From: Acetobacteraceae bacterium
GTDB lineage: Bacteria; Pseudomonadota; Alphaproteobacteria; Acetobacterales; Acetobacteraceae
Length of the DNA stretch: 64,000 nt
Assembly (NCBI GenBank): GCA_027482245.1
Contig: JAIXWG010000064.1
Span: 1 to 64,000 of the forward strand
Direction of reading: 5' to 3'
Numbering within the stretch: position 1 is the first letter of the stretch; each line of letters begins with the position of its first letter. The notes below the pieces were generated by a model, which saw only the letters and a program-made list of their open reading frames with translations, was not told where the DNA came from and searched no databases. Below are positions 1-64,000 of the stretch, piece by piece. The position numbers and the translations under genes were made by a program.

Positions 1-1530
<1,530 letters not shown>

Positions 1531-1614
1531 GCCTTCATCCGCTCCGTCAACGGCGCAACGCAGTGCCGCGGGGTTTTGCCCGTGGCACGCCGAAGCGCGT
1601 TAAGACCTTCACCT

Positions 1615-3480
1615 TCAATGCCCACCACCGATGGCCGCGTCGCCCGCGGCCTCGGCGCCATCCGTTTCCGTCCACTCGCCGCGTCGCAGCGCGGCCAGGG
1701 TCATCTTCAGCCGGATCAGGCGCTGCTGCGCCCGGGCCTGCGCCGCTGGGTCGCTGGCCGCGTCCCAGTCGCGCTGCGCTGCCATCCGGTCTTCCTCCAG
1801 CTCGGCCTCGCCCCGCAGAAGCCCGAAGAAGTGCCACCAGGCCTCCAGCGCGTCCTTCGGCTGGGCCTCCGGGCCGGCGGCTTCCGGAAGGCCGGGGTCC
1901 CGCAGCAAGGCCGTCACCAATTCCCCCCACCCGTCCCGGGCGAGTTGGTCCATCAGGCCGATGGAGTCAAGTTCATGGCCGCCTGCGAGCCAACGGAGCA
2001 GGCAGGCCCGGCAATCCGCCAGAAGCGGGTCGCCGAGATCGAGGCCCGCGAAGACCTCCTCCACCTCCGGCAGCAACCAGGGATGGCGGATGGTGATGGC
2101 GACCAGCGCCCGGGCCTGGGCGATGCGGACGCGCCCCGGGGTGATGGCGGGGCGGATGCGCGGCACCACCACCTTGCGCGCGCCGGGCCGGCCGGGGGCG
2201 CCGCCGAAGGCGGGCTTCTGCGCGCGCGTGCTCTCGAAGAACCGCTCCAGCAGGGCGCGGCGGTATTCGGCGGCCAGGGACTTGTCCGCGATCTGGTTCG
2301 CCACCTCCGCCAGCCGGTTGCGCAGGCTGGCGCGCTGTTCGGGCGTGGCGGCCGGGCGGCCTTCCGTCAGCAGGCCGTAGAGCGCTTCCGACAGCGGCCG
2401 GGCGCCATCCAGCACCGCCTGGAATCCGGCGGCGCCGCGGCGGGAGACCAGCGTATCCGGATCCTCCCCGGCCGGCAGGGTGGCCAGGCGCAGGCTGCGT
2501 TCGGTGGTCAGCAGCGGCAGCGCGGCCTCCGCCGCCCTTGCCGCCGCCCGCGCGCCCGCGCCATCGCCGTCGAAGCAGAGGACGGGTTCGGGGCTGAGGC
2601 GCCACAGCTCCTCCATCTGCTCCGGCGTCAGCGCGGTGCCGAGGGGCGCGACCGCGCCCCCGAAGCCGGCCTGGTGCAGGGCGATCACGTCCATGTAGCC
2701 CTCCACCGCCACCACCGCCGCGCCCCGGAAGGCGGCTTCCCGGGCCAGGTCCACGCCGTAGAGGTTGCGGCGCTTGGAGAAGACCGCCGTCTCCGGCCCG
2801 TTCACGTACTTCGGCTGGCCATCGCCCAGGATGCGCCCGCCGAAGGACACGACGCGCCCGCGCCGGTCCCGGATTGGGAAGATGACCCGGTTGAAGTAAA
2901 GGTCCGAATAACCCTCACCGCTTTCGCGTTCGCGGATCAGACCGGCTTCCGCCAGCTGTTCCTGGGTGATGCCATCCGTCTTCAGGTCGGCGGCGATGGC
3001 CCCGCGCCCGCCGCCGGACCAGCCGAGGCCGAAGCGCGCGATCGTCTCCTCGCTCAGCCCGCGCCGGCGGAGATAGGCCAGCCCCTCCGCCCCTTCCGGC
3101 ATCCTGAGCCGCCGCTGGAAGGCCTGGGCGGCGGCTTCGAGCACGCCATAGAGGTCCCGCGCCGCCCTCTCCCGCGCCGCGGCTTCGGGCGTGGGCTTCG
3201 GCACCTCCAGCCCCGCCTCCTGCGCCAGGCGTTCGACGGCTTCGGGAAACCCCTGGCCCTCCGCCTTCATGACGAAGGTGATGGCATCCCCATGCGCGCC
3301 GCAGCCGAAGCAGTGGAAGTGGTCGTCATAGACGTAGAAGGAGGGTGTCTTCTCCCCGTGGAAGGGGCAGCAGCCCTTCCAGTTCCGGCCTGACTTGGTC
3401 AGCCGGGTCTTGCGCTGGATCAGCGGCGCCAGCGGGGTGCGGGCGCGCAACTCGTCCAGGAATTGCGGGGGCAGCGCCAT
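1615..3480 (-). CDS. dnaG: DNA primase DnaG
   Basis: Makes the RNA primers for chromosome replication at the fork with DnaB helicase. The 621-residue protein has the expected order: an N-terminal CHC2 zinc finger (C38, H41, C57 and C60, in CCPFH and CFGCG), the catalytic core, and a Toprim domain with VEGYMDVIAL and the acidic FDGDGAG metal site, then a C-terminal DnaB-interaction region. Length is normal for the family (about 580-650). It sits between yqeY and rpoD, all leftward, so it is probably co-transcribed with rpoD. The start at 3480 puts the zinc finger at the usual distance from the N terminus. Confidence 0.97.
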   Translation of the reverse strand: MALPPQFLDELRARTPLAPLIQRKTRLTKSGRNWKGCCPFHGEKTPSFYVYDDHFHCFGCGAHGDAITFVMKAEGQGFPEAVERLAQEAGLEVPKPTPEAAARERAARDLYGVLEAAAQAFQRRLRMPEGAEGLAYLRRRGLSEETIARFGLGWSGGGRGAIAADLKTDGITQEQLAEAGLIRERESGEGYSDLYFNRVIFPIRDRRGRVVSFGGRILGDGQPKYVNGPETAVFSKRRNLYGVDLAREAAFRGAAVVAVEGYMDVIALHQAGFGGAVAPLGTALTPEQMEELWRLSPEPVLCFDGDGAGARAAARAAEAALPLLTTERSLRLATLPAGEDPDTLVSRRGAAGFQAVLDGARPLSEALYGLLTEGRPAATPEQRASLRNRLAEVANQIADKSLAAEYRRALLERFFESTRAQKPAFGGAPGRPGARKVVVPRIRPAITPGRVRIAQARALVAITIRHPWLLPEVEEVFAGLDLGDPLLADCRACLLRWLAGGHELDSIGLMDQLARDGWGELVTALLRDPGLPEAAGPEAQPKDALEAWWHFFGLLRGEAELEEDRMAAQRDWDAASDPAAQARAQQRLIRLKMTLAALRRGEWTETDGAEAAGDAAIGGGH

Positions 3481-3692
3481 GCCGGCCCCTTAGCATGCCG
3501 AACGCGGGGGCAAGGACGGGCGCCAAGAATTCTTCGGGGCTTCCGGCCCGAGCGTGCCGGCCAGCGGGCCCCGCATTGGCGAGACGTACTGGCCAGCGCC
3601 TGCATGCCGTGCTTCGCGGCGGAGATCGCCGCCGCGCCGCTGGGGGCGCGGGGGTGGTTCCGCCGGGTGCGGGAGGGCTGGCCCCTCCGGCC

Positions 3693-4157
3693 TCAGCCCC
3701 CGAGCTTGGCCTTCACCAGCGGGCCGGCCTTGGCCATGTCCAGCACCGCCCCGTGCTTTGCCTTCAGCACGGCCATGACCTTGCCCATCTCCTTGATGGA
3801 GGTGGCGCCGGATTCCGCCACGGCGTCGGCGACGGCCGCTTCCATGGCGGCGCCGTCCATCTGCTGGGGCAGGAAGGATTCGATCGTCGCGATCTCGAAC
3901 TCCTCCTTCTCGGCCAGTTCCGGCCGGCCGCCCTGGCGGTACATGGTCGCGCTCTCGGCGCGGGACTTCACCATGCCGCGCAGCATGGCGACGATCTGGT
4001 CGTCCGGCACCTTGTCCACGCCCGAGGGGCGGGCGGCGATGTCCACATCCTTGAGCTTGGCCGTGATCATGCGGATGGCGGAGGTCTTCGGCGCATCCTT
4101 GGCGATCATGGCGGCCTTGAGGGCCTCGGTGAAACGGGCGCGGAGATCGTCGGCCAT
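3693..4157 (-). CDS. GatB/YqeY domain protein
   Basis: A 154-residue YqeY-family protein (MADDLRARFTEALKAAMIAK...), helical and related to the tail domain of the GatB amidotransferase subunit. Its exact cellular role is unsettled; the tail domain in GatB contacts tRNA. Recognisable family segments are RMITAKLKDVDIA, EKEEFEIATIESFLPQQM and IKEMGKVMAVLKAK. The ATG at 4157 is preceded by a perfect AGGAGG seven bases away, which rejects the longer in-frame extension reaching to 4622. It is the first gene of the leftward yqeY-dnaG-rpoD group and is divergent from carA, an arrangement common in Alphaproteobacteria. A GGAGGG/CCCTCC hairpin just past the stop (3672-3688) could attenuate transcription into dnaG. 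Confidence 0.92.
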   Translation of the reverse strand: MADDLRARFTEALKAAMIAKDAPKTSAIRMITAKLKDVDIAARPSGVDKVPDDQIVAMLRGMVKSRAESATMYRQGGRPELAEKEEFEIATIESFLPQQMDGAAMEAAVADAVAESGATSIKEMGKVMAVLKAKHGAVLDMAKAGPLVKAKLGG

Positions 4158-4200
4158 GGGAAATCCTCCTGGGGTGGGGGCGCTGTAGCACGGGAGGGCG

Positions 4201-4255
4201 GCTGGGAAAAATCTTCCCAGCCCGCGACTCCGGTTGCGGCCGGAAGTTTTTTCCC
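4201..4255. promoter_or_regulatory. paired inverted motifs in the yqeY/carA divergent promoter region
   Basis: The 112-bp gap between the divergent starts holds a perfect palindrome at 4201-4221 (8-bp arms GCTGGGAA and TTCCCAGC around a 5-base centre). A second copy of its core lies on the opposite strand at 4242-4255: GGGAAAAATCTTCC (4204-4217) and the reverse complement of the second site, GGGAAAAAACTTCC, agree at 13 of 14 positions. Two oppositely oriented copies 24 bases apart in a bidirectional promoter look like a regulator-binding array. The binding protein is unknown; the HTH domain at the start of the downstream reading frame is one candidate (inference). Confidence 0.5.
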
Positions 4256-4269
4256 ACATATGACGCGGC

Positions 4270-5658
4270 ATGCGCACGGTCGATGACGTCATCACCCTGC
4301 TGGGCGGCGCGGAAGCGGCGGCCCAGCGCCTCGGCATCGGGACGGAGGCCGTGCGCAAGTGGCGCCAGGCCCGCGCCATCCCGGCCAAGCACTGGCCCGC
4401 CATCCTGGGCGCCACGGGATTGTCCCTGGCCGACCTGCCCCAAGTCGCTGACAACGCCCCCCGCAAGACCCGCATGGAGACCGCCCCGGTGACCGAGACG
4501 ACCCCGATTGCCCCCGAAGGCGCCACCGCCGCCCTCGTCCTGGCCGATGGGTCCGTCTTCTGGGGCCGCGGCTTCGGCGCGCACAACACGACGGTCGCCG
4601 AGATCTGCTTCAACACCTCCATGACCGGGTACCAGGAGGTGCTGACCGATCCCTCCTATGCCGGGCAGACCATCTGCTTCACCTTCCCCCATATCGGCAA
4701 TGTCGGCGCCAATGCCGAGGATATCGAGGCGGTGACGCCCGCGGCCCGGGGGCTGATCGTCAAGCAGGACGTCACCGATCCCTCCAACTACCGCGCGACC
4801 CGGCACCTCGATGACTGGCTGAAGTCGCATGGCGTGCCGGGCATCGCGGGCATCGACACCCGCGCGCTGACGGCCCGCATCCGCGACGGCGGCGCGCCGA
4901 ACGGCGTGCTGGCCCACCCCGCCGACGGCGCCTTCGACATCCCGGCCCTGATCGCCATGGCGAAGGAATGGCCGGGGCTGGAGGGGATGGACCTGGCGAA
5001 GCAGGTCTCCACCCGCCAGACCTATGGCTGGGACGAGGCCGAATGGGCCTGGGGCCAGGGCTACGCCACCCAGACGGCGCCGAAGGTGAAGGTGGTCGCC
5101 GTCGATTACGGCGCCAAGCGCAACATCCTGCGCTGCCTGGCTGCCGCCGGCTGCGCCGTCACGGTCGTGCCGGCGACGGCGACGGCCGAGGACATCCTGA
5201 GCCACAATCCCGATGGCGTCTTCCTCTCCAACGGCCCCGGCGACCCCGCCGCCACCGGCGCATACGCCGTGCCGGCGATCCAGGGCGTGCTGGAGAAGGG
5301 CGTGCCCGTCTTCGGCATCTGCCTCGGCCACCAGCTGCTGGCGCTGTCGCTCGGCGCCAAGACCTTCAAGCTGGATCGCGGCCACCGCGGCGCGAACCAG
5401 CCGGTGAAGGATCTGGTGACGGGCAAGGTGGAGATTACCTCCCAGAACCACGGCTTCGCGGTGGATGATAAGACGCTGCCCGACGGCGTGACGGTGACGC
5501 ATCGGAGCCTCTTCGACGGCACCAATGAGGGCATCGCGAGCAGCCGGTACCCGGCCTTCTCCGTGCAGTACCACCCGGAGGCCTCGCCCGGCCCGACGGA
5601 CAGCCACCATCTCTTCAAGCGCTTCGTGGGCATGATCGAGACGCGCAAGGCGGGCTAA
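4270..5658 (+). CDS. carA: Carbamoyl-phosphate synthase small subunit, with N-terminal HTH domain in frame
   Basis: Glutaminase subunit that supplies ammonia to CarB for carbamoyl phosphate (arginine and pyrimidine synthesis). The CarA part begins near residue 69 and ends with a class I amidotransferase domain: nucleophile Cys351 in FGICLGHQLL and the His/Glu pair in QYHPEASPGPTDS. Residues 1-68, however, are not CarA. They read as a small Cro/YdaS-like helix-turn-helix (DDVITLLGG, AAQRLGIGTEAVRKW, AIPAKHWPAI), joined without a stop codon. The whole frame is 462 residues; from the internal ATG at 4474 it would be 394, the normal size. Neither start has a good ribosome site. Either a real fusion is made, or CarA also initiates internally. 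Confidence 0.95.
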   Translation: MRTVDDVITLLGGAEAAAQRLGIGTEAVRKWRQARAIPAKHWPAILGATGLSLADLPQVADNAPRKTRMETAPVTETTPIAPEGATAALVLADGSVFWGRGFGAHNTTVAEICFNTSMTGYQEVLTDPSYAGQTICFTFPHIGNVGANAEDIEAVTPAARGLIVKQDVTDPSNYRATRHLDDWLKSHGVPGIAGIDTRALTARIRDGGAPNGVLAHPADGAFDIPALIAMAKEWPGLEGMDLAKQVSTRQTYGWDEAEWAWGQGYATQTAPKVKVVAVDYGAKRNILRCLAAAGCAVTVVPATATAEDILSHNPDGVFLSNGPGDPAATGAYAVPAIQGVLEKGVPVFGICLGHQLLALSLGAKTFKLDRGHRGANQPVKDLVTGKVEITSQNHGFAVDDKTLPDGVTVTHRSLFDGTNEGIASSRYPAFSVQYHPEASPGPTDSHHLFKRFVGMIETRKAG

Positions 5659-5669
5659 GGGCCGGGCCG

Positions 5670-6302
5670 ATGCCCTCCGCCGACACGTTCCTCGTCTTCG
5701 CGCTGCTCTCGCTCGGCCTGGCGGTCACGCCGGGGCCGAACATGCTCTACCTCGTCTCGCGGTCGCTCGCGCGGGGGACGGGGGCGGGGATGGTGTCGCT
5801 CGCGGGGTGTCAGGTGGGCTCGCTGACCATCATGGTCTGCGCGGCGGCCGGCATCACGGCGGCGCTGCTGGCGGTGCCCTATGCGTGGGACGTGCTGCGG
5901 CTGGGCGGTGCGGCCTACCTGCTGTTCCTGGCCTGGCAATGCGTGCGGCCCGGCGGGCAGCCGATCTTCGCGCCCCGCGCGATGCCGCGGGAGCCCGCGC
6001 CGCGGCTGTTCATGGTGGGCTTCGCGACGGCGGCACTGAACCCGAAGGTGGCGCTGTTCTACATGGCGGTGCTGCCGCCCTTCCTCGATTCCGATCGCGG
6101 CAGCCTCTTCGTCCAGGCGGCGATCCTCGGCTTCGTCCAGATCGCGGTCTGCACGCTGTGGGATGCGGTGCTGGTCTGGGGCGCGGCGGGCACGGCGCGG
6201 TTCCTCTCGACCAAGCCGCTCTGGATGGCGGTGCAGCGCTGGGTGCTGGGCGGCGCGCTGGCGCTGCTGGCGGTGAAACTCGCGACGGAGAGCCGGGCAT
6301 GA
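5670..6302 (+). CDS. LysE/RhtB family amino-acid exporter
   Basis: Inner-membrane exporter of the LysE superfamily, 210 residues, the normal size. The N-terminal signature is clear (LAVTPGPNMLYLVSRSLARG), and about six hydrophobic segments follow, including MVSLAGCQVGSLTIMVCAA and the mid-protein GFATAALNPKVALFYMAVLP that is highly conserved in RhtB-type members. Substrate is probably an amino acid (homoserine, threonine, lysine or a relative) but cannot be read from sequence. It begins 11 bp after carA and its stop overlaps the start of the next small gene (ATGA), so it probably belongs to the carA-carB transcript. Confidence 0.9.
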   Translation: MPSADTFLVFALLSLGLAVTPGPNMLYLVSRSLARGTGAGMVSLAGCQVGSLTIMVCAAAGITAALLAVPYAWDVLRLGGAAYLLFLAWQCVRPGGQPIFAPRAMPREPAPRLFMVGFATAALNPKVALFYMAVLPPFLDSDRGSLFVQAAILGFVQIAVCTLWDAVLVWGAAGTARFLSTKPLWMAVQRWVLGGALALLAVKLATESRA

Positions 6303-6565
6303 ACGACATCGCCCTCGGGCTGTTCGCGCTGGCCTATTCGGGCCTGGTGCTCTTCACCGTCGCGTCGTCGTTGCGGCGGCTCTATCCGCCCGTGCGGTCG
6401 GCGGTGCTGGCCTTCGTGCTGTCCGTCACCGTGCATGGCGCGACGACGCTGATGATGGGCGATGCCGCCACCCTCGCCTTCTTCTTCTGGGCCGTGCCCC
6501 ACGCCCTGATCCTGCCGCTGCTGCTGTTCAGCGCGCGGCGCCAAGCCAGATCGACCGGAGCCTGA
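6299..6565 (+). CDS. Small integral membrane protein, unknown function
   Basis: An 88-residue protein with about three hydrophobic segments ([55 protein letters not shown]) and a basic C-terminal tail. The ATG overlaps the LysE-type exporter stop as ATGA, and the stop is one base from the carB start, so translation is likely coupled on both sides. I do not recognise a family. The tight coupling suggests it is a genuine gene of the carA-lysE-carB transcript and perhaps works with the exporter. Confidence 0.7.
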
Positions 6566-6566
6566 C

Positions 6567-9812
<3,246 letters not shown>

Positions 9813-9824
9813 GCGGGCGGGGTG

Positions 9825-9844
9825 GGGGCGGAAGCTCCCGCCCC
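9825..9844 (+). terminator. Hairpin after carB
   Basis: GGGGCGG (9825-9831) pairs with CCGCCCC (9838-9844) around a six-base loop, 12 bp past the carB stop. Only a short mixed T tract follows (CTTGCCTGTT), so termination may be weak or Rho-assisted. Confidence 0.5.
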
Positions 9845-9947
9845 GCTTGCCTGTTCCAGCCCCGGCCAGAACATGCTTGCATGGTGCCAGCCCGCTCTTC
9901 CGGGTCCGGCACCGCTGGCGGATCGGTGCCGGGCGAGGCAGGGCCCG

Positions 9948-9989
9948 CTAGGGCACGCTGCGTTCACTTGAACGCAGCTCGTGCCCTAG
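9948..9989. repeat. 42-bp interrupted palindrome upstream of greA
   Basis: Outer arms CTAGGGCACG (9948-9957) and CGTGCCCTAG (9980-9989) enclose inner arms CTGCGTTCA (9958-9966) and TGAACGCAG (9969-9977), with CT at the tip and a two-base bulge. With the next palindrome it fills the carB-greA gap and looks like a dispersed intergenic repeat (REP/MITE-like) rather than a protein operator. No second copy of this sequence was noticed in the window. Confidence 0.65.
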
Positions 9990-10000
9990 AAGCCTTTGAA

Positions 10001-10054
10001 ACTAGAGCAAGAAATACGTTCAGATGATGCCATCTGAACGTATATTGCTCTAGT
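10001..10054. repeat. 54-bp palindrome upstream of greA
   Basis: Outer arms ACTAGAGCAA (10001-10010) and TTGCTCTAGT (10045-10054) flank a perfect 13-bp stem ATACGTTCAGATG / CATCTGAACGTAT (10014-10026 and 10031-10043) with a four-base loop. It is AT-richer than its surroundings and starts 12 bp after the previous palindrome. Both contain a GTTCA/TGAAC core and a CTAG end, so they appear to be related repeats. It ends 38 bp before the greA start, so it would lie in the greA 5' leader or promoter. Confidence 0.7.
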
Positions 10055-10092
10055 CTGTCACCGCTGTCAGTTGCCTGGAGGATAGACGCGAC

Positions 10093-10566
10093 GTGCAGAA
10101 GTTCCCCATGACCGCCGAAGGTCTCGCCCGGCTGGAGGAGGAACTCCGTCAGCTCAAGGCCGAGGAACGCCCCGCCGTGATCCGCGCGATCGCGGAGGCG
10201 CGTGCGCATGGCGACCTGTCCGAGAATGCGGAGTACCACGCGGCGCGGGAGAAGCAGTCCTTCATCGAGGGCCGCATCGCCGAGCTGGAATCCGTCATCC
10301 CCTCCGCGGAGGTCATCGACACCTCCAAGCTCACCGGCAACCAGGTGCGCTTCGGCGCGCATGTGACGGTGGTGGATGAGGAGACGGAGGACGAGAAGAC
10401 CTACCGCATCGTCGGCCAGCACGAGGCCGACATGAAGAAGGGCTCCATCTCCATCTCCTCGCCGCTCGCCAAGGCGCTGATCGGCAAGAAGGTCGGCGAC
10501 AGCGTCGAGGTCCCGGCCCCCGGCGGCGCCAAGGTGTATGAGATCGCGGGCGTCCGCTTCGTCTGA
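10093..10566 (+). CDS. greA: Transcription elongation factor GreA
   Basis: Rescues backtracked RNA polymerase by stimulating cleavage of the extruded RNA 3' end. It has 157 residues, a normal length. The N-terminal coiled coil ([20 protein letters not shown]) bears the catalytic tip [11 protein letters not shown] with its acidic residues, and the C-terminal FKBP-like half ends in [18 protein letters not shown] and [10 protein letters not shown]. The start is GTG at 10093: a GGAGG lies 11 bases upstream, whereas the internal ATG (10108) is too far away. ilvA follows after 12 bp, so the two are probably co-transcribed. Confidence 0.96.
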
Positions 10567-10578
10567 TAAGGCCCGCCC

Positions 10579-11829
10579 ATGTCGCCTGTCCGCGCGCTCG
10601 CCCCGGTGATGGAGCATCCCGCCCCCGCCTCCCTCACGCTCGCGGATGTGCGCGCGGCGGCGGCGCGGATCGCGGGCGCGGTCATCCGCACGCCGACCAT
10701 CCGCTGCGATGCGCTGTCCCGTGCGACGGGTGCCACCATCCACCTGAAGCTCGACAATCTGCAGGCCACCGGCGCCTTCAAGGAACGGGGTGCCGCCAAC
10801 CGCATCGCGCTGCTGACGGCGCGGGAGAAGGCGGCTGGTGTCATCGCCATGTCGGCCGGCAACCACGCCCAGGCCGTGGCGCGCCATGCCTCGCTGGCCG
10901 GCATCAACGCCACCATCGTCATGCCGCGCTTCACGCCGGCCACCAAGGTGACGCGGACGGAAGGCTGGGGCGCCAAGGTGGTGCTGCATGGGGAGACGCT
11001 GGCCGAGGCCGCGGCCCATGCGCATGAACTGGCGCTGCGGGATGGCCTGACCTTCGTCCACCCCTATGACGATCCCGGCGTCATCGCCGGCCAGGGCACC
11101 GCGGCGCTCGAGATGCTGGAGGATTTTCCCCAGCTGGACGCGCTGGCGATCCCGGTCGGCGGCGGCGGGCTTCTGGCGGGCTGCGCCACCGCGGCCCTCG
11201 AACTCCGCCCCGGCATCCAGGTCTTCGGCGTGGAGGTCGAGGGCTATCCCGCCATGGCGCAGCGCCTGGCCGGGGAGCCCGTGGCCGTGGGCGGGCCGAC
11301 CGTCGCCGAGGGTATCGCCGTGCGCGATGTCGGCGAGGTGCCCTACGCCATGCTGAAGCGACTCGGCACCGAAGTGCTGGTGGTGCCGGAACGCGCGGTG
11401 GAGCAGGCCATCGCCATGCTGGCCGAGGGCGCCAAGCTGGTGGCGGAGGGCGCGGGTGCCGCGGGCCTCGCCGCCGTGCTGGCCTATCCCGGGCGTTTCG
11501 CGGGCAAGGCCGTCGGCATTCCCGTCTGCGGCGGCAACATCGACGCCCGCGCGCTGTCCAACGTGCTGCTGCGCCAGCTGCTGCGGGATGGCCGCATCCT
11601 GCGGCTGCATTTCGACATCCCCGACCGCCCCGGCATGCTTGCCGACATCGCGGCGCGCATCTCCGCCCTTGGTGGCAACGTCATCGAGGTGAACCACCAG
11701 CAGCTCTTCGGCGCGCCGACGGTGCAGTCCACCGAGCTGTACCTGATGGTGGAGGTGCGCGACGGCGCGCAGGGCAACGCCATCATCGCGGCCCTGCAGG
11801 CGGCCTCCTACGTGGTGCGGCGGGGCTGA
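10579..11829 (+). CDS. ilvA: Threonine ammonia-lyase (threonine dehydratase)
   Basis: PLP enzyme converting threonine to 2-oxobutanoate and ammonia, feeding isoleucine synthesis. The PLP lysine is K68 in GAFKERGA, the phosphate-binding loop is IPVGGGGLLAGC, and SAGNHAQAVA is the typical substrate loop. After residue about 330 comes a single ACT domain (LHFDIPDRPGMLADIAARIS). That makes a 416-residue protein of the shorter IlvA/TdcB-like class, which has one ACT domain rather than the paired C-terminal regulatory domains of the long enterobacterial IlvA. Allosteric control by isoleucine is plausible but not visible in sequence. Confidence 0.92.
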   Translation: MSPVRALAPVMEHPAPASLTLADVRAAAARIAGAVIRTPTIRCDALSRATGATIHLKLDNLQATGAFKERGAANRIALLTAREKAAGVIAMSAGNHAQAVARHASLAGINATIVMPRFTPATKVTRTEGWGAKVVLHGETLAEAAAHAHELALRDGLTFVHPYDDPGVIAGQGTAALEMLEDFPQLDALAIPVGGGGLLAGCATAALELRPGIQVFGVEVEGYPAMAQRLAGEPVAVGGPTVAEGIAVRDVGEVPYAMLKRLGTEVLVVPERAVEQAIAMLAEGAKLVAEGAGAAGLAAVLAYPGRFAGKAVGIPVCGGNIDARALSNVLLRQLLRDGRILRLHFDIPDRPGMLADIAARISALGGNVIEVNHQQLFGAPTVQSTELYLMVEVRDGAQGNAIIAALQAASYVVRRG

Positions 11830-11833
11830 GGCG

Positions 11834-12313
11834 GTGCGGGGGCACTGCACCTGCCGCCGCATCCGCTACGAGATCACGTCGAAGCCCCTCTTCGTCCATG
11901 GCTGCCATTGCCGCTGGTGCCAGCGGGAGACGGGGTCGGCCTTCGCCACCAATGCGATGATCGAGACCGACCGCATCCTGCTGACGGCCGATGCGCCGGA
12001 GCTGGTGGACACGCCGTCGGCCAGCGGCCGCGGCCAGAAGATCATGCGCTGCCCCAGCTGCCGCGTCGCGGTCTGGAGCCACTATCCCGGCGCCGGCCCG
12101 CGCTTCGCCTTCCTCCGCGTCGGCACGCTGGAGAATCCGGACCTGTTCCCGCCGGACATCCACATCTTCACCAGTTCCAAGCAGCCCTGGGTGGTGCTGC
12201 CGCCGGGCGTGCCGGCGGTGCCGGAATACTACGACCGGGAGGAATACTGGCCGGCGGAAAGCCTGGCGCGGCGGCAGGCCGTGATCAGCGCGGCCTCCTT
12301 CAACGCGGATTGA
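11834..12313 (+). CDS. GFA/CENP-V-type zinc-binding protein
   Basis: A 159-residue protein of the glutathione-dependent formaldehyde-activating enzyme (GFA/CENP-V) superfamily. The zinc ligands are C5 and C7 (GHCTCRRI), C24/C26/C29 (HGCHCRWC) and C72/C75 (RCPSC), all in the canonical layout. Most family members lack a proven substrate, so formaldehyde activation should not be assumed. It starts with GTG four bases after the ilvA stop, and its 3' end overlaps the convergent hydrolase gene by 14 bp. Confidence 0.88.
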   Translation: MRGHCTCRRIRYEITSKPLFVHGCHCRWCQRETGSAFATNAMIETDRILLTADAPELVDTPSASGRGQKIMRCPSCRVAVWSHYPGAGPRFAFLRVGTLENPDLFPPDIHIFTSSKQPWVVLPPGVPAVPEYYDREEYWPAESLARRQAVISAASFNAD

Positions 12314-13637
12314 CCCGCGACTCCCAGGAAGGCGGCGTGTAGCCGGACAGCACCCGGCATTCCCCGGCATGGCGGGCGCGCAGCGCCTCGCAGCGGCCAC
12401 GCACCTCGCCGGGCGTGGGGCGGCGGCGGGTTTCCGCCCAGTCGGCCAGCGCCGCCAGCGCGGCGGGGTAGAGCGCGGCCGAGAGCTTGTTGTGCTCCCC
12501 GTCATCGACGAAGACCTGCGCCAGCAGGTGCGCGGTGCCCGCGGCCTCCAGCGTCGCGCGATAGGCCGCCTCGTTCTCGACGAAGACCGTGCTGTCGGCG
12601 ATGCCGTGCAGGGTCAGCACGGGGATGGCGATGGCGCCGGTCGGGTCGCCATCCGCCGCCAGCTTCGCCCGCGCATCGGGATCGGGCGTGATGCGCGGCA
12701 CGCGGGCGTTGAAGGCGGCGTCGTCGCTGGTGCCGGTGTAGCGCACGCCCGCATTCCCGAAGGCGCTGCGGCCTTCCATCATGCGCCAGGCGATGTCGGC
12801 GAAGACCGTCGTGGCCCAGACCAGGTGGCCCGGGATGGCCCATTCCGTGATGCGGCTGGCCGCCGAGAGGTCCGCCAGCGCCTGGCGCTGCGCCGGCGTC
12901 CGCGCTTCCGGCGCCAGCTCCGCCCCGGTGCAGGCGAGGTAGCGGTCCATCAGCGCCTCCCGCGTCATCGCCTGGCCCTGCGCCAGGCCGAGCGTGACGG
13001 GGTATTGCGCCTCCTCCGGCCGGGGATGCGTGCCGCAGATCGCCTGGAAGGCGGCGCGGAGGTCGACGCGCATGTCATAGGCCCGCGTCGGCCCGGCCAG
13101 CACGGCGGAGGTCAGCAGCGCGGCCTGCCAGGGCCGGCGGCCGTCCTCGTCCGGGGTGTTCAGCGTCTCGATCGCCTTGGCCGCCACCGCCCCGCCCCAG
13201 GACTGGCCATGGAGCACGGACAGGCGCGGGCGGCCGAAGGCAGCTTCAGCGGCCCGCGTCGCGGCCAGCGTGTCCTCCCCTGCCCGGCGCACGCCGAAGC
13301 CTTCGCGGCGGCGGCTGGAGGACGCCCAGGCCCAGCCCTCGGCCAGGAATTCCTGGTAGCGGATCAGGTCCTCGTCGGTCGTCTCCCGCATCGGCGGCGC
13401 CATGCGCGGGCCGCCGAAGATGTGGGTGACGAGGCCGCCATTCCAGTTGGCCGGCCGCGCCAGCAGCAGCCAGGCGCCGTTCTGGTCCTGGCCGCGGAGG
13501 CAGGTGGTGCCGGCGGGCAGGCCGGGCGGGCAGTCCGCGGGTGCGACTTCCGCACCCGCCGCCGGGGCCACCTCCGCCCGCGCCAGCGCCGGCAGCAGCA
13601 GGGCGAAGGCCAGGCACGCCAGCCGCGAGAGGCTCAC
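12300..13637 (-). CDS. Secreted alpha/beta hydrolase
   Basis: A 445-residue exported protein: residues 1-21 form a signal peptide ending ALARA. The catalytic elements are the nucleophile elbow GQSWGG (Ser146), an acidic residue in LHGIADSTVFVE, and a C-terminal His in DDGEHNKL. Four or more cysteines (CPPG, TTCLRG, AICGTH, LACTG) suggest disulfides in the periplasm. Substrate unknown; an ester, amide or polymer are all possible. The GTG start overlaps the stop of the upstream Lrp-type regulator (GTGA), so the two are translationally coupled and the regulator may control it. Confidence 0.8.
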   Translation of the reverse strand: MSLSRLACLAFALLLPALARAEVAPAAGAEVAPADCPPGLPAGTTCLRGQDQNGAWLLLARPANWNGGLVTHIFGGPRMAPPMRETTDEDLIRYQEFLAEGWAWASSSRRREGFGVRRAGEDTLAATRAAEAAFGRPRLSVLHGQSWGGAVAAKAIETLNTPDEDGRRPWQAALLTSAVLAGPTRAYDMRVDLRAAFQAICGTHPRPEEAQYPVTLGLAQGQAMTREALMDRYLACTGAELAPEARTPAQRQALADLSAASRITEWAIPGHLVWATTVFADIAWRMMEGRSAFGNAGVRYTGTSDDAAFNARVPRITPDPDARAKLAADGDPTGAIAIPVLTLHGIADSTVFVENEAAYRATLEAAGTAHLLAQVFVDDGEHNKLSAALYPAALAALADWAETRRRPTPGEVRGRCEALRARHAGECRVLSGYTPPSWESRVNPR

Positions 13638-14128
13638 CCCTCGGCGCCCTCCCGGTCGATCGGCACGCCGGTGACGTCCTTGGCGGTGTGGATCGTCTGC
13701 AGCGTCTGCACCCGCAGCACATTGGGCGCGCCGGTCAGGCGGGAGGTCAGCTGGTTCTCATGCGCCGTGTCGCGCGCCACCAGCCGCAGCATGAAGTCGC
13801 CGCCGCCGCGGATCATGTGGCATTCGCGCACCTCCGGCCATTCGCAGACCATCGCCTCGAAGGCCTGGAGAACGGCCTGCTTCTGCGTCTCCAGCCCCAC
13901 CAGGGCGAAGAAGGTGATCTCCCAGCCGAGCACATGGGGGTCGAGGTCCGCGTGGTAGCCGCGGATCACGCCCTGCTCCTCCAGCCGCCGCACGCGGCGC
14001 AGGCAGGGGGGCGCGGAAAGGCCGACGCGGCGCGCCAGTTCCACATTCGTCATCCGGCCATCGCCTTGCAGCTCCGCCAGGATGTGGCGGTCCACCTGGT
14101 CGATGTCCTGGGCAGCGGCGTCCGTCAT
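13634..14128 (-). CDS. Lrp/AsnC family transcriptional regulator
   Basis: A 164-residue leucine-responsive-type regulator. The N-terminal winged HTH is clear (QVDRHILAELQGDGRMTNVELARRVGLSAPPCLRRVRRLE), followed by the RAM ligand/oligomerisation domain (VLGWEITFFALVGLE, ECHMIRGGGDFMLRLVA). The ATG at 14128 is followed immediately by the AsnC-type segment DIDQVDRHIL. It is coupled to the secreted hydrolase downstream and divergent from trxB across a 162-bp promoter region, so it could regulate either side as well as itself. The effector is probably an amino acid (family knowledge). Confidence 0.92.
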   Translation of the reverse strand: MTDAAAQDIDQVDRHILAELQGDGRMTNVELARRVGLSAPPCLRRVRRLEEQGVIRGYHADLDPHVLGWEITFFALVGLETQKQAVLQAFEAMVCEWPEVRECHMIRGGGDFMLRLVARDTAHENQLTSRLTGAPNVLRVQTLQTIHTAKDVTGVPIDREGAEG

Positions 14129-14290
14129 GGCGCGGTGAAATGTCCCGGTCAGCGTTATGCGCGCAATATCCTTGCGTTGAACCTTGTCCGCAAGATGGCT
14201 GCGGCGGCGGAGATGGGGGGAGGTTGAGCATTCGCCCGCGGACGCCGATATCCTGCCCCCAAGACCCAGACCGCAACGGATTCCCCGCCC

Positions 14291-15271
14291 GTGTCCCAGA
14301 CCGTCACGACCCGCCTGCTGATCCTCGGCGCCGGCCCCGCCGGCTACACGGCCGCGATCTACGCCGCCCGCGCCGGGCTGCAGCCGCTGGTGGTGGCGGG
14401 GATGCAGCCCGGTGGGCAGCTGACCATCACGACGGAGGTCGAGAACTTCCCCGGCTTCGCCGGCCCCATCCAGGGCCCCTGGCTGATGGAGCAGATGCAG
14501 GCGCAGGCGCTGCATGTGGGCGCGCGGATCGAGCAGGACGTGATCACCTCCGTCGATCTCTCCCGCCGCCCCTTCCGGTGCGTGGGCGACAGCGGCGTGA
14601 CCTATGTGGCGGAGGCCCTGGTGATCGCGACCGGCGCCCAGGCCCGCTGGCTCGGCATCCCGGGCGAGAAGGAACTGTCGGGCTTCGGCGTCTCCGCCTG
14701 CGCCACCTGCGACGGCTTCTTCTACCGCGGCAAGGATGTCGCCGTGGTCGGCGGCGGCAATTCCGCGACGGAGGAGGCGCTCTACCTCTCTAACCTCGCC
14801 CGCCACGTCACGCTGATCCACCGGCGCGACTCGCTGCGGAGCGAGAAGATCCTGCAGCAGCGCCTGTTTGCGAAGGCGAACATCACCTGCGTCTGGGACA
14901 CGGCGGTGGAGAGCGTGCTGGCCGACCCGTCCGGCCGCGTGCCGGTGGCGCGCGGCGTGGCGCTCCGGAACCTGAAGACCGGGGAGCGGTCGGAACTGGC
15001 GGTGCATGGCCTGTTCGTGGCCATCGGGCACGACCCGGCGACGGCGCTGTTCAAGGGCCAGATCGGCATGGACGGGGACGGCTACATCACGACGAAGCCC
15101 GGCACCACGCAGACCAGCATCGCGGGCGTCTTCGCGGCCGGCGACGTGCAGGACCGCATCTACCGCCAGGCGGTGACGGCGGCCGGCACCGGCTGCATGG
15201 CGGCGCTGGAGGCGGAGAAGTTCCTGGCCCATGTGCCGGCCGACGCGCCGGCCCTGGCCGCCTGGGATTGA
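14291..15271 (+). CDS. trxB: Thioredoxin-disulfide reductase
   Basis: FAD enzyme that passes electrons from NADPH to thioredoxin. In 326 residues it shows the FAD-binding [18 protein letters not shown], the redox-active CATC (Cys137 and Cys140), the NADPH fold [15 protein letters not shown] with [10 protein letters not shown], and the C-terminal FAD motif [10 protein letters not shown]. Length and motif order are those of low-molecular-weight bacterial TrxB. Start is GTG at 14291. It is divergent from the Lrp-type regulator. Confidence 0.96.
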
Positions 15272-15308
15272 GGCCCTTTTCGCGCTCCTGAAGGGGGCGT
15301 GGAAAAAA

Positions 15309-15326
15309 CCTGTCACGAAAGACAGG
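15309..15326. promoter_or_regulatory. Inverted repeat between trxB and the LysR gene
   Basis: CCTGTC (15309-15314) and GACAGG (15321-15326) around ACGAAA, preceded by a run of six A. It is 73 bp in front of the LysR start. It could be an autoregulatory operator (LysR sites are often short dyads) or a small hairpin ending trxB. Confidence 0.3.
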
Positions 15327-15398
15327 CAAAGCCTACTCAAGCGCCATCATTGCATGGCAGCCTGCGCGCCGAATCGAGAGCTGGGAGATGGCGCGGGC

Positions 15399-16307
15399 AT
15401 GCCGCTGGACTGGGACAAGCTGCGGGTCTTCCACGCCGTCGCCGAGGCCGGGTCCTTCACCCATGCCGGGGAGACGCTGAACCTCTCCCAATCCGCCGTC
15501 TCGCGCCAGATCCAGGCGCTGGAGGAGGCGCTGCAGGTTCCGCTGTTCCATCGCCATGCGCGGGGCCTGATCCTGACCGAGCAGGGGGAGACGCTGAACC
15601 GCGCCGTCAGGGAGGTCTTCGCCAAGCTGGCGATGACCGAGGCCCTGCTGACGGAAAGCCGGGAAAGACCGACCGGGCGGCTCAAGGTCACCACCACCAC
15701 GGGCTTCGGCAGCGTCTGGCTGGCGCCCCGGCTGCGCCGCTTCATGGCCATGCACCCGGACGTGACGCTGACGGTGCTGCTGGACGATGCGGACCTCGAC
15801 CTCGCGATGCGGGAGGCTGATGTGGCCATCCGCATGCACCCGCCGCGGCAGCCGGACCTGATCCAGCGGAACCTCGGCACCTTCGGCTGGCGGGTCTGCG
15901 GGGCGCCCGACTACCTGAAGACGGCGGGAATGCCGCAGCGGGCGGAGGACCTCGATGCCCACCGGATGATCGTCTATGGCGACTACCGCCCGCCGGTGGA
16001 GAGCGTGAACTGGCTGAGCGAGGCAGGGCGCCGCCCCGGCTCCTCCCGCCGCGCGGTGCTGGAGATGAACTCCCTGCCCGGCATCCTGGCGGCCGTCCGC
16101 AGCGGCCTCGGCCTCGCGGCGCTGCCCGACTACATGGGAGAGGAGTTGGATGGCCTGGTGCAGGTGCTGCCGGAGCTGAAGGCGCCGCGGATCGAGGCCT
16201 ATTTCGTCTATCCGGAGGAGCTGCGGCATTCCAAGCGCGTGGCCGTCTTCCGCGACTTCCTGGTGGCGGAGCTGGCGGCGCCGTCGCGGATCAACGGCGC
16301 GGCCTGA
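15399..16307 (+). CDS. LysR family transcriptional regulator
   Basis: A 302-residue LysR-type regulator. The N-terminal winged HTH reads LDWDKLRVFHAVAEAGSFTHA then LNLSQSAVSRQIQALEE, and the remainder is a periplasmic-binding-protein-like effector domain (GRLKVTTTTGFGSVWLAPRL, GILAAVRSGLGLAALPDY). The overall look is close to GcvA/AmpR-like members. I chose the ATG at 15399, which gives the standard distance to the HTH and has GGGAGA ten bases upstream; the open frame itself extends back into trxB. No divergent partner gene is present, so its target is not evident from context. Confidence 0.92.
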   Translation: MPLDWDKLRVFHAVAEAGSFTHAGETLNLSQSAVSRQIQALEEALQVPLFHRHARGLILTEQGETLNRAVREVFAKLAMTEALLTESRERPTGRLKVTTTTGFGSVWLAPRLRRFMAMHPDVTLTVLLDDADLDLAMREADVAIRMHPPRQPDLIQRNLGTFGWRVCGAPDYLKTAGMPQRAEDLDAHRMIVYGDYRPPVESVNWLSEAGRRPGSSRRAVLEMNSLPGILAAVRSGLGLAALPDYMGEELDGLVQVLPELKAPRIEAYFVYPEELRHSKRVAVFRDFLVAELAAPSRINGAA

Positions 16308-16439
16308 CCTCAGCCGGGGGCGGGGCGAATTGCGGAGGAAGTTCCGCGAGGTGAGAAAACTCGCCGGTATTTTTCCAGCCGCGCAGGCCTCCCGCTTACC
16401 CATGCGTTCGGTGCATGTCGGCTACCGTCAATTTACCAA

Positions 16440-16562
16440 TCCTCCATGCCGCAACGCAGCACTATGTTCTGGGTGTGCCGGCGGCGACGCTGGCTCAGGG
16501 TCACTCGGGACACTCTCCCGAACCCCTTCGTCTCCCAGACGTGAAGCCTCCCTGTTTGACTA
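16440..16562 (+). ncRNA. Candidate structured RNA or leader ahead of an intrinsic terminator
   Basis: The 363 bp between the LysR gene and the PEP mutase-like gene contain no convincing protein gene and are less GC-rich than neighbouring DNA. Visible structures are a long-range pairing of TTCTGGG near 16467 with CCCAGAC near 16534, an internal hairpin TCGGGA/TCCCGA (16505-16521), and then a strong intrinsic terminator. This layout fits a small RNA or a terminated leader/riboswitch for the downstream gene. I could not match it to a known RNA family. Two short ORFs (54 codons ending at 16563; 74 codons from 16415) have no recognisable product. Confidence 0.3.
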
Positions 16563-16598
16563 GGCCGCTACCCGAAAGGGTTGGCGGCCTTCTTTTTT
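16563..16598 (+). terminator. Rho-independent terminator
   Basis: GGCCGC (16563-16568) pairs with GCGGCC (16584-16589), with an inner ACCC/GGGT stem capped by GAAA, followed by TTCTTTTTT. It is the most canonical terminator in the window. It lies 255 bp past the LysR stop and 72 bp before the next start, so it ends either a separate transcript or an attenuated leader. Confidence 0.85.
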
Positions 16599-16670
16599 GG
16601 CGGGTGGCGCGGCTTGGTCCGTGGCGGCGGCAGGGCTAGCCTTTGGCAGGAAATCCGTGAGGAAGCCGCC

Positions 16671-17534
16671 ATGACCCCGCCCGATCGCCTGCGCGCCCTG
16701 CTGGCCAAGCCTGGCCTCGTCACCATGCCCGCAGTCTGGGACGGGATCTCCGCGCGGCTCGCCTCCGAAGCGGGGTTCGAGACGGCGTTCCTCTCCGGTT
16801 CCTGCGTCGCGGCCAGCCGGCTCGGCGGGCCGGACCTCGACCTGATCTCATTCGGGGAGATGTTCGACAGCTTCACCATGGTGCGGAACGCCGCGCCGAA
16901 GACGCTGATCCTGGCGGATGGCGACCATGGCTACGGCAACGCCATGAACGTCCAGCGCACCGTCAGCGCCTATGGCCGCGCCGGCGCCGCCGCCGTGCTG
17001 ATCGAGGACAAGGTGACGCCCCGCGCCCTGACCGCCGCCGGCAAGCCCTGCATCCCGCGGGAGGAGGCGCGCATGAAGATCCGCGCCGCCGTCAAGGCCG
17101 CGAAGGAAAGCGGAATCCTGATCTGCGCCCGCACGGATTGCCGCCCGACGCGCGGCATCGACGAAGCCGTGGCGCGGATCGAGATGTATGTGGAGGAAGG
17201 CGCCGACATCCTCTTCCTCGACAGCCCGGCGGATGAGGTCGAGTTCCGCCGCGCGGTGGAGGCCTCCAAGGGCCGGCCGCATTTCGCGGTGCTCTCGCCC
17301 GGCGGCAACCGCCTGATCCCCGACCGCACGCTGGCGGAGCAGATCGGCATCAAGATCGGCACCTACCCGACGGGCATGCTGTCGCCCTCCATCGCCGGCA
17401 TCCAGTCCGGCCTGGCCGCGCTGAAGGCGGGCAAGGCGGCGAGCGACCTGGCCCTGCCGCCGGCGGTGCACCAGGCGACGCTCGGCTACGGTGCCTATGA
17501 CGAGGCCGCGAAGCCCTTCATCGTTCCGGGCTAG
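16671..17534 (+). CDS. Isocitrate lyase/PEP mutase superfamily protein (oxaloacetate decarboxylase-like)
   Basis: A 287-residue TIM-barrel enzyme acting on C-C or C-P bonds next to a carboxylate. The metal/substrate region reads LADGDHGYGNAMN and the following loop LIEDKVTPRAL. Classical isocitrate and methylisocitrate lyases have DTG and a KKCGH or KRCGH loop instead. The HGYGNA form is, to my knowledge, typical of the oxaloacetate decarboxylase-like subgroup, which I favour. The ATG at 16671 has GAGGAA seven bases upstream. A strong terminator lies just in front, so it has its own promoter or is attenuated. Its last 17 bp overlap a convergent gene. Confidence 0.85.
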   Translation: MTPPDRLRALLAKPGLVTMPAVWDGISARLASEAGFETAFLSGSCVAASRLGGPDLDLISFGEMFDSFTMVRNAAPKTLILADGDHGYGNAMNVQRTVSAYGRAGAAAVLIEDKVTPRALTAAGKPCIPREEARMKIRAAVKAAKESGILICARTDCRPTRGIDEAVARIEMYVEEGADILFLDSPADEVEFRRAVEASKGRPHFAVLSPGGNRLIPDRTLAEQIGIKIGTYPTGMLSPSIAGIQSGLAALKAGKAASDLALPPAVHQATLGYGAYDEAAKPFIVPG

Positions 17535-17946
17535 CGTCCAGCAGCGGCAGCGCCGGCGGCGGCTTCACCCGCCGCCGCGCCTGTCCGCGCCGCGCGGCAG
17601 CGGCGCGAAGGCGCAGCAATTCGTCGAGCATGCGGTCGATGGTGCGCCACAGCGGTTCGTCGCCGCGGCGTTCCGCCATCACCAGGCGATGCGCGTCCAG
17701 CGTCACGTTCAGCGTGCCGCGTGTCGTCTCGGGCCGAGGCGATCGCATCTGCACCAGCGCCTTCTCCACCTCCTCGATCGGGACGCCGAAGCGCGCGGCG
17801 ATGGCCTCCGGCTCCATCCCCTGCCGGCGGAGCGAGCGAGCGCGCGTGGCGGCGGCGGGGTCGAGCGCGATGGCAGGGCGGAGTGCGGCCGTGCGCCGCG
17901 ACATCTCCCCCGATCCGGACCCCGGCGGCTTCCCCCTGAACGGCAT
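17518..17946 (-). CDS. Small basic protein with a predicted HTH, unknown function
   Basis: A 142-residue protein (or 128 from an internal ATG at 17904). The centre resembles a helix-turn-helix: ATRARSLRRQGMEPEAIAARFGVPIEEVEKALVQM. It is followed by GTLNVTLDAHRLVMAERRGDE and an Arg-rich tail (RAAAARRGQARRRVKPP). No family recognised. It starts 56 bp after the polysaccharide synthase on the same strand, so it may be the third gene of that unit and could be a regulator. Codon use looks coding (GC-rich third positions), but the reading is not certain because of the extreme GC content. Confidence 0.5.
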   Translation of the reverse strand: MPFRGKPPGSGSGEMSRRTAALRPAIALDPAAATRARSLRRQGMEPEAIAARFGVPIEEVEKALVQMRSPRPETTRGTLNVTLDAHRLVMAERRGDEPLWRTIDRMLDELLRLRAAAARRGQARRRVKPPPALPLLDASPER

Positions 17947-18002
17947 GATGGGCCTCACGCGGTGTTGCGGGGAAAGACGCCGCAGCCGGCCGCGGAGTTC
18001 CC

Positions 18003-20003
18003 TCACCCCGGGCGGCGCATCGCCTTCCGCCCGTCCGGATCGCGCACCCGCCGCCAGAGGCCGCCGAGCGCCACGCCGAGACGCCCGGCGCGGGCGACGT
18101 TGTCGGGGGCGCGGGAGAAGAGCAGCGCGATGAGGCGGCGGCGCGTCGCGGCATCCACCCGCCAGGCGATGCCGACGACACCCGGGCCGCCCTGGCGCAC
18201 CACCTCCCCCCGCGCCGCGCCCACTTCCGGCAGCACCAGGTCCAGAACCGCGCCGGTGGCGGGGGCCGCGGCCGCGTCCTCGTAGCGCAGCCGCGCGCCG
18301 CTGACGGAGCAATCCTCGACGACCAGGCCCGGCAGGCGCCAGCCCACCTCGAACCGCTCCTCCCCCCTCGGCCGCGGCAATTCGCAGGAGACGAGCAGGC
18401 AGACGAGGGCGAGGACGATGGCGATGGAGGCCCAGACGATGTTCAGCACATCCTCCGCCGCCACCTCCACCGGGTTGTCGGGACCGATGAGCGACCAGGC
18501 GATGCCCGCGAGGTTGGCGGCCAGGATGACGCCGAAGCCGATGGCGAATCCACGGTTGAAGGTCATGGCGGTACGGGACCGCCCCTTCGCCGTCACCTTG
18601 AAGGGCCGCCCGAAGGGGCGGATGGCGGCGGCCAGCAGCGACATCGTCACGGGCAGGGCGGCGACGGCGTGCGATACCTCCGTGAACAGCGGCAGCGACC
18701 TTCCGCCGGAGATCCAGGCGCTGTGCACCCAGAAGCAGGCCAGCGCCGGCACCCCGTAGGTCACGAAGTCCACATGGTCCGCCTGGAAGGCCGGCACGCC
18801 GAGCACCCAGTAGATGGCCGGGCCCAGCAGCAGCAGCAGCAGGAAGGGCTTGGACAGCCAGTGCAGCATCCCGTGCAGGTAGTGCAGGCGCTGGCCGATC
18901 GTGTAGCCGGAGCCGACGAAGGGCCCGTCCCGCAGCAGCGCCACCTGGATGGTGCCGAGGCACCATCGCGCGCGCTGCGTGCAGTATTCCGCCATGTCCT
19001 CCGCCGACAGGCCGATGGACAGGCGCTCGTTCAGCCAGCGCGTCTCGTAGCCGCGGCGGAGCAATGAGTAGGTGAGGTAGATGTCCTCGCTGACCGCGCC
19101 TTCGGGGAAGCCGCCCATGCGGTCCAGCAGGTCGCGCCGCACGATGAAGCCGGTGCCGACGCAGAAGGCGCAGCCCCAGGCATCCTTGGCGGGCTGGAAC
19201 AGGTCGAAGAAGACGCGCTGGTCATCCACCCAGGACCCGGCGATGCCGAGGTTGTGCTGGATGGGGTCGGGGTTGAAGTAGAATTGCGGCGTCTGCACCA
19301 CGCCGACCCTGGGGTCCAGGAACAGCCCCACCATCCGCTTCAGCATCTGCCGCTGCGGCGCGAAATCCGCGTCCAGCACCAGGATCAGCGGCGCGCCCGT
19401 GATCGCCGCGGTCTGCCGGTAGCCGCTGTTGAGGTTGCCGGCCTTGGCGCCCTTGTTGTCGGGCCGCGTCAGGTAGCGGGCCCCCACTTCCTCGCAATAG
19501 CCGCTGAGCCAGGCGCGGCGCGTGTCGTCCAGCACCCAGACCGTGAAGCGGTCGCGCGGGTAATCCAGCGCCAGGGCGGATACGATGGATTTCTCCAGCA
19601 CCTCCAGCTTCTCGTTGTAGGTGCAGATGAAGATGTCCACGGCCGGCCAGTCGCCGGTTCGAGCCAGCAGCGCCTCCGCCGCATCGGCCTGGGTGCGGAC
19701 ACGTTCCGCCGAACACCGCGTCATGATCAGCGCGGCACCCAGCGTGTAGGCGATGGAGATGCTCTCGAAGAGCAGGAAGAGCCGCGCCCAGATCGGCTCG
19801 AGCGCCATGTCGAAGGAGGGCAGCGTCTGGGTGATGCGCCAGTGCAGGTAGACCAGGATGGGCAGCATGGCGCAGCCCGTGAACAGCACCCGGTCGAAGG
19901 GCCGGGACCGGTCGAGCAGCAGGGCGAGCAGCAGCGCGGCCAGGGCGAAGCCCGCCCCCCAGGACAGGGCGGCCTGCAGGTCCCAGGGCGCGCCCGCGAT
20001 CAA
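18003..20003 (-). CDS. Processive family 2 glycosyltransferase with C-terminal PilZ domain (cellulose synthase-like)
   Basis: A 666-residue inner-membrane polysaccharide synthase. N-terminal hydrophobic segments are followed by a GT2 domain with CTYNEKLEV, VLDDTRRAW, LVLDADFAP, the acceptor-site SEDIYLTY and the processivity motif QRARW. More transmembrane helices follow, then a PilZ domain with both c-di-GMP elements: RGEER (RxxxR) and DCSVSG (D/NxSxxG). So synthesis is probably activated by c-di-GMP. The start overlaps the stop of the HlyD-type gene (ATGA). BcsB, BcsZ and BcsC are absent, so the product may be a glucan other than cellulose. Confidence 0.88.
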   Translation of the reverse strand: MIAGAPWDLQAALSWGAGFALAALLLALLLDRSRPFDRVLFTGCAMLPILVYLHWRITQTLPSFDMALEPIWARLFLLFESISIAYTLGAALIMTRCSAERVRTQADAAEALLARTGDWPAVDIFICTYNEKLEVLEKSIVSALALDYPRDRFTVWVLDDTRRAWLSGYCEEVGARYLTRPDNKGAKAGNLNSGYRQTAAITGAPLILVLDADFAPQRQMLKRMVGLFLDPRVGVVQTPQFYFNPDPIQHNLGIAGSWVDDQRVFFDLFQPAKDAWGCAFCVGTGFIVRRDLLDRMGGFPEGAVSEDIYLTYSLLRRGYETRWLNERLSIGLSAEDMAEYCTQRARWCLGTIQVALLRDGPFVGSGYTIGQRLHYLHGMLHWLSKPFLLLLLLGPAIYWVLGVPAFQADHVDFVTYGVPALACFWVHSAWISGGRSLPLFTEVSHAVAALPVTMSLLAAAIRPFGRPFKVTAKGRSRTAMTFNRGFAIGFGVILAANLAGIAWSLIGPDNPVEVAAEDVLNIVWASIAIVLALVCLLVSCELPRPRGEERFEVGWRLPGLVVEDCSVSGARLRYEDAAAAPATGAVLDLVLPEVGAARGEVVRQGGPGVVGIAWRVDAATRRRLIALLFSRAPDNVARAGRLGVALGGLWRRVRDPDGRKAMRRPG

Positions 20004-21661
20004 CGCGCGGAGACTGCCTGCGCCGGCGACGCTTCCGCCCGGCCGAACAGCGTCGCCACCAGCCCGCGCGTCCAGCGCCAGGCCGTCGTGGTGACGTCGC
20101 CGAAGAAGCTGCCATCGACCTCGACATTCACCCAGCGGCCGATGTCGCAGGGGACCGACGGCGCCAGCTGGCTTTCATAGCCGCGCGACCAGCGCCGCGG
20201 CGACCTCTCGTCGAACTCCACCAGCACGTACATCTCCCGCCGCTCCATCGGCGGGAAGGGCACGGCGTAGCCGGTATCCACGCGGTCCGTCGTGCGCGGC
20301 AGCACCTGCACCACCACGCCGTGGCGCGTCTCCGCCCAGCCATCGGCCTCGATCCGCACGCGGGTGCCAAGGCCGAGGCGGTGCGCCTGGCGGACGGAGA
20401 AGATGGCGACGACGAAGGCGCGGCCGCATTCGACCGTGCCCGCGATCGTGTCGCCGGCCGACAGCCGCTGCCCGGCGCTCGCGAAGGCGCGCAGCACATG
20501 GCCGCCATTGGCGGAGACCGCCTGCGCGGCGCGCTGCTGGTTGAAGCGCTCCTCCTCCACCCGCGTCTGCGCTTCCAGGCTGGCCAGGCTGGTCATCAGC
20601 TGCTGGCGTTCGACGCGCATGCGGTTGATCTCGAGGATCGTGTCCCGCCGCCGCTCCACCAGCGCGCCCAGCGCCCCCTGCCCGTCGCCCACATAGCTGC
20701 CGGTATCGACGGCGATGCGTTCGGCAACGCGCCGCGCCAGCGTGGCCTCCGCGGCGATCAGCTCCTCCCGCGCGCCACGTTCCCGCATCTGGGCGATGCG
20801 GTAGACGGTTTCCGTCACCACGCCGCGGTCGAACAGGATGCGCTGGCGGTTGGCGAGCGCCGCCTGTTCCGCCACCGCGGCGCCGGCGGCGGCGGCCTTG
20901 GCGCGGGCCTCGCGCTCCCCTTCCTCCGCCATGCGCATGGCATGCGCCCGGTGGGTGGAGAGCGCGGCTTCCAGCGTCACCACCCAGGACTCCGCGATGG
21001 CCAGGCGCTGTTCGAGCCCGGCGAGGGCGACGCGGGTGCCGGCCGTCTGGTTCTGCAGGCCGATCAGCGTGGAGCGGTCGAGCCGTTCGTTGCGCAGATG
21101 CGCCAGCACCTGCCCCGGCCCCACCGCCTCCCCGGGCTGGGCCAGCAGGCGGTCGAGTTCGCCGTCGATCGGCGCGGTGACCAGCGCGATCGGGGCGTTC
21201 ACCACGGCGCGGGTGGAGGTATCGGACAGCAGAGGCGGCAGGGTGGCCAGCAGCAGGCTGCCGGCCAGCAGGATGGCGCCGGAATAGGTGACGGCGCGCA
21301 GCGTCCAGGCCGGCCAATGGGCGCGGAGTTCGGCCAGGCTCGGCGGGTCCAGCCGGTTCAGCAGCGCCTCCGCCGCGTCCCGCCAGGGGCGGGCATGGGC
21401 GGCGGGGGGGTCGGGCGTGGGGGGGGCCGCGGATGGCGGCGGCGCGCCGAGGGGGGGCGCTTCCGGCGGTGGCGGGGCTTCCGCGAAGCCGGGCGCGCTG
21501 GCTTCGTCGATGATGATGGGCTGCGGCGGGGCGGGGCTGGCGCGCGGCGCCACGGGTTCGGGCCGGCGGGCAGAGACCCCGCCCGGCCGGGCCGATTCCC
21601 AGGGGAAGCGAGTCGGGCGCGCGGGATCGGCACCCGGCGCGGCATCACCCGCGGCCGGCAT
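20000..21661 (-). CDS. HlyD/EmrA-type membrane fusion protein
   Basis: A 553-residue periplasmic adaptor. Residues 10-95 are a Pro/Ala-rich cytoplasmic segment, a single membrane helix spans about 123-145 (AVTYSGAILLAGSLLLATL), then comes a biotinyl-lipoyl half-motif (VTAPIDGELDRLLAQPGEAV), a long coiled coil rich in Ala/Glu/Arg, and the closing beta-barrel (FSVRQAHRLGLGTRVRIEADG). I start at 21661, where AGGAA sits eight bases upstream; the open frame continues further back without a ribosome site. It is coupled to the GT2-PilZ gene, so it probably helps pass the polymer across the periplasm. The unusually long Pro-rich N terminus is not typical of the family. Confidence 0.85.
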   Translation of the reverse strand: MPAAGDAAPGADPARPTRFPWESARPGGVSARRPEPVAPRASPAPPQPIIIDEASAPGFAEAPPPPEAPPLGAPPPSAAPPTPDPPAAHARPWRDAAEALLNRLDPPSLAELRAHWPAWTLRAVTYSGAILLAGSLLLATLPPLLSDTSTRAVVNAPIALVTAPIDGELDRLLAQPGEAVGPGQVLAHLRNERLDRSTLIGLQNQTAGTRVALAGLEQRLAIAESWVVTLEAALSTHRAHAMRMAEEGEREARAKAAAAGAAVAEQAALANRQRILFDRGVVTETVYRIAQMRERGAREELIAAEATLARRVAERIAVDTGSYVGDGQGALGALVERRRDTILEINRMRVERQQLMTSLASLEAQTRVEEERFNQQRAAQAVSANGGHVLRAFASAGQRLSAGDTIAGTVECGRAFVVAIFSVRQAHRLGLGTRVRIEADGWAETRHGVVVQVLPRTTDRVDTGYAVPFPPMERREMYVLVEFDERSPRRWSRGYESQLAPSVPCDIGRWVNVEVDGSFFGDVTTTAWRWTRGLVATLFGRAEASPAQAVSAR

Positions 21662-21877
21662 GGCTGAATTTCCTGCCATCCGCGCGGGTTTGCGCGGGTA
21701 GCCCCACAACCGCATGCGGGGTCGCGCCCCCTTCCGTGACGTGGCGGCCGAGCCACTTCGGCGTCCTGCCGGCCAAGAACAAAATTGAGATGCTGCCAAG
21801 CGATTTGGCGCACCCCTTCGTTCTAAATTCACGTTCTCGTCAGAACAAGCGACCGGCGGTTGCGGTGCTCGCCGTCA

Positions 21878-22537
21878 CTACTCGCCGCGCAACGCGGCCC
21901 CGGCCGCGAGGGGCGCCAGCGGCATCGCCAGGGCGAGCAGGGCGCCCAGCAGCAGCAGGTAGGGGCGTGCCTCCATGCCGCCGGCCGCGGCCTCGATCGC
22001 GGCGGCGCCGAAGATCACGGCGGGGATGGACAGCGGCAGGACCAGCAGCGGCAGCAGCACGCCGCCCCGCCGCGCGCCCAGCGTCAGCGCCGCCCCCGCC
22101 GAGCCGAACAGCGACAGGATGGCGGTGGCGAGCCCCAGCGCGACCATGGCGGCGCCCCAGGCCTCCACCGGCAGGTTGAGCAGCGCGGCGGCAACCGGGG
22201 AGGCCACCAGCAGCGGCAGGCCCGTTACCACCCAGTGCCCGGCCGCCTTGGCGGCCGCCAGAAGCGCCGGCGGCAGGCCGGAGAGCAGGAGCTGGTCGAG
22301 CGAGCCGTCCTCCGCCTCCGCCCCGAACAGCCGGTCGAGCGGCAGCAGCGCGGCCAGCAGCGCCGCGGCCAGCAGGGCGCCCGGCGCGATGCGGGCCAGG
22401 ATCTGGGGCTCCGGCCCGATGCCGAAGGGGAAGAGCGCGCAGACCAGGACGAAGAACAGCACGGCGGCCAGCGCATCGCCGGGGTGACGGAGCGCGAGCC
22501 GCACCTCCCGCCCCAATACCGCGAGGAACCCTCTCAC
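21878..22537 (-). CDS. ccmB: Heme exporter protein CcmB
   Basis: Membrane subunit of the CcmAB transporter of system I cytochrome c maturation, which releases holo-CcmE from CcmCD. It has 219 residues and about six hydrophobic helices. Recognisable family segments are VLGREVRLALRHPGDAL, VLFFVLVCALFPFGIGPEP and DGSLDQLLLSGLPP. It overlaps ccmA (ATGA). Other ccm genes are not in the window, so the cytochrome c genes are split, as in many alphaproteobacteria. Confidence 0.93.
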   Translation of the reverse strand: MRGFLAVLGREVRLALRHPGDALAAVLFFVLVCALFPFGIGPEPQILARIAPGALLAAALLAALLPLDRLFGAEAEDGSLDQLLLSGLPPALLAAAKAAGHWVVTGLPLLVASPVAAALLNLPVEAWGAAMVALGLATAILSLFGSAGAALTLGARRGGVLLPLLVLPLSIPAVIFGAAAIEAAAGGMEARPYLLLLGALLALAMPLAPLAAGAALRGE

Positions 22538-23124
22538 AGCCGCAGCTCCTGCGCGCCCGGCAGCGGCAGGGGCAGGTGCGTCGCGGCCAGCACCGCGCCC
22601 CCTGCCTCCCGATGCCGCGCCAGCAGCAGGCCGAGCCGCTCGACCGAGGCCGCATCCAGCCCGACCGTCGGCTCATCCAGCAGCCACAGCGGCGCCGGCG
22701 CCAGCGCCAGCCTTGCCAGCGCCAGCCGCCGCTTCTGGCCGGAGGACAGCACCCGCGCCGGCAACTCCGCCAGTTCCAGCAGGCCGACGGATTGCAGCGC
22801 CGCCTCCGTATCCCCGCCCCAGAGCTGCGCGAAGAAGGAGAGGTTCTCCCGCGCACTCAGGGAAGGCTTCAGGGCGTCCTGGTGGCTGAGGTAGCGAAGC
22901 CTGGCGGCATGGGCCACGCGGTCCGCCAGCGCATCCTGCCCCTGCCAGAGCAGCTCGCCCTCCGCGAGAGGCACGAGGCCCGCGAGCAACCGGAGGAGGG
23001 ATGACTTGCCCGCACCATTCGCGCCGACGAGAAGCAGCGCGCCGCCAGGCGGCAGCGTGAAGGACAGGCCGGCGAAGACCGCGCGTTCCCCCCGCCAGCA
23101 GGCGAGGTCCCGACCTTCCAGCAT
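22534..23124 (-). CDS. ccmA: Heme ABC exporter ATP-binding protein CcmA
   Basis: ATPase of the CcmAB complex. In 196 residues it carries Walker A GANGAGKSS (34-42), the signature LSSGQKRRLALARLAL, Walker B LWLLDEPTVGLD and an H-loop AATHLPL. The short length and LSSGQKRRLALARL form of the signature are typical of CcmA. The ATG at 23124 begins MLEGRDLACWRGER. It is the first gene of the ccmAB unit and divergent from acnA. A long open extension of this frame across the aconitase gene is a shadow. Confidence 0.93.
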   Translation of the reverse strand: MLEGRDLACWRGERAVFAGLSFTLPPGGALLLVGANGAGKSSLLRLLAGLVPLAEGELLWQGQDALADRVAHAARLRYLSHQDALKPSLSARENLSFFAQLWGGDTEAALQSVGLLELAELPARVLSSGQKRRLALARLALAPAPLWLLDEPTVGLDAASVERLGLLLARHREAGGAVLAATHLPLPLPGAQELRL

Positions 23125-23242
23125 CAGCGCCCCTTCAACCCCGCCGCACCGGATGGACCGGCCCCCTTCCCTGTGGTTTAAGCCCAATGCTGCGGTCGCG
23201 AAAGCGCCGCGGGCGAAACCGCGCCTGGGTCGGCGGAAGGCG

Positions 23243-23274
23243 CCCCGCTTCCGGGGTCGCACCGGTCCCGGTGC
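23243..23274 (+). promoter_or_regulatory. Two adjacent dyads in front of acnA
   Basis: CCCCG/CGGGG (23243-23256) is followed directly by GCACCGG (23259-23265) and CCGGTGC (23268-23274). The pair ends 21 bp before the aconitase ATG and could be 5' leader hairpins or an operator. No binding protein is suggested by the sequence. Confidence 0.3.
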
Positions 23275-23295
23275 CACGACGGGGATAACCGGACC

Positions 23296-25992
<2,697 letters not shown>

Positions 25993-25999
25993 GCCGCCT

Positions 26000-26118
26000 G
26001 CCCTCAAGCGTCGTGCCGAAGGCACGCCTGCGGCGTGATGGGCGGCCCCTCCGGGGCCTTGGCTCGCCGGACAACCGGCGGGCCGCATTCGCGGCCTCGG
26101 CCGACTTCGTCGGCCGCA
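26000..26118 (+). repeat. Hairpin-chain intergenic repeat, copy 1
   Basis: Begins eight bases after the acnA stop with GCCCTCAAGCG, and contains consecutive stems: GTGCC/GGCAC, GGCCCC/GGGGCC, CCGG/CCGG, GGCCG/CGGCC and GGCCGAC/GTCGGCC. It aligns over its whole length with 54060-54180. Unpaired parts (GCCCTCAAGCG, TTGGCTCGC, ATTC) are shared, while several stems differ by paired substitutions. It can be read through as protein, but the reading is not conserved between the copies, so I treat it as a structural repeat. Confidence 0.75.
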
Positions 26119-26154
26119 GGTCGCGCTGCCGCGGCGCTATCGGTTCAGGGTTGG

Positions 26155-26186
26155 AAGGGGCGCGGTCCGCGGGGGCCGCGCCCCTT
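26155..26186 (+). terminator. Terminator-like hairpin after acnA
   Basis: AAGGGGCGCGG (26155-26165) and CCGCGCCCCTT (26176-26186) form a perfect 11-bp stem with a ten-base loop, ending in TTT. Positioned 163 bp past the acnA stop, after the repeat, it is the likely end of the aconitase transcript. Confidence 0.65.
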
Positions 26187-26264
26187 TCGCATGCGGGGGC
26201 GGCGCGCCATCTGCGTTGACACCGCCGCCCCGGCTTCGGGACAGTGGCGGCGGAGGAGGGCGCG

Positions 26265-26534
26265 ATGCCGAGCCTGACCGTGGAACTGACCGAACCCCTA
26301 GCCCGCTTCGTCGAGGAAGCCGTGGCGAGGGGCGACTACCCCGACGCCAGCGCCGCGCTGCGCGACGCCCTCTTCCTCCTGCGCCAGGAGAACCAGGTTC
26401 ATGGGCAGAAGATGGCGACGCTGCGTCGTGAGGTGCGGCGGGGCGCGATCGAGGCCGATGCGGGGCAGTTCTCGGACCTCACCGTCGAGGATATCGCCCG
26501 CCAGGTGCGCGCCGAGGCCGAACGCATCGCGTGA
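26265..26534 (+). CDS. ParD-type antitoxin
   Basis: An 89-residue type II antitoxin. The N-terminal ribbon-helix-helix reads MPSLTVELTEPLARFVEEAVARGDYPDASAALRDALFLL, and the C-terminal half is the flexible toxin-binding segment. The ATG at 26265 follows GGAGGAGGG at close spacing. The stop overlaps the toxin start (GTGA). ParD normally represses its own operon, so the sites are expected just upstream, although I see no clear palindrome beyond the acnA terminator. Confidence 0.88.
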   Translation: MPSLTVELTEPLARFVEEAVARGDYPDASAALRDALFLLRQENQVHGQKMATLRREVRRGAIEADAGQFSDLTVEDIARQVRAEAERIA

Positions 26535-26866
26535 CGACGCCAGGCTACCGGCTGGCCGCCCAGGCGGCGGATGACCTGGCCGCCATCCTGCGGCACACGC
26601 TGCGCCAGTTCGGGACGATCCAACACGACAGCTACGCCACCCTGATCCATCACGCGGCCCTGCAGGTCGCCCGCGAACCCGACAGGATCGGCAGCATCGA
26701 CCGTCGTGACATCGCGGAGGGGTTCAGGGCCTTTCCCGTCTGGATCACGGCCCGGCGACTCGGCGCCTCCCCCCATATCCTCGTCTACACCCGGGAGGGC
26801 GAGGGCATTGCCATCCTCCGCATCCTCCACGCCGCCATGGACCCCACCCAGCACCTCACCCCCTGA
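26531..26866 (+). CDS. ParE/RelE-family toxin
   Basis: A 111-residue toxin with the ParE pattern: YRLAAQAADDLAAILRHTLRQFG at the N terminus, then an Arg-rich core (PDRIGSIDRRDIAEGFRAFPVWITARRL) and ILVYTREGEGIAILRILHAAMD. ParE proteins poison DNA gyrase, while RelE-like relatives cleave mRNA; the partner type and this pattern favour ParE. It starts with GTG inside the antitoxin stop codon. It follows aconitase, a location where such addiction modules are often acquired; nothing else here looks mobile. Confidence 0.85.
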   Translation: MTTPGYRLAAQAADDLAAILRHTLRQFGTIQHDSYATLIHHAALQVAREPDRIGSIDRRDIAEGFRAFPVWITARRLGASPHILVYTREGEGIAILRILHAAMDPTQHLTP

Positions 26867-26906
26867 GGCCATCGAACCCGACGCACCCGCATCCGTTACG
26901 CCCGGC

Positions 26907-27860
26907 ATGCGCATCGCCGTCGTGATCAACTCCGCCTCCGGCTCCGCCCTCGGCCGCGACCAGATCGCGGAGGAGGTGGCGCGCCATCTCGCCGCTGCGG
27001 GGCTGGAGGCCGAGTTGATCCCCGACATGCCGGGGGGCCTCCTCGCACGGCTCGACGCCGCCGTGGCGCATGGGGCGGATGCCGTGGTGGTCGGCGGGGG
27101 GGATGGCACCATCGCCGCCGCCGCCGCGCGGCTGATGGGCGGGCCCACCGCGCTCGGCATCCTGCCGCTCGGCACCATGAACATGCTGGCCAAGGACCTC
27201 GGCATCCCGCTGTCGCTCGACCAGGCGGCGGAGGCGCTGGCGCATGGCGCGATCCGGGAGATCGACGTGGCGGAGGTGAATGGCCACGTCTTCCTCTGCT
27301 CCTCCGTCATCGGATCACCCTCCTGGCTCGGCCGGCACCGGGAGAAGCACCGCGGCAAGGCCTCGCTGCGGACGCGCATCGCCTTCGCGATGGCCGCGCT
27401 GCGGTCGGGCTGGCAGCACCGGCCGATGCGGCTCAGCGTCGCGCTGGATGGCGGGCGCAGCGTGCGGCTCTGGACGCGCGCGCTGTCCGTCGCGAACAAC
27501 CCCTATGCGGAGGCCTTCGGCCAGGTGATGGCGAAGCCCGTGCTGGATGGCGGGCAACTCGCCCTCTATGTCGCGCGGCGCTACGGCGCCTGGTGGTGGG
27601 TTCGGCTGATGGTGGGCATGTTCCTCGGCACCTGGCGCGGCGCGCGCCTGGTGCATGAACGCACTGCCCGCGGCGTCACCATCCACACGCCACGCACCGC
27701 GCTGCGCGTGATGAATGACGGGGAGGCGGTGCTGCTGCCGCCGCCGCTGGTCTACCGCACCCATCCCGGCGCGCTGCGCGTCATCGCGCCGCGCCTGGCG
27801 CCGGTGACGGTGGACGCACCGCTGGAGGAGCCCCTGCCGCCGGGCGCCGCCATCGCCTGA
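26907..27860 (+). CDS. Diacylglycerol/sphingosine kinase-like lipid kinase
   Basis: A 317-residue protein of the DAGK catalytic family that phosphorylates lipids on the cytoplasmic side of the membrane. The nucleotide region is AVVINSASGSALGRD near the N terminus, then VVVGGGDGTIAAAAA and ILPLGTMNMLAKDLGIPL, the family signature. The C-terminal half is the beta-sandwich substrate domain (NDGEAVLL). The ATG at 26907 has no ribosome site; the frame is open upstream into parE but the family start pattern MRIAVVINSASG fits this ATG. The metallophosphoesterase follows after 2 bp, so they are one operon. Confidence 0.88.
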   Translation: MRIAVVINSASGSALGRDQIAEEVARHLAAAGLEAELIPDMPGGLLARLDAAVAHGADAVVVGGGDGTIAAAAARLMGGPTALGILPLGTMNMLAKDLGIPLSLDQAAEALAHGAIREIDVAEVNGHVFLCSSVIGSPSWLGRHREKHRGKASLRTRIAFAMAALRSGWQHRPMRLSVALDGGRSVRLWTRALSVANNPYAEAFGQVMAKPVLDGGQLALYVARRYGAWWWVRLMVGMFLGTWRGARLVHERTARGVTIHTPRTALRVMNDGEAVLLPPPLVYRTHPGALRVIAPRLAPVTVDAPLEEPLPPGAAIA

Positions 27861-27862
27861 CC

Positions 27863-28639
27863 ATGGCCCGCTGCATCGCTCATCTCTCGGACCTGCATTT
27901 CGGCGCGGAGGATCCCTCCGTCGTCGCGGCGCTGGCGGCCGACCTGGCGCTGAACCCGCCCGACCTGCTCGCCGTCTCCGGCGACCTGACACAGCAGGCG
28001 CGGCACCGGGAATTCATCGCTGCCATGACCTTCCTCCGCGCCATTCCCGTGCCGATGCTGGCGGTGCCGGGCAACCACGACATGACGCCCTATGACGTGA
28101 TCGAGCGCTTCACCGATCCCTATGGAAGGTGGCGCCGCCATGTCTCGCCGGAGACGGAGCCGGTCTTCGCGGATGCGGAGATCGCGGTGGTCGGGCTCAA
28201 CACCGCGCGCCGCGGCGGGCTCTATTTGAACTGGGCACGGGGCCGCGTCTCCCGCTCCCGCCTCGCCAGCGCGGAGGCACGGCTGCAGGCGCTGCCGCCA
28301 GCCCTGTTCCGCATCGTCGTCGCGCACCACCCTTTCGTGGCGCCGGCCCTGTCGCCGCGCGCCAGGCTGGTCGGCAATGCCGCGCCGGCGCTGGAGGCCT
28401 TCGCGCGGCATGGCGTGGGCCTGGTGCTGACGGGGCACCTCCACCTCGGTGACATCCGGCCGGTGGGGGAGAAGGGGATGCTGCTGGTGCAGGCGGCGAC
28501 GGCGACCTCCACCCGGCTGCGCGGCACGCCCAACGCCTATAACCGCATCACGGTGGAGGGCGGGCAGGCGCGCGTCACGACGCGGGTCTGGGACGGCAGC
28601 GCCTGGCGGGACGCGCCCGCCCCCGTCACGGCGTCCTGA
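27863..28639 (+). CDS. Metallophosphoesterase
   Basis: A 258-residue calcineurin-like phosphoesterase with a dinuclear metal centre. All five blocks are present in order: HLSDLHFG, SGDLTQQ, PGNHDM, VAHHPF and TGHLHLGD. The closest functional relatives are CpdA (cAMP phosphodiesterase) and lipid- or nucleotide-directed phosphoesterases; the pairing with a lipid kinase could favour a lipid phosphate, but this is inference. Its 3' end overlaps the convergent MFS gene by 14 bp. Confidence 0.92.
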   Translation: MARCIAHLSDLHFGAEDPSVVAALAADLALNPPDLLAVSGDLTQQARHREFIAAMTFLRAIPVPMLAVPGNHDMTPYDVIERFTDPYGRWRRHVSPETEPVFADAEIAVVGLNTARRGGLYLNWARGRVSRSRLASAEARLQALPPALFRIVVAHHPFVAPALSPRARLVGNAAPALEAFARHGVGLVLTGHLHLGDIRPVGEKGMLLVQAATATSTRLRGTPNAYNRITVEGGQARVTTRVWDGSAWRDAPAPVTAS

Positions 28640-29780
28640 GCGCGCGGCCGAGCGCCAGCGCTGCCGGCACCGCCGCCAGGCACAGCGCCGCCATGCCCCA
28701 GAAGCCGGCGCCGCCCAGCGCGGCATAGGCCGGGCCGCAGGCCAGCGTCACCAGCATCATCCAGAGCCCGACGCCGAGCGCCGCGTGCAGCGTCTGCGCC
28801 GTCGCGGCTTCCGGCGGCGGCACGATCCGCGCCAGCACCGCCATGGCCGCCAGGTGCTGCATGCCGAAGGTGGCGGCGTGCAGCACCTGCGCCGGGAACA
28901 GCAGCCAGGGGTCCACCGTGACGGCCGTGATGCCCCAGCGCAGCACGCCCGCCAGCGCCGCGGCAACCGAAAGCCCGGTCGGGCCCAGGCGCGCGACGAT
29001 GCCGCGGCCCCACCAGAACAGCGCGACCTCCGCCACCACCCCCGTGGCCCAGAGCGCACCGATCAGCCCGGCGCCGAGCCCCGCCGCCTGCCAGTGCAGC
29101 GTGCCGAAGGCGTAGTAGAGCGCGTGGCTCGCCTGGATCAGGGCGGAGACGACGAGCAGCCGCCGGAAGGCGGGGATGCGGAGCGGCGCCAGGAACCCCG
29201 CCCAGCCCCGCGCGGCGCGGGCGGCGCCGGGGGCCGCGCGCGGCAGCAGCAGCGCCGCCCCGGCGGTGCCGCAGAGGCAGATCACCAGCACCACCACCGC
29301 CCCCTGCGTGCCCGCCACCGCCACCGCCTGCCCGCCGGCGAGTGCCGCCAGGATGAAGGCGATGCTGCCCGCCGCGCGGACGCGAGCGTAGTCGAACCCC
29401 GGCCGGCCGCGCGCGGCGGTGACGGCCACCGCATCCGTCAGCGGCACGATCGGCGCGATGGCCGCGCTGTGCACGGCCTGCACCAGCAGCAGCGCCACGA
29501 ATCCCGCGGGCAGCAGGAAGCCGCAGGCCGCCAGCGCCGCGATGGCGGCGGACGCCGCGAGCACCAGCGGCGCATTGCCGATCCCATCCGCGATCCGCCC
29601 GCCGAGCGGCCCCGCCACCAGCCGCACGGCGGAGCCCACCGCCAGCACGGCGGCCACCTGCTCGGCCGACAGCCCATGCCCCGCCAGCACGGCCGGCAGG
29701 AAGGGGAGGATGACACCGACCGCGGCGAATTGCGTGGCGAAGATCAGGGCATGGCGCGCGGCGAGGGTCACGGCCCGCAA
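28626..29780 (-). CDS. MFS transporter (3-phenylpropionate/LacY-like subgroup)
   Basis: A 384-residue major facilitator with about 12 hydrophobic segments. The loop between helices 2 and 3 reads GPLGGRIADGIGN, and PLTDAVAV plus the acidic FDYARVRAAGSIAFI segment resemble the HcaT/LacY-like group. Substrate not predictable. The start is either TTG at 29780 or GTG at 29771, both without a strong ribosome site. It is the second gene leftward after a small membrane protein (32 bp apart). Confidence 0.85.
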   Translation of the reverse strand: MRAVTLAARHALIFATQFAAVGVILPFLPAVLAGHGLSAEQVAAVLAVGSAVRLVAGPLGGRIADGIGNAPLVLAASAAIAALAACGFLLPAGFVALLLVQAVHSAAIAPIVPLTDAVAVTAARGRPGFDYARVRAAGSIAFILAALAGGQAVAVAGTQGAVVVLVICLCGTAGAALLLPRAAPGAARAARGWAGFLAPLRIPAFRRLLVVSALIQASHALYYAFGTLHWQAAGLGAGLIGALWATGVVAEVALFWWGRGIVARLGPTGLSVAAALAGVLRWGITAVTVDPWLLFPAQVLHAATFGMQHLAAMAVLARIVPPPEAATAQTLHAALGVGLWMMLVTLACGPAYAALGGAGFWGMAALCLAAVPAALALGRALRTP

Positions 29781-29812
29781 CCTGACGGTTGCGGACGGGC
29801 GGCGGAAGGGGC

Positions 29813-30145
29813 TCAGGCCGCCTTTCGCAGCGGGGCGATGGCCGGGGGCAGGACCTCCGCCGGCGGGGCGCGCAGGGGCGAAACGGCCAGGCCCGGCCTG
29901 GCGGTGGGCGGCGGTTCCTCCAGGCTGCGGTCCAGCGCCAGGGCCGCGATGCCGGCCAGGATCGCCAGGGCGGCGACGCCGGCAGCCAGCATGGTGAGCG
30001 CCAGGCGTTCCGCCTGCGCCGCCTCGGCCCCCGGCACGGTGCCGGCGGCCAGGCCCATCATCACCAGGCCCAGCGCGGCCACGGCCAGCGCGGCCAGCAG
30101 CACGGACCGCCCGGACATGGCGGCGGTGCCTCGCGGATCAGTCAT
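29813..30145 (-). CDS. Small membrane protein, unknown function
   Basis: A 110-residue protein with two hydrophobic helices (SVLLAALAVAALGLVMMGLA and LTMLAAGVAALAILAGIAAL) and a Pro-rich C-terminal tail (EEPPPTARPGLAV...). The ATG at 30145 has a perfect AGGAGG, which itself lies in a GCAGG/CCTGC hairpin that could mask it. No family recognised. It is divergent from the helicase gene and just upstream of the MFS transporter. Confidence 0.6.
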   Translation of the reverse strand: MTDPRGTAAMSGRSVLLAALAVAALGLVMMGLAAGTVPGAEAAQAERLALTMLAAGVAALAILAGIAALALDRSLEEPPPTARPGLAVSPLRAPPAEVLPPAIAPLRKAA

Positions 30146-30329
30146 GCAGGGCCTCCTGCCCCAGCTGGCACGGCGGGGGATCCGGCCAGGAGCCCAGGCT
30201 GGCGCAGGAAGGTTGACGCTTCGTTTCCAGGGCGATGATCGCCTGGCGGGAAGGCGGCGATGCCGCGTGACCGGCCCAAAGGTTGCCAAGCCCGCGGCGG
30301 CGTGCCACCCGTCTCCTCCCCCACGGACC

Positions 30330-33300
30330 ATGCCGACCAACACGATGTCCGATACGATAAGGTCACACGGCCAGATGTTCGCACCCCGGGTCCGCGCCGT
30401 GCTCGGCCCCACCAATACCGGCAAGACCCACCTCGCGATCACGCGGCTGCTGGCGCATGCCTCCGGCATCATCGGTTTCCCGCTGCGCCTTCTGGCGCGC
30501 GAGAACTATGACCGGATGGTCGCCGCCAAGGGCGAGCGCTACGTCGCGCTCATCACCGGGGAGGAGAAGATCGTCCCCCCGGAGGCGCGCTGGTTCGCCT
30601 GCACGGTGGAGGCGATGCCGCTCGACCGCCGCGCCGAATTCGTGGCGGTGGACGAGATCCAGCTTTGCGCCGATGCGGATCGCGGCCACATCTTCACCGA
30701 CCGTCTGCTGCATGCCCGCGGCCTGGTCGAGACGATGTTCCTGGGCGCGGAGACGATCCGCCCCCTGCTGCAGCGCCTCGTGCCGCAGGCCGAGATCGAG
30801 ACGCGCCCGCGCCTGTCGCAGCTGACCCATGCCGGCCAGGCCAAGCTGACGAAGCTGCCGCCGCGCTCCGCCATCGTCGCCTTCAGCGCGACGGAGGTCT
30901 ATGCGATCGCCGAGGCCGTGCGTCGCCGCCGCGGCGGCTGCGCGGTCGTGATGGGGCGCCTCAGCCCCCGCACCCGCAACGCGCAGGTCGCGCTGTACCA
31001 GAACCGCGAGGTCGACTTCCTCGTCGCCACCGATGCCATCGGCATGGGCCTGAACATGGACGTGGACCATGTCGCCTTCGCCGACCTGCGAAAATTCGAT
31101 GGCCACAACCTCCGCGCCCTCAATGCGCAGGAAGCCGCGCAGATCGCCGGCCGCGCGGGCCGCGGCATGCGCGATGGCAGCTTCGGCACCACCGCCGACT
31201 GCCCGCCCCTGCCGGACGAACTCGCCCACCAGATCGAGGGCCATCACTTCGAGGCGCTGTCCCAGATCGCCTGGCGGAACAGCGACCTCGACTTCGCGAG
31301 CATCGACGGGCTGCTGGACAGCCTGGCCGCGCCGCCGCCTCAGCCCGGCCTGGCCAAGGGCAACGACGCCGTCGACCACATCACGCTGAACGCGCTGGCG
31401 CGGGAGCAGGAGATCCGCGGCCTGGCGCAGGGCCGCGCCCGCGTGCGGCTGCTGTGGGAAGCCTGCCAGGTCCCCGACTTCCGCAAGATGTCGGATGACA
31501 GCCACACCAGGCTCTGCGGCAAGATCTTCGGCCACCTGGCGCAGGAAGGCCGGCTGCCGACCGACTGGGTCGCGGGCAACATCGCCGCCCTCGGCAATGT
31601 GGAGGGCGACCTCGACACGCTGATGGCGCGCCTCGCCCATATCCGCATCTGGGCCTACATCGCCGCCCGCGCGGACTGGCTGGCCGATGCGGAAACGCAG
31701 CAGGCCGAGGCCCGCCGCGCCGAGGAAGCTGTCAGCGACGCGCTGCACGAACGCCTGATCGCGCGCTTCGTGGACCGCCGCGCCGCCCACCTGATCCGCA
31801 GCCTGGACGACACGGAGAAGGAGCTGCTCTCCGCCGTCACCCGCCAGGGCGAGGTGCTGGTGGAAGGCCACACGGTCGGCCGCATCCAGGGCTTCCACTT
31901 CCACCCCGACCCGGATGCGACGAAGGAGGAGGAGAAGCGCCTCGTCCTCCGTGCCGCCCGCCGCGCGCTGCGGGAGGAGATGCCCCGCCGCCTTGCCGCG
32001 CTGGAGATGGCGAAGGACGAGGCCTTCACCCTGACGCCGCAGCACCGCGTGATGTGGGACGGGGCGGAGGTCGCCCGCCTGCGCCCGGGGCCGGAACCGC
32101 TGAAGCCCCATGTGGACGTCATCGCCACCGAATTCCTCGACAACACGCAGCGTGAGCGGGTGCGGGCGAAGCTCGCCCTCTGGCTCGATGCGCTGGTGAA
32201 GAAGGAACTCGGCGGGCTGGAGGCCATGGAAGCCAAGGCCGCCGAGGACAACACGCTGCGCGGCCCCGCCTTCCGGCTGCGGGAGAATATGGGCCTCGCC
32301 CCCGGCGCCACGGACCGGGAGGTGCCGGCCGACCTCCGCACGCGCCTCAAGGCCATCGGCATCCGCGCCGGGCGCTATGCGCTGTACCTGCCGGACGTGC
32401 TGAAGCCGCGGGCGATGCAGCTGCGCGCCCAGCTCTGGGCGCTCCGCCGCAACATCCCGACGCCGCTGCTGCCCAATCCCGGCCTGGTGGCGGTGACGCT
32501 GCCGGAAGTGCCGCTGCCGCCGCCGGCCGATCCCAACACCCCGCGCGGGCCGGAGGGCTGGCCCTCGGGCTTCGCCCTCATGGCGGGCTGGCTGCCGGCC
32601 GGGCGCGTGCTGCTGCGCCTCGACGTCGCGGAGCGCATCGCGGGTGAACTCGGCTACCTGACCCGCCGCGCCCCGGCGCCGGTGCCCGAGGGGCTGGCGT
32701 CGCGCCTTGGCGTGAAGGGCGACACCCTGCCCATGGCGCTGGAAGCGATGGGCTTCCGCCTGATCCCGGGCGGCGAGCTTGAGGAGGGGCAGTTCGGCCC
32801 GCCGGCACCGCCGCGGATCAGCGTCCACCGCCCCGAACGCCAAGCCCCGCGCGGGCCCCGGCGCCCCGACCAGGCGCGGCCGGACGGCCGCCCCGACCAG
32901 GCGCGTGGCCCCAGGCGGGATGATCGTCCGCGTGGTCCACGCCCTGAAGGCCCCCGGCCGGAGGGCACGGCGGATGGCGCGCCCCGCCCCGTCTATTTCG
33001 GCCCGCCCATCCCGCCGGAGCTGCGCCAGCCCCGCCCCGACCGCGGTCCCCGCCGCGACGGCCCGCCGCGTGACGGCCAGCGCCGTGACGGCCCGCCCCG
33101 GGACGGCCAGCGCCGCGATTTCGGCCCGCGCCGGGATGCCGGCGGCCGCCCGCCGCGCGATGGCGCGCCCGCCGGCGCACCGCCGCAGGGAGAGCGCCCG
33201 CAGGGTGATCGCCCCCAGGGCGACAGGCCCCAGGGTGATCGGCCGCAGGGGGAGCGTCCGCGCGGCGACCGCCCGCGCTTCGACGGCCCCCGCCCGGACC

Positions 33301-33479
33301 GCCGCCCGGACGGCCCGCGCCCGCAGGGCGACCGGCCGCGCTTCGATGGGCCGCGCCCGGATCGCGGCGGTGACCGGGGCCGCTTCAGCCGTGACGAACG
33401 GCCGCGGGAGGTGATCGCGGCGCCGAAGCCCGATTCGCCCTTCGCGGTCCTGGCCCAGCTGAAGCTGAAGAAGGACTGA
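30330..33479 (+). CDS. SUV3-like DEAD/DExH RNA helicase with long Arg/Gly/Pro-rich tail
   Basis: A 1049-residue superfamily 2 helicase. The core has Walker A GPTNTGKTH, a DEIQ box (VAVDEIQLC), SATE, TDAIGMGLNMDV and AQIAGRAGRGM, close to mitochondrial SUV3 and its alphaproteobacterial relatives. A helical middle region follows, and from about residue 830 the protein is low complexity: repeats of PQGDR, DGPPRDGQRR and FDGPRPDR, an RNA-binding-type disordered tail. The ATG at 30330 was chosen; ATGs at 30345 and 30375 are alternatives. It is followed by an S4 RNA-binding protein after 7 bp, suggesting a joint RNA-related role. Confidence 0.92.
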   Translation: MPTNTMSDTIRSHGQMFAPRVRAVLGPTNTGKTHLAITRLLAHASGIIGFPLRLLARENYDRMVAAKGERYVALITGEEKIVPPEARWFACTVEAMPLDRRAEFVAVDEIQLCADADRGHIFTDRLLHARGLVETMFLGAETIRPLLQRLVPQAEIETRPRLSQLTHAGQAKLTKLPPRSAIVAFSATEVYAIAEAVRRRRGGCAVVMGRLSPRTRNAQVALYQNREVDFLVATDAIGMGLNMDVDHVAFADLRKFDGHNLRALNAQEAAQIAGRAGRGMRDGSFGTTADCPPLPDELAHQIEGHHFEALSQIAWRNSDLDFASIDGLLDSLAAPPPQPGLAKGNDAVDHITLNALAREQEIRGLAQGRARVRLLWEACQVPDFRKMSDDSHTRLCGKIFGHLAQEGRLPTDWVAGNIAALGNVEGDLDTLMARLAHIRIWAYIAARADWLADAETQQAEARRAEEAVSDALHERLIARFVDRRAAHLIRSLDDTEKELLSAVTRQGEVLVEGHTVGRIQGFHFHPDPDATKEEEKRLVLRAARRALREEMPRRLAALEMAKDEAFTLTPQHRVMWDGAEVARLRPGPEPLKPHVDVIATEFLDNTQRERVRAKLALWLDALVKKELGGLEAMEAKAAEDNTLRGPAFRLRENMGLAPGATDREVPADLRTRLKAIGIRAGRYALYLPDVLKPRAMQLRAQLWALRRNIPTPLLPNPGLVAVTLPEVPLPPPADPNTPRGPEGWPSGFALMAGWLPAGRVLLRLDVAERIAGELGYLTRRAPAPVPEGLASRLGVKGDTLPMALEAMGFRLIPGGELEEGQFGPPAPPRISVHRPERQAPRGPRRPDQARPDGRPDQARGPRRDDRPRGPRPEGPRPEGTADGAPRPVYFGPPIPPELRQPRPDRGPRRDGPPRDGQRRDGPPRDGQRRDFGPRRDAGGRPPRDGAPAGAPPQGERPQGDRPQGDRPQGDRPQGERPRGDRPRFDGPRPDRRPDGPRPQGDRPRFDGPRPDRGGDRGRFSRDERPREVIAAPKPDSPFAVLAQLKLKKD
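33183..33257 (+). repeat. In-frame 15-bp tandem repeat in helicase tail
   Basis: Five consecutive 15-bp units encoding PQGER or PQGDR. Degenerate units extend on both sides (DGPPRDGQRR around 33050-33110 and RFDGPRPDR around 33280-33370). Such a tract is prone to length change between strains. Confidence 0.8.
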
Positions 33480-33486
33480 GGCGCGC

Positions 33487-33771
33487 ATGGAGGCAGGGGA
33501 AGGGCGCGATTTCCAGCGTCTCGACCTCTGGCTCTGGTGCGCGCGCCTGGCCAAGACGCGGGGGGAATGCGCCCGGCAGGTTTCGGCCGGCCGGGTGCGC
33601 ATCAACCGCCTGCCGACCGACAAGCCGCATGCGAAGCTGCGCGTCGGCGATGTGCTGACGCTGGCGCTCGGCGGCCGCGTGCGCGTCTGGCGCGTGCTGG
33701 CGCTGGCGGAACGCCGCGGCCCGGCGAGCGAGGCACGAGGCCTCTACGAGGATCTCTCCGATCCCGGCTGA
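33487..33771 (+). CDS. S4-domain RNA-binding protein (Hsp15-like)
   Basis: A 94-residue protein that is almost entirely an S4 RNA-binding domain: [50 protein letters not shown]. It resembles HslR/Hsp15, which rescues stalled 50S-peptidyl-tRNA complexes in E. coli. It begins seven bases after the helicase stop and precedes fdxA. The helicase-S4-fdxA-carD order is widely kept in Alphaproteobacteria. Confidence 0.88.
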
Positions 33772-33887
33772 CACACCCGCTTGCCTTGCGTCGCGCGCCG
33801 GGCCATGTCGTCATCTCCGCGCTGCTGGCATGGCGCGGACGAAAGCCGCCGCAGGGGCCGCGGCACGCATCTCCGCCGGAGGCGCAG

Positions 33888-34220
33888 TTGACCTACGTCG
33901 TCACCGAGAACTGCATCAAGTGCAAGTACATGGACTGCGTGGAGGTCTGTCCGGTGGACTGCTTCTACGTGGGCGAGAACATGCTGGTCATCCACCCGGA
34001 TGAATGCATCGATTGCGGCGTCTGCGAACCGGAATGCCCCGCGGAGGCGATCCTGCCCGACAGCGACGACAAGGCGACGCCCTGGGTCGAGCTGAACCGC
34101 ACCTATTCGACGCAATGGCCGAACATCACCCGCAAGGGCCAGGCGCCGGCGGATGCGGATGAGTGGAAGGACAAGCCGGGCAAGAAGGACCTCTTCGACC
34201 CCGCGCCCGGCAAGCCCTGA
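33888..34220 (+). CDS. fdxA: 7Fe ferredoxin (FdxA type)
   Basis: A 110-residue electron carrier with one [3Fe-4S] and one [4Fe-4S] cluster. Cysteines are C9, C12, C17, C21 and C25 ([19 protein letters not shown]) and C40, C43, C46 and C50 ([18 protein letters not shown]). The pattern with Asp16 in the first motif and the C-terminal extension ending near FDPAPGKP match the Azotobacter FdI / FdxA family. The start is TTG at 33888, reading TYVVTEN, with GGAGG five bases upstream; a longer frame without this logic reaches back into the S4 gene. Confidence 0.94.
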
Positions 34221-34270
34221 GGCATCGCGGAGGGACAGCAGCCGCCATCCCAGCCCTGTCGGGGCGGGGG

Positions 34271-34299
34271 TGGAAAGGCGCGCCTCTTTGTGTTATGTT
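34271..34299 (+). promoter_or_regulatory. Possible sigma-70 promoter for carD
   Basis: TGGAAA (34271-34276), 17 bp, then TATGTT (34294-34299). It is the only AT-rich patch in the fdxA-carD gap and would leave a leader of about 150 nt. Confidence 0.3.
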
Positions 34300-34454
34300 A
34301 TCAATGGGATCGGGAAAACGACACGGACTGCCGCGCGTTTCCCCCTCATCGGGTTCATGACAAGCCCGCGACCGGGCCTCGCCCGCGGTGCCACCCCCCG
34401 GCGGGTACCGCGCGCAGGGCCGCCCGCGACGCGGCATGGAAAGCGGGTGGCGTG

Positions 34455-35657
34455 ATGAAGCAAACCGCCCAGGCCAGATCAGGCGCGGCGAAGTCGGACT
34501 CGGTGAAGGCAGGCAAGGTGACTCCAGGGAAGGCAGGTGGGGCGAAGCCCCGCGCCGCCACCAGCCCGCGGCCCGCCACCGCCAAGGCCGCCGCCGTCGC
34601 GAAGCCGCCCGCCAAGGCGGCCGCCGCGAAGACTCCCACCGCGAAGACCCCCGCACCCAAGGACAGCGCACCCAAGGACAGCGCGCCCAAGGACAGCGCG
34701 CCCGCCAAGGCGGCCGCATCGCCGCCCGCCGCCAAGGCCAGCGCGGCCAAGCCCGCCGCCCCCAAGCCATCCGACAGCAAGGCCAGCCCCATCAAGACCC
34801 CAGCCAGCACCGCCCCGGCGCCCCAGGCGCCGGCGGCCAGGACCAGCGCCGCCAAGCCGGCCCCCGCGAAGACGGCTGCCGCGAAGCCGGCCGCGCCGAA
34901 GCCGCCGGCCGAGGCGCCGGAAGCCGCCGCGAAGCCGGCGCCCGCCAAGGCCGCCCCTGTCCCCACGCCGCCCGCCCGCGCGCCCGAAGCCGCGCCGCGC
35001 CCGGCGCCCCCCATGCCCAACCGCAATCCCCCGCCCCGCCCCGCCGCCGCCGCCGCAGCCTCCGCGCGCCCGCCGGTCTTCCCACCCCGCCCGGCGCAGC
35101 AGCGCCCGCCGATGGACGAGGATGACGCCCCCTCCCCGCCCCCGCCGCCCAAGCCCAAGGGGCCGCCGGTGGAGTTCAAGGCGGGCGACCATGTCGTCTA
35201 CCCGACCCATGGCGTCGGCCAGGTCCAGGGGATCGAGGAGATGCCGGTGGCCGGCATGTCCCTCAAGGTCATCATCGTGACCTTCGAGGAGAACCGGATG
35301 ACGCTGCGCGTCCCGGTGAACAAGGCCGCCTCCTCCGGCCTGCGCAAGCTGGCGAGCCAGGAGATGATGAACGAAGCGCTGGAGGTGCTGCGCGGCCGCG
35401 CCCGCATCAAGCGCACCATGTGGTCCCGCCGCGCCCAGGAATACGAGGCGAAGATCAACTCCGGCGACCCGCTGGCCATCGCGGAGGTGGTGCGCGACCT
35501 GCACCGCAACGCCGGCCAGCCCGACCAGTCCTTCTCCGAGCGCCAGATCTACGAGCAGGCGCTGGATCGCCTGGCGGCCGAACTCGCCGCCATCGACCGT
35601 ACGGACAAGAACGCCGCGGCCGACAAGCTGCAGACCTTCCTCAAGACCGTGACCTGA
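34455..35657 (+). CDS. carD: CarD-family transcription regulator with Ala/Lys/Pro-rich N-terminal extension
   Basis: CarD stabilises the RNA polymerase-promoter open complex, acting notably on rRNA promoters. The CarD part occupies residues about 238-400: [21 protein letters not shown] is the RNAP-interaction Tudor-like fold, and the helical DNA-binding part follows ([36 protein letters not shown]). Residues 1-235 are a histone H1-like tail of AKP, KDSAP and PAKAA repeats, then a Pro-rich linker. Usual CarD length is about 160-190, so this is more than doubled. The ATG at 34455 gives [11 protein letters not shown] hairpin terminator follows. Confidence 0.9.
34656..34700 (+). repeat. Three perfect in-frame 15-bp repeats in carD
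   Basis: Three consecutive units of CCCAAGGACAGCGC plus A or G encode PKDSA three times. They lie within the low-complexity N-terminal extension and point to recent slippage expansion. Confidence 0.8.
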
Positions 35658-35664
35658 AGGGCGG

Positions 35665-35691
35665 GCCCGGGGGCGCCACCCGCCCCCGGGC
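35665..35691 (+). terminator. Terminator after carD
   Basis: GCCCGGGGGCG (35665-35675) and CGCCCCCGGGC (35681-35691) form a perfect 11-bp stem with a five-base loop, followed by TTCTCT, eight bases past the carD stop. Confidence 0.7.
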
Positions 35692-35712
35692 TTCTCTCCG
35701 GACAGCGCGCGC

Positions 35713-36633
35713 ATGCCTGACCCGCAAGCCAGCCGGCTCAGCCCCCACCTCCGGCGGCTGGAAGCCGAGGCCATCGCCATCCTGCGGGAGACCGCGGCCA
35801 GCTTCCGCAACCCCGTCCTGCTCTACTCCATCGGCAAGGACAGCTCCGTCGTCCTGCACATGGCGATGAAGGCCTTCGCGCCGGGCAAGCCGCCCTTCCC
35901 GCTGCTGCATATCGCGACCGGCTGGGACTTCCGGGCGATGCTGGAATTCCGCGACCGGCGCGTCGCCGAACTCGGCCTGCACTGCATCGTCCACACCAAC
36001 CCCGACGGCCTGGCGCGCGGCATCGGGCCCCTCACCCACGGCTCCCAGCTCCACATGAATGTCATGGGGACGGAGGCGCTGAAGCAGGCGCTGGACCGGC
36101 ACGGCTTCGACGCCGCGATCGGCGGCGCGCGGCGGGACGAGGAGAAGGCCCGCGCCAAGGAACGCGTCTTCAGCCACCGCACCGCCGGCCATGTCTGGGA
36201 ACCGCGCAACCAGCGGCCGGAACTCTGGGGCCTCTACAACACGCGCCTCAACCCCGGCGAGGGCATGCGCGTCTTCCCCCTCTCCAACTGGACCGAGTTC
36301 GACGTCTGGGACTACATCGCGGCGGAGGGCATCCCCGTCGTGCCGCTCTATTTCGCGGCCGAACGCCCGATGGTCCGCCGGTCCGGCGCGCTGATCATGC
36401 GCGACGACGACCGCATGGCGCTGGAGCCCGGGGAGAAGGTGGAGAACCTCTGGGTCCGCTTCCGCACCATGGGCGACTGGCCGCTGACCGGCGCGCATGA
36501 AAGCCGCGCCGAGACGATCGACCAGGTCCTCGCCGAACTCCGCGAGAGCCGGAAGAGCGAACGCGAGGGCCGCCTGATCGACAGCGACCAGGAGGCGTCG
36601 ATGGAGCGGAAGAAAAGAGAGGGTTACTTCTGA
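35713..36633 (+). CDS. cysD: Sulfate adenylyltransferase subunit 2
   Basis: ATP-pyrophosphatase-family subunit that makes adenosine phosphosulfate from sulfate and ATP together with the GTPase CysN. In 306 residues it has the PP-loop [12 protein letters not shown] (near 38-49), [31 protein letters not shown] and the C-terminal [28 protein letters not shown] and KKREGYF. These are CysD hallmarks. CysN (or CysNC), normally directly downstream, is absent; instead there is a palindromic repeat and a convergent gene. ATG at 35713. Confidence 0.94.
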
Positions 36634-36684
36634 CGCTGGGACACCCACCCCAGCCAGCCTCCGGCCTCGCCGCGGTGCGGCAAG

Positions 36685-36750
36685 CCCCCGCAAGCGCGGG
36701 GGAGGGAGCCGGTTGCGCCGCGGGCACTCCCTCCCCCGCGCTTGCGGGGG
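36685..36750. repeat. Long inverted repeat between cysD and the RNA ligase-like gene
   Basis: Two perfect 24-bp arms (36685-36708 and 36727-36750) surround an 18-base loop, and each arm contains its own CCCCCGC/GCGGGGG hairpin. Flanking CCCACCCC (near 36646) and GGGGTGGG (near 36757) extend the symmetry, and CTTTT follows. The CTCCCTCCCCCGC...GCGGGGGAGGG theme is a dispersed intergenic repeat seen in many GC-rich proteobacteria. Placed between convergent genes, it may act as a bidirectional terminator. Confidence 0.8.
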
Positions 36751-36793
36751 AGGGTCGGGGTGGGGGCTTTTGGTGAGTCCGTCTTCGACCCCC

Positions 36794-37330
36794 TCACGCC
36801 AACTCGTACTCCACCTCCGGCACGTAATGCGCGGCCTCCTTCCCCAGGAAGGAGGAGAACAGCGTGAAGCACTCCACCGTCACCGGCGGCGTGCGGAACA
36901 GGCTGTGGGCCTGGACGAAGCCGACCAGCTTGTGCGTCTCCGCCCGGTCCGTCCGCGCCAGGGTCACATGGGGGGCGAAGCGGCGGCGCTCCGGCTCCAT
37001 CCCGATGCGCTGCAGAGCGGTCTCCACCTTGTTCTGCAGGCGCGTCAGCGCCTCCGAACGCTCCGCCGTCACGTGCAGGGACTGGATGCGGCCCGCCTTC
37101 TCGAAGGTCCCGACACCGGCCAGGGCCAGGTCGAAGCGCGGGCAGCGGATGGCGGCCAGCGCCGTGTCCACCTCCTCCGCCTGCCAGCCCTGCACCTCCC
37201 CGATGAAGCGCAGCGTCAGGTGGTAGTTCTCCGGCGGCACCCAGCGGGCGCCGGGGATGCCGCCGGACAGGGCGGAAAGCTGGGCCTTGACCAGGGAGGG
37301 AAGGGCAAGGGCGACGAAGAGACGCGGCAT
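36794..37330 (-). CDS. thpR: RNA 2',3'-cyclic phosphodiesterase (2'-5' RNA ligase family)
   Basis: A 178-residue 2H phosphoesterase that opens 2',3'-cyclic phosphates on RNA ends. Both catalytic HxT motifs are present: H37-L-T39 in NYHLTLRFIGEV and H121-V-T123 in RFAPHVTLAR. Length is normal for bacterial ThpR. It lies 28 bp downstream of the arylesterase gene on the same strand and may be co-transcribed, though a functional link is not obvious. Confidence 0.9.
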   Translation of the reverse strand: MPRLFVALALPSLVKAQLSALSGGIPGARWVPPENYHLTLRFIGEVQGWQAEEVDTALAAIRCPRFDLALAGVGTFEKAGRIQSLHVTAERSEALTRLQNKVETALQRIGMEPERRRFAPHVTLARTDRAETHKLVGFVQAHSLFRTPPVTVECFTLFSSFLGKEAAHYVPEVEYELA

Positions 37331-37358
37331 CGGCAGGCGCTCCGAATCCGGGGCGGCT

Positions 37359-38054
37359 TCAGCCTGAAGCCAAAGGCCGCACCCGGTCCAGTAGCGTTTC
37401 GATGGCAGGCAGGATGCGCTCCGCCAGCAATTGTGCGCCGCGCGCCGTGGGGTGGATGCGGTCGGGCTGGTTCAGCGCGGGGTCGCCGGCGATGCCTTCC
37501 AGCAGGAAGGGATAGAACACGATGTCGGGACGGTCCCGCGCCAGGTCGCTGAAGACGGCGGCGAATTCCCGCCCGTAATCGGCGCCGAGGTTGGGCGGCG
37601 CGATCATCCCCGCCAGCAGCACCGGCAGGTTCCGCCGCGCCAGCGCATCGAGGATGGCGACCAGGTTCGCCCGCATCTGCGCCGGCGTCAGCCCGCGCAG
37701 CCCGTCATTGCCGCCAAGCGCCACGATCACCGCCTGCGGCCGGTCCGCCAGCGCCCATTCCAGCCGCGCCCGGCCGCCCGCCGTGGTGTCGCCGGACACG
37801 CCGGCATCCAGCACGCGGACATTGCGGCCGCGGGCGCGCAGCAGCGCCTCGATCCGCGCCGGCGGGCCCTCCCCCCGCGCCAGGCCGTAGCCGGCGGTGA
37901 TGGAATCCCCCAGCATCAGCAGGCGGATCTCCGGCCCCGGTATGCCCCCCTGGGCGCGCGCGGAACCGGCGGCCAGCAACACTCCGCAACCCGCCACGGC
38001 CTTTTGCAGCGCAGCGCGACGCCCATATCCGGCCAAACCTTGCGAGGACTTCAT
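37359..38054 (-). CDS. tesA: Periplasmic GDSL arylesterase / acyl-CoA thioesterase I-like
   Basis: A 231-residue SGNH hydrolase. A signal peptide with an RR pair (GRRAALQKAVAGCGVLLAAG) ends near ARAQG, so it is exported, perhaps by Tat. The catalytic blocks are GDSITAGYG (Ser51), VSGDTTAGG, LGGNDGLRG and DRIHPTARG. It acts on acyl esters and thioesters in relatives. The start ATG (38054-38052) overlaps by two bases the start ATG of the divergent ABC gene (38053-38055), so each promoter must lie inside the other gene's 5' coding part. Confidence 0.88.
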   Translation of the reverse strand: MKSSQGLAGYGRRAALQKAVAGCGVLLAAGSARAQGGIPGPEIRLLMLGDSITAGYGLARGEGPPARIEALLRARGRNVRVLDAGVSGDTTAGGRARLEWALADRPQAVIVALGGNDGLRGLTPAQMRANLVAILDALARRNLPVLLAGMIAPPNLGADYGREFAAVFSDLARDRPDIVFYPFLLEGIAGDPALNQPDRIHPTARGAQLLAERILPAIETLLDRVRPLASG

Positions 38055-38763
38055 GTCAGACCCTGAGAAGCTGGTGGCCGCCAACGGGCTCGTCTTCACC
38101 GCGGCCGCCGCTTCGGGCCCGGTTCCCGTGCTCCGTGGCGTCGACCTCTCGGTGGGCGCGGGAGAGGCGGTGGGCATCGTCGGTCCCTCGGGCTCAGGCA
38201 AGACATCGCTCCTCATGCTGCTGGCGGGGCTCGAACGACCCACCGCGGGATCGCTCCGGGTCGCGGGCAGCGACCTCGGCGCCATGGACGAGGATGCCCT
38301 CGCCCGCTTCCGCCGTGACGAGGTGGGGATCGTCTTCCAGGCCTTCCACCTCATCCCCACCATGTCGGCGCTGGAGAACGTCGCGGTGCCGCTGGAATTC
38401 GCCGGCCGGCGGGATGCCTTCGACCGCGCGGCGGCGGCGCTCAGGGATGTCGGCCTCGGCCATCGGCTGGATCACTACCCCGGCCAGATGTCGGGCGGCG
38501 AGCAGCAGCGCGTGGCGCTCGCCCGCGCCGTCGTGGCGGAACCCCGGCTGATCCTGGCGGACGAGCCGACCGGCAACCTCGACCGCGCCACCGGCAGCGT
38601 CGTGATGGACCTGCTCTTCGGCCTGCGCGAACGCCTCGGCACCACCCTCATCCTCATCACCCATGACCCGGCGCTGGCCGAGCGTTGCGGGCGGCAGGTG
38701 CGGATGGAGGATGGGCGCATCACCGATGACAGCGGCAATGGCCTGCGCATGGCGGCGGAGTAG
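38053..38763 (+). CDS. ybbA: ABC transporter ATP-binding protein (YbbA-like)
   Basis: A 236-residue ATPase of the LolD/MacB-like family. Walker A is GPSGSGKTS (44-52), the signature MSGGEQQRVALARA, Walker B LILADEPTGNLD, and the H-loop ILITHDP. It pairs with the large FtsX-type permease 6 bp downstream. The YbbA-YbbP-TesA grouping is conserved in Proteobacteria and is thought to act in the envelope, on lipids or lipoproteins; the substrate is not established. Confidence 0.92.
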   Translation: MSDPEKLVAANGLVFTAAAASGPVPVLRGVDLSVGAGEAVGIVGPSGSGKTSLLMLLAGLERPTAGSLRVAGSDLGAMDEDALARFRRDEVGIVFQAFHLIPTMSALENVAVPLEFAGRRDAFDRAAAALRDVGLGHRLDHYPGQMSGGEQQRVALARAVVAEPRLILADEPTGNLDRATGSVVMDLLFGLRERLGTTLILITHDPALAERCGRQVRMEDGRITDDSGNGLRMAAE

Positions 38764-38769
38764 CCGCGC

Positions 38770-41283
38770 ATGATGACCCATCTCGCCCAGGGGTTCCGCC
38801 TGGCGCGGCGTGAATTGCGCGGCGGCTTTTCGTCCCTTCGCATCGTCCTCGCCTGCCTCGCCCTGGGTGTCGCCGCGATCACCGCGGTCGGCACGCTGCA
38901 ATCCGCGACCAAGGCCGGGCTCGCCGCCGATGGCGCGCGGCTGCTCGGCGGCGATGTGGAGGTCCGCGTCGCCTATCGCCCGCTCTCCCCCGAGGCCCTG
39001 GCCTGGGCCCGCGGCCGCGGCGCCCGCGTGTCCGAGGTCGTGGAGATGCGCGCCATGGCGGTCGCGCCCAACGGGGAGCGCAGCCTGGTCGAGTTGAAGG
39101 CGGTGGACGCCGCCTGGCCGCTGATCGGGGAGTTCTCCACCGTCACGGGCGCCACGCTCGCGCCGCGCGATGGCCGCCCCTCGGTGGCGCTAGAGGCCTC
39201 GGTCGTGGATCGCCTCGGCATCCAGCCCGGCCAGGCCGTCCGCATCGGGGAGGCGAGCTTCACCTTCGTCGGCACCATCGCGCAGGAACCGGACCGGGTC
39301 GCGAGCCCCGCCGTGCTCGGCCCGCGCGCCCTGATCCTGGCCGATTCCCTGCCCGCCACGGCGCTGGTGCAGCCGGGGTCGCTGGTGAACTACGACACCC
39401 GCGCCCTGCTGCCGCCCGGCACCGAGGCCCGCGCCTTCGGCCGCGCCTGGCAGGCGGCGATGGGCGATGGCGGCTGGCGCGTCCGCTATTCGGACCAGGC
39501 GGAGCCGGGGGTGAACCGCTTCCTCGACCGCGCCGCGGCCTTCCTGACGCTGGCGGGCCTCACCGCCCTGCTGGTCGGCGGCATCGGGGTCGCGACCGGC
39601 GTGCGGGCGTGGCTGGAGGCCCGCGGCCGCACCATCGCGACGCTCCGCTGCCTCGGCGCGCCGTCCGGGACCATCCTGGCGACCTACCTGATCCAGGTGC
39701 TGGTGCTGGCCGCGATCGGCATCGCCATCGGGCTGGTGGCGGGCACGGCCGTGACCTGGATGGCCGCGCAGGCGCTGGCCGGCGCGCTGCCGGTGCCGCC
39801 GAGGCTCGGCTTCTACCCGGGGGCGCTCGGCCTTGCCGCGCTCTATGGGCTGCTGACGGCGCTGGCCTTCGCGCTCTGGCCGCTCGGGCGCGCCCAGCGC
39901 ATCCCGGGCGCGGCGCTGTTCCGGGACCTCGTCACCGCCAATCCCGGCTGGCCGTCCCGGCCCATCCTGCTGGCCAACCTGCTGGCGGCGCTGGCGCTGG
40001 TGGCGCTGGTGGTGGGCACGGCGGAGCAGCCGAAATTCGCGCTCGGCTTCTGCGGCGGCGCGGCGGTGACGCTGCTGCTGTTCCGGCTCGGCGCCACCGG
40101 CCTCATGCGCTTCGCACGGTCGCTGCGCGGCATCCGCCGCCCGGCCTTCCGGCTCGGCCTCGCCAACCTCCATCGCCCCGGCGCGCCGACGCCGACCATG
40201 CTGGTGGCGCTCGGCATCGGGCTGACCACGCTCGCCGCCATCGCGACGATCGAGGGCAATCTCCGCGCCCAGCTCGCCGACCAGCTGCCGCGCTCCGCGC
40301 CCAGCTTCTTCTTCATCGACATCCAGAACGACCAGGCGGAGGAATTCGACCGCCTGGCCCGCGCCCAGCCCGGCGTGGACGATGTCCGCCGCGTGCCATC
40401 CCTCCGGGCGAGGGTCGTCGCCGTGAACGGCACGCCGGCGGAGCAGGTGAACGCGACCGAGGAGACGCGCTGGGCGCTCCGCGGCGACCGCGGCCTGACC
40501 TATGCCGCGACGCCGCCGGAGGGCACGCGCCTGGTGGAGGGCCAGTGGTGGCCCGCCGACTACAGCGGCCCGCCCCTCGTCTCCTTCGACGCCGCCATCG
40601 CGCGCGGCTGGGGCATCGGCATCGGCTCCACGCTGACGGTCAACGTGCTCGGCCGCGACATCGACCTGAAGATCGCGTCGCTGCGGGAGATCCAGTGGCG
40701 CGGCCTTGGCATCAACTACGTCATGGTCGCCTCCCCCGGCCTGCTCTCCGCCGCCCCCCACACCCACATCGCGACGGTGCGGGCGTCGGAGGCGCAGGAG
40801 GTGGCGGTGCTGCGCGCCATCACGGACGCGCTGCCCAACGTCTCCGGCATCCGCGTGCGCGATGCGCTGGAGGCGGTGACGGCGCTGCTGTCCCGCGTCG
40901 GCGTCGCGCTGCAGGCGACCTCCTCCGTCACGCTGCTGGCGGGGATGCTGGTGCTGGCGGGCGCGGTCGCGGCCGGGCAGCGGGCGCGGGTGCGCGATGC
41001 CGTGATCCTCAAGACCATCGGCGCCACGCGGTCCCAGATCCGAGGCGCCTGGCTGGTGGAATTCGGGCTGCTCGGGCTGGTCGCGGGGCTGCTGGCCGCC
41101 GCGGCGGGCTCCGCCGCTTCCTGGGCCGTGATGCGCTTCGTGATGAACGCGCCCTGGGTCTTCCTGCCGGGGACGCTCGCCGTCACGGTCGCGGGCTGCG
41201 TGCTGCTGACACTCGGCCTCGGCTATGTCGGAACGGCGCTGGCGCTGCGCGCGCGGCCGGCGCCGCTGTTGCGGAACGAGTAG
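38770..41283 (+). CDS. ybbP: FtsX-like ABC permease (YbbP-like)
   Basis: An 837-residue inner-membrane protein with about ten hydrophobic helices in two FtsX-type units and large periplasmic domains between them. The N terminus LAQGFRLARRELRGGFSSLRIVLACLALGVAAI is typical of YbbP. FtsX units are at about 260-370 (AFLTLAGLTALLVGGIGVA) and at the C terminus (VTLLAGMLVLAGAVAAGQRARV, DAVILKTIGATRSQI). It works with YbbA as a type VII-like mechanotransmission ABC system (family knowledge). Confidence 0.92.
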   Translation: MMTHLAQGFRLARRELRGGFSSLRIVLACLALGVAAITAVGTLQSATKAGLAADGARLLGGDVEVRVAYRPLSPEALAWARGRGARVSEVVEMRAMAVAPNGERSLVELKAVDAAWPLIGEFSTVTGATLAPRDGRPSVALEASVVDRLGIQPGQAVRIGEASFTFVGTIAQEPDRVASPAVLGPRALILADSLPATALVQPGSLVNYDTRALLPPGTEARAFGRAWQAAMGDGGWRVRYSDQAEPGVNRFLDRAAAFLTLAGLTALLVGGIGVATGVRAWLEARGRTIATLRCLGAPSGTILATYLIQVLVLAAIGIAIGLVAGTAVTWMAAQALAGALPVPPRLGFYPGALGLAALYGLLTALAFALWPLGRAQRIPGAALFRDLVTANPGWPSRPILLANLLAALALVALVVGTAEQPKFALGFCGGAAVTLLLFRLGATGLMRFARSLRGIRRPAFRLGLANLHRPGAPTPTMLVALGIGLTTLAAIATIEGNLRAQLADQLPRSAPSFFFIDIQNDQAEEFDRLARAQPGVDDVRRVPSLRARVVAVNGTPAEQVNATEETRWALRGDRGLTYAATPPEGTRLVEGQWWPADYSGPPLVSFDAAIARGWGIGIGSTLTVNVLGRDIDLKIASLREIQWRGLGINYVMVASPGLLSAAPHTHIATVRASEAQEVAVLRAITDALPNVSGIRVRDALEAVTALLSRVGVALQATSSVTLLAGMLVLAGAVAAGQRARVRDAVILKTIGATRSQIRGAWLVEFGLLGLVAGLLAAAAGSAASWAVMRFVMNAPWVFLPGTLAVTVAGCVLLTLGLGYVGTALALRARPAPLLRNE

Positions 41284-41303
41284 ACCTCAGGCTTCATCGG
41301 CGC

Positions 41304-41819
41304 ATGGAGAATTTCCCCGAAGCCGCCCTCTCGGCGGATGATGCCGCCCGCCTCCGCCACGCCTTCGCGCTCGCCGGCAAGGCGCGGGCGCGGGGCGACC
41401 GGCCCTTCTCCGCCGTGGTGGTAGCCGCCGATGGCACGATCCTGGCGGAGGGGCTGTCTACCCAGGGCACGGGCGGCGGTGGCACGTTGGCTCACAGCGA
41501 GATGAATGCCTGCCAGGCCGTCATCGCCGCCGGCATCCCGCGCGCCACGCTGCGGGCCGCCACCATCTATTCCTCGGGCGAGCCCTGCTCCATGTGCTCC
41601 TCCGCCATCTTCTACACGGGCATCGGCCGGGTAGTGTACGGCCTCTCGGCGGCCGCCATCCTGCACCTGCGCAACGCCCAGCCGCACACGGCGGGCCTCA
41701 ACCTCTCCTGCCGCGCGGTGCTGGCGACGGCAGCCGAATCGGTGGAGGTGGTGGGCCCGGCGCTGGAGGCGGAGGGCGCCGTGCCCCACCAGGGCTACTG
41801 GGTCCAGGGCGCCGCCTGA
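41304..41819 (+). CDS. Nucleoside/tRNA deaminase family protein
   Basis: A 171-residue zinc-dependent CDA/TadA-type deaminase. The catalytic motif is H64-S-E66 (LAHSEMNAC) with PCSMC (Cys95 and Cys98) supplying the other zinc ligands. HSE replaces the commoner HAE. Relatives include guanine deaminase, tRNA adenosine deaminase and Blh-type enzymes; FYTGIGRVVYGLSA and the long C terminus favour a small-molecule or base deaminase. It begins 20 bp after ybbP. Confidence 0.85.
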   Translation: MENFPEAALSADDAARLRHAFALAGKARARGDRPFSAVVVAADGTILAEGLSTQGTGGGGTLAHSEMNACQAVIAAGIPRATLRAATIYSSGEPCSMCSSAIFYTGIGRVVYGLSAAAILHLRNAQPHTAGLNLSCRAVLATAAESVEVVGPALEAEGAVPHQGYWVQGAA

Positions 41820-41907
41820 GCGGCCCGTAAGGTCCCCGTAAGCCACTTCCGTTACCAGATTTTACATCGGGAAGGCGCCCGGCCCGCCGAAGGCCGCGTC
41901 TGCCCGG

Positions 41908-41937
41908 TTGATCTGGATTACGAAAACTCCATATGAT
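41908..41937 (+). promoter_or_regulatory. Sigma-70 type promoter for the Bax inhibitor-1 gene
   Basis: TTGATC (41908-41913), 18 bp, then TATGAT (41932-41937), in an AT-rich pocket. This is 9 of 12 consensus bases and would give a 5' leader of about 45 nt ending in the AGGAG ribosome site. Confidence 0.55.
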
Positions 41938-41988
41938 GGCGCATGCCGGGGCGGCTCTCACCCTCGCCCCGCAGGAGAAATGGCAACC

Positions 41989-42786
41989 ATGGCTTTCGGT
42001 CCCGACAACCGCTTCCAGACGGGCGCGTCGGCCTGGACCCAGCCCTTCGGGCGGTCCGCGGCCGTCGACCAGGCGCAGCTCGATGAAGGGCTGCGGAGCT
42101 ACATGCTGCGCGTCTACAACTGGATGGCCTCCGGCCTCCTGATGACGGGCATCGTGGCCTACCTGATCGCCTCGAACCCCGACGTGGCCGCGCTGTTCTA
42201 CCAGGTCGTCCGCACCCCGCGTGGCATCGCCACCGTGCCGACGATGCTGGGCTGGATCGCGATGTTCGCGCCCCTCGCCTTCATCCTGGTGCTGAGCTTC
42301 GGCATCAACCGGATGAGCAAGACGACGGCGCAGGCGCTGTTCTGGGTCTTCTGCGCCGTGATGGGCGCGTCGATGTCCAACATCTTCGCGATCTACACGG
42401 GCGCCTCCATCGCCTCCACCTTCTTCATCACGGCGGCGATGTTCGGCGCGGTCAGCCTGTACGGCTACACGACCAAGGCGGACCTGACCCGCATGGGCAG
42501 CTTCATGATGATGGGCCTGATCGGCATCATCATCGCGGGCCTGGTGAACATGTTCCTCCAGTCCTCCGCCCTGCACTTCGCGATCAGCGTGATCGGCGTG
42601 GTGGTCTTCGTCGGCCTCACCGCCTACGACACGCAGCGGATCAAGGCGGACTACCTGGAATACGCCTATGCCGAAGGCACGGATGAAGCCGGCAAGCGCA
42701 GCGTCTTCGATGCGCTCGGCCTCTACCTGAACTTCGTCAACATCTTCCAGCTGCTGCTGCAGTTCGTCGGCGTCCGCCGCGAATAG
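41989..42786 (+). CDS. Bax inhibitor-1/YccA family membrane protein
   Basis: A 265-residue inner-membrane protein with seven hydrophobic helices. BI-1 hallmarks are YMLRVYNWMASGLLMTGIVAY, the middle LFWVFCAVMGASMSNIF, and FVGLTAYDTQRIKADY near the end with its acidic pair. Bacterial members conduct calcium or modulate FtsH-type quality control. The ATG at 41989 is 11 bases from AGGAG; an in-frame ATG at 41980 is too close to it. Monocistronic, with a promoter and a terminator. Confidence 0.94.
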   Translation: MAFGPDNRFQTGASAWTQPFGRSAAVDQAQLDEGLRSYMLRVYNWMASGLLMTGIVAYLIASNPDVAALFYQVVRTPRGIATVPTMLGWIAMFAPLAFILVLSFGINRMSKTTAQALFWVFCAVMGASMSNIFAIYTGASIASTFFITAAMFGAVSLYGYTTKADLTRMGSFMMMGLIGIIIAGLVNMFLQSSALHFAISVIGVVVFVGLTAYDTQRIKADYLEYAYAEGTDEAGKRSVFDALGLYLNFVNIFQLLLQFVGVRRE

Positions 42787-42816
42787 CCCGGCAGTCCCGG
42801 AAGGGGCGACATGACG

Positions 42817-42847
42817 GCGGCGCGCATCCCCCCCGGGTGCGCGCCGC
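42817..42847 (+). terminator. Hairpin after the Bax inhibitor-1 gene
   Basis: GCGGCGCGCA (42817-42826) pairs perfectly with TGCGCGCCGC (42838-42847), 30 bp past the stop, followed by TTCCGTTT. Confidence 0.55.
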
Positions 42848-42883
42848 TTCCGTTTCCGGGGTGCGCGATGCTATGGCACCGCC

Positions 42884-43282
42884 GTGCGCCTGCGCCCCGC
42901 CCTGATCCGCCTGCTGACCGTCCTGCTGCTGCTGCAGTGGGGCACGGCGTTCGGCCATTGCCTGCGCATGGCCTCCCCGGAAGCGCTGCTCCACCTGGAG
43001 ATCTGCACCCCGGACGGCATCCAGCGCATCGCCATGCCGGCCCTGGCCGATCCGTCCGGCGAGGATGGCGCGGACCCGGTGGCGCCGAGCCCGGCGCATC
43101 CGCCCGCCGTCATCTGCCCCGCCTGTGCCGGCCCGGCCTCCGTGGCCCTGCCGCCGCCGCCGGTCAGCCTGGTGGCGCCGCTGCTGCTGGTGCAGGCGCC
43201 GCAGCCACCGCCGCCTTCGACCCCCAGCCCGGCGCCCCCGCCGCGCTGCCAGCCCCAGCCCCGGGCGCCACCGACCTCCTGA
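42884..43282 (+). CDS. DUF2946-like exported Cys-containing protein
   Basis: A 132-residue protein from a GTG start. A signal-type helix (RLLTVLLLLQWGTAFGHC) is followed by EICTPDGIQRIA and a CPAC motif, then a hydrophobic stretch (VSLVAPLLLVQ) and a Pro-rich tail. The CxPDG ... CPxC arrangement is that of DUF2946-type proteins, which commonly sit beside copper-handling or TonB-receptor genes. Here it precedes ycnI and a PCuAC gene, which supports a metal role. Assignment to DUF2946 is by pattern only. Confidence 0.65.
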   Translation: MRLRPALIRLLTVLLLLQWGTAFGHCLRMASPEALLHLEICTPDGIQRIAMPALADPSGEDGADPVAPSPAHPPAVICPACAGPASVALPPPPVSLVAPLLLVQAPQPPPPSTPSPAPPPRCQPQPRAPPTS

Positions 43283-43339
43283 TCCCGTCCGCACGCGCCG
43301 GCACCCGCCGGCATGCCTTCACGGTATCAGGAACACCCC

Positions 43340-43855
43340 ATGTCCCATTCGATCATCGCGGCCGCGACTGTCGGCCTGCTGGCGGCGCTGCCGCTGTCCG
43401 CCACCGCCCATGTCACGCTGGAAGTCCAGCAGGCCCCGCCCAACTCCACCTACCGCGCCGTCTTCCGCGTGCCCCATGGCTGCGAGGGTGCGCCCACCAC
43501 CCGCTTCACCGTCCGGCTGCCGGAAGGCGTGACAGAAGCCCGCCCCATGCCGAAGGCGGGCTGGACGCTCCGCACCGTGCCGCGGGCCGGCACCGCAGCC
43601 CCGGCCGGCCACGGCGCCGCGCCCGCCATCGCCGAAGTGATCTGGGAAGGTGGCAGCCTGGAGGATGCTCATTATGATGAGTTCATCCTGCGCCTCCGCC
43701 TGCCGGACCGGCCGGGCGAGCTGTTCTACATCCCCGTCGTCCAGGATTGCCCCGACGGCAAGCAGGCCGCCTGGGTGGAGATCCCCGAGCCCGGACGCCG
43801 CGTGACCGACTACCGCATGCCGGCCCCGGCCGTGCGCCTGACGCCGCGCAACTGA
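43340..43855 (+). CDS. YcnI-family (DUF1775) copper-binding protein
   Basis: A 171-residue exported protein. After the signal peptide ending SATA, the mature protein begins His24-Val-Thr-Leu (AHVTLEVQQAPPNSTYRA), the N-terminal His used to bind Cu(II) in the YcnI fold. It also shows VPHGCEGAPTTRFTVRLPEGV and FYIPVVQDCPDG. The ATG at 43340 has AGGAA eight bases upstream. YcnI with PCuAC is a standard copper-delivery partnership; the next two genes follow within 15 bp each. Confidence 0.9.
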   Translation: MSHSIIAAATVGLLAALPLSATAHVTLEVQQAPPNSTYRAVFRVPHGCEGAPTTRFTVRLPEGVTEARPMPKAGWTLRTVPRAGTAAPAGHGAAPAIAEVIWEGGSLEDAHYDEFILRLRLPDRPGELFYIPVVQDCPDGKQAAWVEIPEPGRRVTDYRMPAPAVRLTPRN

Positions 43856-43869
43856 GGAGGTTCGATCCC

Positions 43870-44217
43870 ATGGACCAGACCCGCCGCCTGCTGCCGCTCG
43901 CCGCCCTCGCCGCCGGTGCAGCCAGCCTCGCCCCCCGCCCCGCTGCCGCCTGCGACGCGGATGCGATGGAAGCCCACCTGACCGCCGTCTGCGACGGCGC
44001 ACTGGAACCCGCCCGCCAGGCGCTGGCCGCCGCGATGGAACACGCGACGCCGGAGGAGCGGATGGCGATGCAGCGCGCGCTGACCATCGCCAATTCCACC
44101 TGCACCACCGGCGACCCCGTCGCCGGCGCCCGCATCGCCGCCAACCTGGCGCGCCTCGCGGGCCGGATCGAGGGCCGCGCCGGCGTGCAGAGCCTCACGC
44201 TCGACCTGCTGGGCTGA
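43870..44217 (+). CDS. Exported Cys/Met-containing protein, unknown function
   Basis: A 115-residue protein with a signal peptide (RRLLPLAALAAGAASLAP...AAA). The predicted mature part starts near Cys28 and has Cys41 and Cys78, Met33, Met56, Met65 and Met67, and His36 and His58 in an otherwise helical sequence. No family recognised. AGGAGG precedes the ATG. It lies between ycnI (14 bp) and the PCuAC gene (10 bp), so it is almost certainly co-transcribed with them, and Cys/Met/His content fits a copper-related periplasmic role (inference). Confidence 0.7.
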   Translation: MDQTRRLLPLAALAAGAASLAPRPAAACDADAMEAHLTAVCDGALEPARQALAAAMEHATPEERMAMQRALTIANSTCTTGDPVAGARIAANLARLAGRIEGRAGVQSLTLDLLG

Positions 44218-44227
44218 GGAGACACCC

Positions 44228-44710
44228 ATGACGATCCTCACCCGCCGCGCTGCCCTCGGCGCGGCGCTCCTGCTCGTCCCCGGCATCGCCGCCGCGCAGC
44301 AGCCCGGCGTCACCGTTGCCGCCCCCTGGACCCGCGCCGCGGGCCAGGGCGGCACCGGTGCCGGCTTCATGACGCTGCACAATGCCGGCACGGCGCCGGA
44401 CCGACTGGTCTCCGCCCGCGCCGCCATCGCCCGGACGGTGGAGCTGCACAGCCACACCAACGACAACGGCGTGATGCGCATGCGCCCCGTGCCGGTGATC
44501 GAGGTCCCGGCGGGGGGCGAGGTGCAGCTGCGCCCGAGCGGCTTCCACCTGATGCTGATCGGCCTGGCCGCGCCGCTGCGGCAGGGCGAGCGCATCCCCG
44601 TCACGCTGGTCTTCGAGCGGGCGGGCGAGGTGACGGTGGAGCTTTCCGTCGAATCCGCCGGCGCGCGCGGCCCGGCGGGCGCCCCGGCGGCGGGCGGCCA
44701 CCACCACTGA
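44228..44710 (+). CDS. PCuAC copper chaperone
   Basis: A 160-residue periplasmic Cu(I) chaperone that loads cytochrome c oxidase CuA or CuB sites in relatives. After a signal peptide (RRAALGAALLLVPGIAAAQ) the Cu motif matches exactly: His74, ten residues, Met85, 21 residues, His107-x-Met109. The GTGAGFMTLHNAG segment is typical. The C terminus GGHHH adds another possible metal site, as in several PCuAC homologues. Last gene of the copper group. Confidence 0.93.
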   Translation: MTILTRRAALGAALLLVPGIAAAQQPGVTVAAPWTRAAGQGGTGAGFMTLHNAGTAPDRLVSARAAIARTVELHSHTNDNGVMRMRPVPVIEVPAGGEVQLRPSGFHLMLIGLAAPLRQGERIPVTLVFERAGEVTVELSVESAGARGPAGAPAAGGHHH

Positions 44711-44767
44711 CGCGATGGCGCCCGGCCATGCTGTGATGCGGCCTCCGATCGAGGAGGAGCCCACGGC

Positions 44768-45262
44768 ATGGCCAAGCGCATCGACCCCGCCACCCTGCCC
44801 GCGGTGGTCGGCACCTTCTACCCGCCGCCCTTCCACACGCCCTGCCTCGCGCGGTCGCGCACCAGGCTCGGCGATGCGGCGGGGCTGACGCAGTTCGGCG
44901 TCAACCTGCTGCGCCTGCCGCCCGGCGCCTGGTCCAGCCAGCGGCACTGGCAGACCCTGTCCGATGAATTCGTCTTCGTCCTGGCGGGCGAGGTCACGCT
45001 GGTGACCGATGCGGGGGAGGAGGTGCTGCGCGCCGGGGAGGCCGCCGGCTTCAAGGCCGGCGACCCGGATGGCCATCACCTCCGCAACCACACCGGCCAG
45101 GACGCGCTGCTGCTGGAGATCGGCACGCGCCTCGAGGGCGACGGCGCCGTCTATCCGGACATCGACATGCTGTCGCCCGCCCATGCGCAGCCCGCCATGT
45201 ACACGCGGCGCGACGGCACGCCCTATCCAGGGCTCCGCCGCCGGGGGCCGGGGGACTCGTAG
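44768..45262 (+). CDS. Cupin-domain protein
   Basis: A 164-residue single-domain cupin. The core is PPGAWSSQRHWQTLSDEFVFVLAGEVTLVTDAGEEVLRAGE with metal-site candidates His, Asp and Glu, then AGFKAGDPDGHHLRNHTG, which carries the second motif His. Enzymatic role unknown. It starts 57 bp after the copper chaperone and may or may not be in the same transcript. Confidence 0.82.
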   Translation: MAKRIDPATLPAVVGTFYPPPFHTPCLARSRTRLGDAAGLTQFGVNLLRLPPGAWSSQRHWQTLSDEFVFVLAGEVTLVTDAGEEVLRAGEAAGFKAGDPDGHHLRNHTGQDALLLEIGTRLEGDGAVYPDIDMLSPAHAQPAMYTRRDGTPYPGLRRRGPGDS

Positions 45263-45332
45263 CCGCCCCGTTGCCGTCCTGCGCGAAGCGGAGCAAACCT
45301 TTCCCCAACCCGAGGGGGATAGGATACGCATC

Positions 45333-45941
45333 ATGCTGAAGATTCACGGGATTGCGCGAAGCCGTGCCTTTCGCTGCATCTGGGCGGCCGAGGAAGCCGG
45401 CCTGCCCTACGAAGTCATCCCTGTCGGCTTCGGCCCGGGGCTGAAGGACGCCATCGCCGCCGTGAACCCGAACGGCAAGATCCCGGCGATGACCGATGGC
45501 GACCTGGTGCTGTTCGAGAGCCTGGCCATCAACCTGCACATCGCCGCCAAGGCCGGCGCGCCGCTGATGCCGGCCGGCGACGATGCCTCCCGCGTCCTGC
45601 AATGGAGCTTCTGGGCCGCGACCGAGGTCGAGCCCTCCGCCGGGCAATGGGCCTACAACACCTACCTGAAGCCCGCCGACCAGCGCGACCCCGCCGCGGC
45701 GAAGGCGGGGGCGGAGGGCGTGGCCGCGCGACTCGCGGTGCTGGAAGGGCATCTGGCGAAGACGGGGCCCTGGCTGCTGGGCAGCCACTACACCATCGCC
45801 GACTGCAACCTGGCCGCCGTGCTCTATGGCGCCTGGTCCAACGGCTTCGATTTCGGGCCCTTCCCGAAGGCCAAGGCCTGGCTCGACGCCTGCGTCAGCC
45901 GCCCCGCGGCCGTCGCCGCCCGCAAGCAGCGGGAGGGCTGA
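45333..45941 (+). CDS. Glutathione S-transferase family protein
   Basis: A 202-residue GST. The N-terminal thioredoxin fold reads MLKIHGIARSRAFRCIWAAEEAGLPYEVI, with Pro and Glu-Ser of the GSH site at NGKIPAM and LFESLAINLHIA. The helical C-terminal domain has the N-capping segment GSHYTIADCNLAAVL. Substrate unknown. I use the ATG at 45333; the open frame extends into the cupin gene but without family similarity. Confidence 0.9.
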   Translation: MLKIHGIARSRAFRCIWAAEEAGLPYEVIPVGFGPGLKDAIAAVNPNGKIPAMTDGDLVLFESLAINLHIAAKAGAPLMPAGDDASRVLQWSFWAATEVEPSAGQWAYNTYLKPADQRDPAAAKAGAEGVAARLAVLEGHLAKTGPWLLGSHYTIADCNLAAVLYGAWSNGFDFGPFPKAKAWLDACVSRPAAVAARKQREG

Positions 45942-45965
45942 GGCCCCCCCGCGCCGTGGCCCGCC

Positions 45966-46556
45966 TCAGCGCGGGCCGCGGCTGCGGTTCTGCGCCAGCT
46001 GCTCCGGCGTCAGCTGGAAGCTGAGCCGCACGACGTAGTTTCCAGCGGAGACGCCGTCGCCGATCGGCAGGCGGAGTCGCGCCGCCTGGCCGTTGGTGTT
46101 GATGCGGGTCTGGTTCGCCGTCAGCGTCGCCCGCGCCGTATAGGCCTGCCGGTCGAGCACATCGCTGTCCCCCGCATCGGACAGGGCGACGAACCAGGGA
46201 ATGTCGAGCACCCGGCCGGTCGCGGCCGGGCCGCGTTCCACCTGGAAGCGCGGCGTCACGCGCACCTCCAGCGCCCGGCGGTCGCGGGACGCGTAGTCAC
46301 AGACCGCGTCGAAGCCGGCGATGCGCGCATCCAGCACCATCGTCGTCAGGTCCGCGGGCGTGCCGGCCACGTACTGTGTCAGGTCGGCGCCATCGGCCAG
46401 GATGGTGATGCGCGGACAGGGCGCCTGGCCGGCGGTCAGGATGTTGGTGTTGGTGTTGGACCCGCCGCAGGCCGCCAGCATGACCGGCAGCGCCACCGCC
46501 GCCGCACACGCCGCCCGCCTTTTGGCCACCATGGACCGGAACCCTGGCTTCAGCAT
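45966..46556 (-). CDS. Putative lipoprotein
   Basis: A 196-residue protein with a lipobox ([12 protein letters not shown]), so it is probably anchored in the outer or inner membrane by Cys30. The mature part looks beta-rich ([50 protein letters not shown]). No named family. It is convergent with the GST gene (24-bp gap including a CCGTGGCCCGC/GCGGGCC hairpin) and divergent from ispH. Confidence 0.75.
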
Positions 46557-46717
46557 GCCGGAGCACTCCCCCTTTGAACCCGTCCCCGCGGCCGGTAAGG
46601 TGGCGCCGCGCCACCCGCCGCGTCTATCGCATCACGGACGGCGCCAGACCATCCCCGAGGGCCCATCCCAAGGGCCCATCCCGCCACACCGCCAGCAGCC
46701 GAGACGCCGAAGCCCCG

Positions 46718-47680
46718 ATGCCCGATGAGACGAAGCCCCGGCTGAACGTGCTGCTCGCCGGCCCGCGCGGCTTCTGCGCCGGCGTGGACCGCGCCATCAA
46801 GATCGTGGAGGAGGCGCTGCGCCGCCACGGCGCGCCCGTCTATGTCCGTCACGAGATCGTCCACAACCGCTTCGTGGTCGAAAGCCTGGAACGCCAGGGC
46901 GCCGTCTTCGTGGAGGAGCTGGACGAGATCCCGGATGACGGGCGCCCCGTCGTCTTCTCCGCCCATGGCGTGCCGAAGGCGGTGCCGGAAGCGGCGGCGA
47001 AGCGGAACCTCTTCGCCCTCGACGCCACCTGCCCCCTCGTCTCCAAGGTGCACCGGGAGGCGGAGCGCCATTTCGGCCGCGGCCGCCACATCCTGCTGAT
47101 CGGCCATGCCGGCCATCCGGAGGTGATCGGCACCATGGGCCAGCTGCCCCCCGGCGCCGTGACGCTGGTGGAGGATGCGGCGCATGCCGAGACGGTGGAG
47201 CCCCCCGCCGGCCTGCCCCTGGCCTACACCACCCAGACCACGCTGTCCGTCGACGACACGGCCGGCATCGTCGCGATCCTGCAGCGCCGCTTCCCCGACA
47301 TCGCCGGCCCGGCCAAGGAGGACATCTGCTACGCCACCACCAACCGCCAGGCTGCCGTGAAGGCGATCGCGGCGAAGGGGGCGGAGCTGGTGATCGTCGT
47401 CGGCGCGCCGAACAGCAGCAACTCCGTGCGCCTCGCGGAAGTCGCCAAGCGCGCCGGCGCGGCGCGGTCCGTGCTGGTGCAGCGCGGCGCGGCGCTCGAC
47501 CCCGCCATCGCGGATGGCTGCACCACCATCGGGCTTACGGCCGGCGCCAGCGCGCCGGAAGTGCTGGTGGAGGAAGTGCTGGCCAAGCTCGCCACGCGCT
47601 TCACGCTCGCCGTGGAGGAAGTGGTGGTGGCGGAGGAGAAGGTGGTCTTCCGCCTGCCCGCCGGGCTGGCCGCGGAATAG
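46718..47680 (+). CDS. ispH: 4-hydroxy-3-methylbut-2-enyl diphosphate reductase
   Basis: Last enzyme of the MEP isoprenoid pathway, making IPP and DMAPP with an iron-sulfur cluster. The three cluster cysteines are Cys20 ([13 protein letters not shown]), Cys105 (DATCPLV) and Cys204 ([10 protein letters not shown]). SAHGVPK and [10 protein letters not shown] are the substrate-binding segments. At 320 residues it has normal length from the ATG at 46718; the open frame begins earlier at 46574 without similarity. thrB follows after 10 bp. Confidence 0.97.
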
Positions 47681-47690
47681 CGCCCTTCCC

Positions 47691-48671
47691 ATGGCTGTCT
47701 ACACCGAGGTCTCGGACGAGGCGCTGCGCGCCTTCCTGGGGGATTACGACATCGGCGGGCTGGTCGCCTTCCGCGGCATCGCGGAGGGTGTCGAGAACTC
47801 CAACTACGCGCTGCGGACCGAACGCGGCGACTACGTCCTGACGCTCTACGAGAAGCGCGTGGACCGCACGGAGCTGCCCTATTTCCTGGGCCTGATGGAC
47901 CATCTGGCGGCGCGCGGGCTCGCCTGCCCGGTGCCCGTGCGCGGGCGGGACGGCGGGGCGCTGCGGGAGCTGGCCGGCCGCCCCGCCGCCATCTGCACCT
48001 TCCTGGAAGGCGTCTGGCCCCGCCGCGTCCGCCCCGACCACCTGGCCCCGCTGGGGGAGGCGCTGGCCCGGCTGCACGACGCCAGCGGCGATTTCCCGGG
48101 CATGCGCCCCAATGCGCTGGGACCGAAGGGCTGGCCGCCCCTGCTGGAAGGCTGCCGCGACCGGGGGGATGAGGTCGCGCCCGGCCTGGTGGCGGAGCTG
48201 GACCGTCACCTCGCCGCCATCCTGGCCGCCTGGCCCGCACCGGGGCTGCTGCCGGTCGGCCAGATCCATGCGGACCTGTTTCCCGACAACGTCTTCTTCC
48301 TGGACGATGCCGCGGGGCGGCCGCGCGTTTCCGGCCTGATCGACTTCTACTTCGCCTGCACGGATTTGCTGGCCTACGACGTCGCCGTCTGCCTGAACGC
48401 CTGGTGCTTCGAGGCCGATGGCATGTTCAACGTGACCAAGGCGCGGTCGCTGCTGCAGGCCTATGAACGGGTGCGCCCGCTTTCGGCGGCGGAGCGCGCG
48501 GCGCTTCCCGTGCTGTGCCGCGGGGCAGCCATCCGCTTCCTGCTGACCCGCCTCTATGACTGGACGCATACGCCGGCCGATGCGCTGGTGACCCGGAAGG
48601 ACCCCTTGGAATACCTGAGAAAGCTTCGCTTCTTCGCACAGGCCGAGACCGCCGGTGCCCTCGGACTCTGA
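47691..48671 (+). CDS. thrB: Homoserine kinase (ThrB2, APH-like)
   Basis: Phosphorylates homoserine for threonine synthesis. This is the choline-kinase/APH-fold type of alphaproteobacteria, not the GHMP type. Typical segments are [53 protein letters not shown] (Brenner-type catalytic loop), [17 protein letters not shown]. It has 326 residues. The ispH-thrB-rnhA order is a common alphaproteobacterial cluster. Confidence 0.95.
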
Positions 48672-49110
48672 CGACCGCCCGCTGGTGGAGATCTGGACCG
48701 ATGGCGGCTGCAAGCCGAACCCGGGCCCGGGCGGCTGGGCCGCCATCCTGAAGTTCGGGGAGACGGAGAAGGAGCTGACCGGCCACGACCCCGCCACCAC
48801 CAACAACCGGATGGAGCTGACCGCCGCCTGCGCGGCGCTGGAGGCCTTGAAGCGCCCCTGCCGCGTGGTGCTGCACACCGACAGCGAATATGTCCGCAAC
48901 GGCATGGAGCGCTGGATCAAGGGCTGGATCCGCAACAACTGGAAGAACGCGGCGAAGGAGCCGGTGGCGAACTACCCCCTCTGGCAGCGCCTGCTGGCCG
49001 CCGCCAAGCCGCATGACATCGAGTGGAAATGGGTCCGCGGCCACGCCGGCGACGTGATGAACGAACGCGCCGACGTGCTGGCGACGCGGGCGAGGGTGGA
49101 GGGGGCGTAG
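48655..49110 (+). CDS. rnhA: Ribonuclease HI
   Basis: Cleaves the RNA strand of RNA-DNA hybrids. In 151 residues all catalytic acids are seen: Asp16 ([16 protein letters not shown]), Glu54 (NNRMELTAA), Asp76 (LHTDSEYV) and Asp140 (NERADVLA), plus His130 in VRGHAGD. It uses a GTG start inside the last codons of thrB (17-bp overlap), so it is translated by coupling. A CGGCGCC/GGCGCCG hairpin lies 7 bp after the stop. Confidence 0.97.
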
Positions 49111-49117
49111 CGTCCCC

Positions 49118-49133
49118 CGGCGCCTTGGCGCCG
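49118..49133 (+). terminator. Short hairpin after rnhA
   Basis: CGGCGCC (49118-49124) and GGCGCCG (49127-49133) with a two-base loop. There is no T run, so it may act only as an mRNA 3' end or as part of Rho-dependent termination. Confidence 0.35.
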
Positions 49134-49242
49134 ACCATTGTAACATTGACGGACCCACCCGGAGGATGGAGACATTCAACCCGGGCGGGAGCCATCATCA
49201 TCCCGTTCGTCGAGACACAAGGCGGCGGCGGGAGGGGAAGTC

Positions 49243-50304
49243 TTGGACGAAGCCCGCGACCAGGGCGGCCCGGCAGGGTTCCGGCTGGCCCGCATCGGCG
49301 ACCTCCGGGAGCTGGAGGGCGGGACCTACTGGCCGCAGCTCCAGCCGCATTTCGCCCATCCGCAGTTCCGCACGCTGCGCTACCGCCTGGACGGTGCCGC
49401 GCGCGGGGTGGAGGCGGCCGGCCGGCCCGTGGCGGTGCGGGGCGCCAGCGGGATCGGCGGGATCGAGGTCGCCTACATCGCCGACCGACTCGCGGCGCGG
49501 ATGACGATCGAGCAGGACGGCATCCCGGGCTACTGCCTGACCGCCATCAGCCGCGGTAGCCTCGCGTTCTCCGGCGGGGCCGGCGTGCGGGACGTGGCGG
49601 CGGTGGATGACCGGGTCGGCCTCATCTATCGCGGCACGCCCGGCACCATCCTGGCCGCGGCCGCGGCGCACGAACGCACCGCGCTCTGGATCGGTGCCGG
49701 CAGCCTGGGACAGCGCCTGGCCGCCCTGCTGGATGGCCCGATCGGGCAGGAGGTCGTCTTCGACCCCGTCTTCGCCTGGGACACCCCGCATGGGCAGGGG
49801 CTGCGCCGCCTGCTGCGGCTGATGCAGGAGGAACTGGCCGGCCCCCTGCCCTTCGCCGGCAGCGAGATCGCCAGCCGCTCCTTCGCCGACCTCCTGCTCT
49901 ATACGCTGCTGCACGCCGCGCAGCACAGCCACAGCCGCCACCTGCTGCGCCCGACGCCCACCGCCACCCCCGGCATCATCCGCCGGGCGGAGGACTTCAT
50001 CCGCGCCCATCTGGAAGCGCCGATCGCGCTGCACGACATCGCCCAGGCCGCGGGCTGCAGCGTGCGCAGCCTGCAGATCGGCTTCCGCCGGTTCCGGGAC
50101 ACGACGCCGCTGGCCGCCATCCGCCAGGCGCGCCTGGCCGCCGCGCGCGACGCGCTGGCCCAGGCCGGGGCCGGCGACACGGTGACGACCATCGCGCTCC
50201 GCTTCGGCTTCACCCATCCCGGCCGCTTCGCCGCCGCCTACCGCGCGGCCTTCGGCGAGGCCCCCCAGGCCACGCGCCGCCAGGCAGGCCGCGACCGTCG
50301 CTGA
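49243..50304 (+). CDS. AraC family transcriptional regulator
   Basis: A 353-residue regulator. The N-terminal about 200 residues are a cupin-like AraC-binding domain. The C terminus has the two HTH units of AraC (APIALHDIAQAAGCSVRSLQIGFRRFRDTTPLAAIRQARL and TTIALRFGFTHPGRFAAAYRAAFGEAP). The start is TTG at 49243 with GGAGG seven bases upstream. Relatives of this layout often control a neighbouring catabolic or transport gene; the bile-acid-symporter-like gene downstream is the obvious candidate. Confidence 0.9.
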   Translation: MDEARDQGGPAGFRLARIGDLRELEGGTYWPQLQPHFAHPQFRTLRYRLDGAARGVEAAGRPVAVRGASGIGGIEVAYIADRLAARMTIEQDGIPGYCLTAISRGSLAFSGGAGVRDVAAVDDRVGLIYRGTPGTILAAAAAHERTALWIGAGSLGQRLAALLDGPIGQEVVFDPVFAWDTPHGQGLRRLLRLMQEELAGPLPFAGSEIASRSFADLLLYTLLHAAQHSHSRHLLRPTPTATPGIIRRAEDFIRAHLEAPIALHDIAQAAGCSVRSLQIGFRRFRDTTPLAAIRQARLAAARDALAQAGAGDTVTTIALRFGFTHPGRFAAAYRAAFGEAPQATRRQAGRDRR

Positions 50305-50311
50305 GGCGCCT

Positions 50312-50330
50312 TCGCGCGACAATTGCGCGA
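50312..50330. promoter_or_regulatory. Inverted repeat downstream of the AraC gene
   Basis: TCGCGC (50312-50317) and GCGCGA (50325-50330) around an AT-containing centre; a further TTGCGCGA at 50344-50351 repeats the right half directly. It may be an operator for the transporter gene. Confidence 0.3.
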
Positions 50331-50572
50331 AACGACCTTTCCTTGCGCGATACGGATAGAAGCTGAGCGCCGCAGGCCCGACCCTGCGACCGGGAGCGAT
50401 ACGCGAAGGGTGGGGCTGGCGCGCCCCGCCGCGCGGCGCTGTTCCAGGATGGAAGCCCGGATTGCGTGGAGAGAATGGCCGTGAAGCCCGGCTTCCGCGC
50501 TTCGCATCGGCCGCAGGCCGGGGCGGACATGCCGCCGGCCGGGGCAGGCAAGGCCCTGGCCAGGCCGCCGGA

Positions 50573-51655
50573 TTGGCCACGGCGCGCGCCACCGCCCCTG
50601 CCGAAGCGCGGGCCGAAGCCGTCGCCCGCGGCGCTGCGGGCCGCGGCGGTGCCGGCCTTCTTCACGGCCAGGCTGCTCGCCCCCCACCCGCCCTCGCGGC
50701 GCTGACCGGCGCGCTCGGTCGCGTCGGCGATGCGGGTCTCTACGTCCCGCCCCTCGTCTTCCTGCTGGGCATCGCCCTGCCATCCCTGGCGCAGGCCGCA
50801 CTCCTGGTCCTGATCCCCTGCGTCATCCTGCTGCAGGCGATGAGCGTCGGCCTGGCGGAGCCGGGGCGGATCGAGAGGCAGGAATGGCTGCCGGTGCTGC
50901 TGCTGGCGGGCTGCAACCTGATCGGCACGCCGCTGCTGGTGCATGCCATCGCGCTCTCCACCGGGCTGGAGGAGGCCGGCGGCTGGCTGGTGCTGGTGGC
51001 GGCCTGCCCGGCTTCCGGCGGCGCGGTGCTGGCGGCGTCCCTGCTGCGCCTGCCCGTGCGGCCGCTGCTGCTGACGCAGCTGCTATGCTTCTTCGCCCTG
51101 CCGGTGACGGCGCCGCTGGTCGCCTGGCTGGTGCTGCAGGGCACGGTGATCAGCCCCGTCGCGCTGCTCTGGCGCGTGCTGCTGATGGTCGCGGGGCCGG
51201 CGCTGCTCGGCTACCTGCTGTGCCGCCTGCTGGGGGAGAAGCGGCGCCTCCGCCTGGCGCGGCCCATGCGCGGGCTCGGCGTGCTGGCGATGTGCGGCAT
51301 CACCCTCTCCCTCGCCGCGGGGCTGCCCACGCTCGGCATCGCGCCGGCGGTGGTGAAGCAGGCCATGATCGGCCTCGTCCTGGCATCCCTGGTCGGCGCG
51401 GCGCTGGGGCTTGCCGTGGCGCGGCTGGCGGCGACGGGCCAGCCCGCCAGCTTTGCGCTGGGCGGCGCGGTGCGGAATGTCAGCCTGCTCTGGGGCGCCA
51501 CCACCGGCCTGGCGCCGCCGGAGGGCCAGCTGGTGCTGATGATCGGCACCCTCTGGACCCTGCTTCTGCCCGCGCTGCTGGGGCTGGCCGTCAGCCGCCC
51601 CCTCAGGCTCGGCTGGGCGCAGGCGCTGGCCCGGGTGGCCCGCGCCCGCGCCTGA
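50573..51655 (+). CDS. Bile acid:sodium symporter / arsenite exporter-like transporter
   Basis: An inner-membrane transporter with about nine to ten hydrophobic helices, for example GLYVPPLVFLLGIALPSLA and LLLAGCNLIGTPLLVHAIAL, and VLVAACPASGGAVLAASLLRL, which holds the conserved family region. The body from about 50700 is convincing, but no ATG or GTG lies near its start: the candidates are TTG at 50573 (chosen, 360 residues) and TTG at 50462, and codon use upstream of 50573 is poor. The N terminus is therefore uncertain. Substrate unknown; SBF-family members export or import organic anions. Confidence 0.75.
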   Translation: MATARATAPAEARAEAVARGAAGRGGAGLLHGQAARPPPALAALTGALGRVGDAGLYVPPLVFLLGIALPSLAQAALLVLIPCVILLQAMSVGLAEPGRIERQEWLPVLLLAGCNLIGTPLLVHAIALSTGLEEAGGWLVLVAACPASGGAVLAASLLRLPVRPLLLTQLLCFFALPVTAPLVAWLVLQGTVISPVALLWRVLLMVAGPALLGYLLCRLLGEKRRLRLARPMRGLGVLAMCGITLSLAAGLPTLGIAPAVVKQAMIGLVLASLVGAALGLAVARLAATGQPASFALGGAVRNVSLLWGATTGLAPPEGQLVLMIGTLWTLLLPALLGLAVSRPLRLGWAQALARVARARA

Positions 51656-51661
51656 CCGGCC

Positions 51662-52690
51662 TCAGCGCAGCGGCAGCGCGTACATCAGGCCGCCGCGGGT
51701 CCAGAGGTCATTCAGCCCGCGCTGGAGGCCGATCGGGCTGCCGGAACCGAGATGCCGCTCGAAGCTCTCCCCGTAATTGCCGACCGCCTTGATGGCATTG
51801 AACAGCCACCGCTCCTCCAGCCCCAGCGCCCGGCCGAAGCCCGCGGTCACGCCCAGCATGCGCTGCACGGTCGGGTTCGGGTCGCGCAGCCGCGCCTCGA
51901 CATTCGCCTGGGTGATGCCCTGCTCCTCGGCCTCGACCAGCCCGGCCAGCACCCACTTCACGACGTCGAACCACTGGTCATCGCCGTGGCGGACCATCGG
52001 GCCGAGCGGTTCCTTGCTGATGCGCTCCGGCAGCAGGACATGGTCCTGCGGGTTCTGCAGCGCGGTGGCGCGGTAGGAAGCCAGCTGGCTCGCATCCTGC
52101 GTCATCGCGTCGCAACGCCCGGCGGCATAGGCGGCGACGAATTCGTCCGGCCGCTCGATCAGCACCGGCGTGAAGCGCATGTTGTTGGCGCGGAAGTAGT
52201 CCGCGATGTTCAGCTCGCTGGTCGTGCCGGGCTGGATGCACACCGTCGCGCCATCCAGCTGCCGCGCCGCCGTGACGCCGGAGGAGCGCCGCACCAGGAA
52301 GCCCTGGCCGTCATAGAAATTCACCCCCGCCATGTTGAGGCCGAGCGAGGTGTCGCGCACCAGCGTCTGGGTCGCGTTGCGCGCCAGCACGTCGATCTCG
52401 CCGGATTGCAGCATGGTGAAGCGGTTCTGGGAGGAGGTGGCGACGAAGCGCACCTTGGTCGGGTCGCCGAACACCGCCGCCGCCAGCGCACGGCAGAAAT
52501 CGGCGTCGAGGCCCCGGTACTCGCCCCGGCTGTCGGGGGCGGAGAAGCCCGCCACGCCCTGGTTCACGCCGCAGGTCACGCTGCCGCGGGCCTTGATCGC
52601 ATCGAAGGTCGCACCGGCCGAGGCCGGCCCGATGCCCGTCCCGATCCCCGTCAGGGCCAGGCAGGCCCCCAGCAGCCATTTGCGCAGCAT
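51662..52690 (-). CDS. Polar amino-acid ABC transporter substrate-binding protein (AapJ-like)
   Basis: A 342-residue family 3 periplasmic binding protein. Signal peptide (MLRKWLLGACLALTGIGTGIGPASA), then DAIKARGSVTCGVNQGVAGFSAPDSRGEYRGLDADFCRALA, the characteristic AapJ/BztA N terminus, and IDVLARNATQTLVRDTSLGL. The long C-terminal half (KWVLAGLVEAEEQGITQ, GFGRALGLEERWLFNAIKAVGNYGE) confirms the group that binds L-glutamate-type and other amino acids. Its permease and ATPase genes are not adjacent, so it is an orphan in this window. Confidence 0.9.
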   Translation of the reverse strand: MLRKWLLGACLALTGIGTGIGPASAGATFDAIKARGSVTCGVNQGVAGFSAPDSRGEYRGLDADFCRALAAAVFGDPTKVRFVATSSQNRFTMLQSGEIDVLARNATQTLVRDTSLGLNMAGVNFYDGQGFLVRRSSGVTAARQLDGATVCIQPGTTSELNIADYFRANNMRFTPVLIERPDEFVAAYAAGRCDAMTQDASQLASYRATALQNPQDHVLLPERISKEPLGPMVRHGDDQWFDVVKWVLAGLVEAEEQGITQANVEARLRDPNPTVQRMLGVTAGFGRALGLEERWLFNAIKAVGNYGESFERHLGSGSPIGLQRGLNDLWTRGGLMYALPLR

Positions 52691-52828
52691 CACGTCGTTC
52701 CCCCTACAGGTTGATGACGCACCATGCAGCGCGGCGGCGCCGGACGCCAACCCCGCGCCGGAACCGTCTGGACGGCGGACCTGCGCCCGCGCGATGCTCA
52801 CCCCCGAACGTATTGATGGGGGCTTGGC

Positions 52829-54055
52829 ATGGCTGGCATTTCCTTCACCCGCCGCGCGACCTTGGCGGCAGGCTCGGGCCTCGCGACCGCGGCGCTGATC
52901 GGTGCCCGGGGCAGCGCGGCGCAGGGCGCGCCGGTGAAGGTGGGGGAGCTCAACTCCTACGCCCGCATGGCCGCCTTCTCCGTCCCCTACCGCAACGCCA
53001 TCCAGCTGGCGGTGGACGGCATCAACCGCGCCGGCGGCGTGATGGGCGGCCGGCCCCTCGAATTCGTCTTCCGCGACGACGGCTCGACCCCCGGTGACGC
53101 GGTGCGCGTGGCGGAGGACCTGCTGACGCGGGAGGGCTGCGCCTTCCTCGCCGGCACCTTCCTCTCCAATGTCGGGCTTGCCGTCGCGGACCTCGCGAAC
53201 CAGCGGAAGAAGCTGTTCCTGGCGACGGAGCCGCTGACCGATGCGCTGACCATGGCGCAGGGCAACCGCTACACCTGGCGGCTGCGCCCCAGCACCTACA
53301 TGCAGACGCGCATGCTGACGGAAGCGGCCAAGGGCCGCACCACGCGGCGCTGGGCGATCGTCGCGCCCAACTACGAATACGGGCAGTCCGCCGCCGCCAA
53401 CTTCAAGCGCCTGATCACGGAAAGCATCCCGGGGGCGGAGATCGTGGCGGAGCAGTATCCGGCACTCGGCCGCGTCGATGCCGGCGCCACCGTCGGCGCG
53501 CTGGCGCAGGCGCGGCCCGATGGCATCTTCAACGTGCTGTTCGGACCGGACCTCACGGCCTTCGTCCGCGAGGGCAACACGCGCGGGTTGTTCGAGCGTC
53601 GCTTCGTCCTCTCCCTGCTGACGGGCGAGCCCGAATACATGATCCCGCTGGGCGACGAGACGCCGGAGGGCTGGATCGTCACGGGCTATCCGTGGGAGCA
53701 GATCACGGACGGCCCCCACAAGGCCTTCATCGACGCCTACCGCGCCCGCTTCAACGACACGCCGCGCAAGGGGTCGCTGCTGGGCTACGTCACCGCGCAG
53801 GTGGTGGCCAACCTGCTGAACAAGGCGAACTCCATCGACAGCGAAGTCCTTGTCGAGGCGTTCAAGGACCTCCGCACCGACACCGTCGTCGGCAACGTCA
53901 CCATGCGCGCGCTCGACCAGCAGGGCACCATGGGCACTTGGGTGGGGGAGACGGTGCTGCGTGGCCGCAATGGCGCCATGCGCAACATCCGCTACGCCGA
54001 TGGTGCGGACTTCCTGTTCCCGGAAGCGGAAGTGCGCGCCGCCCGGAGAATTTAG
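52829..54055 (+). CDS. Branched-chain-type ABC transporter substrate-binding protein
   Basis: A 408-residue Leu/Ile/Val-family periplasmic binding protein exported by a Tat-like signal (FTRRATLAAGSGLATAAL...AAQG). It starts its mature part with PVKVGELNSYARMAAFSVPYRNAIQLAVDGINRAGGVMGGRPLE, and RTTRRWAIVAPNYEYGQSA marks the second lobe. The ligand cannot be assigned; the family also binds urea, amides and aromatics. Genes for hydantoinase-type and molybdoenzyme subunits downstream suggest an N-containing compound. It is divergent from the AapJ-like gene and separated from the permease by a 120-bp hairpin repeat. Confidence 0.9.
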   Translation: MAGISFTRRATLAAGSGLATAALIGARGSAAQGAPVKVGELNSYARMAAFSVPYRNAIQLAVDGINRAGGVMGGRPLEFVFRDDGSTPGDAVRVAEDLLTREGCAFLAGTFLSNVGLAVADLANQRKKLFLATEPLTDALTMAQGNRYTWRLRPSTYMQTRMLTEAAKGRTTRRWAIVAPNYEYGQSAAANFKRLITESIPGAEIVAEQYPALGRVDAGATVGALAQARPDGIFNVLFGPDLTAFVREGNTRGLFERRFVLSLLTGEPEYMIPLGDETPEGWIVTGYPWEQITDGPHKAFIDAYRARFNDTPRKGSLLGYVTAQVVANLLNKANSIDSEVLVEAFKDLRTDTVVGNVTMRALDQQGTMGTWVGETVLRGRNGAMRNIRYADGADFLFPEAEVRAARRI

Positions 54056-54059
54056 TGAT

Positions 54060-54180
54060 GCCCTCAAGCGCGTCGCGCCGAAGGCGCGCCTTCGGCGCGA
54101 CGCGCGCGCATCCGCGCGCTTGGCTCGCTGGACTACCGGCGGCCGCCATTCGGCGGCTCGGCCGGCAAAAGCCGGCCGCA
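54060..54180 (+). repeat. Hairpin-chain intergenic repeat, copy 2
   Basis: Begins five bases after the substrate-binding-protein stop with GCCCTCAAGCG and ends 21 bp before the permease ATG. Stems seen: TCGCGCC/GGCGCGA, GCGCGCG/CGCGCGC and GGCCGGC/GCCGGCC, plus GGCGGCCGCC-type symmetry. It aligns throughout with 26000-26118, with compensatory changes in the paired parts. In location it resembles the REP elements in E. coli operons between a binding-protein gene and its permease genes. Confidence 0.75.
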
Positions 54181-54201
54181 TCTTGGTCCCGGGCATTCTA
54201 G

Positions 54202-56049
54202 ATGGATCTCGGCTTCATCGTGGTCCAGTCCCTCTCGGGACTGGCCAGCGCCTCCGCGCTGTTCATCATCGCCTCCGGCCTAACGCTGGTTTTCGGCGTC
54301 ACGCGCATCGTCAACTTCGCGCATGGCAGCTTCTACATGCTGGGCGCCTATATCGCCGTGACGGTCGTGCCCTGGCTGCTGGAGTTCGACCGTTCGCCCA
54401 CGCTGTTCTTCGCGGGCGTCATCATCTCCGCCATCGCGGTCGGCGTGCTGGGCGTGCTGATGGAGCTTCTGCTGCTCCGCCGCCTCTACAAGGTGCCAGA
54501 GCTGTTTCAATTGTTGGCCACCTTCGGCGTCGTGCTGATGGTGCAGGACGCGGTGCTGAAGATCTGGGGGCCGATCGATATCCCGGGCCCGCGCGCGCCG
54601 GGGCTGCGGCATGGCGTGGAGATCCTCGGCCAGCGCTTCCCGGCCTATGAGCTGTTCCTGATCGTCATCGGCCCCGCCGTGCTCGGCCTGCTCTGGCTGC
54701 TGATGCACCGCACGCGCTTCGGCATCCTGATCCGCGCCGCGACGCGGGACCGGGAGATGGTGGGTGCGCTCGGCGTCAACCAGGCGATGCTCTTCACCGG
54801 CACGCTGTTCCTGGGCGCGGCCCTGGCGGGGCTCGGCGGCGCCTTGCAGATCCCCCGCGTCTCCGCCTCCTCCCAGATGGACCTCTCCATCATCACGGAG
54901 GCCTTCGTGGTGACGGTCATCGGCGGCATGGGCAGCGTGCCCGGCGCCTTCCTCGCCGCCGTGCTGATCGGGCAGCTCCAGGCCTTCGGCGTGCTGGTCT
55001 TCCCGAAGATCACGCTGGTACTGGTCTTCCTGCTGATGGCGGCGGTGCTGGTGGTGAAGCCCTGGGGCCTGCTCGGCCGGCCGGAAGCAGCCGCGGGCCG
55101 CGCCGCCCTGCCGGAAGGCATTCTGTCAGTTCGCGCCTTCGGTGTGCCGGAACGGATCATCGCCGGTATCGCCACCGCCGCCATGCTCGCCGTGCCGGTC
55201 TTCGGCGACGCCTATACCGTGAAGGTGGCGACGGAGGTGCTGGTCTTCGCCCTCGCCGCCTTCTCGCTCAACTTCCTCGTCGGCAATGGCGGCATCGTCA
55301 GCTTCGGCCACGCCGCCTATTTCGGGCTCGGCGCCTATGCCGCGGGGCTGCTGGTGACGAAGGGCGGCTTCGCGATGGAGCCAGCACTGGTCGCGGCCCC
55401 CATCGCGGGCGCGCTCTTCGCCGCGCTGTTCGGCTTCTTCGTCGTGCGCCTGTCCGGCATCTATCTCGCGATGCTGACGCTGGCCTTCGCGCAGATCGCC
55501 TATGCCGTCTGCTTCCAATGGGTGGAGGTGACGGGCGGGGACAATGGCGTGGTCGGCGTCTGGCCGAGCCGCTGGGCGGCATCCCGCCATGTCTACCACT
55601 ACGTCGTCGCGGGCTGCGCGATCCTCGCCATCATCGCGCTGAGGCGCGTGATCTACGCCCCTTTCGGCGCGACGCTCAGGGCGGCGCGGGATTCGGAACA
55701 GCGCTCGGACGCCATCGGCATCGATGTCCGCACCCATCGCTGGATCGCCTTCACGCTCGCCGGTGCGGCGGCCGGTCTCGCAGGCGGGCTCTACGCCTTC
55801 TCCAAGGGCTCCATCGACCCGACGCTGCTCTCCATCCCCATGTCCGTCGATTTCCTGGCGATGATCCTGCTGGGCGGCATCCAGACCGTGATGGGGGCGG
55901 TGGCCGGCGCCGCGGCCTTCCACACCATCAAGGACATCGTCATGCCGCTGACGGATAGCTGGCGGTTCCTGCTCGGCGCCTCGATCATCGCGCTGGTGCT
56001 GGTCTTCCCGCGCGGCCTCGGCGGCGCCTTCGCCGGGAGGCGCGCATGA
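54202..56049 (+). CDS. Fused branched-chain-type ABC permease (LivH-LivM)
   Basis: A 615-residue inner-membrane protein joining two permease halves. The first 290 residues are LivH-like (GFIVVQSLSGLASASALFIIASGLTLVFGVTRIVNFAHGSFYMLGAY), ending after PWGLLGRPE. The rest is LivM-like (EVLVFALAAFSLNFLVGNGGIVSFGHAAYFGLGAYAAGLL, RAARDSEQRSDAIGIDVRTHRWIAF). Most systems encode them separately. The stop overlaps livG by four bases (ATGA). Confidence 0.92.
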   Translation: MDLGFIVVQSLSGLASASALFIIASGLTLVFGVTRIVNFAHGSFYMLGAYIAVTVVPWLLEFDRSPTLFFAGVIISAIAVGVLGVLMELLLLRRLYKVPELFQLLATFGVVLMVQDAVLKIWGPIDIPGPRAPGLRHGVEILGQRFPAYELFLIVIGPAVLGLLWLLMHRTRFGILIRAATRDREMVGALGVNQAMLFTGTLFLGAALAGLGGALQIPRVSASSQMDLSIITEAFVVTVIGGMGSVPGAFLAAVLIGQLQAFGVLVFPKITLVLVFLLMAAVLVVKPWGLLGRPEAAAGRAALPEGILSVRAFGVPERIIAGIATAAMLAVPVFGDAYTVKVATEVLVFALAAFSLNFLVGNGGIVSFGHAAYFGLGAYAAGLLVTKGGFAMEPALVAAPIAGALFAALFGFFVVRLSGIYLAMLTLAFAQIAYAVCFQWVEVTGGDNGVVGVWPSRWAASRHVYHYVVAGCAILAIIALRRVIYAPFGATLRAARDSEQRSDAIGIDVRTHRWIAFTLAGAAAGLAGGLYAFSKGSIDPTLLSIPMSVDFLAMILLGGIQTVMGAVAGAAAFHTIKDIVMPLTDSWRFLLGASIIALVLVFPRGLGGAFAGRRA

Positions 56050-56828
56050 CGCTGCTGGCGGTGGAGGGTCTGAACAAGGCCTTCGGCGGCGTCGTCGCGG
56101 CGCGCAACGTGACTTTCGCGCTCCAGGCCGGGGAGATGCTGGCCATCATCGGCCCGAACGGCGCCGGCAAATCCACCACCTTCAACATGGTCGGCGGCCA
56201 GCTGCGCCCCGATACCGGGCGCGTTGTCCTGGCCGGCCAGGACATCACCGGAAAGCCGCCGCGGGTAGTCTGCCGCATGGGCGTGGGCCGCACCTTCCAG
56301 GTCGCCCAGACCTTCCTCTCCATGTCCGTCGCCGGCAATGTCCAGATGGCGCTGATCGCGCATCACGGCCGTACGCGGGACATGGTGGCGGATGCCGCGC
56401 GCCTCTACTGCGACGACGCGATCGCGCTGCTCGCCCGCGTCGGCATGGAAGGCGAGGCTGATCGCCCGATCGGCGAACTTGCCTATGGCGACGTGAAGCG
56501 CGTGGAACTGGCCATCGCGCTGGCCGCCTCGCCCCGCCTGCTGCTGATGGATGAGCCGACCGCGGGGATGGCGCCGCGCGAACGCGCCGCGCTCATGCAG
56601 CTCACCGCCGGTATCGCGCGCGGCAGCGGCATCGGCGTGCTGTTCACGGAGCACGACATGGACGCCGTCTTCGCTCATGCCGACCGCATCCTGGTGCTGG
56701 TGCGCGGGGAGGTGATCGCGGAGGGCACGCCGGAGGAGGTGCGCGCCAATCCCGAGGTCCAGCGCGTCTATCTCGGCACCAGCGGCCACAAGGCGGCGCT
56801 GCGCGCCAGGCGGGTGCTGCATGGTTGA
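56046..56828 (+). CDS. livG: Branched-chain-type ABC transporter ATP-binding protein LivG
   Basis: A 260-residue ATPase with Walker A GPNGAGKSTTFN, Walker B LLLMDEPTAGM and H-loop LFTEHDMD. The signature region is ELAYGDVKRVELAIALA rather than the common LSYGQQR, a normal variation for LivG. It overlaps the fused permease and livF (8 bp), so the components are made together. Confidence 0.93.
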   Translation: MTLLAVEGLNKAFGGVVAARNVTFALQAGEMLAIIGPNGAGKSTTFNMVGGQLRPDTGRVVLAGQDITGKPPRVVCRMGVGRTFQVAQTFLSMSVAGNVQMALIAHHGRTRDMVADAARLYCDDAIALLARVGMEGEADRPIGELAYGDVKRVELAIALAASPRLLLMDEPTAGMAPRERAALMQLTAGIARGSGIGVLFTEHDMDAVFAHADRILVLVRGEVIAEGTPEEVRANPEVQRVYLGTSGHKAALRARRVLHG

Positions 56829-57534
56829 CCTGGTGCTGGAGGTCACGGGCCTCAAGGCCGGCTATGGGCCGGCGGAGGTGCTGTTCGGCGTGGACCTGAC
56901 GCTGGCCCGCGGCGAGGTCGCGGCGCTGATGGGCCGCAACGGCGCCGGCAAGTCCACGACGATGAAGGCCATCATGGGCCTGCTGCCACCGCGCGCGGGG
57001 CGCGTCCGCTTCGCGGGCCAGGACATCACCGGAAAGGCGCCCTACCAGGTCGCGCGCGCGGGCCTCGGCTATGTGCCGGAGGATCGCCGCATCTTCACCG
57101 ACCTGACGGTGGCGGAGAATCTGGAGGTCGGCCGCCGCGCTGGCCGCGGCGGCCGCGCGCCCTGGACGCCGGAGCGCCTCTGGAATTTCTTCCCCAACCT
57201 CGCGGAGATGCGCGGCCGCCGCGCCAGCGCGATGTCAGGGGGCGAGCAGCAGATGCTGACCATCGCCCGCACGCTGATGGGCAACCCCGATGCCGTACTG
57301 CTGGACGAACCGAGCGAGGGCCTGGCACCCGTCATCGTGGAGCAGATGGCGGAGGCCGTGCTGCGCATGAAGGAGGAAGGCATCGCGGTGCTGCTTTCCG
57401 AACAGAGCCTGGACTTCGCCGCCGCCGTCGCCGACCGCGCTTTGGTGATCGAGCGCGGCGAGATCCGCTGGACCGGCACGATGGAAGCGCTGGAAAACGA
57501 CGAGCAGGTGCGGGCGACATGGCTGACGGTGTGA
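56821..57534 (+). CDS. livF: Branched-chain-type ABC transporter ATP-binding protein LivF
   Basis: A 237-residue ATPase with Walker A GRNGAGKSTTMK, LGYVPEDRRIFTDLTVAENL (typical LivF loop), signature SGGEQQMLTIARTLMG, and Walker B VLLDEPSEGL. It overlaps hydantoinase A by 16 bp, tying the transporter to the catabolic genes. Confidence 0.93.
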   Translation: MVDLVLEVTGLKAGYGPAEVLFGVDLTLARGEVAALMGRNGAGKSTTMKAIMGLLPPRAGRVRFAGQDITGKAPYQVARAGLGYVPEDRRIFTDLTVAENLEVGRRAGRGGRAPWTPERLWNFFPNLAEMRGRRASAMSGGEQQMLTIARTLMGNPDAVLLDEPSEGLAPVIVEQMAEAVLRMKEEGIAVLLSEQSLDFAAAVADRALVIERGEIRWTGTMEALENDEQVRATWLTV

Positions 57535-59585
57535 CAGCCCGCCCGGCGCCTGAGGGCATGCAGATCGCGGGCATCGACGTCGGCGGCACCTTCACGGACC
57601 TGCTGCTGCGCGGGGCCGATGGCCGCATCCACCTGGCGAAAGTGCCGACGACCATCGCCAACCAGGCCGATGGCGTGCTGGCCGCGATCGAGGCCGCCGG
57701 CGCGACCCCCGCGACGCTCGACCTCATCATCCACGGCACCACCGCGACGACGAATGCCGTGCTGGAGCGGAAGCTCGCGAAGGTCGGGCTGCTGACCACG
57801 CAGGGGTTCCGGGACGTGCTGGAGCTCGGCCGCCGCACGCGGCCCAACCCCTATGGTCTGAAGGGCAGCTTCGAGCCGCTGGTGCCGCGGGAACTGCGGC
57901 GGGAGGTGCCGGAGCGCATGGATGCCCGCGGCGCCGTCGTCACGCCGCTGGATGAAGCGGCGGTCGAGCGCGAGGTGCGCGCGCTTCTCGCGGCCGGCTG
58001 CGAATCGCTGGTGATCCATTTCCTGCACGCCTACGCCAACCCCGCGCATGAGCGCCGCGCGGGGGAGATTGCGCGCGCCCTTTGGCCGAACGCCTATGTC
58101 ACGCTGGGGCATGAGCTGCTCTCGGAATTCCGGGAATACGAACGCGGCACGACGGCCTCCGTGAACGCCGCCGTGCAGCCGGTGCTGGACCGCTACGTGA
58201 CGCGGCTGCAGGAACAGCTGGCGGCTCGCGGCCACAAGCGCGACCTGCTGGTGATGAACGGCAATGGCGGCACCGTCTCCGCCCGCCTGGTGTCGCGCGA
58301 TGCGGCGAAGACCGTGATGTCCGGCCCGGCTTCCGGCGTGATGGCGGCGGCGGCGACACTGGCACAGACGGGGCTGCGCAACGCCATCACCTACGACATG
58401 GGCGGCACCTCCACCGATGTGGCGCTGATCGCGGGCGGCGTGCCGGAGGTTTCGGCCGAACTCTCCATCGCCTATGGCCTGCCGATCCACCTGCCGATGG
58501 TCGATGTGCGGACCGTCGGCGCCGGCGGCGGCTCCATCGCGAGCCTCGACCGCGCGGGCATGCTGCGCGTGGGACCGGAGAGTGCCGGCAGCACGCCAGG
58601 CCCGATCTGCTATGGCCGGGGCGGCATGCGGCCTACCATCACGGATGCGAACATCATCCTGGGGCGCCTCGATCCCGCGCGGCTGCTGGCGGTGAAGGAT
58701 GCCGTCTCGCTCGATAGCATCAGGGAAATCTTCGATCGCGACCTCGCGCGGCCGCTCGGCATGAGCGTGGAGCAGGCGGCGGAGGCGGTGATCCGGCTCG
58801 GCAATGTCCACATGACCGGCGCCATCCGCCTGGTCTCGCTCTCCAAGGGCCATGACCCCCGCGACTTCTGCCTCTTCGCCTTCGGCGGCGCGGGGCCGCT
58901 GCATGCGGTAGCGCTGGCGCGGGAAATCGGCATCCCGGAAGTGCTGGTGCCCGCGCGCCCCGGCCTGACCAATGCGCTGGGTTGCCTGGTCGCCGATCTC
59001 CGCCAGGATTTCGTCAACACGATCAATCGCGGGTTGTTCGAGATTCCCGAGGCCGAGATCGAAGCGACGCTGACGGCGCAGCGGGATCGCGGCATCGCGA
59101 TGATCCAGGCCGATGCGCCGGCGCTGGAGGACATCGTCGTGCTGCACAGCACGGAGATGCAGTTCCGCGGACAGACGCACCTCATCCGCGTCGCGCTCCC
59201 GCACGCCGAGATGAAGCTGGATGACATCCAGAAGGCCTTCGAGGCCGCCTACTTCGCCCGCTTCCGCGTGGAGTTGCCGGAAATCCGCGCCGTCCTGGTC
59301 AACCTGCTGACCACCGTCATCGACAGGCGCCCGTCCTTCCCGCTTTCCGCGCTGCTCGATCCGGAGGCGCGGCAGGGTGGCGTGCAGGCCGCACGGATCG
59401 GCGCGCGCGCGCTCTACGCCGATGGTGCCTGGCACCAGGCAGTGGTGTGGCAGCGCGAACGCCTGCCGGAGGGTGCCGTGCTGCATGGCCCCGCCATCAT
59501 CCAACAGGCGGATGCGACGACGGTGCTCGAACCCGGATCGCGCGCCATCGTCGATGCCATCGGCAATCTCCGGGTGACGCCATGA
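57519..59585 (+). CDS. Hydantoinase A / 5-oxoprolinase family subunit
   Basis: A 688-residue ATP-dependent amidohydrolase subunit (N-methylhydantoinase A type). It opens with GIDVGGTFTDLLL, the nucleotide-binding segment of the actin-like fold, and contains HGTTATTNAVLERK, LVMNGNGGTVSA, ITYDMGGTSTDVALI and FAFGGAGPLHAVALA. It pairs with the B subunit downstream (ATGA overlap). Relatives open hydantoins, 5-oxoproline or carboxylate acetone. Substrate here is unknown, probably the ligand brought in by the upstream transporter. Confidence 0.92.
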   Translation: MADGVTARPAPEGMQIAGIDVGGTFTDLLLRGADGRIHLAKVPTTIANQADGVLAAIEAAGATPATLDLIIHGTTATTNAVLERKLAKVGLLTTQGFRDVLELGRRTRPNPYGLKGSFEPLVPRELRREVPERMDARGAVVTPLDEAAVEREVRALLAAGCESLVIHFLHAYANPAHERRAGEIARALWPNAYVTLGHELLSEFREYERGTTASVNAAVQPVLDRYVTRLQEQLAARGHKRDLLVMNGNGGTVSARLVSRDAAKTVMSGPASGVMAAAATLAQTGLRNAITYDMGGTSTDVALIAGGVPEVSAELSIAYGLPIHLPMVDVRTVGAGGGSIASLDRAGMLRVGPESAGSTPGPICYGRGGMRPTITDANIILGRLDPARLLAVKDAVSLDSIREIFDRDLARPLGMSVEQAAEAVIRLGNVHMTGAIRLVSLSKGHDPRDFCLFAFGGAGPLHAVALAREIGIPEVLVPARPGLTNALGCLVADLRQDFVNTINRGLFEIPEAEIEATLTAQRDRGIAMIQADAPALEDIVVLHSTEMQFRGQTHLIRVALPHAEMKLDDIQKAFEAAYFARFRVELPEIRAVLVNLLTTVIDRRPSFPLSALLDPEARQGGVQAARIGARALYADGAWHQAVVWQRERLPEGAVLHGPAIIQQADATTVLEPGSRAIVDAIGNLRVTP

Positions 59586-61309
59586 TGGATGCGCTGACCC
59601 TCGCGGTGATCCAGGCGGGCCTGCAGCAGGTCTGCAACGAGATGGACATCGCCTTCTCCCGCGCCGCCTTCTCACCCGTGATTGCGGAGGCCGATGACCG
59701 CTCCGACGGCATCTACGCCGCGGCGGATGGCGCGCTGATCGCTCAGGGCGAACTGGGCCTGCCCGTCTTCGTCGGCACCATGGCGCATTCCGCGGCCCAT
59801 CTCGTGCGGCTGATCCGCGAAGGCGCGGTGGCGCCGCCCGAGCCCGGCGACATCTACATCGTCAACGATCCCTATCTCGGCGGCACGCATCTCATGGATG
59901 TGCGCTTCGCCCTGCCCTTCTTCGTAGATGGCGAGTTGTTCTGCTGGCTGCAGAACACCGGCCATTGGCCGGACATCGGCGGCATGGTCCCCGGCGGCTT
60001 CAGCGCGCACGCGACCGAGGTCGAGCAGGAAGGCCTGCGCCTGCCCCCCGTGAAGCTCTTCAAGCGCGGCGTGCTGGACCGGGAAATCCTCTCCATCATC
60101 CAGTCCAACATCCGCGTCGCCGAACAGCGCATCGGTGACATCAAGGCGCAGGCGGCGGCCCTGCTGGTCGGCGAGCAGCGGCTGCGGGAGATGGTGGCGC
60201 GCCACGGCATGCCCACGCTGCGGGACGCCACCGCCGGCATCCGCGACCGTGCGGCGGAGCGCATGCGGGCCGAGATCCGGCGCATCCCCGAAGGCAGCTA
60301 CAGCGCGGAGGCCTTCGTGGATTCCGACGGCGTCATCAATGAACCCTTGCGCATCGCGCTGACCGTCACGCGCGCGGGCGATGAGCTGCACTTCGATCTC
60401 TCGGAATCCTCGCCGCCCTGCCAGGGCCCGATGAATTCCGTCTGGGCCACGACCTGTTCCGCCGTCTATCTCGCCATGAAGCACATCTTCCCCGATGTGC
60501 CGATCAATGCCGGGACCTTCGAGCCCATCCGCGTCAAGCGGCCGGAGGGCACCTTCCTCGATGCGCGCTATCCGCGCCCCGTTTCCGGCTGCGCGGCGGA
60601 GGTCTCGCAGCGCGTGGCGGAGGCGGTGTTCCTGGCCCTCGCCCCCGTGCTCGACATCTGGGCCGCGCCCGCCGGCACCTCCGGCAATTTCGCGCTGGGC
60701 GGCTTCGATCCCGCGCGCAACGCCGGCTATGTGATGTACCAGATCACCGGCGGCGGCTATGGCGGCACGGCGGATGCGGATGGGCTGACGAATGGCTGCT
60801 CCACCATCGGCATCAGCAAGACAGCGCCGGTCGAGGTGATGGAGCAGTACTACCCCATCCTCTTCCGCCGCTTCGCAATCCATGAGGGTTCGGGCGGCAC
60901 CGGCGCGCATCGCGGCGGCTTCGGTGTGCATTACGAGGTGGAGCTTCTGCGGGGCGAGGCCCGCGCGAGCTTCGTGATGGACCATGGCCGCTTCGGCCCG
61001 CCCGGCGTGCGCGGCGGCGGCGATGGCGCGCGGAATGTCGTGCGCCTGCATCGCGATGGCACCACCACCACGCCCCCGCATCTCTCGAAGGACCAGGGCC
61101 TGCTGCTGCGCGAAGGCGACCGGGTGGAGGTCATGACTCCGGGAGGTGGCGGCCATGGCGATCCCTTGACCCGCGATCCCGCCCTCGTCGCGCGCGATGT
61201 GATGCGCGGCACCTACACCACCGCGCAGGCGGAATCGCTCTGGGGCGTCGTGCTGCGCGATGGCGTGGTGGACGAAGGCGCCACGCTTGCACGGCGCGCC
61301 GCCCGATGA
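59582..61309 (+). CDS. Hydantoinase B family subunit
   Basis: A 575-residue N-methylhydantoinase B type subunit. Hallmarks are MDALTLAVIQAGLQQVCNEMDIAFSRAAFSPVI, EPGDIYIVNDPYLGGTHLMD, SSPPCQGPMNSVWATTCSAVY and the glycine-rich PGGGGHGDPLTRDPALV at the C terminus. The ATG at 59582 overlaps the A subunit stop. It overlaps the FAD subunit by four bases, so one polycistronic message is likely. Confidence 0.92.
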   Translation: MMDALTLAVIQAGLQQVCNEMDIAFSRAAFSPVIAEADDRSDGIYAAADGALIAQGELGLPVFVGTMAHSAAHLVRLIREGAVAPPEPGDIYIVNDPYLGGTHLMDVRFALPFFVDGELFCWLQNTGHWPDIGGMVPGGFSAHATEVEQEGLRLPPVKLFKRGVLDREILSIIQSNIRVAEQRIGDIKAQAAALLVGEQRLREMVARHGMPTLRDATAGIRDRAAERMRAEIRRIPEGSYSAEAFVDSDGVINEPLRIALTVTRAGDELHFDLSESSPPCQGPMNSVWATTCSAVYLAMKHIFPDVPINAGTFEPIRVKRPEGTFLDARYPRPVSGCAAEVSQRVAEAVFLALAPVLDIWAAPAGTSGNFALGGFDPARNAGYVMYQITGGGYGGTADADGLTNGCSTIGISKTAPVEVMEQYYPILFRRFAIHEGSGGTGAHRGGFGVHYEVELLRGEARASFVMDHGRFGPPGVRGGGDGARNVVRLHRDGTTTTPPHLSKDQGLLLREGDRVEVMTPGGGGHGDPLTRDPALVARDVMRGTYTTAQAESLWGVVLRDGVVDEGATLARRAAR

Positions 61310-62151
61310 TCCGCTACCATCGCCCCACGACGCTGACGGAGGCGCTGGTGATCCGCGCGAGCGAGGATGTCGCGATCCTCGCCGGCGCCACCGACATCTA
61401 TCCCGCCGCCGCCAACCGCCGCGCCTGGGGCGATCCGACGCACAAGGACGTGCTGGACATCACCGCGATCCCCGGCCTGCGGGGCATCGAGGAAGGCGCG
61501 AATGGCTGGCGCCTCGGCTGCCTCGTCACCTGGTCCGACATCGCGCGCGCGCAACTTCCGAAGCAGTTCGACGGGCTGCGCCAGGCGGCGCGGCAGGTCG
61601 GCGGCGTGCAGGTGCAGAACCGCGGCACCATCCTCGGCAACCTCGTCACCGCCTCGCCGGCCGGCGACGGCATCCCGAACCTTCTCGCGCTGAACGCGCA
61701 TGTCGAGGTCGCGGGGCGCGAGGGCACGCGCATGCTGCCGGTCGTCGACTTCCTCACGGGCTACCGCGCCACGGCGCTGGCGCCGGATGAGATCGCGGTG
61801 GCGCTGCACATCCCGAAGCTGCCCCGCGCCGTCAGCGGCTTCCGCAAGCTTGGCGCGCGGCACTACCTCGTCATCTCCATCGCCATGGCGGCAGGCATCG
61901 TGGACATCGACGAGAATGGCCGCATCCTGATGGCGCGGCTTGCCATCGGCGCCTGCTCCGCCACCGCGCAGCGCCTGCCCGGGCTGGAGGCCGAGTTGCG
62001 CGGCACCTCGCTCTATCACGCGGACAAGGTGCCGGAGGCGCGGCACCTCGATCACCTCTCGCCCATCGACGACATCCGCGCCACCGGCGCCTATCGCCGC
62101 GACGCGGCGTTGCGGCTGCTGCGCGACCTGCTCTGGGATCTCGGCGAATGA
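61306..62151 (+). CDS. Xanthine dehydrogenase-family FAD-binding subunit
   Basis: A 281-residue flavin subunit of a molybdenum hydroxylase. It has the FAD-binding signatures ILAGATDIYPA and NRGTILGNLVTASPAGD, and a CO dehydrogenase flavoprotein C-terminal domain (SGFRKLGARHYLVISI). It passes electrons from the iron-sulfur clusters to the acceptor. It follows hydantoinase B and overlaps the molybdopterin subunit (ATGA). Confidence 0.92.
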   Translation: MIRYHRPTTLTEALVIRASEDVAILAGATDIYPAAANRRAWGDPTHKDVLDITAIPGLRGIEEGANGWRLGCLVTWSDIARAQLPKQFDGLRQAARQVGGVQVQNRGTILGNLVTASPAGDGIPNLLALNAHVEVAGREGTRMLPVVDFLTGYRATALAPDEIAVALHIPKLPRAVSGFRKLGARHYLVISIAMAAGIVDIDENGRILMARLAIGACSATAQRLPGLEAELRGTSLYHADKVPEARHLDHLSPIDDIRATGAYRRDAALRLLRDLLWDLGE

Positions 62152-64000
62152 TCGCCTTCACGCTCAACGGCGCGCCCGCCGCCACCGATGCCGCGCCCTT
62201 CGCGCCGCTGTCGGACACGCTGCGGGAGAGGCTCGGCCTGATCGGCACCAAGGTGGGCTGCGAGGCCGGTGATTGCGGCGCTTGCACCGTGCTGCTGGAC
62301 GGCGCCCAGGCCTGCGCCTGCCTGGTGCCGACCGCGCAGGCGGAGGGCACCACGATCACGACGATCGAGATGCAGTCAGGCGAGATGGGGGCGCTGCTGG
62401 CCCGCCTCCGCGCCGCCTTCCTCGCCCATGGCGCCGCGCAATGCGGGATCTGCACCCCCGGCATGATCATGGCCGCGGCCGACCTGCTGCTGCGGGACGC
62501 CAGCCCGGATGCGCAGGCCGTGCGGGACGCCATCGGCGGCGTGCTCTGCCGCTGCACGGGCTACCAGAAGATCGTGGAGGCCGTGCTGGCAGCGGCACAG
62601 GGCTTCGCGCCGGTGGAGCAGGAGGCGCCGGCGGGCGAGGCCGTGGGCGCCTCCCTCGCGCGGCTGGATGGCTGGCCCAAGGTGCTCGGCACGGAACGCT
62701 ACGGCGCGGATGCGGCGCCGGCGGATGCGCTGTGGCTTCGCGTCGTCCGCTCACCCCACGCCAGCGCGCGCTTCACCCTCGGCGACATCGAGGCCGCGCG
62801 CGTGCAGCACGGCCTGCACGCCATCCTGACCGCCGCGGACGTTCCCGGCCTCAACGGTTTCGGCATCATGCCGGCGCTGAAGGACCAGCCCGTGCTGGCC
62901 GACGGTTTTGTCAGATATCGCGGCGAGGCGGTCCTCGCGCTGATCGGTGAACGTGCGGCAGTGGAGGCGGTGCGCGACGCGGACCTGCCCATCACCTGGC
63001 AGCCGCTCCCCGCGCTGACCGGCGTGGAGGCCGCGCGGGCCGAGGGCGCGCCGCTGCTGCACGCCCATGCCCCCGGCAATGTGCTGGTGCAGGGCCGCCT
63101 GGCCCGCGGCAATCCCGACGACGCCCATGCCAGCGCCGCCGCCACCGCGGAGGGCGCCTTCACCACCAGCTTCGTCGAGCACGCCTATATCGAGCCCGAG
63201 GCCGGCCACGCCATCCCGCACGCGGATGGCATGGACATCACCGCCTGCACCCAGGCGCCCTACATGGACCGGGAGGAAGTGGCGCGCGTGCTCGGCACGC
63301 CGGAGGACAGCGTCCGCATCATCCCCTCCGCCTGCGGCGGCGGCTTCGGCGGCAAGCTCGACGTCTCCGTGCAGCCGCTGCTGGCGGTGGCGGCGCGGCT
63401 CGTGAACCGCCCCGTGCGCGTGACCTACAGCCGCACGGAAAGCATGGCGTCCTCGACGAAGCGCCACCCCGCGAAGATGCACGCACGCATGTCCGCCGAC
63501 AGCGACGGCAACTTCCTCGCCTATACACTGGAGGGCGACTTCAACACCGGCGCCTATGCGAGCTGGGGCCCGACGGTGGCGAACCGCGTACCCGTCCATG
63601 CCGCCGGGCCATACCGCGTGCCGCATGTGCGGGCACAGGCCCGCGCCGTGCACACCAACGAACCGCCCTCCGGCGCCTTCCGCGGCTTCGGCGTGCCGCA
63701 GGCCGCGATCGCCACCGAATCGCTCGTCGATGACCTGGCCTTGCAACTCGGGATCGACCGCTGGACGATCCGGCGCCGCAACGCGCTCGGCCGCGGCGAT
63801 GTCACGCATTCCGGCCAGGTGCTGCACGCTTCCGCGGGCCTGCCCGACTGCCTGGATGCGCTGAAGCCCGACTGGGACGCGATGCTGGCGAAGGTGGCCG
63901 CGCATAACGCCGATAACCCGCGCCACCGCCTCGGCGCCGGGATCGCCTGCATGTGGTATGGCTGCGGCAATACCTCCATGTCCAACCCGTCCCGCATGCG
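62148..64000 (+). CDS. Fused 2Fe-2S and molybdopterin-binding subunit of a xanthine dehydrogenase-like enzyme (partial)
   Basis: 617 codons visible, truncated by the window end. Residues 1 to about 155 are the two-cluster iron-sulfur domain: GCEAGDCGACTVLLDG with CAC, then QCGICTPGMIM and CRCTGYQKIVEA. Without a stop it continues into the molybdopterin domain (GWPKVLGTERYGAD, RSPHASARFTLGDI, ACGGGFGGKLDVSVQ, SGAFRGFGVPQAA). In most related systems these are separate proteins. It hydroxylates a carbon next to nitrogen or an aldehyde. Position after the hydantoinase genes suggests an N-heterocycle as substrate (inference). Confidence 0.92.
   Translation, partial: MIAFTLNGAPAATDAAPFAPLSDTLRERLGLIGTKVGCEAGDCGACTVLLDGAQACACLVPTAQAEGTTITTIEMQSGEMGALLARLRAAFLAHGAAQCGICTPGMIMAAADLLLRDASPDAQAVRDAIGGVLCRCTGYQKIVEAVLAAAQGFAPVEQEAPAGEAVGASLARLDGWPKVLGTERYGADAAPADALWLRVVRSPHASARFTLGDIEAARVQHGLHAILTAADVPGLNGFGIMPALKDQPVLADGFVRYRGEAVLALIGERAAVEAVRDADLPITWQPLPALTGVEAARAEGAPLLHAHAPGNVLVQGRLARGNPDDAHASAAATAEGAFTTSFVEHAYIEPEAGHAIPHADGMDITACTQAPYMDREEVARVLGTPEDSVRIIPSACGGGFGGKLDVSVQPLLAVAARLVNRPVRVTYSRTESMASSTKRHPAKMHARMSADSDGNFLAYTLEGDFNTGAYASWGPTVANRVPVHAAGPYRVPHVRAQARAVHTNEPPSGAFRGFGVPQAAIATESLVDDLALQLGIDRWTIRRRNALGRGDVTHSGQVLHASAGLPDCLDALKPDWDAMLAKVAAHNADNPRHRLGAGIACMWYGCGNTSMSNPSRM

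Follow-up and report, generated by a model that had tools for sequence, protein, structure and literature searches.

The window, which is the whole stretch of 64,000 nucleotides analyzed here, contains two copies of a short structured repeat. Both probably belong to a non-autonomous mobile repeat that occurs in many Alphaproteobacteria, with hairpins that are turned over as units. The element apparently bears marks of transposition and resembles a non-autonomous transposon, because it has many copies, TACC/GGTA ends with TNA triplets, and presence/absence differences between congeners. Against this reading, a transposase whose ends match was found neither in the source genome nor in one distant genome, G033, and most copies in the source genome have no recognizable ends. 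The family of structured repeats is real and apparently undescribed.

Core structure of the repeat

The element core is about 95 nt long and consists of four hairpins (Table 1). The two window copies are collinear over their full length, in agreement with the earlier note, which had described two copies that align from end to end. The paired change quoted there for hairpin 4 is correct (GGCCGAC/GTCGGCC in copy 1 and GGCCGGC/GCCGGCC in copy 2). The swap in hairpin 1 is also real (GGCCCC/GGGGCC vs. GCGCGC/GCGCGC), but the copy 2 stem had been drawn one base too long. The extent needed revision at both boundaries, since complete elements reach past each of them. The first palindrome within each copy is a separate nested repeat instead of part of the core. 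The start had been placed 5-8 bp after a stop codon; the core does follow a stop codon in both copies, at a distance of 6 nt for copy 1 (aconitase stop) and of 3 nt for copy 2.

Table 1. Features of the two window copies and their neighboring genes (positions in the window).
Feature	Position	Strand	Remarks
Aconitase gene, upstream of copy 1	23302..25992	+	PF00330, PF00694
Copy 1 of element core, with nested palindrome	25999..26120	+	Between aconitase stop codon and next gene
Palindrome nested in copy 1, 28 nt	26011..26038	+	CGTC...GACG type, last bases altered; second repeat family
Hairpin 1 inner stem, copy 1	26044..26058	+	GGCCCC-TCC-GGGGCC
Conserved linker TTGGCT, copy 1	26059..26064	+	TTGGC is the 3' half of the outer hairpin 1 stem in ordinary copies
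Hairpin 2, copy 1	26065..26080	+	
Hairpin 3, copy 1	26081..26096	+	
Hairpin 4, copy 1	26098..26116	+	
Periplasmic binding protein gene, upstream of copy 2	52829..54055	+	PF13458
Copy 2 of element core, with nested palindrome	54059..54182	+	Flanked by two co-directional transporter genes
Palindrome nested in copy 2, 32 nt	54071..54102	+	CGTC...GACG; missing from same-site copy in G006
Hairpin 1 inner stem, copy 2	54104..54119	+	GCGCGC-ATCC-GCGCGC
Conserved linker TTGGCT, copy 2	54120..54125	+	
Hairpin 2, copy 2	54126..54141	+	
Hairpin 3, copy 2	54142..54157	+	
Hairpin 4, copy 2	54159..54178	+	
Branched-chain amino-acid type permease gene, downstream of copy 2	54202..56049	+	PF02653

Covariance model R1 was built from eight copies and has 95 positions and 31 pairs. 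It gave 84 matches at E≤0.0001 in stretches of the source genome, and removal of two duplicate rows from overlapping loci left 82 distinct copies. In these copies 98.1% of 2,465 stem cells are paired, compared to 78.3% in shuffles and 29-47% when partners were slid by 1-3 columns; the alignment was fitted to R1, which favors the pairing figures, but the slid controls are nonetheless far lower. Changes on both sides were found at 24 of the 31 pairs, and 361 cells are double-changed (104 in shuffles). Two G-U pairs in the outer stem of hairpin 1 are conserved, each in 72 of the 82 copies. Congeneric genomes contributed 80 distinct copies (89 rows minus nine identical ones), with 99.1% of stem cells paired and double changes at 19 of 31 pairs. 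A set of 17 hand-picked cores from several families is 98.2% paired and has double changes at 10 of 23 pairs, a number reached by 11 of 500 shuffles.

The linkers CCTCA..CGCC.GGCG and CTTGGCT..CGCCG are almost invariant in the 17 hand-picked cores, in part because 11 of the 17 came from an exact-pattern scan that required most of those letters. In loci from other genera, found with the wider model R2, the linkers are kept with some changes, and the motif is present in 24 of the 25 loci listed. Linkers so nearly identical suggest a constraint, which would be unnecessary for a passive repeat, but ascertainment accounts for part of the similarity. With up to two mismatches allowed, the linker motifs alone occur in the window at chance level (five matches with 4.2 expected, and eight with 12.3 expected); what stands out there is confined to the exact motif matches at the two copies and to the structure taken as a whole.

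Copy number and distribution

The earlier note had proposed a genome-wide covariance-model search for further copies, and such copies are abundant. The source genome has at least 88 R1 matches at E≤0.01, a lower bound because only the best 150 of 14,591 first-look candidates were scored, and it has 47 BLAST matches to copy 1 at E≤0.001, many of them partial. Matches to R1 were found in all 14 congeners searched in addition to the source genome, in none of eight genomes from other genera of the family, and in 3 of 16 from the rest of the class. At E≤0.0001, R2 matched at least 29 of 385 genomes of the class (source included), representing at least 22 of 277 genera; the best 12 candidates per genome were scored, which makes these counts lower bounds. 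Under the same scoring, R2 had no match in four further genomes of the source's family. Among named records, exact matches to the core pattern were found in Roseomonas, Falsiroseomonas, Roseococcus, Roseicella, and several MAGs. This is a family of structured and apparently mobile repeats, spread patchily over the class Alphaproteobacteria, and it could alter mRNA 3' ends.

A plasmid collection gave no match with window copy 1 as query. With two distant members as queries, it gave Niveispirillum plasmids and, as a partial match of 39 nt, a hit in Nitratireductor; the annotation of these records was not informative. Arrays in which three core copies follow one another in tandem are present at L126 and at G328:C5:26473-26774, with spacing of about 103 and 114-115 bp.

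Rfam had no match at gathering threshold in the window or in eight loci, and at a relaxed threshold three loci gave one weak match only, located off the element. No description of the family was found in open-licence PubMed Central papers. Together with the many copies, these searches uphold the earlier suggestion of an undescribed repeat family.

Complete elements, ends, and target-site duplication

The best-preserved elements are about 150-170 nt long. They are laid out as TNA, TACC..., a 5' hairpin, CCTCARNCGCCGGGC, hairpin 1, CTTGGCT, hairpin 2, hairpin 3, hairpin 4 or another 3' hairpin, ...GGTA, and TNA. Outside the core, complete elements have a 5' hairpin on one side and a 3' tail or hairpin on the other. 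Terminal inverted repeats are found only in complete copies. The window copies have no recognizable ends, and therefore their own duplication is unreadable. Fixed end patterns were used because a blind search for inverted ends over all source-genome copies was too noisy at this G+C content.

Ends were also called in a distant genome, G033, which has 22 near-full copies that are 92-100% identical; nine of them are at contig ends, and some may therefore be counted twice. Loci with short or identical flanks were omitted from its end analysis, which left 12 copies. All 12 begin with TNA followed by TACC or a near form; 5' ends were called in 12 and 3' ends in 10, and nine of the 10 copies with both ends have identical flank triplets. 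Calls in the source genome were sparser and surely include some chance matches, with 5' ends in 25 of 82 copies (TNA flank in 16) and 3' ends in 15 of 82 (TNA in 10). Both ends were callable in 10 of 82 copies, and eight of these have identical flanks; of the remaining two, one (L020) probably reflects a false end call. When the two genomes are pooled, identical 3-nt flanks, all TNA, are present in 17 of 20 copies with both ends. A permutation test gave a mean of 7.7, and none of 200,000 permutations reached 17 of 20. Flank triplets in inverted instead of direct copy were found in 0 of 20.

The end pattern TNATACCAACGGCNNC, with at most one mismatch, has 16 matches in the source genome, vs. 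none for a reversed control. Thirteen of these adjoin copies listed by R1. The other three have no listed copy beside them: one falls within a called gene, one is at L332, and one has neither a gene nor the core motif; no partner end was found within 3 kb of any of the three. The match at L332 is probably a further copy because the core motif lies within 300 nt of it, and it overlaps the end of a called gene. In G033, a lone 5' hairpin at L211 (1860-1910) has TACC/GGTA ends with differing flanks, TAA and TTA, and is possibly a minimal derivative.

We propose that the element inserts by transposition at TNA, and therefore a TGA or TAA stop codon could serve as the target and would then be restored by the duplication. 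Several source-genome copies have a TNA that doubles as the stop codon of a neighboring gene, either upstream (tgaTACC) or downstream (GGTAtca).

Search for a mobilizing enzyme

The TNA preference of the element resembles that of the IS1031 group of IS5. Five IS5-type (DUF4096) genes in the source genome were searched for TNA-flanked inverted ends 600-1800 bp apart, and none were found, so the IS5-type transposases of this genome were rejected as the parent. Two DUF4096 loci, L197 and L199 (both short), show other inverted ends. In G033, three of the places with partial BLAST matches, other than C44 and C19, yielded fragments or a lone 5' hairpin. No autonomous transposon with matching ends was found in either the source genome or G033, and this cannot be generalized because only these two genomes are covered.

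The Y1 transposase domain PF01797 was not found in the source genome, and the same search was positive in 5 of 14 control genomes. Across the 385 genomes of the class it is present in 6 of 29 element-bearing genomes vs. 66 of 356 others (p=0.80). A RAYT as present mover was rejected on the basis of this absence from the source genome and lack of class-wide co-occurrence. To our knowledge, identical TNA flanks are not expected from RAYT-type transposition.

Occurrence at the two sites and placement relative to genes

The two insertion sites were compared among 14 congeneric genomes, source included. At the copy 2 site the element is present only in the source genome and G006 and is missing in the other 12. 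The G006 copy does not have the nested palindrome, and therefore either one lineage acquired the palindrome or the other lost it. At the copy 1 site the element is present in none of the 13 other genomes (~260 nt past the aconitase gene), some of which have other palindromes. In the closest congeners (L213-L215), a different GC-rich palindromic repeat occupies the same place after aconitase. G033 carries a 3' fragment of its own version of the element at L209 (2161-2216), also just past an aconitase gene.

Genes were called with a custom caller, and five of the 82 source-genome copies overlapping called genes were excluded, which left 77 intergenic copies. Of these, 30 are in convergent, 44 in tandem, and three in divergent gaps. 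Element-free gaps of at least 20 nt in the same loci (n=151) comprise 12 convergent, 92 tandem, and 47 divergent gaps. Divergent gaps are thus depleted (3/77 vs. 47/151, p=4.5e-7) and convergent gaps enriched (30/77 vs. 12/151, p=3.6e-8). Copies in tandem gaps are sense in 26 cases and antisense in 18 (p=0.29), so the same orientation after a stop codon, reported for the two window copies, is not general; the actual rule is a position beside gene ends. For copies whose upstream gene shares their strand, the distance from gene end to core start is at most 15 nt in 20 of 56 (two of them after tRNA genes) and 25-50 nt in another 28; the 5' hairpin occupies the gap in many copies of this second group. 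Copies at L017 and L022 lie immediately behind tRNA-Leu genes.

Insertions at gene ends may be tolerated, and those in promoters would be lost. Copies in operons and 3' UTRs would be co-transcribed and, as a side effect, may alter the decay of the mRNA or the expression of what lies downstream. The earlier proposal of a 3'-end RNA element is borne out as to placement (three of 77 copies in divergent gaps), but not as to a conserved regulatory role at the two sites, where 12 of 14 and 13 of 13 genomes have no copy. A terminator scan at copy 1 detected no terminator by its rule.

Source of the covariation

Stem alleles are mostly perfect, few in number, and common to many copies and to congeners. 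In the 82 source-genome copies, the five commonest alleles of the hairpin 1 inner stem cover 52 copies, and the three commonest stem alleles cover 62 copies for hairpin 2 and 68 for hairpin 3; hairpin 4 is more variable, with 31 stem types. Association between alleles was tested in copies with common alleles (52-66 of 82, depending on the hairpin pair). Alleles are independent for hairpins 1 and 3 (p=0.13), 2 and 3 (p=0.56), 1 and 4 (p=0.25), and 2 and 4 (p=0.23), weakly associated for hairpins 1 and 2 (p=0.024), and strongly associated for hairpins 3 and 4 (0 of 2,000 shuffles). Potential intermediates are rare. With the two conserved G-U pairs excluded, G-U cells number 25 and A-C cells 15 of 2,303 in the source genome (p=0.15), and congeners have 10 and 11; because this difference is not significant, selection on RNA of one strand is not demonstrated.

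Between related species, swaps of whole stems are visible in copies that share a site. Sixteen BLAST pairs minus six, plus the second window copy with L229, gave 11 between-species pairs; those removed were L017-L291 (twice), L033-L293, L163-L287 (two tandem copies), and L179-L252 and L192-L246 (one flank). Relatives' copies in this set lean toward the well-formed because they were chosen among the best-scoring, and some pairs are possibly independent insertions (e.g., L022/L290, with a differing junction). Of 338 stem cells compared, 298 are unchanged; 18 are double changes that remain paired and one is a broken double change, and one-sided changes left 10 cells still paired and 11 broken. 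Three more cells are gapped. Eight of the 18 paired double changes come from a single pair, L159/L248. At unpaired positions, 88 of 434 differ.

The source of covariation that we favor is palindrome turnover by recombination between copies, with fold-back copying as a helper. Hairpins would be exchanged or rebuilt as units by recombination through the near-identical linkers, and the copying of an arm onto its partner by fold-back may assist; the arms would therefore change jointly and leave few single-base intermediates. The earlier statement that structure is maintained is accurate as a description, given the pairing in the 82 copies, but the step from covariation to selection on RNA structure is not established, because G-U and A-C intermediates are rare and not significantly different in number, perfect alleles are shared, hairpins assort largely independently, and whole stems are swapped. 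Strong covariation is often taken as proof of a functional RNA, and caution is warranted since it can arise from concerted palindrome turnover in a DNA repeat. Same-site pairs from congeners provide a natural experiment on the rebuilding of hairpins in bacterial chromosomes.

Alternative explanations

The repeat could instead be a functional RNA at mRNA 3' ends (a stabilizer, processing site, or sRNA source) that is kept by selection on RNA structure, which we consider unlikely. Copies do adjoin gene ends, with copy 1 bounded on one side by the aconitase stop and on the other by a GC-rich hairpin found again behind aconitase in congeners, and with copy 2 separating two transporter genes of the same direction. 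The conserved G-U pairs of the outer hairpin 1 stem favor one strand, and folding z-scores are -3.56 and -5.71. However, the reverse strand folds nearly as well, neither window site is conserved among congeners, there is no significant shortage of antisense relative to sense copies, and G-U intermediates are not in significant excess over A-C. It is quite improbable that fold-back template switching inside each hairpin alone made the paired changes, with no exchange between copies. Such switching fits the rarity of intermediates and has been discussed as a possible cause of concerted change in inverted-repeat arms (PMC6649704), but local repair would not readily yield a few stem alleles common to many copies and congeners, and eight stem pairs switch in the same-site pair L159/L248.

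High-copy extragenic palindromes beside gene ends, a hairpin near the 5' end, and fixed linkers also recall a REP/REPIN-type element, which a RAYT (Y1 HUH) transposase would move by acting on single-stranded hairpins. The distribution of PF01797 and the identical TNA flanks speak against this and make it very improbable. The GTAG head is also missing, and a core of about 95 nt with four hairpins is not a palindrome of 20-40 bp (PMC3733652). Our preferred reading remains the non-autonomous mobile repeat with unit-wise hairpin turnover. There is some chance, though we would not count on it, that this repeat represents a new class of transposable element, in which conservation would rest on a multi-hairpin core with fixed linkers instead of on the ends or a coding sequence, with a mobilizing enzyme acting in trans, stems exchanged as cassettes, and TNA in stop codons as safe sites.

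Comparison with known repeats

Miniature inverted-repeat transposable elements (MITEs), especially IS5/IS1031-type MITEs with TNA targets, are likewise short and multi-copy, with inverted ends and a 3-bp TNA duplication. No parent transposon was found for the present element. Its ends vary from one genus to another and its internal core is conserved, which is the opposite of a usual MITE.

The BOX, RUP, and SPRITE repeats of pneumococcus are likewise short, multi-copy, strongly folded, and enriched between convergent genes (PMC3049150). BOX is modular, and all three are thought to be mobile now or formerly and can be co-transcribed (PMC3049150). They differ from the present element in phylum and sequence. 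The present element has a four-hairpin core with near-identical linkers, occurs in many families of one class, and, unlike BOX, RUP, and SPRITE, has interchangeable stems and TNA duplications.

GTAG and CGTC REPs are likewise palindromic, extragenic, and mostly downstream of genes, but they are hairpins of 20-40 bp, often in dimers (PMC3733652), whereas the present core has four hairpins in about 95 nt. The same study describes CGTC REPs as common in Alphaproteobacteria, with no known transposase and with some inserted in other palindromes, and reports them as missing from Acetobacteraceae (PMC3733652). A RepRanger catalogue lists 1,369 REPs in the alphaproteobacterium Lichenicola cladoniae (PMC12306157), and single hairpins of elements like the present one could be among its counts. 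The available text of that catalogue treats palindromes and does not address the composite element, its linkers, its ends, or its target (PMC12306157).

Br-REP1, in 3' UTRs of the alphaproteobacterium Bradyrhizobium, has three adjacent palindromes present in RNA reads between convergent genes (PMC5082802). Its consensus as given in the available part of that paper, CCGGAATCTCGAGATTCCGG, is unlike the present core and has no linker in common with it (PMC5082802). In nematomorph mitochondrial inverted repeats both arms likewise change jointly and stay perfect (PMC6649704); those are coding palindromes, whereas the present repeats are interspersed elements.

Nested palindromes and inserts

A CGTC...GACG palindrome of 28-32 nt is nested in several hairpins of the element, in 10 of the 82 source-genome copies. 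Copies that carry it include both window copies and those at L009, L010, L019, L024, L037, L163, and L180. An exact 17-nt part of it is found in 17 of 330 loci, with overlapping loci counted. At L222 in the congener G012 it sits in an unrelated hairpin, pointing to a second small mobile repeat. CGTC dimers are resembled by these nested palindromes and not by the core (PMC3733652). CGTC REPs are recognized by a CGTC head, a stem of 8-9 bp that starts with complementary AT, and a CCA tail (PMC3733652); by eye, the nested palindrome has CGTC/GACG ends and no AT at the start of the stem.

Another insert of about 45 nt, palindromic in appearance (CCGGGACCCCATG...), is present in the loop of hairpin 3 at L033, L036, L041, L161, L170, L180, and L297. 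Its start is found near eight of the 82 copies, and its first 13 nt occur in 10 of 330 loci.
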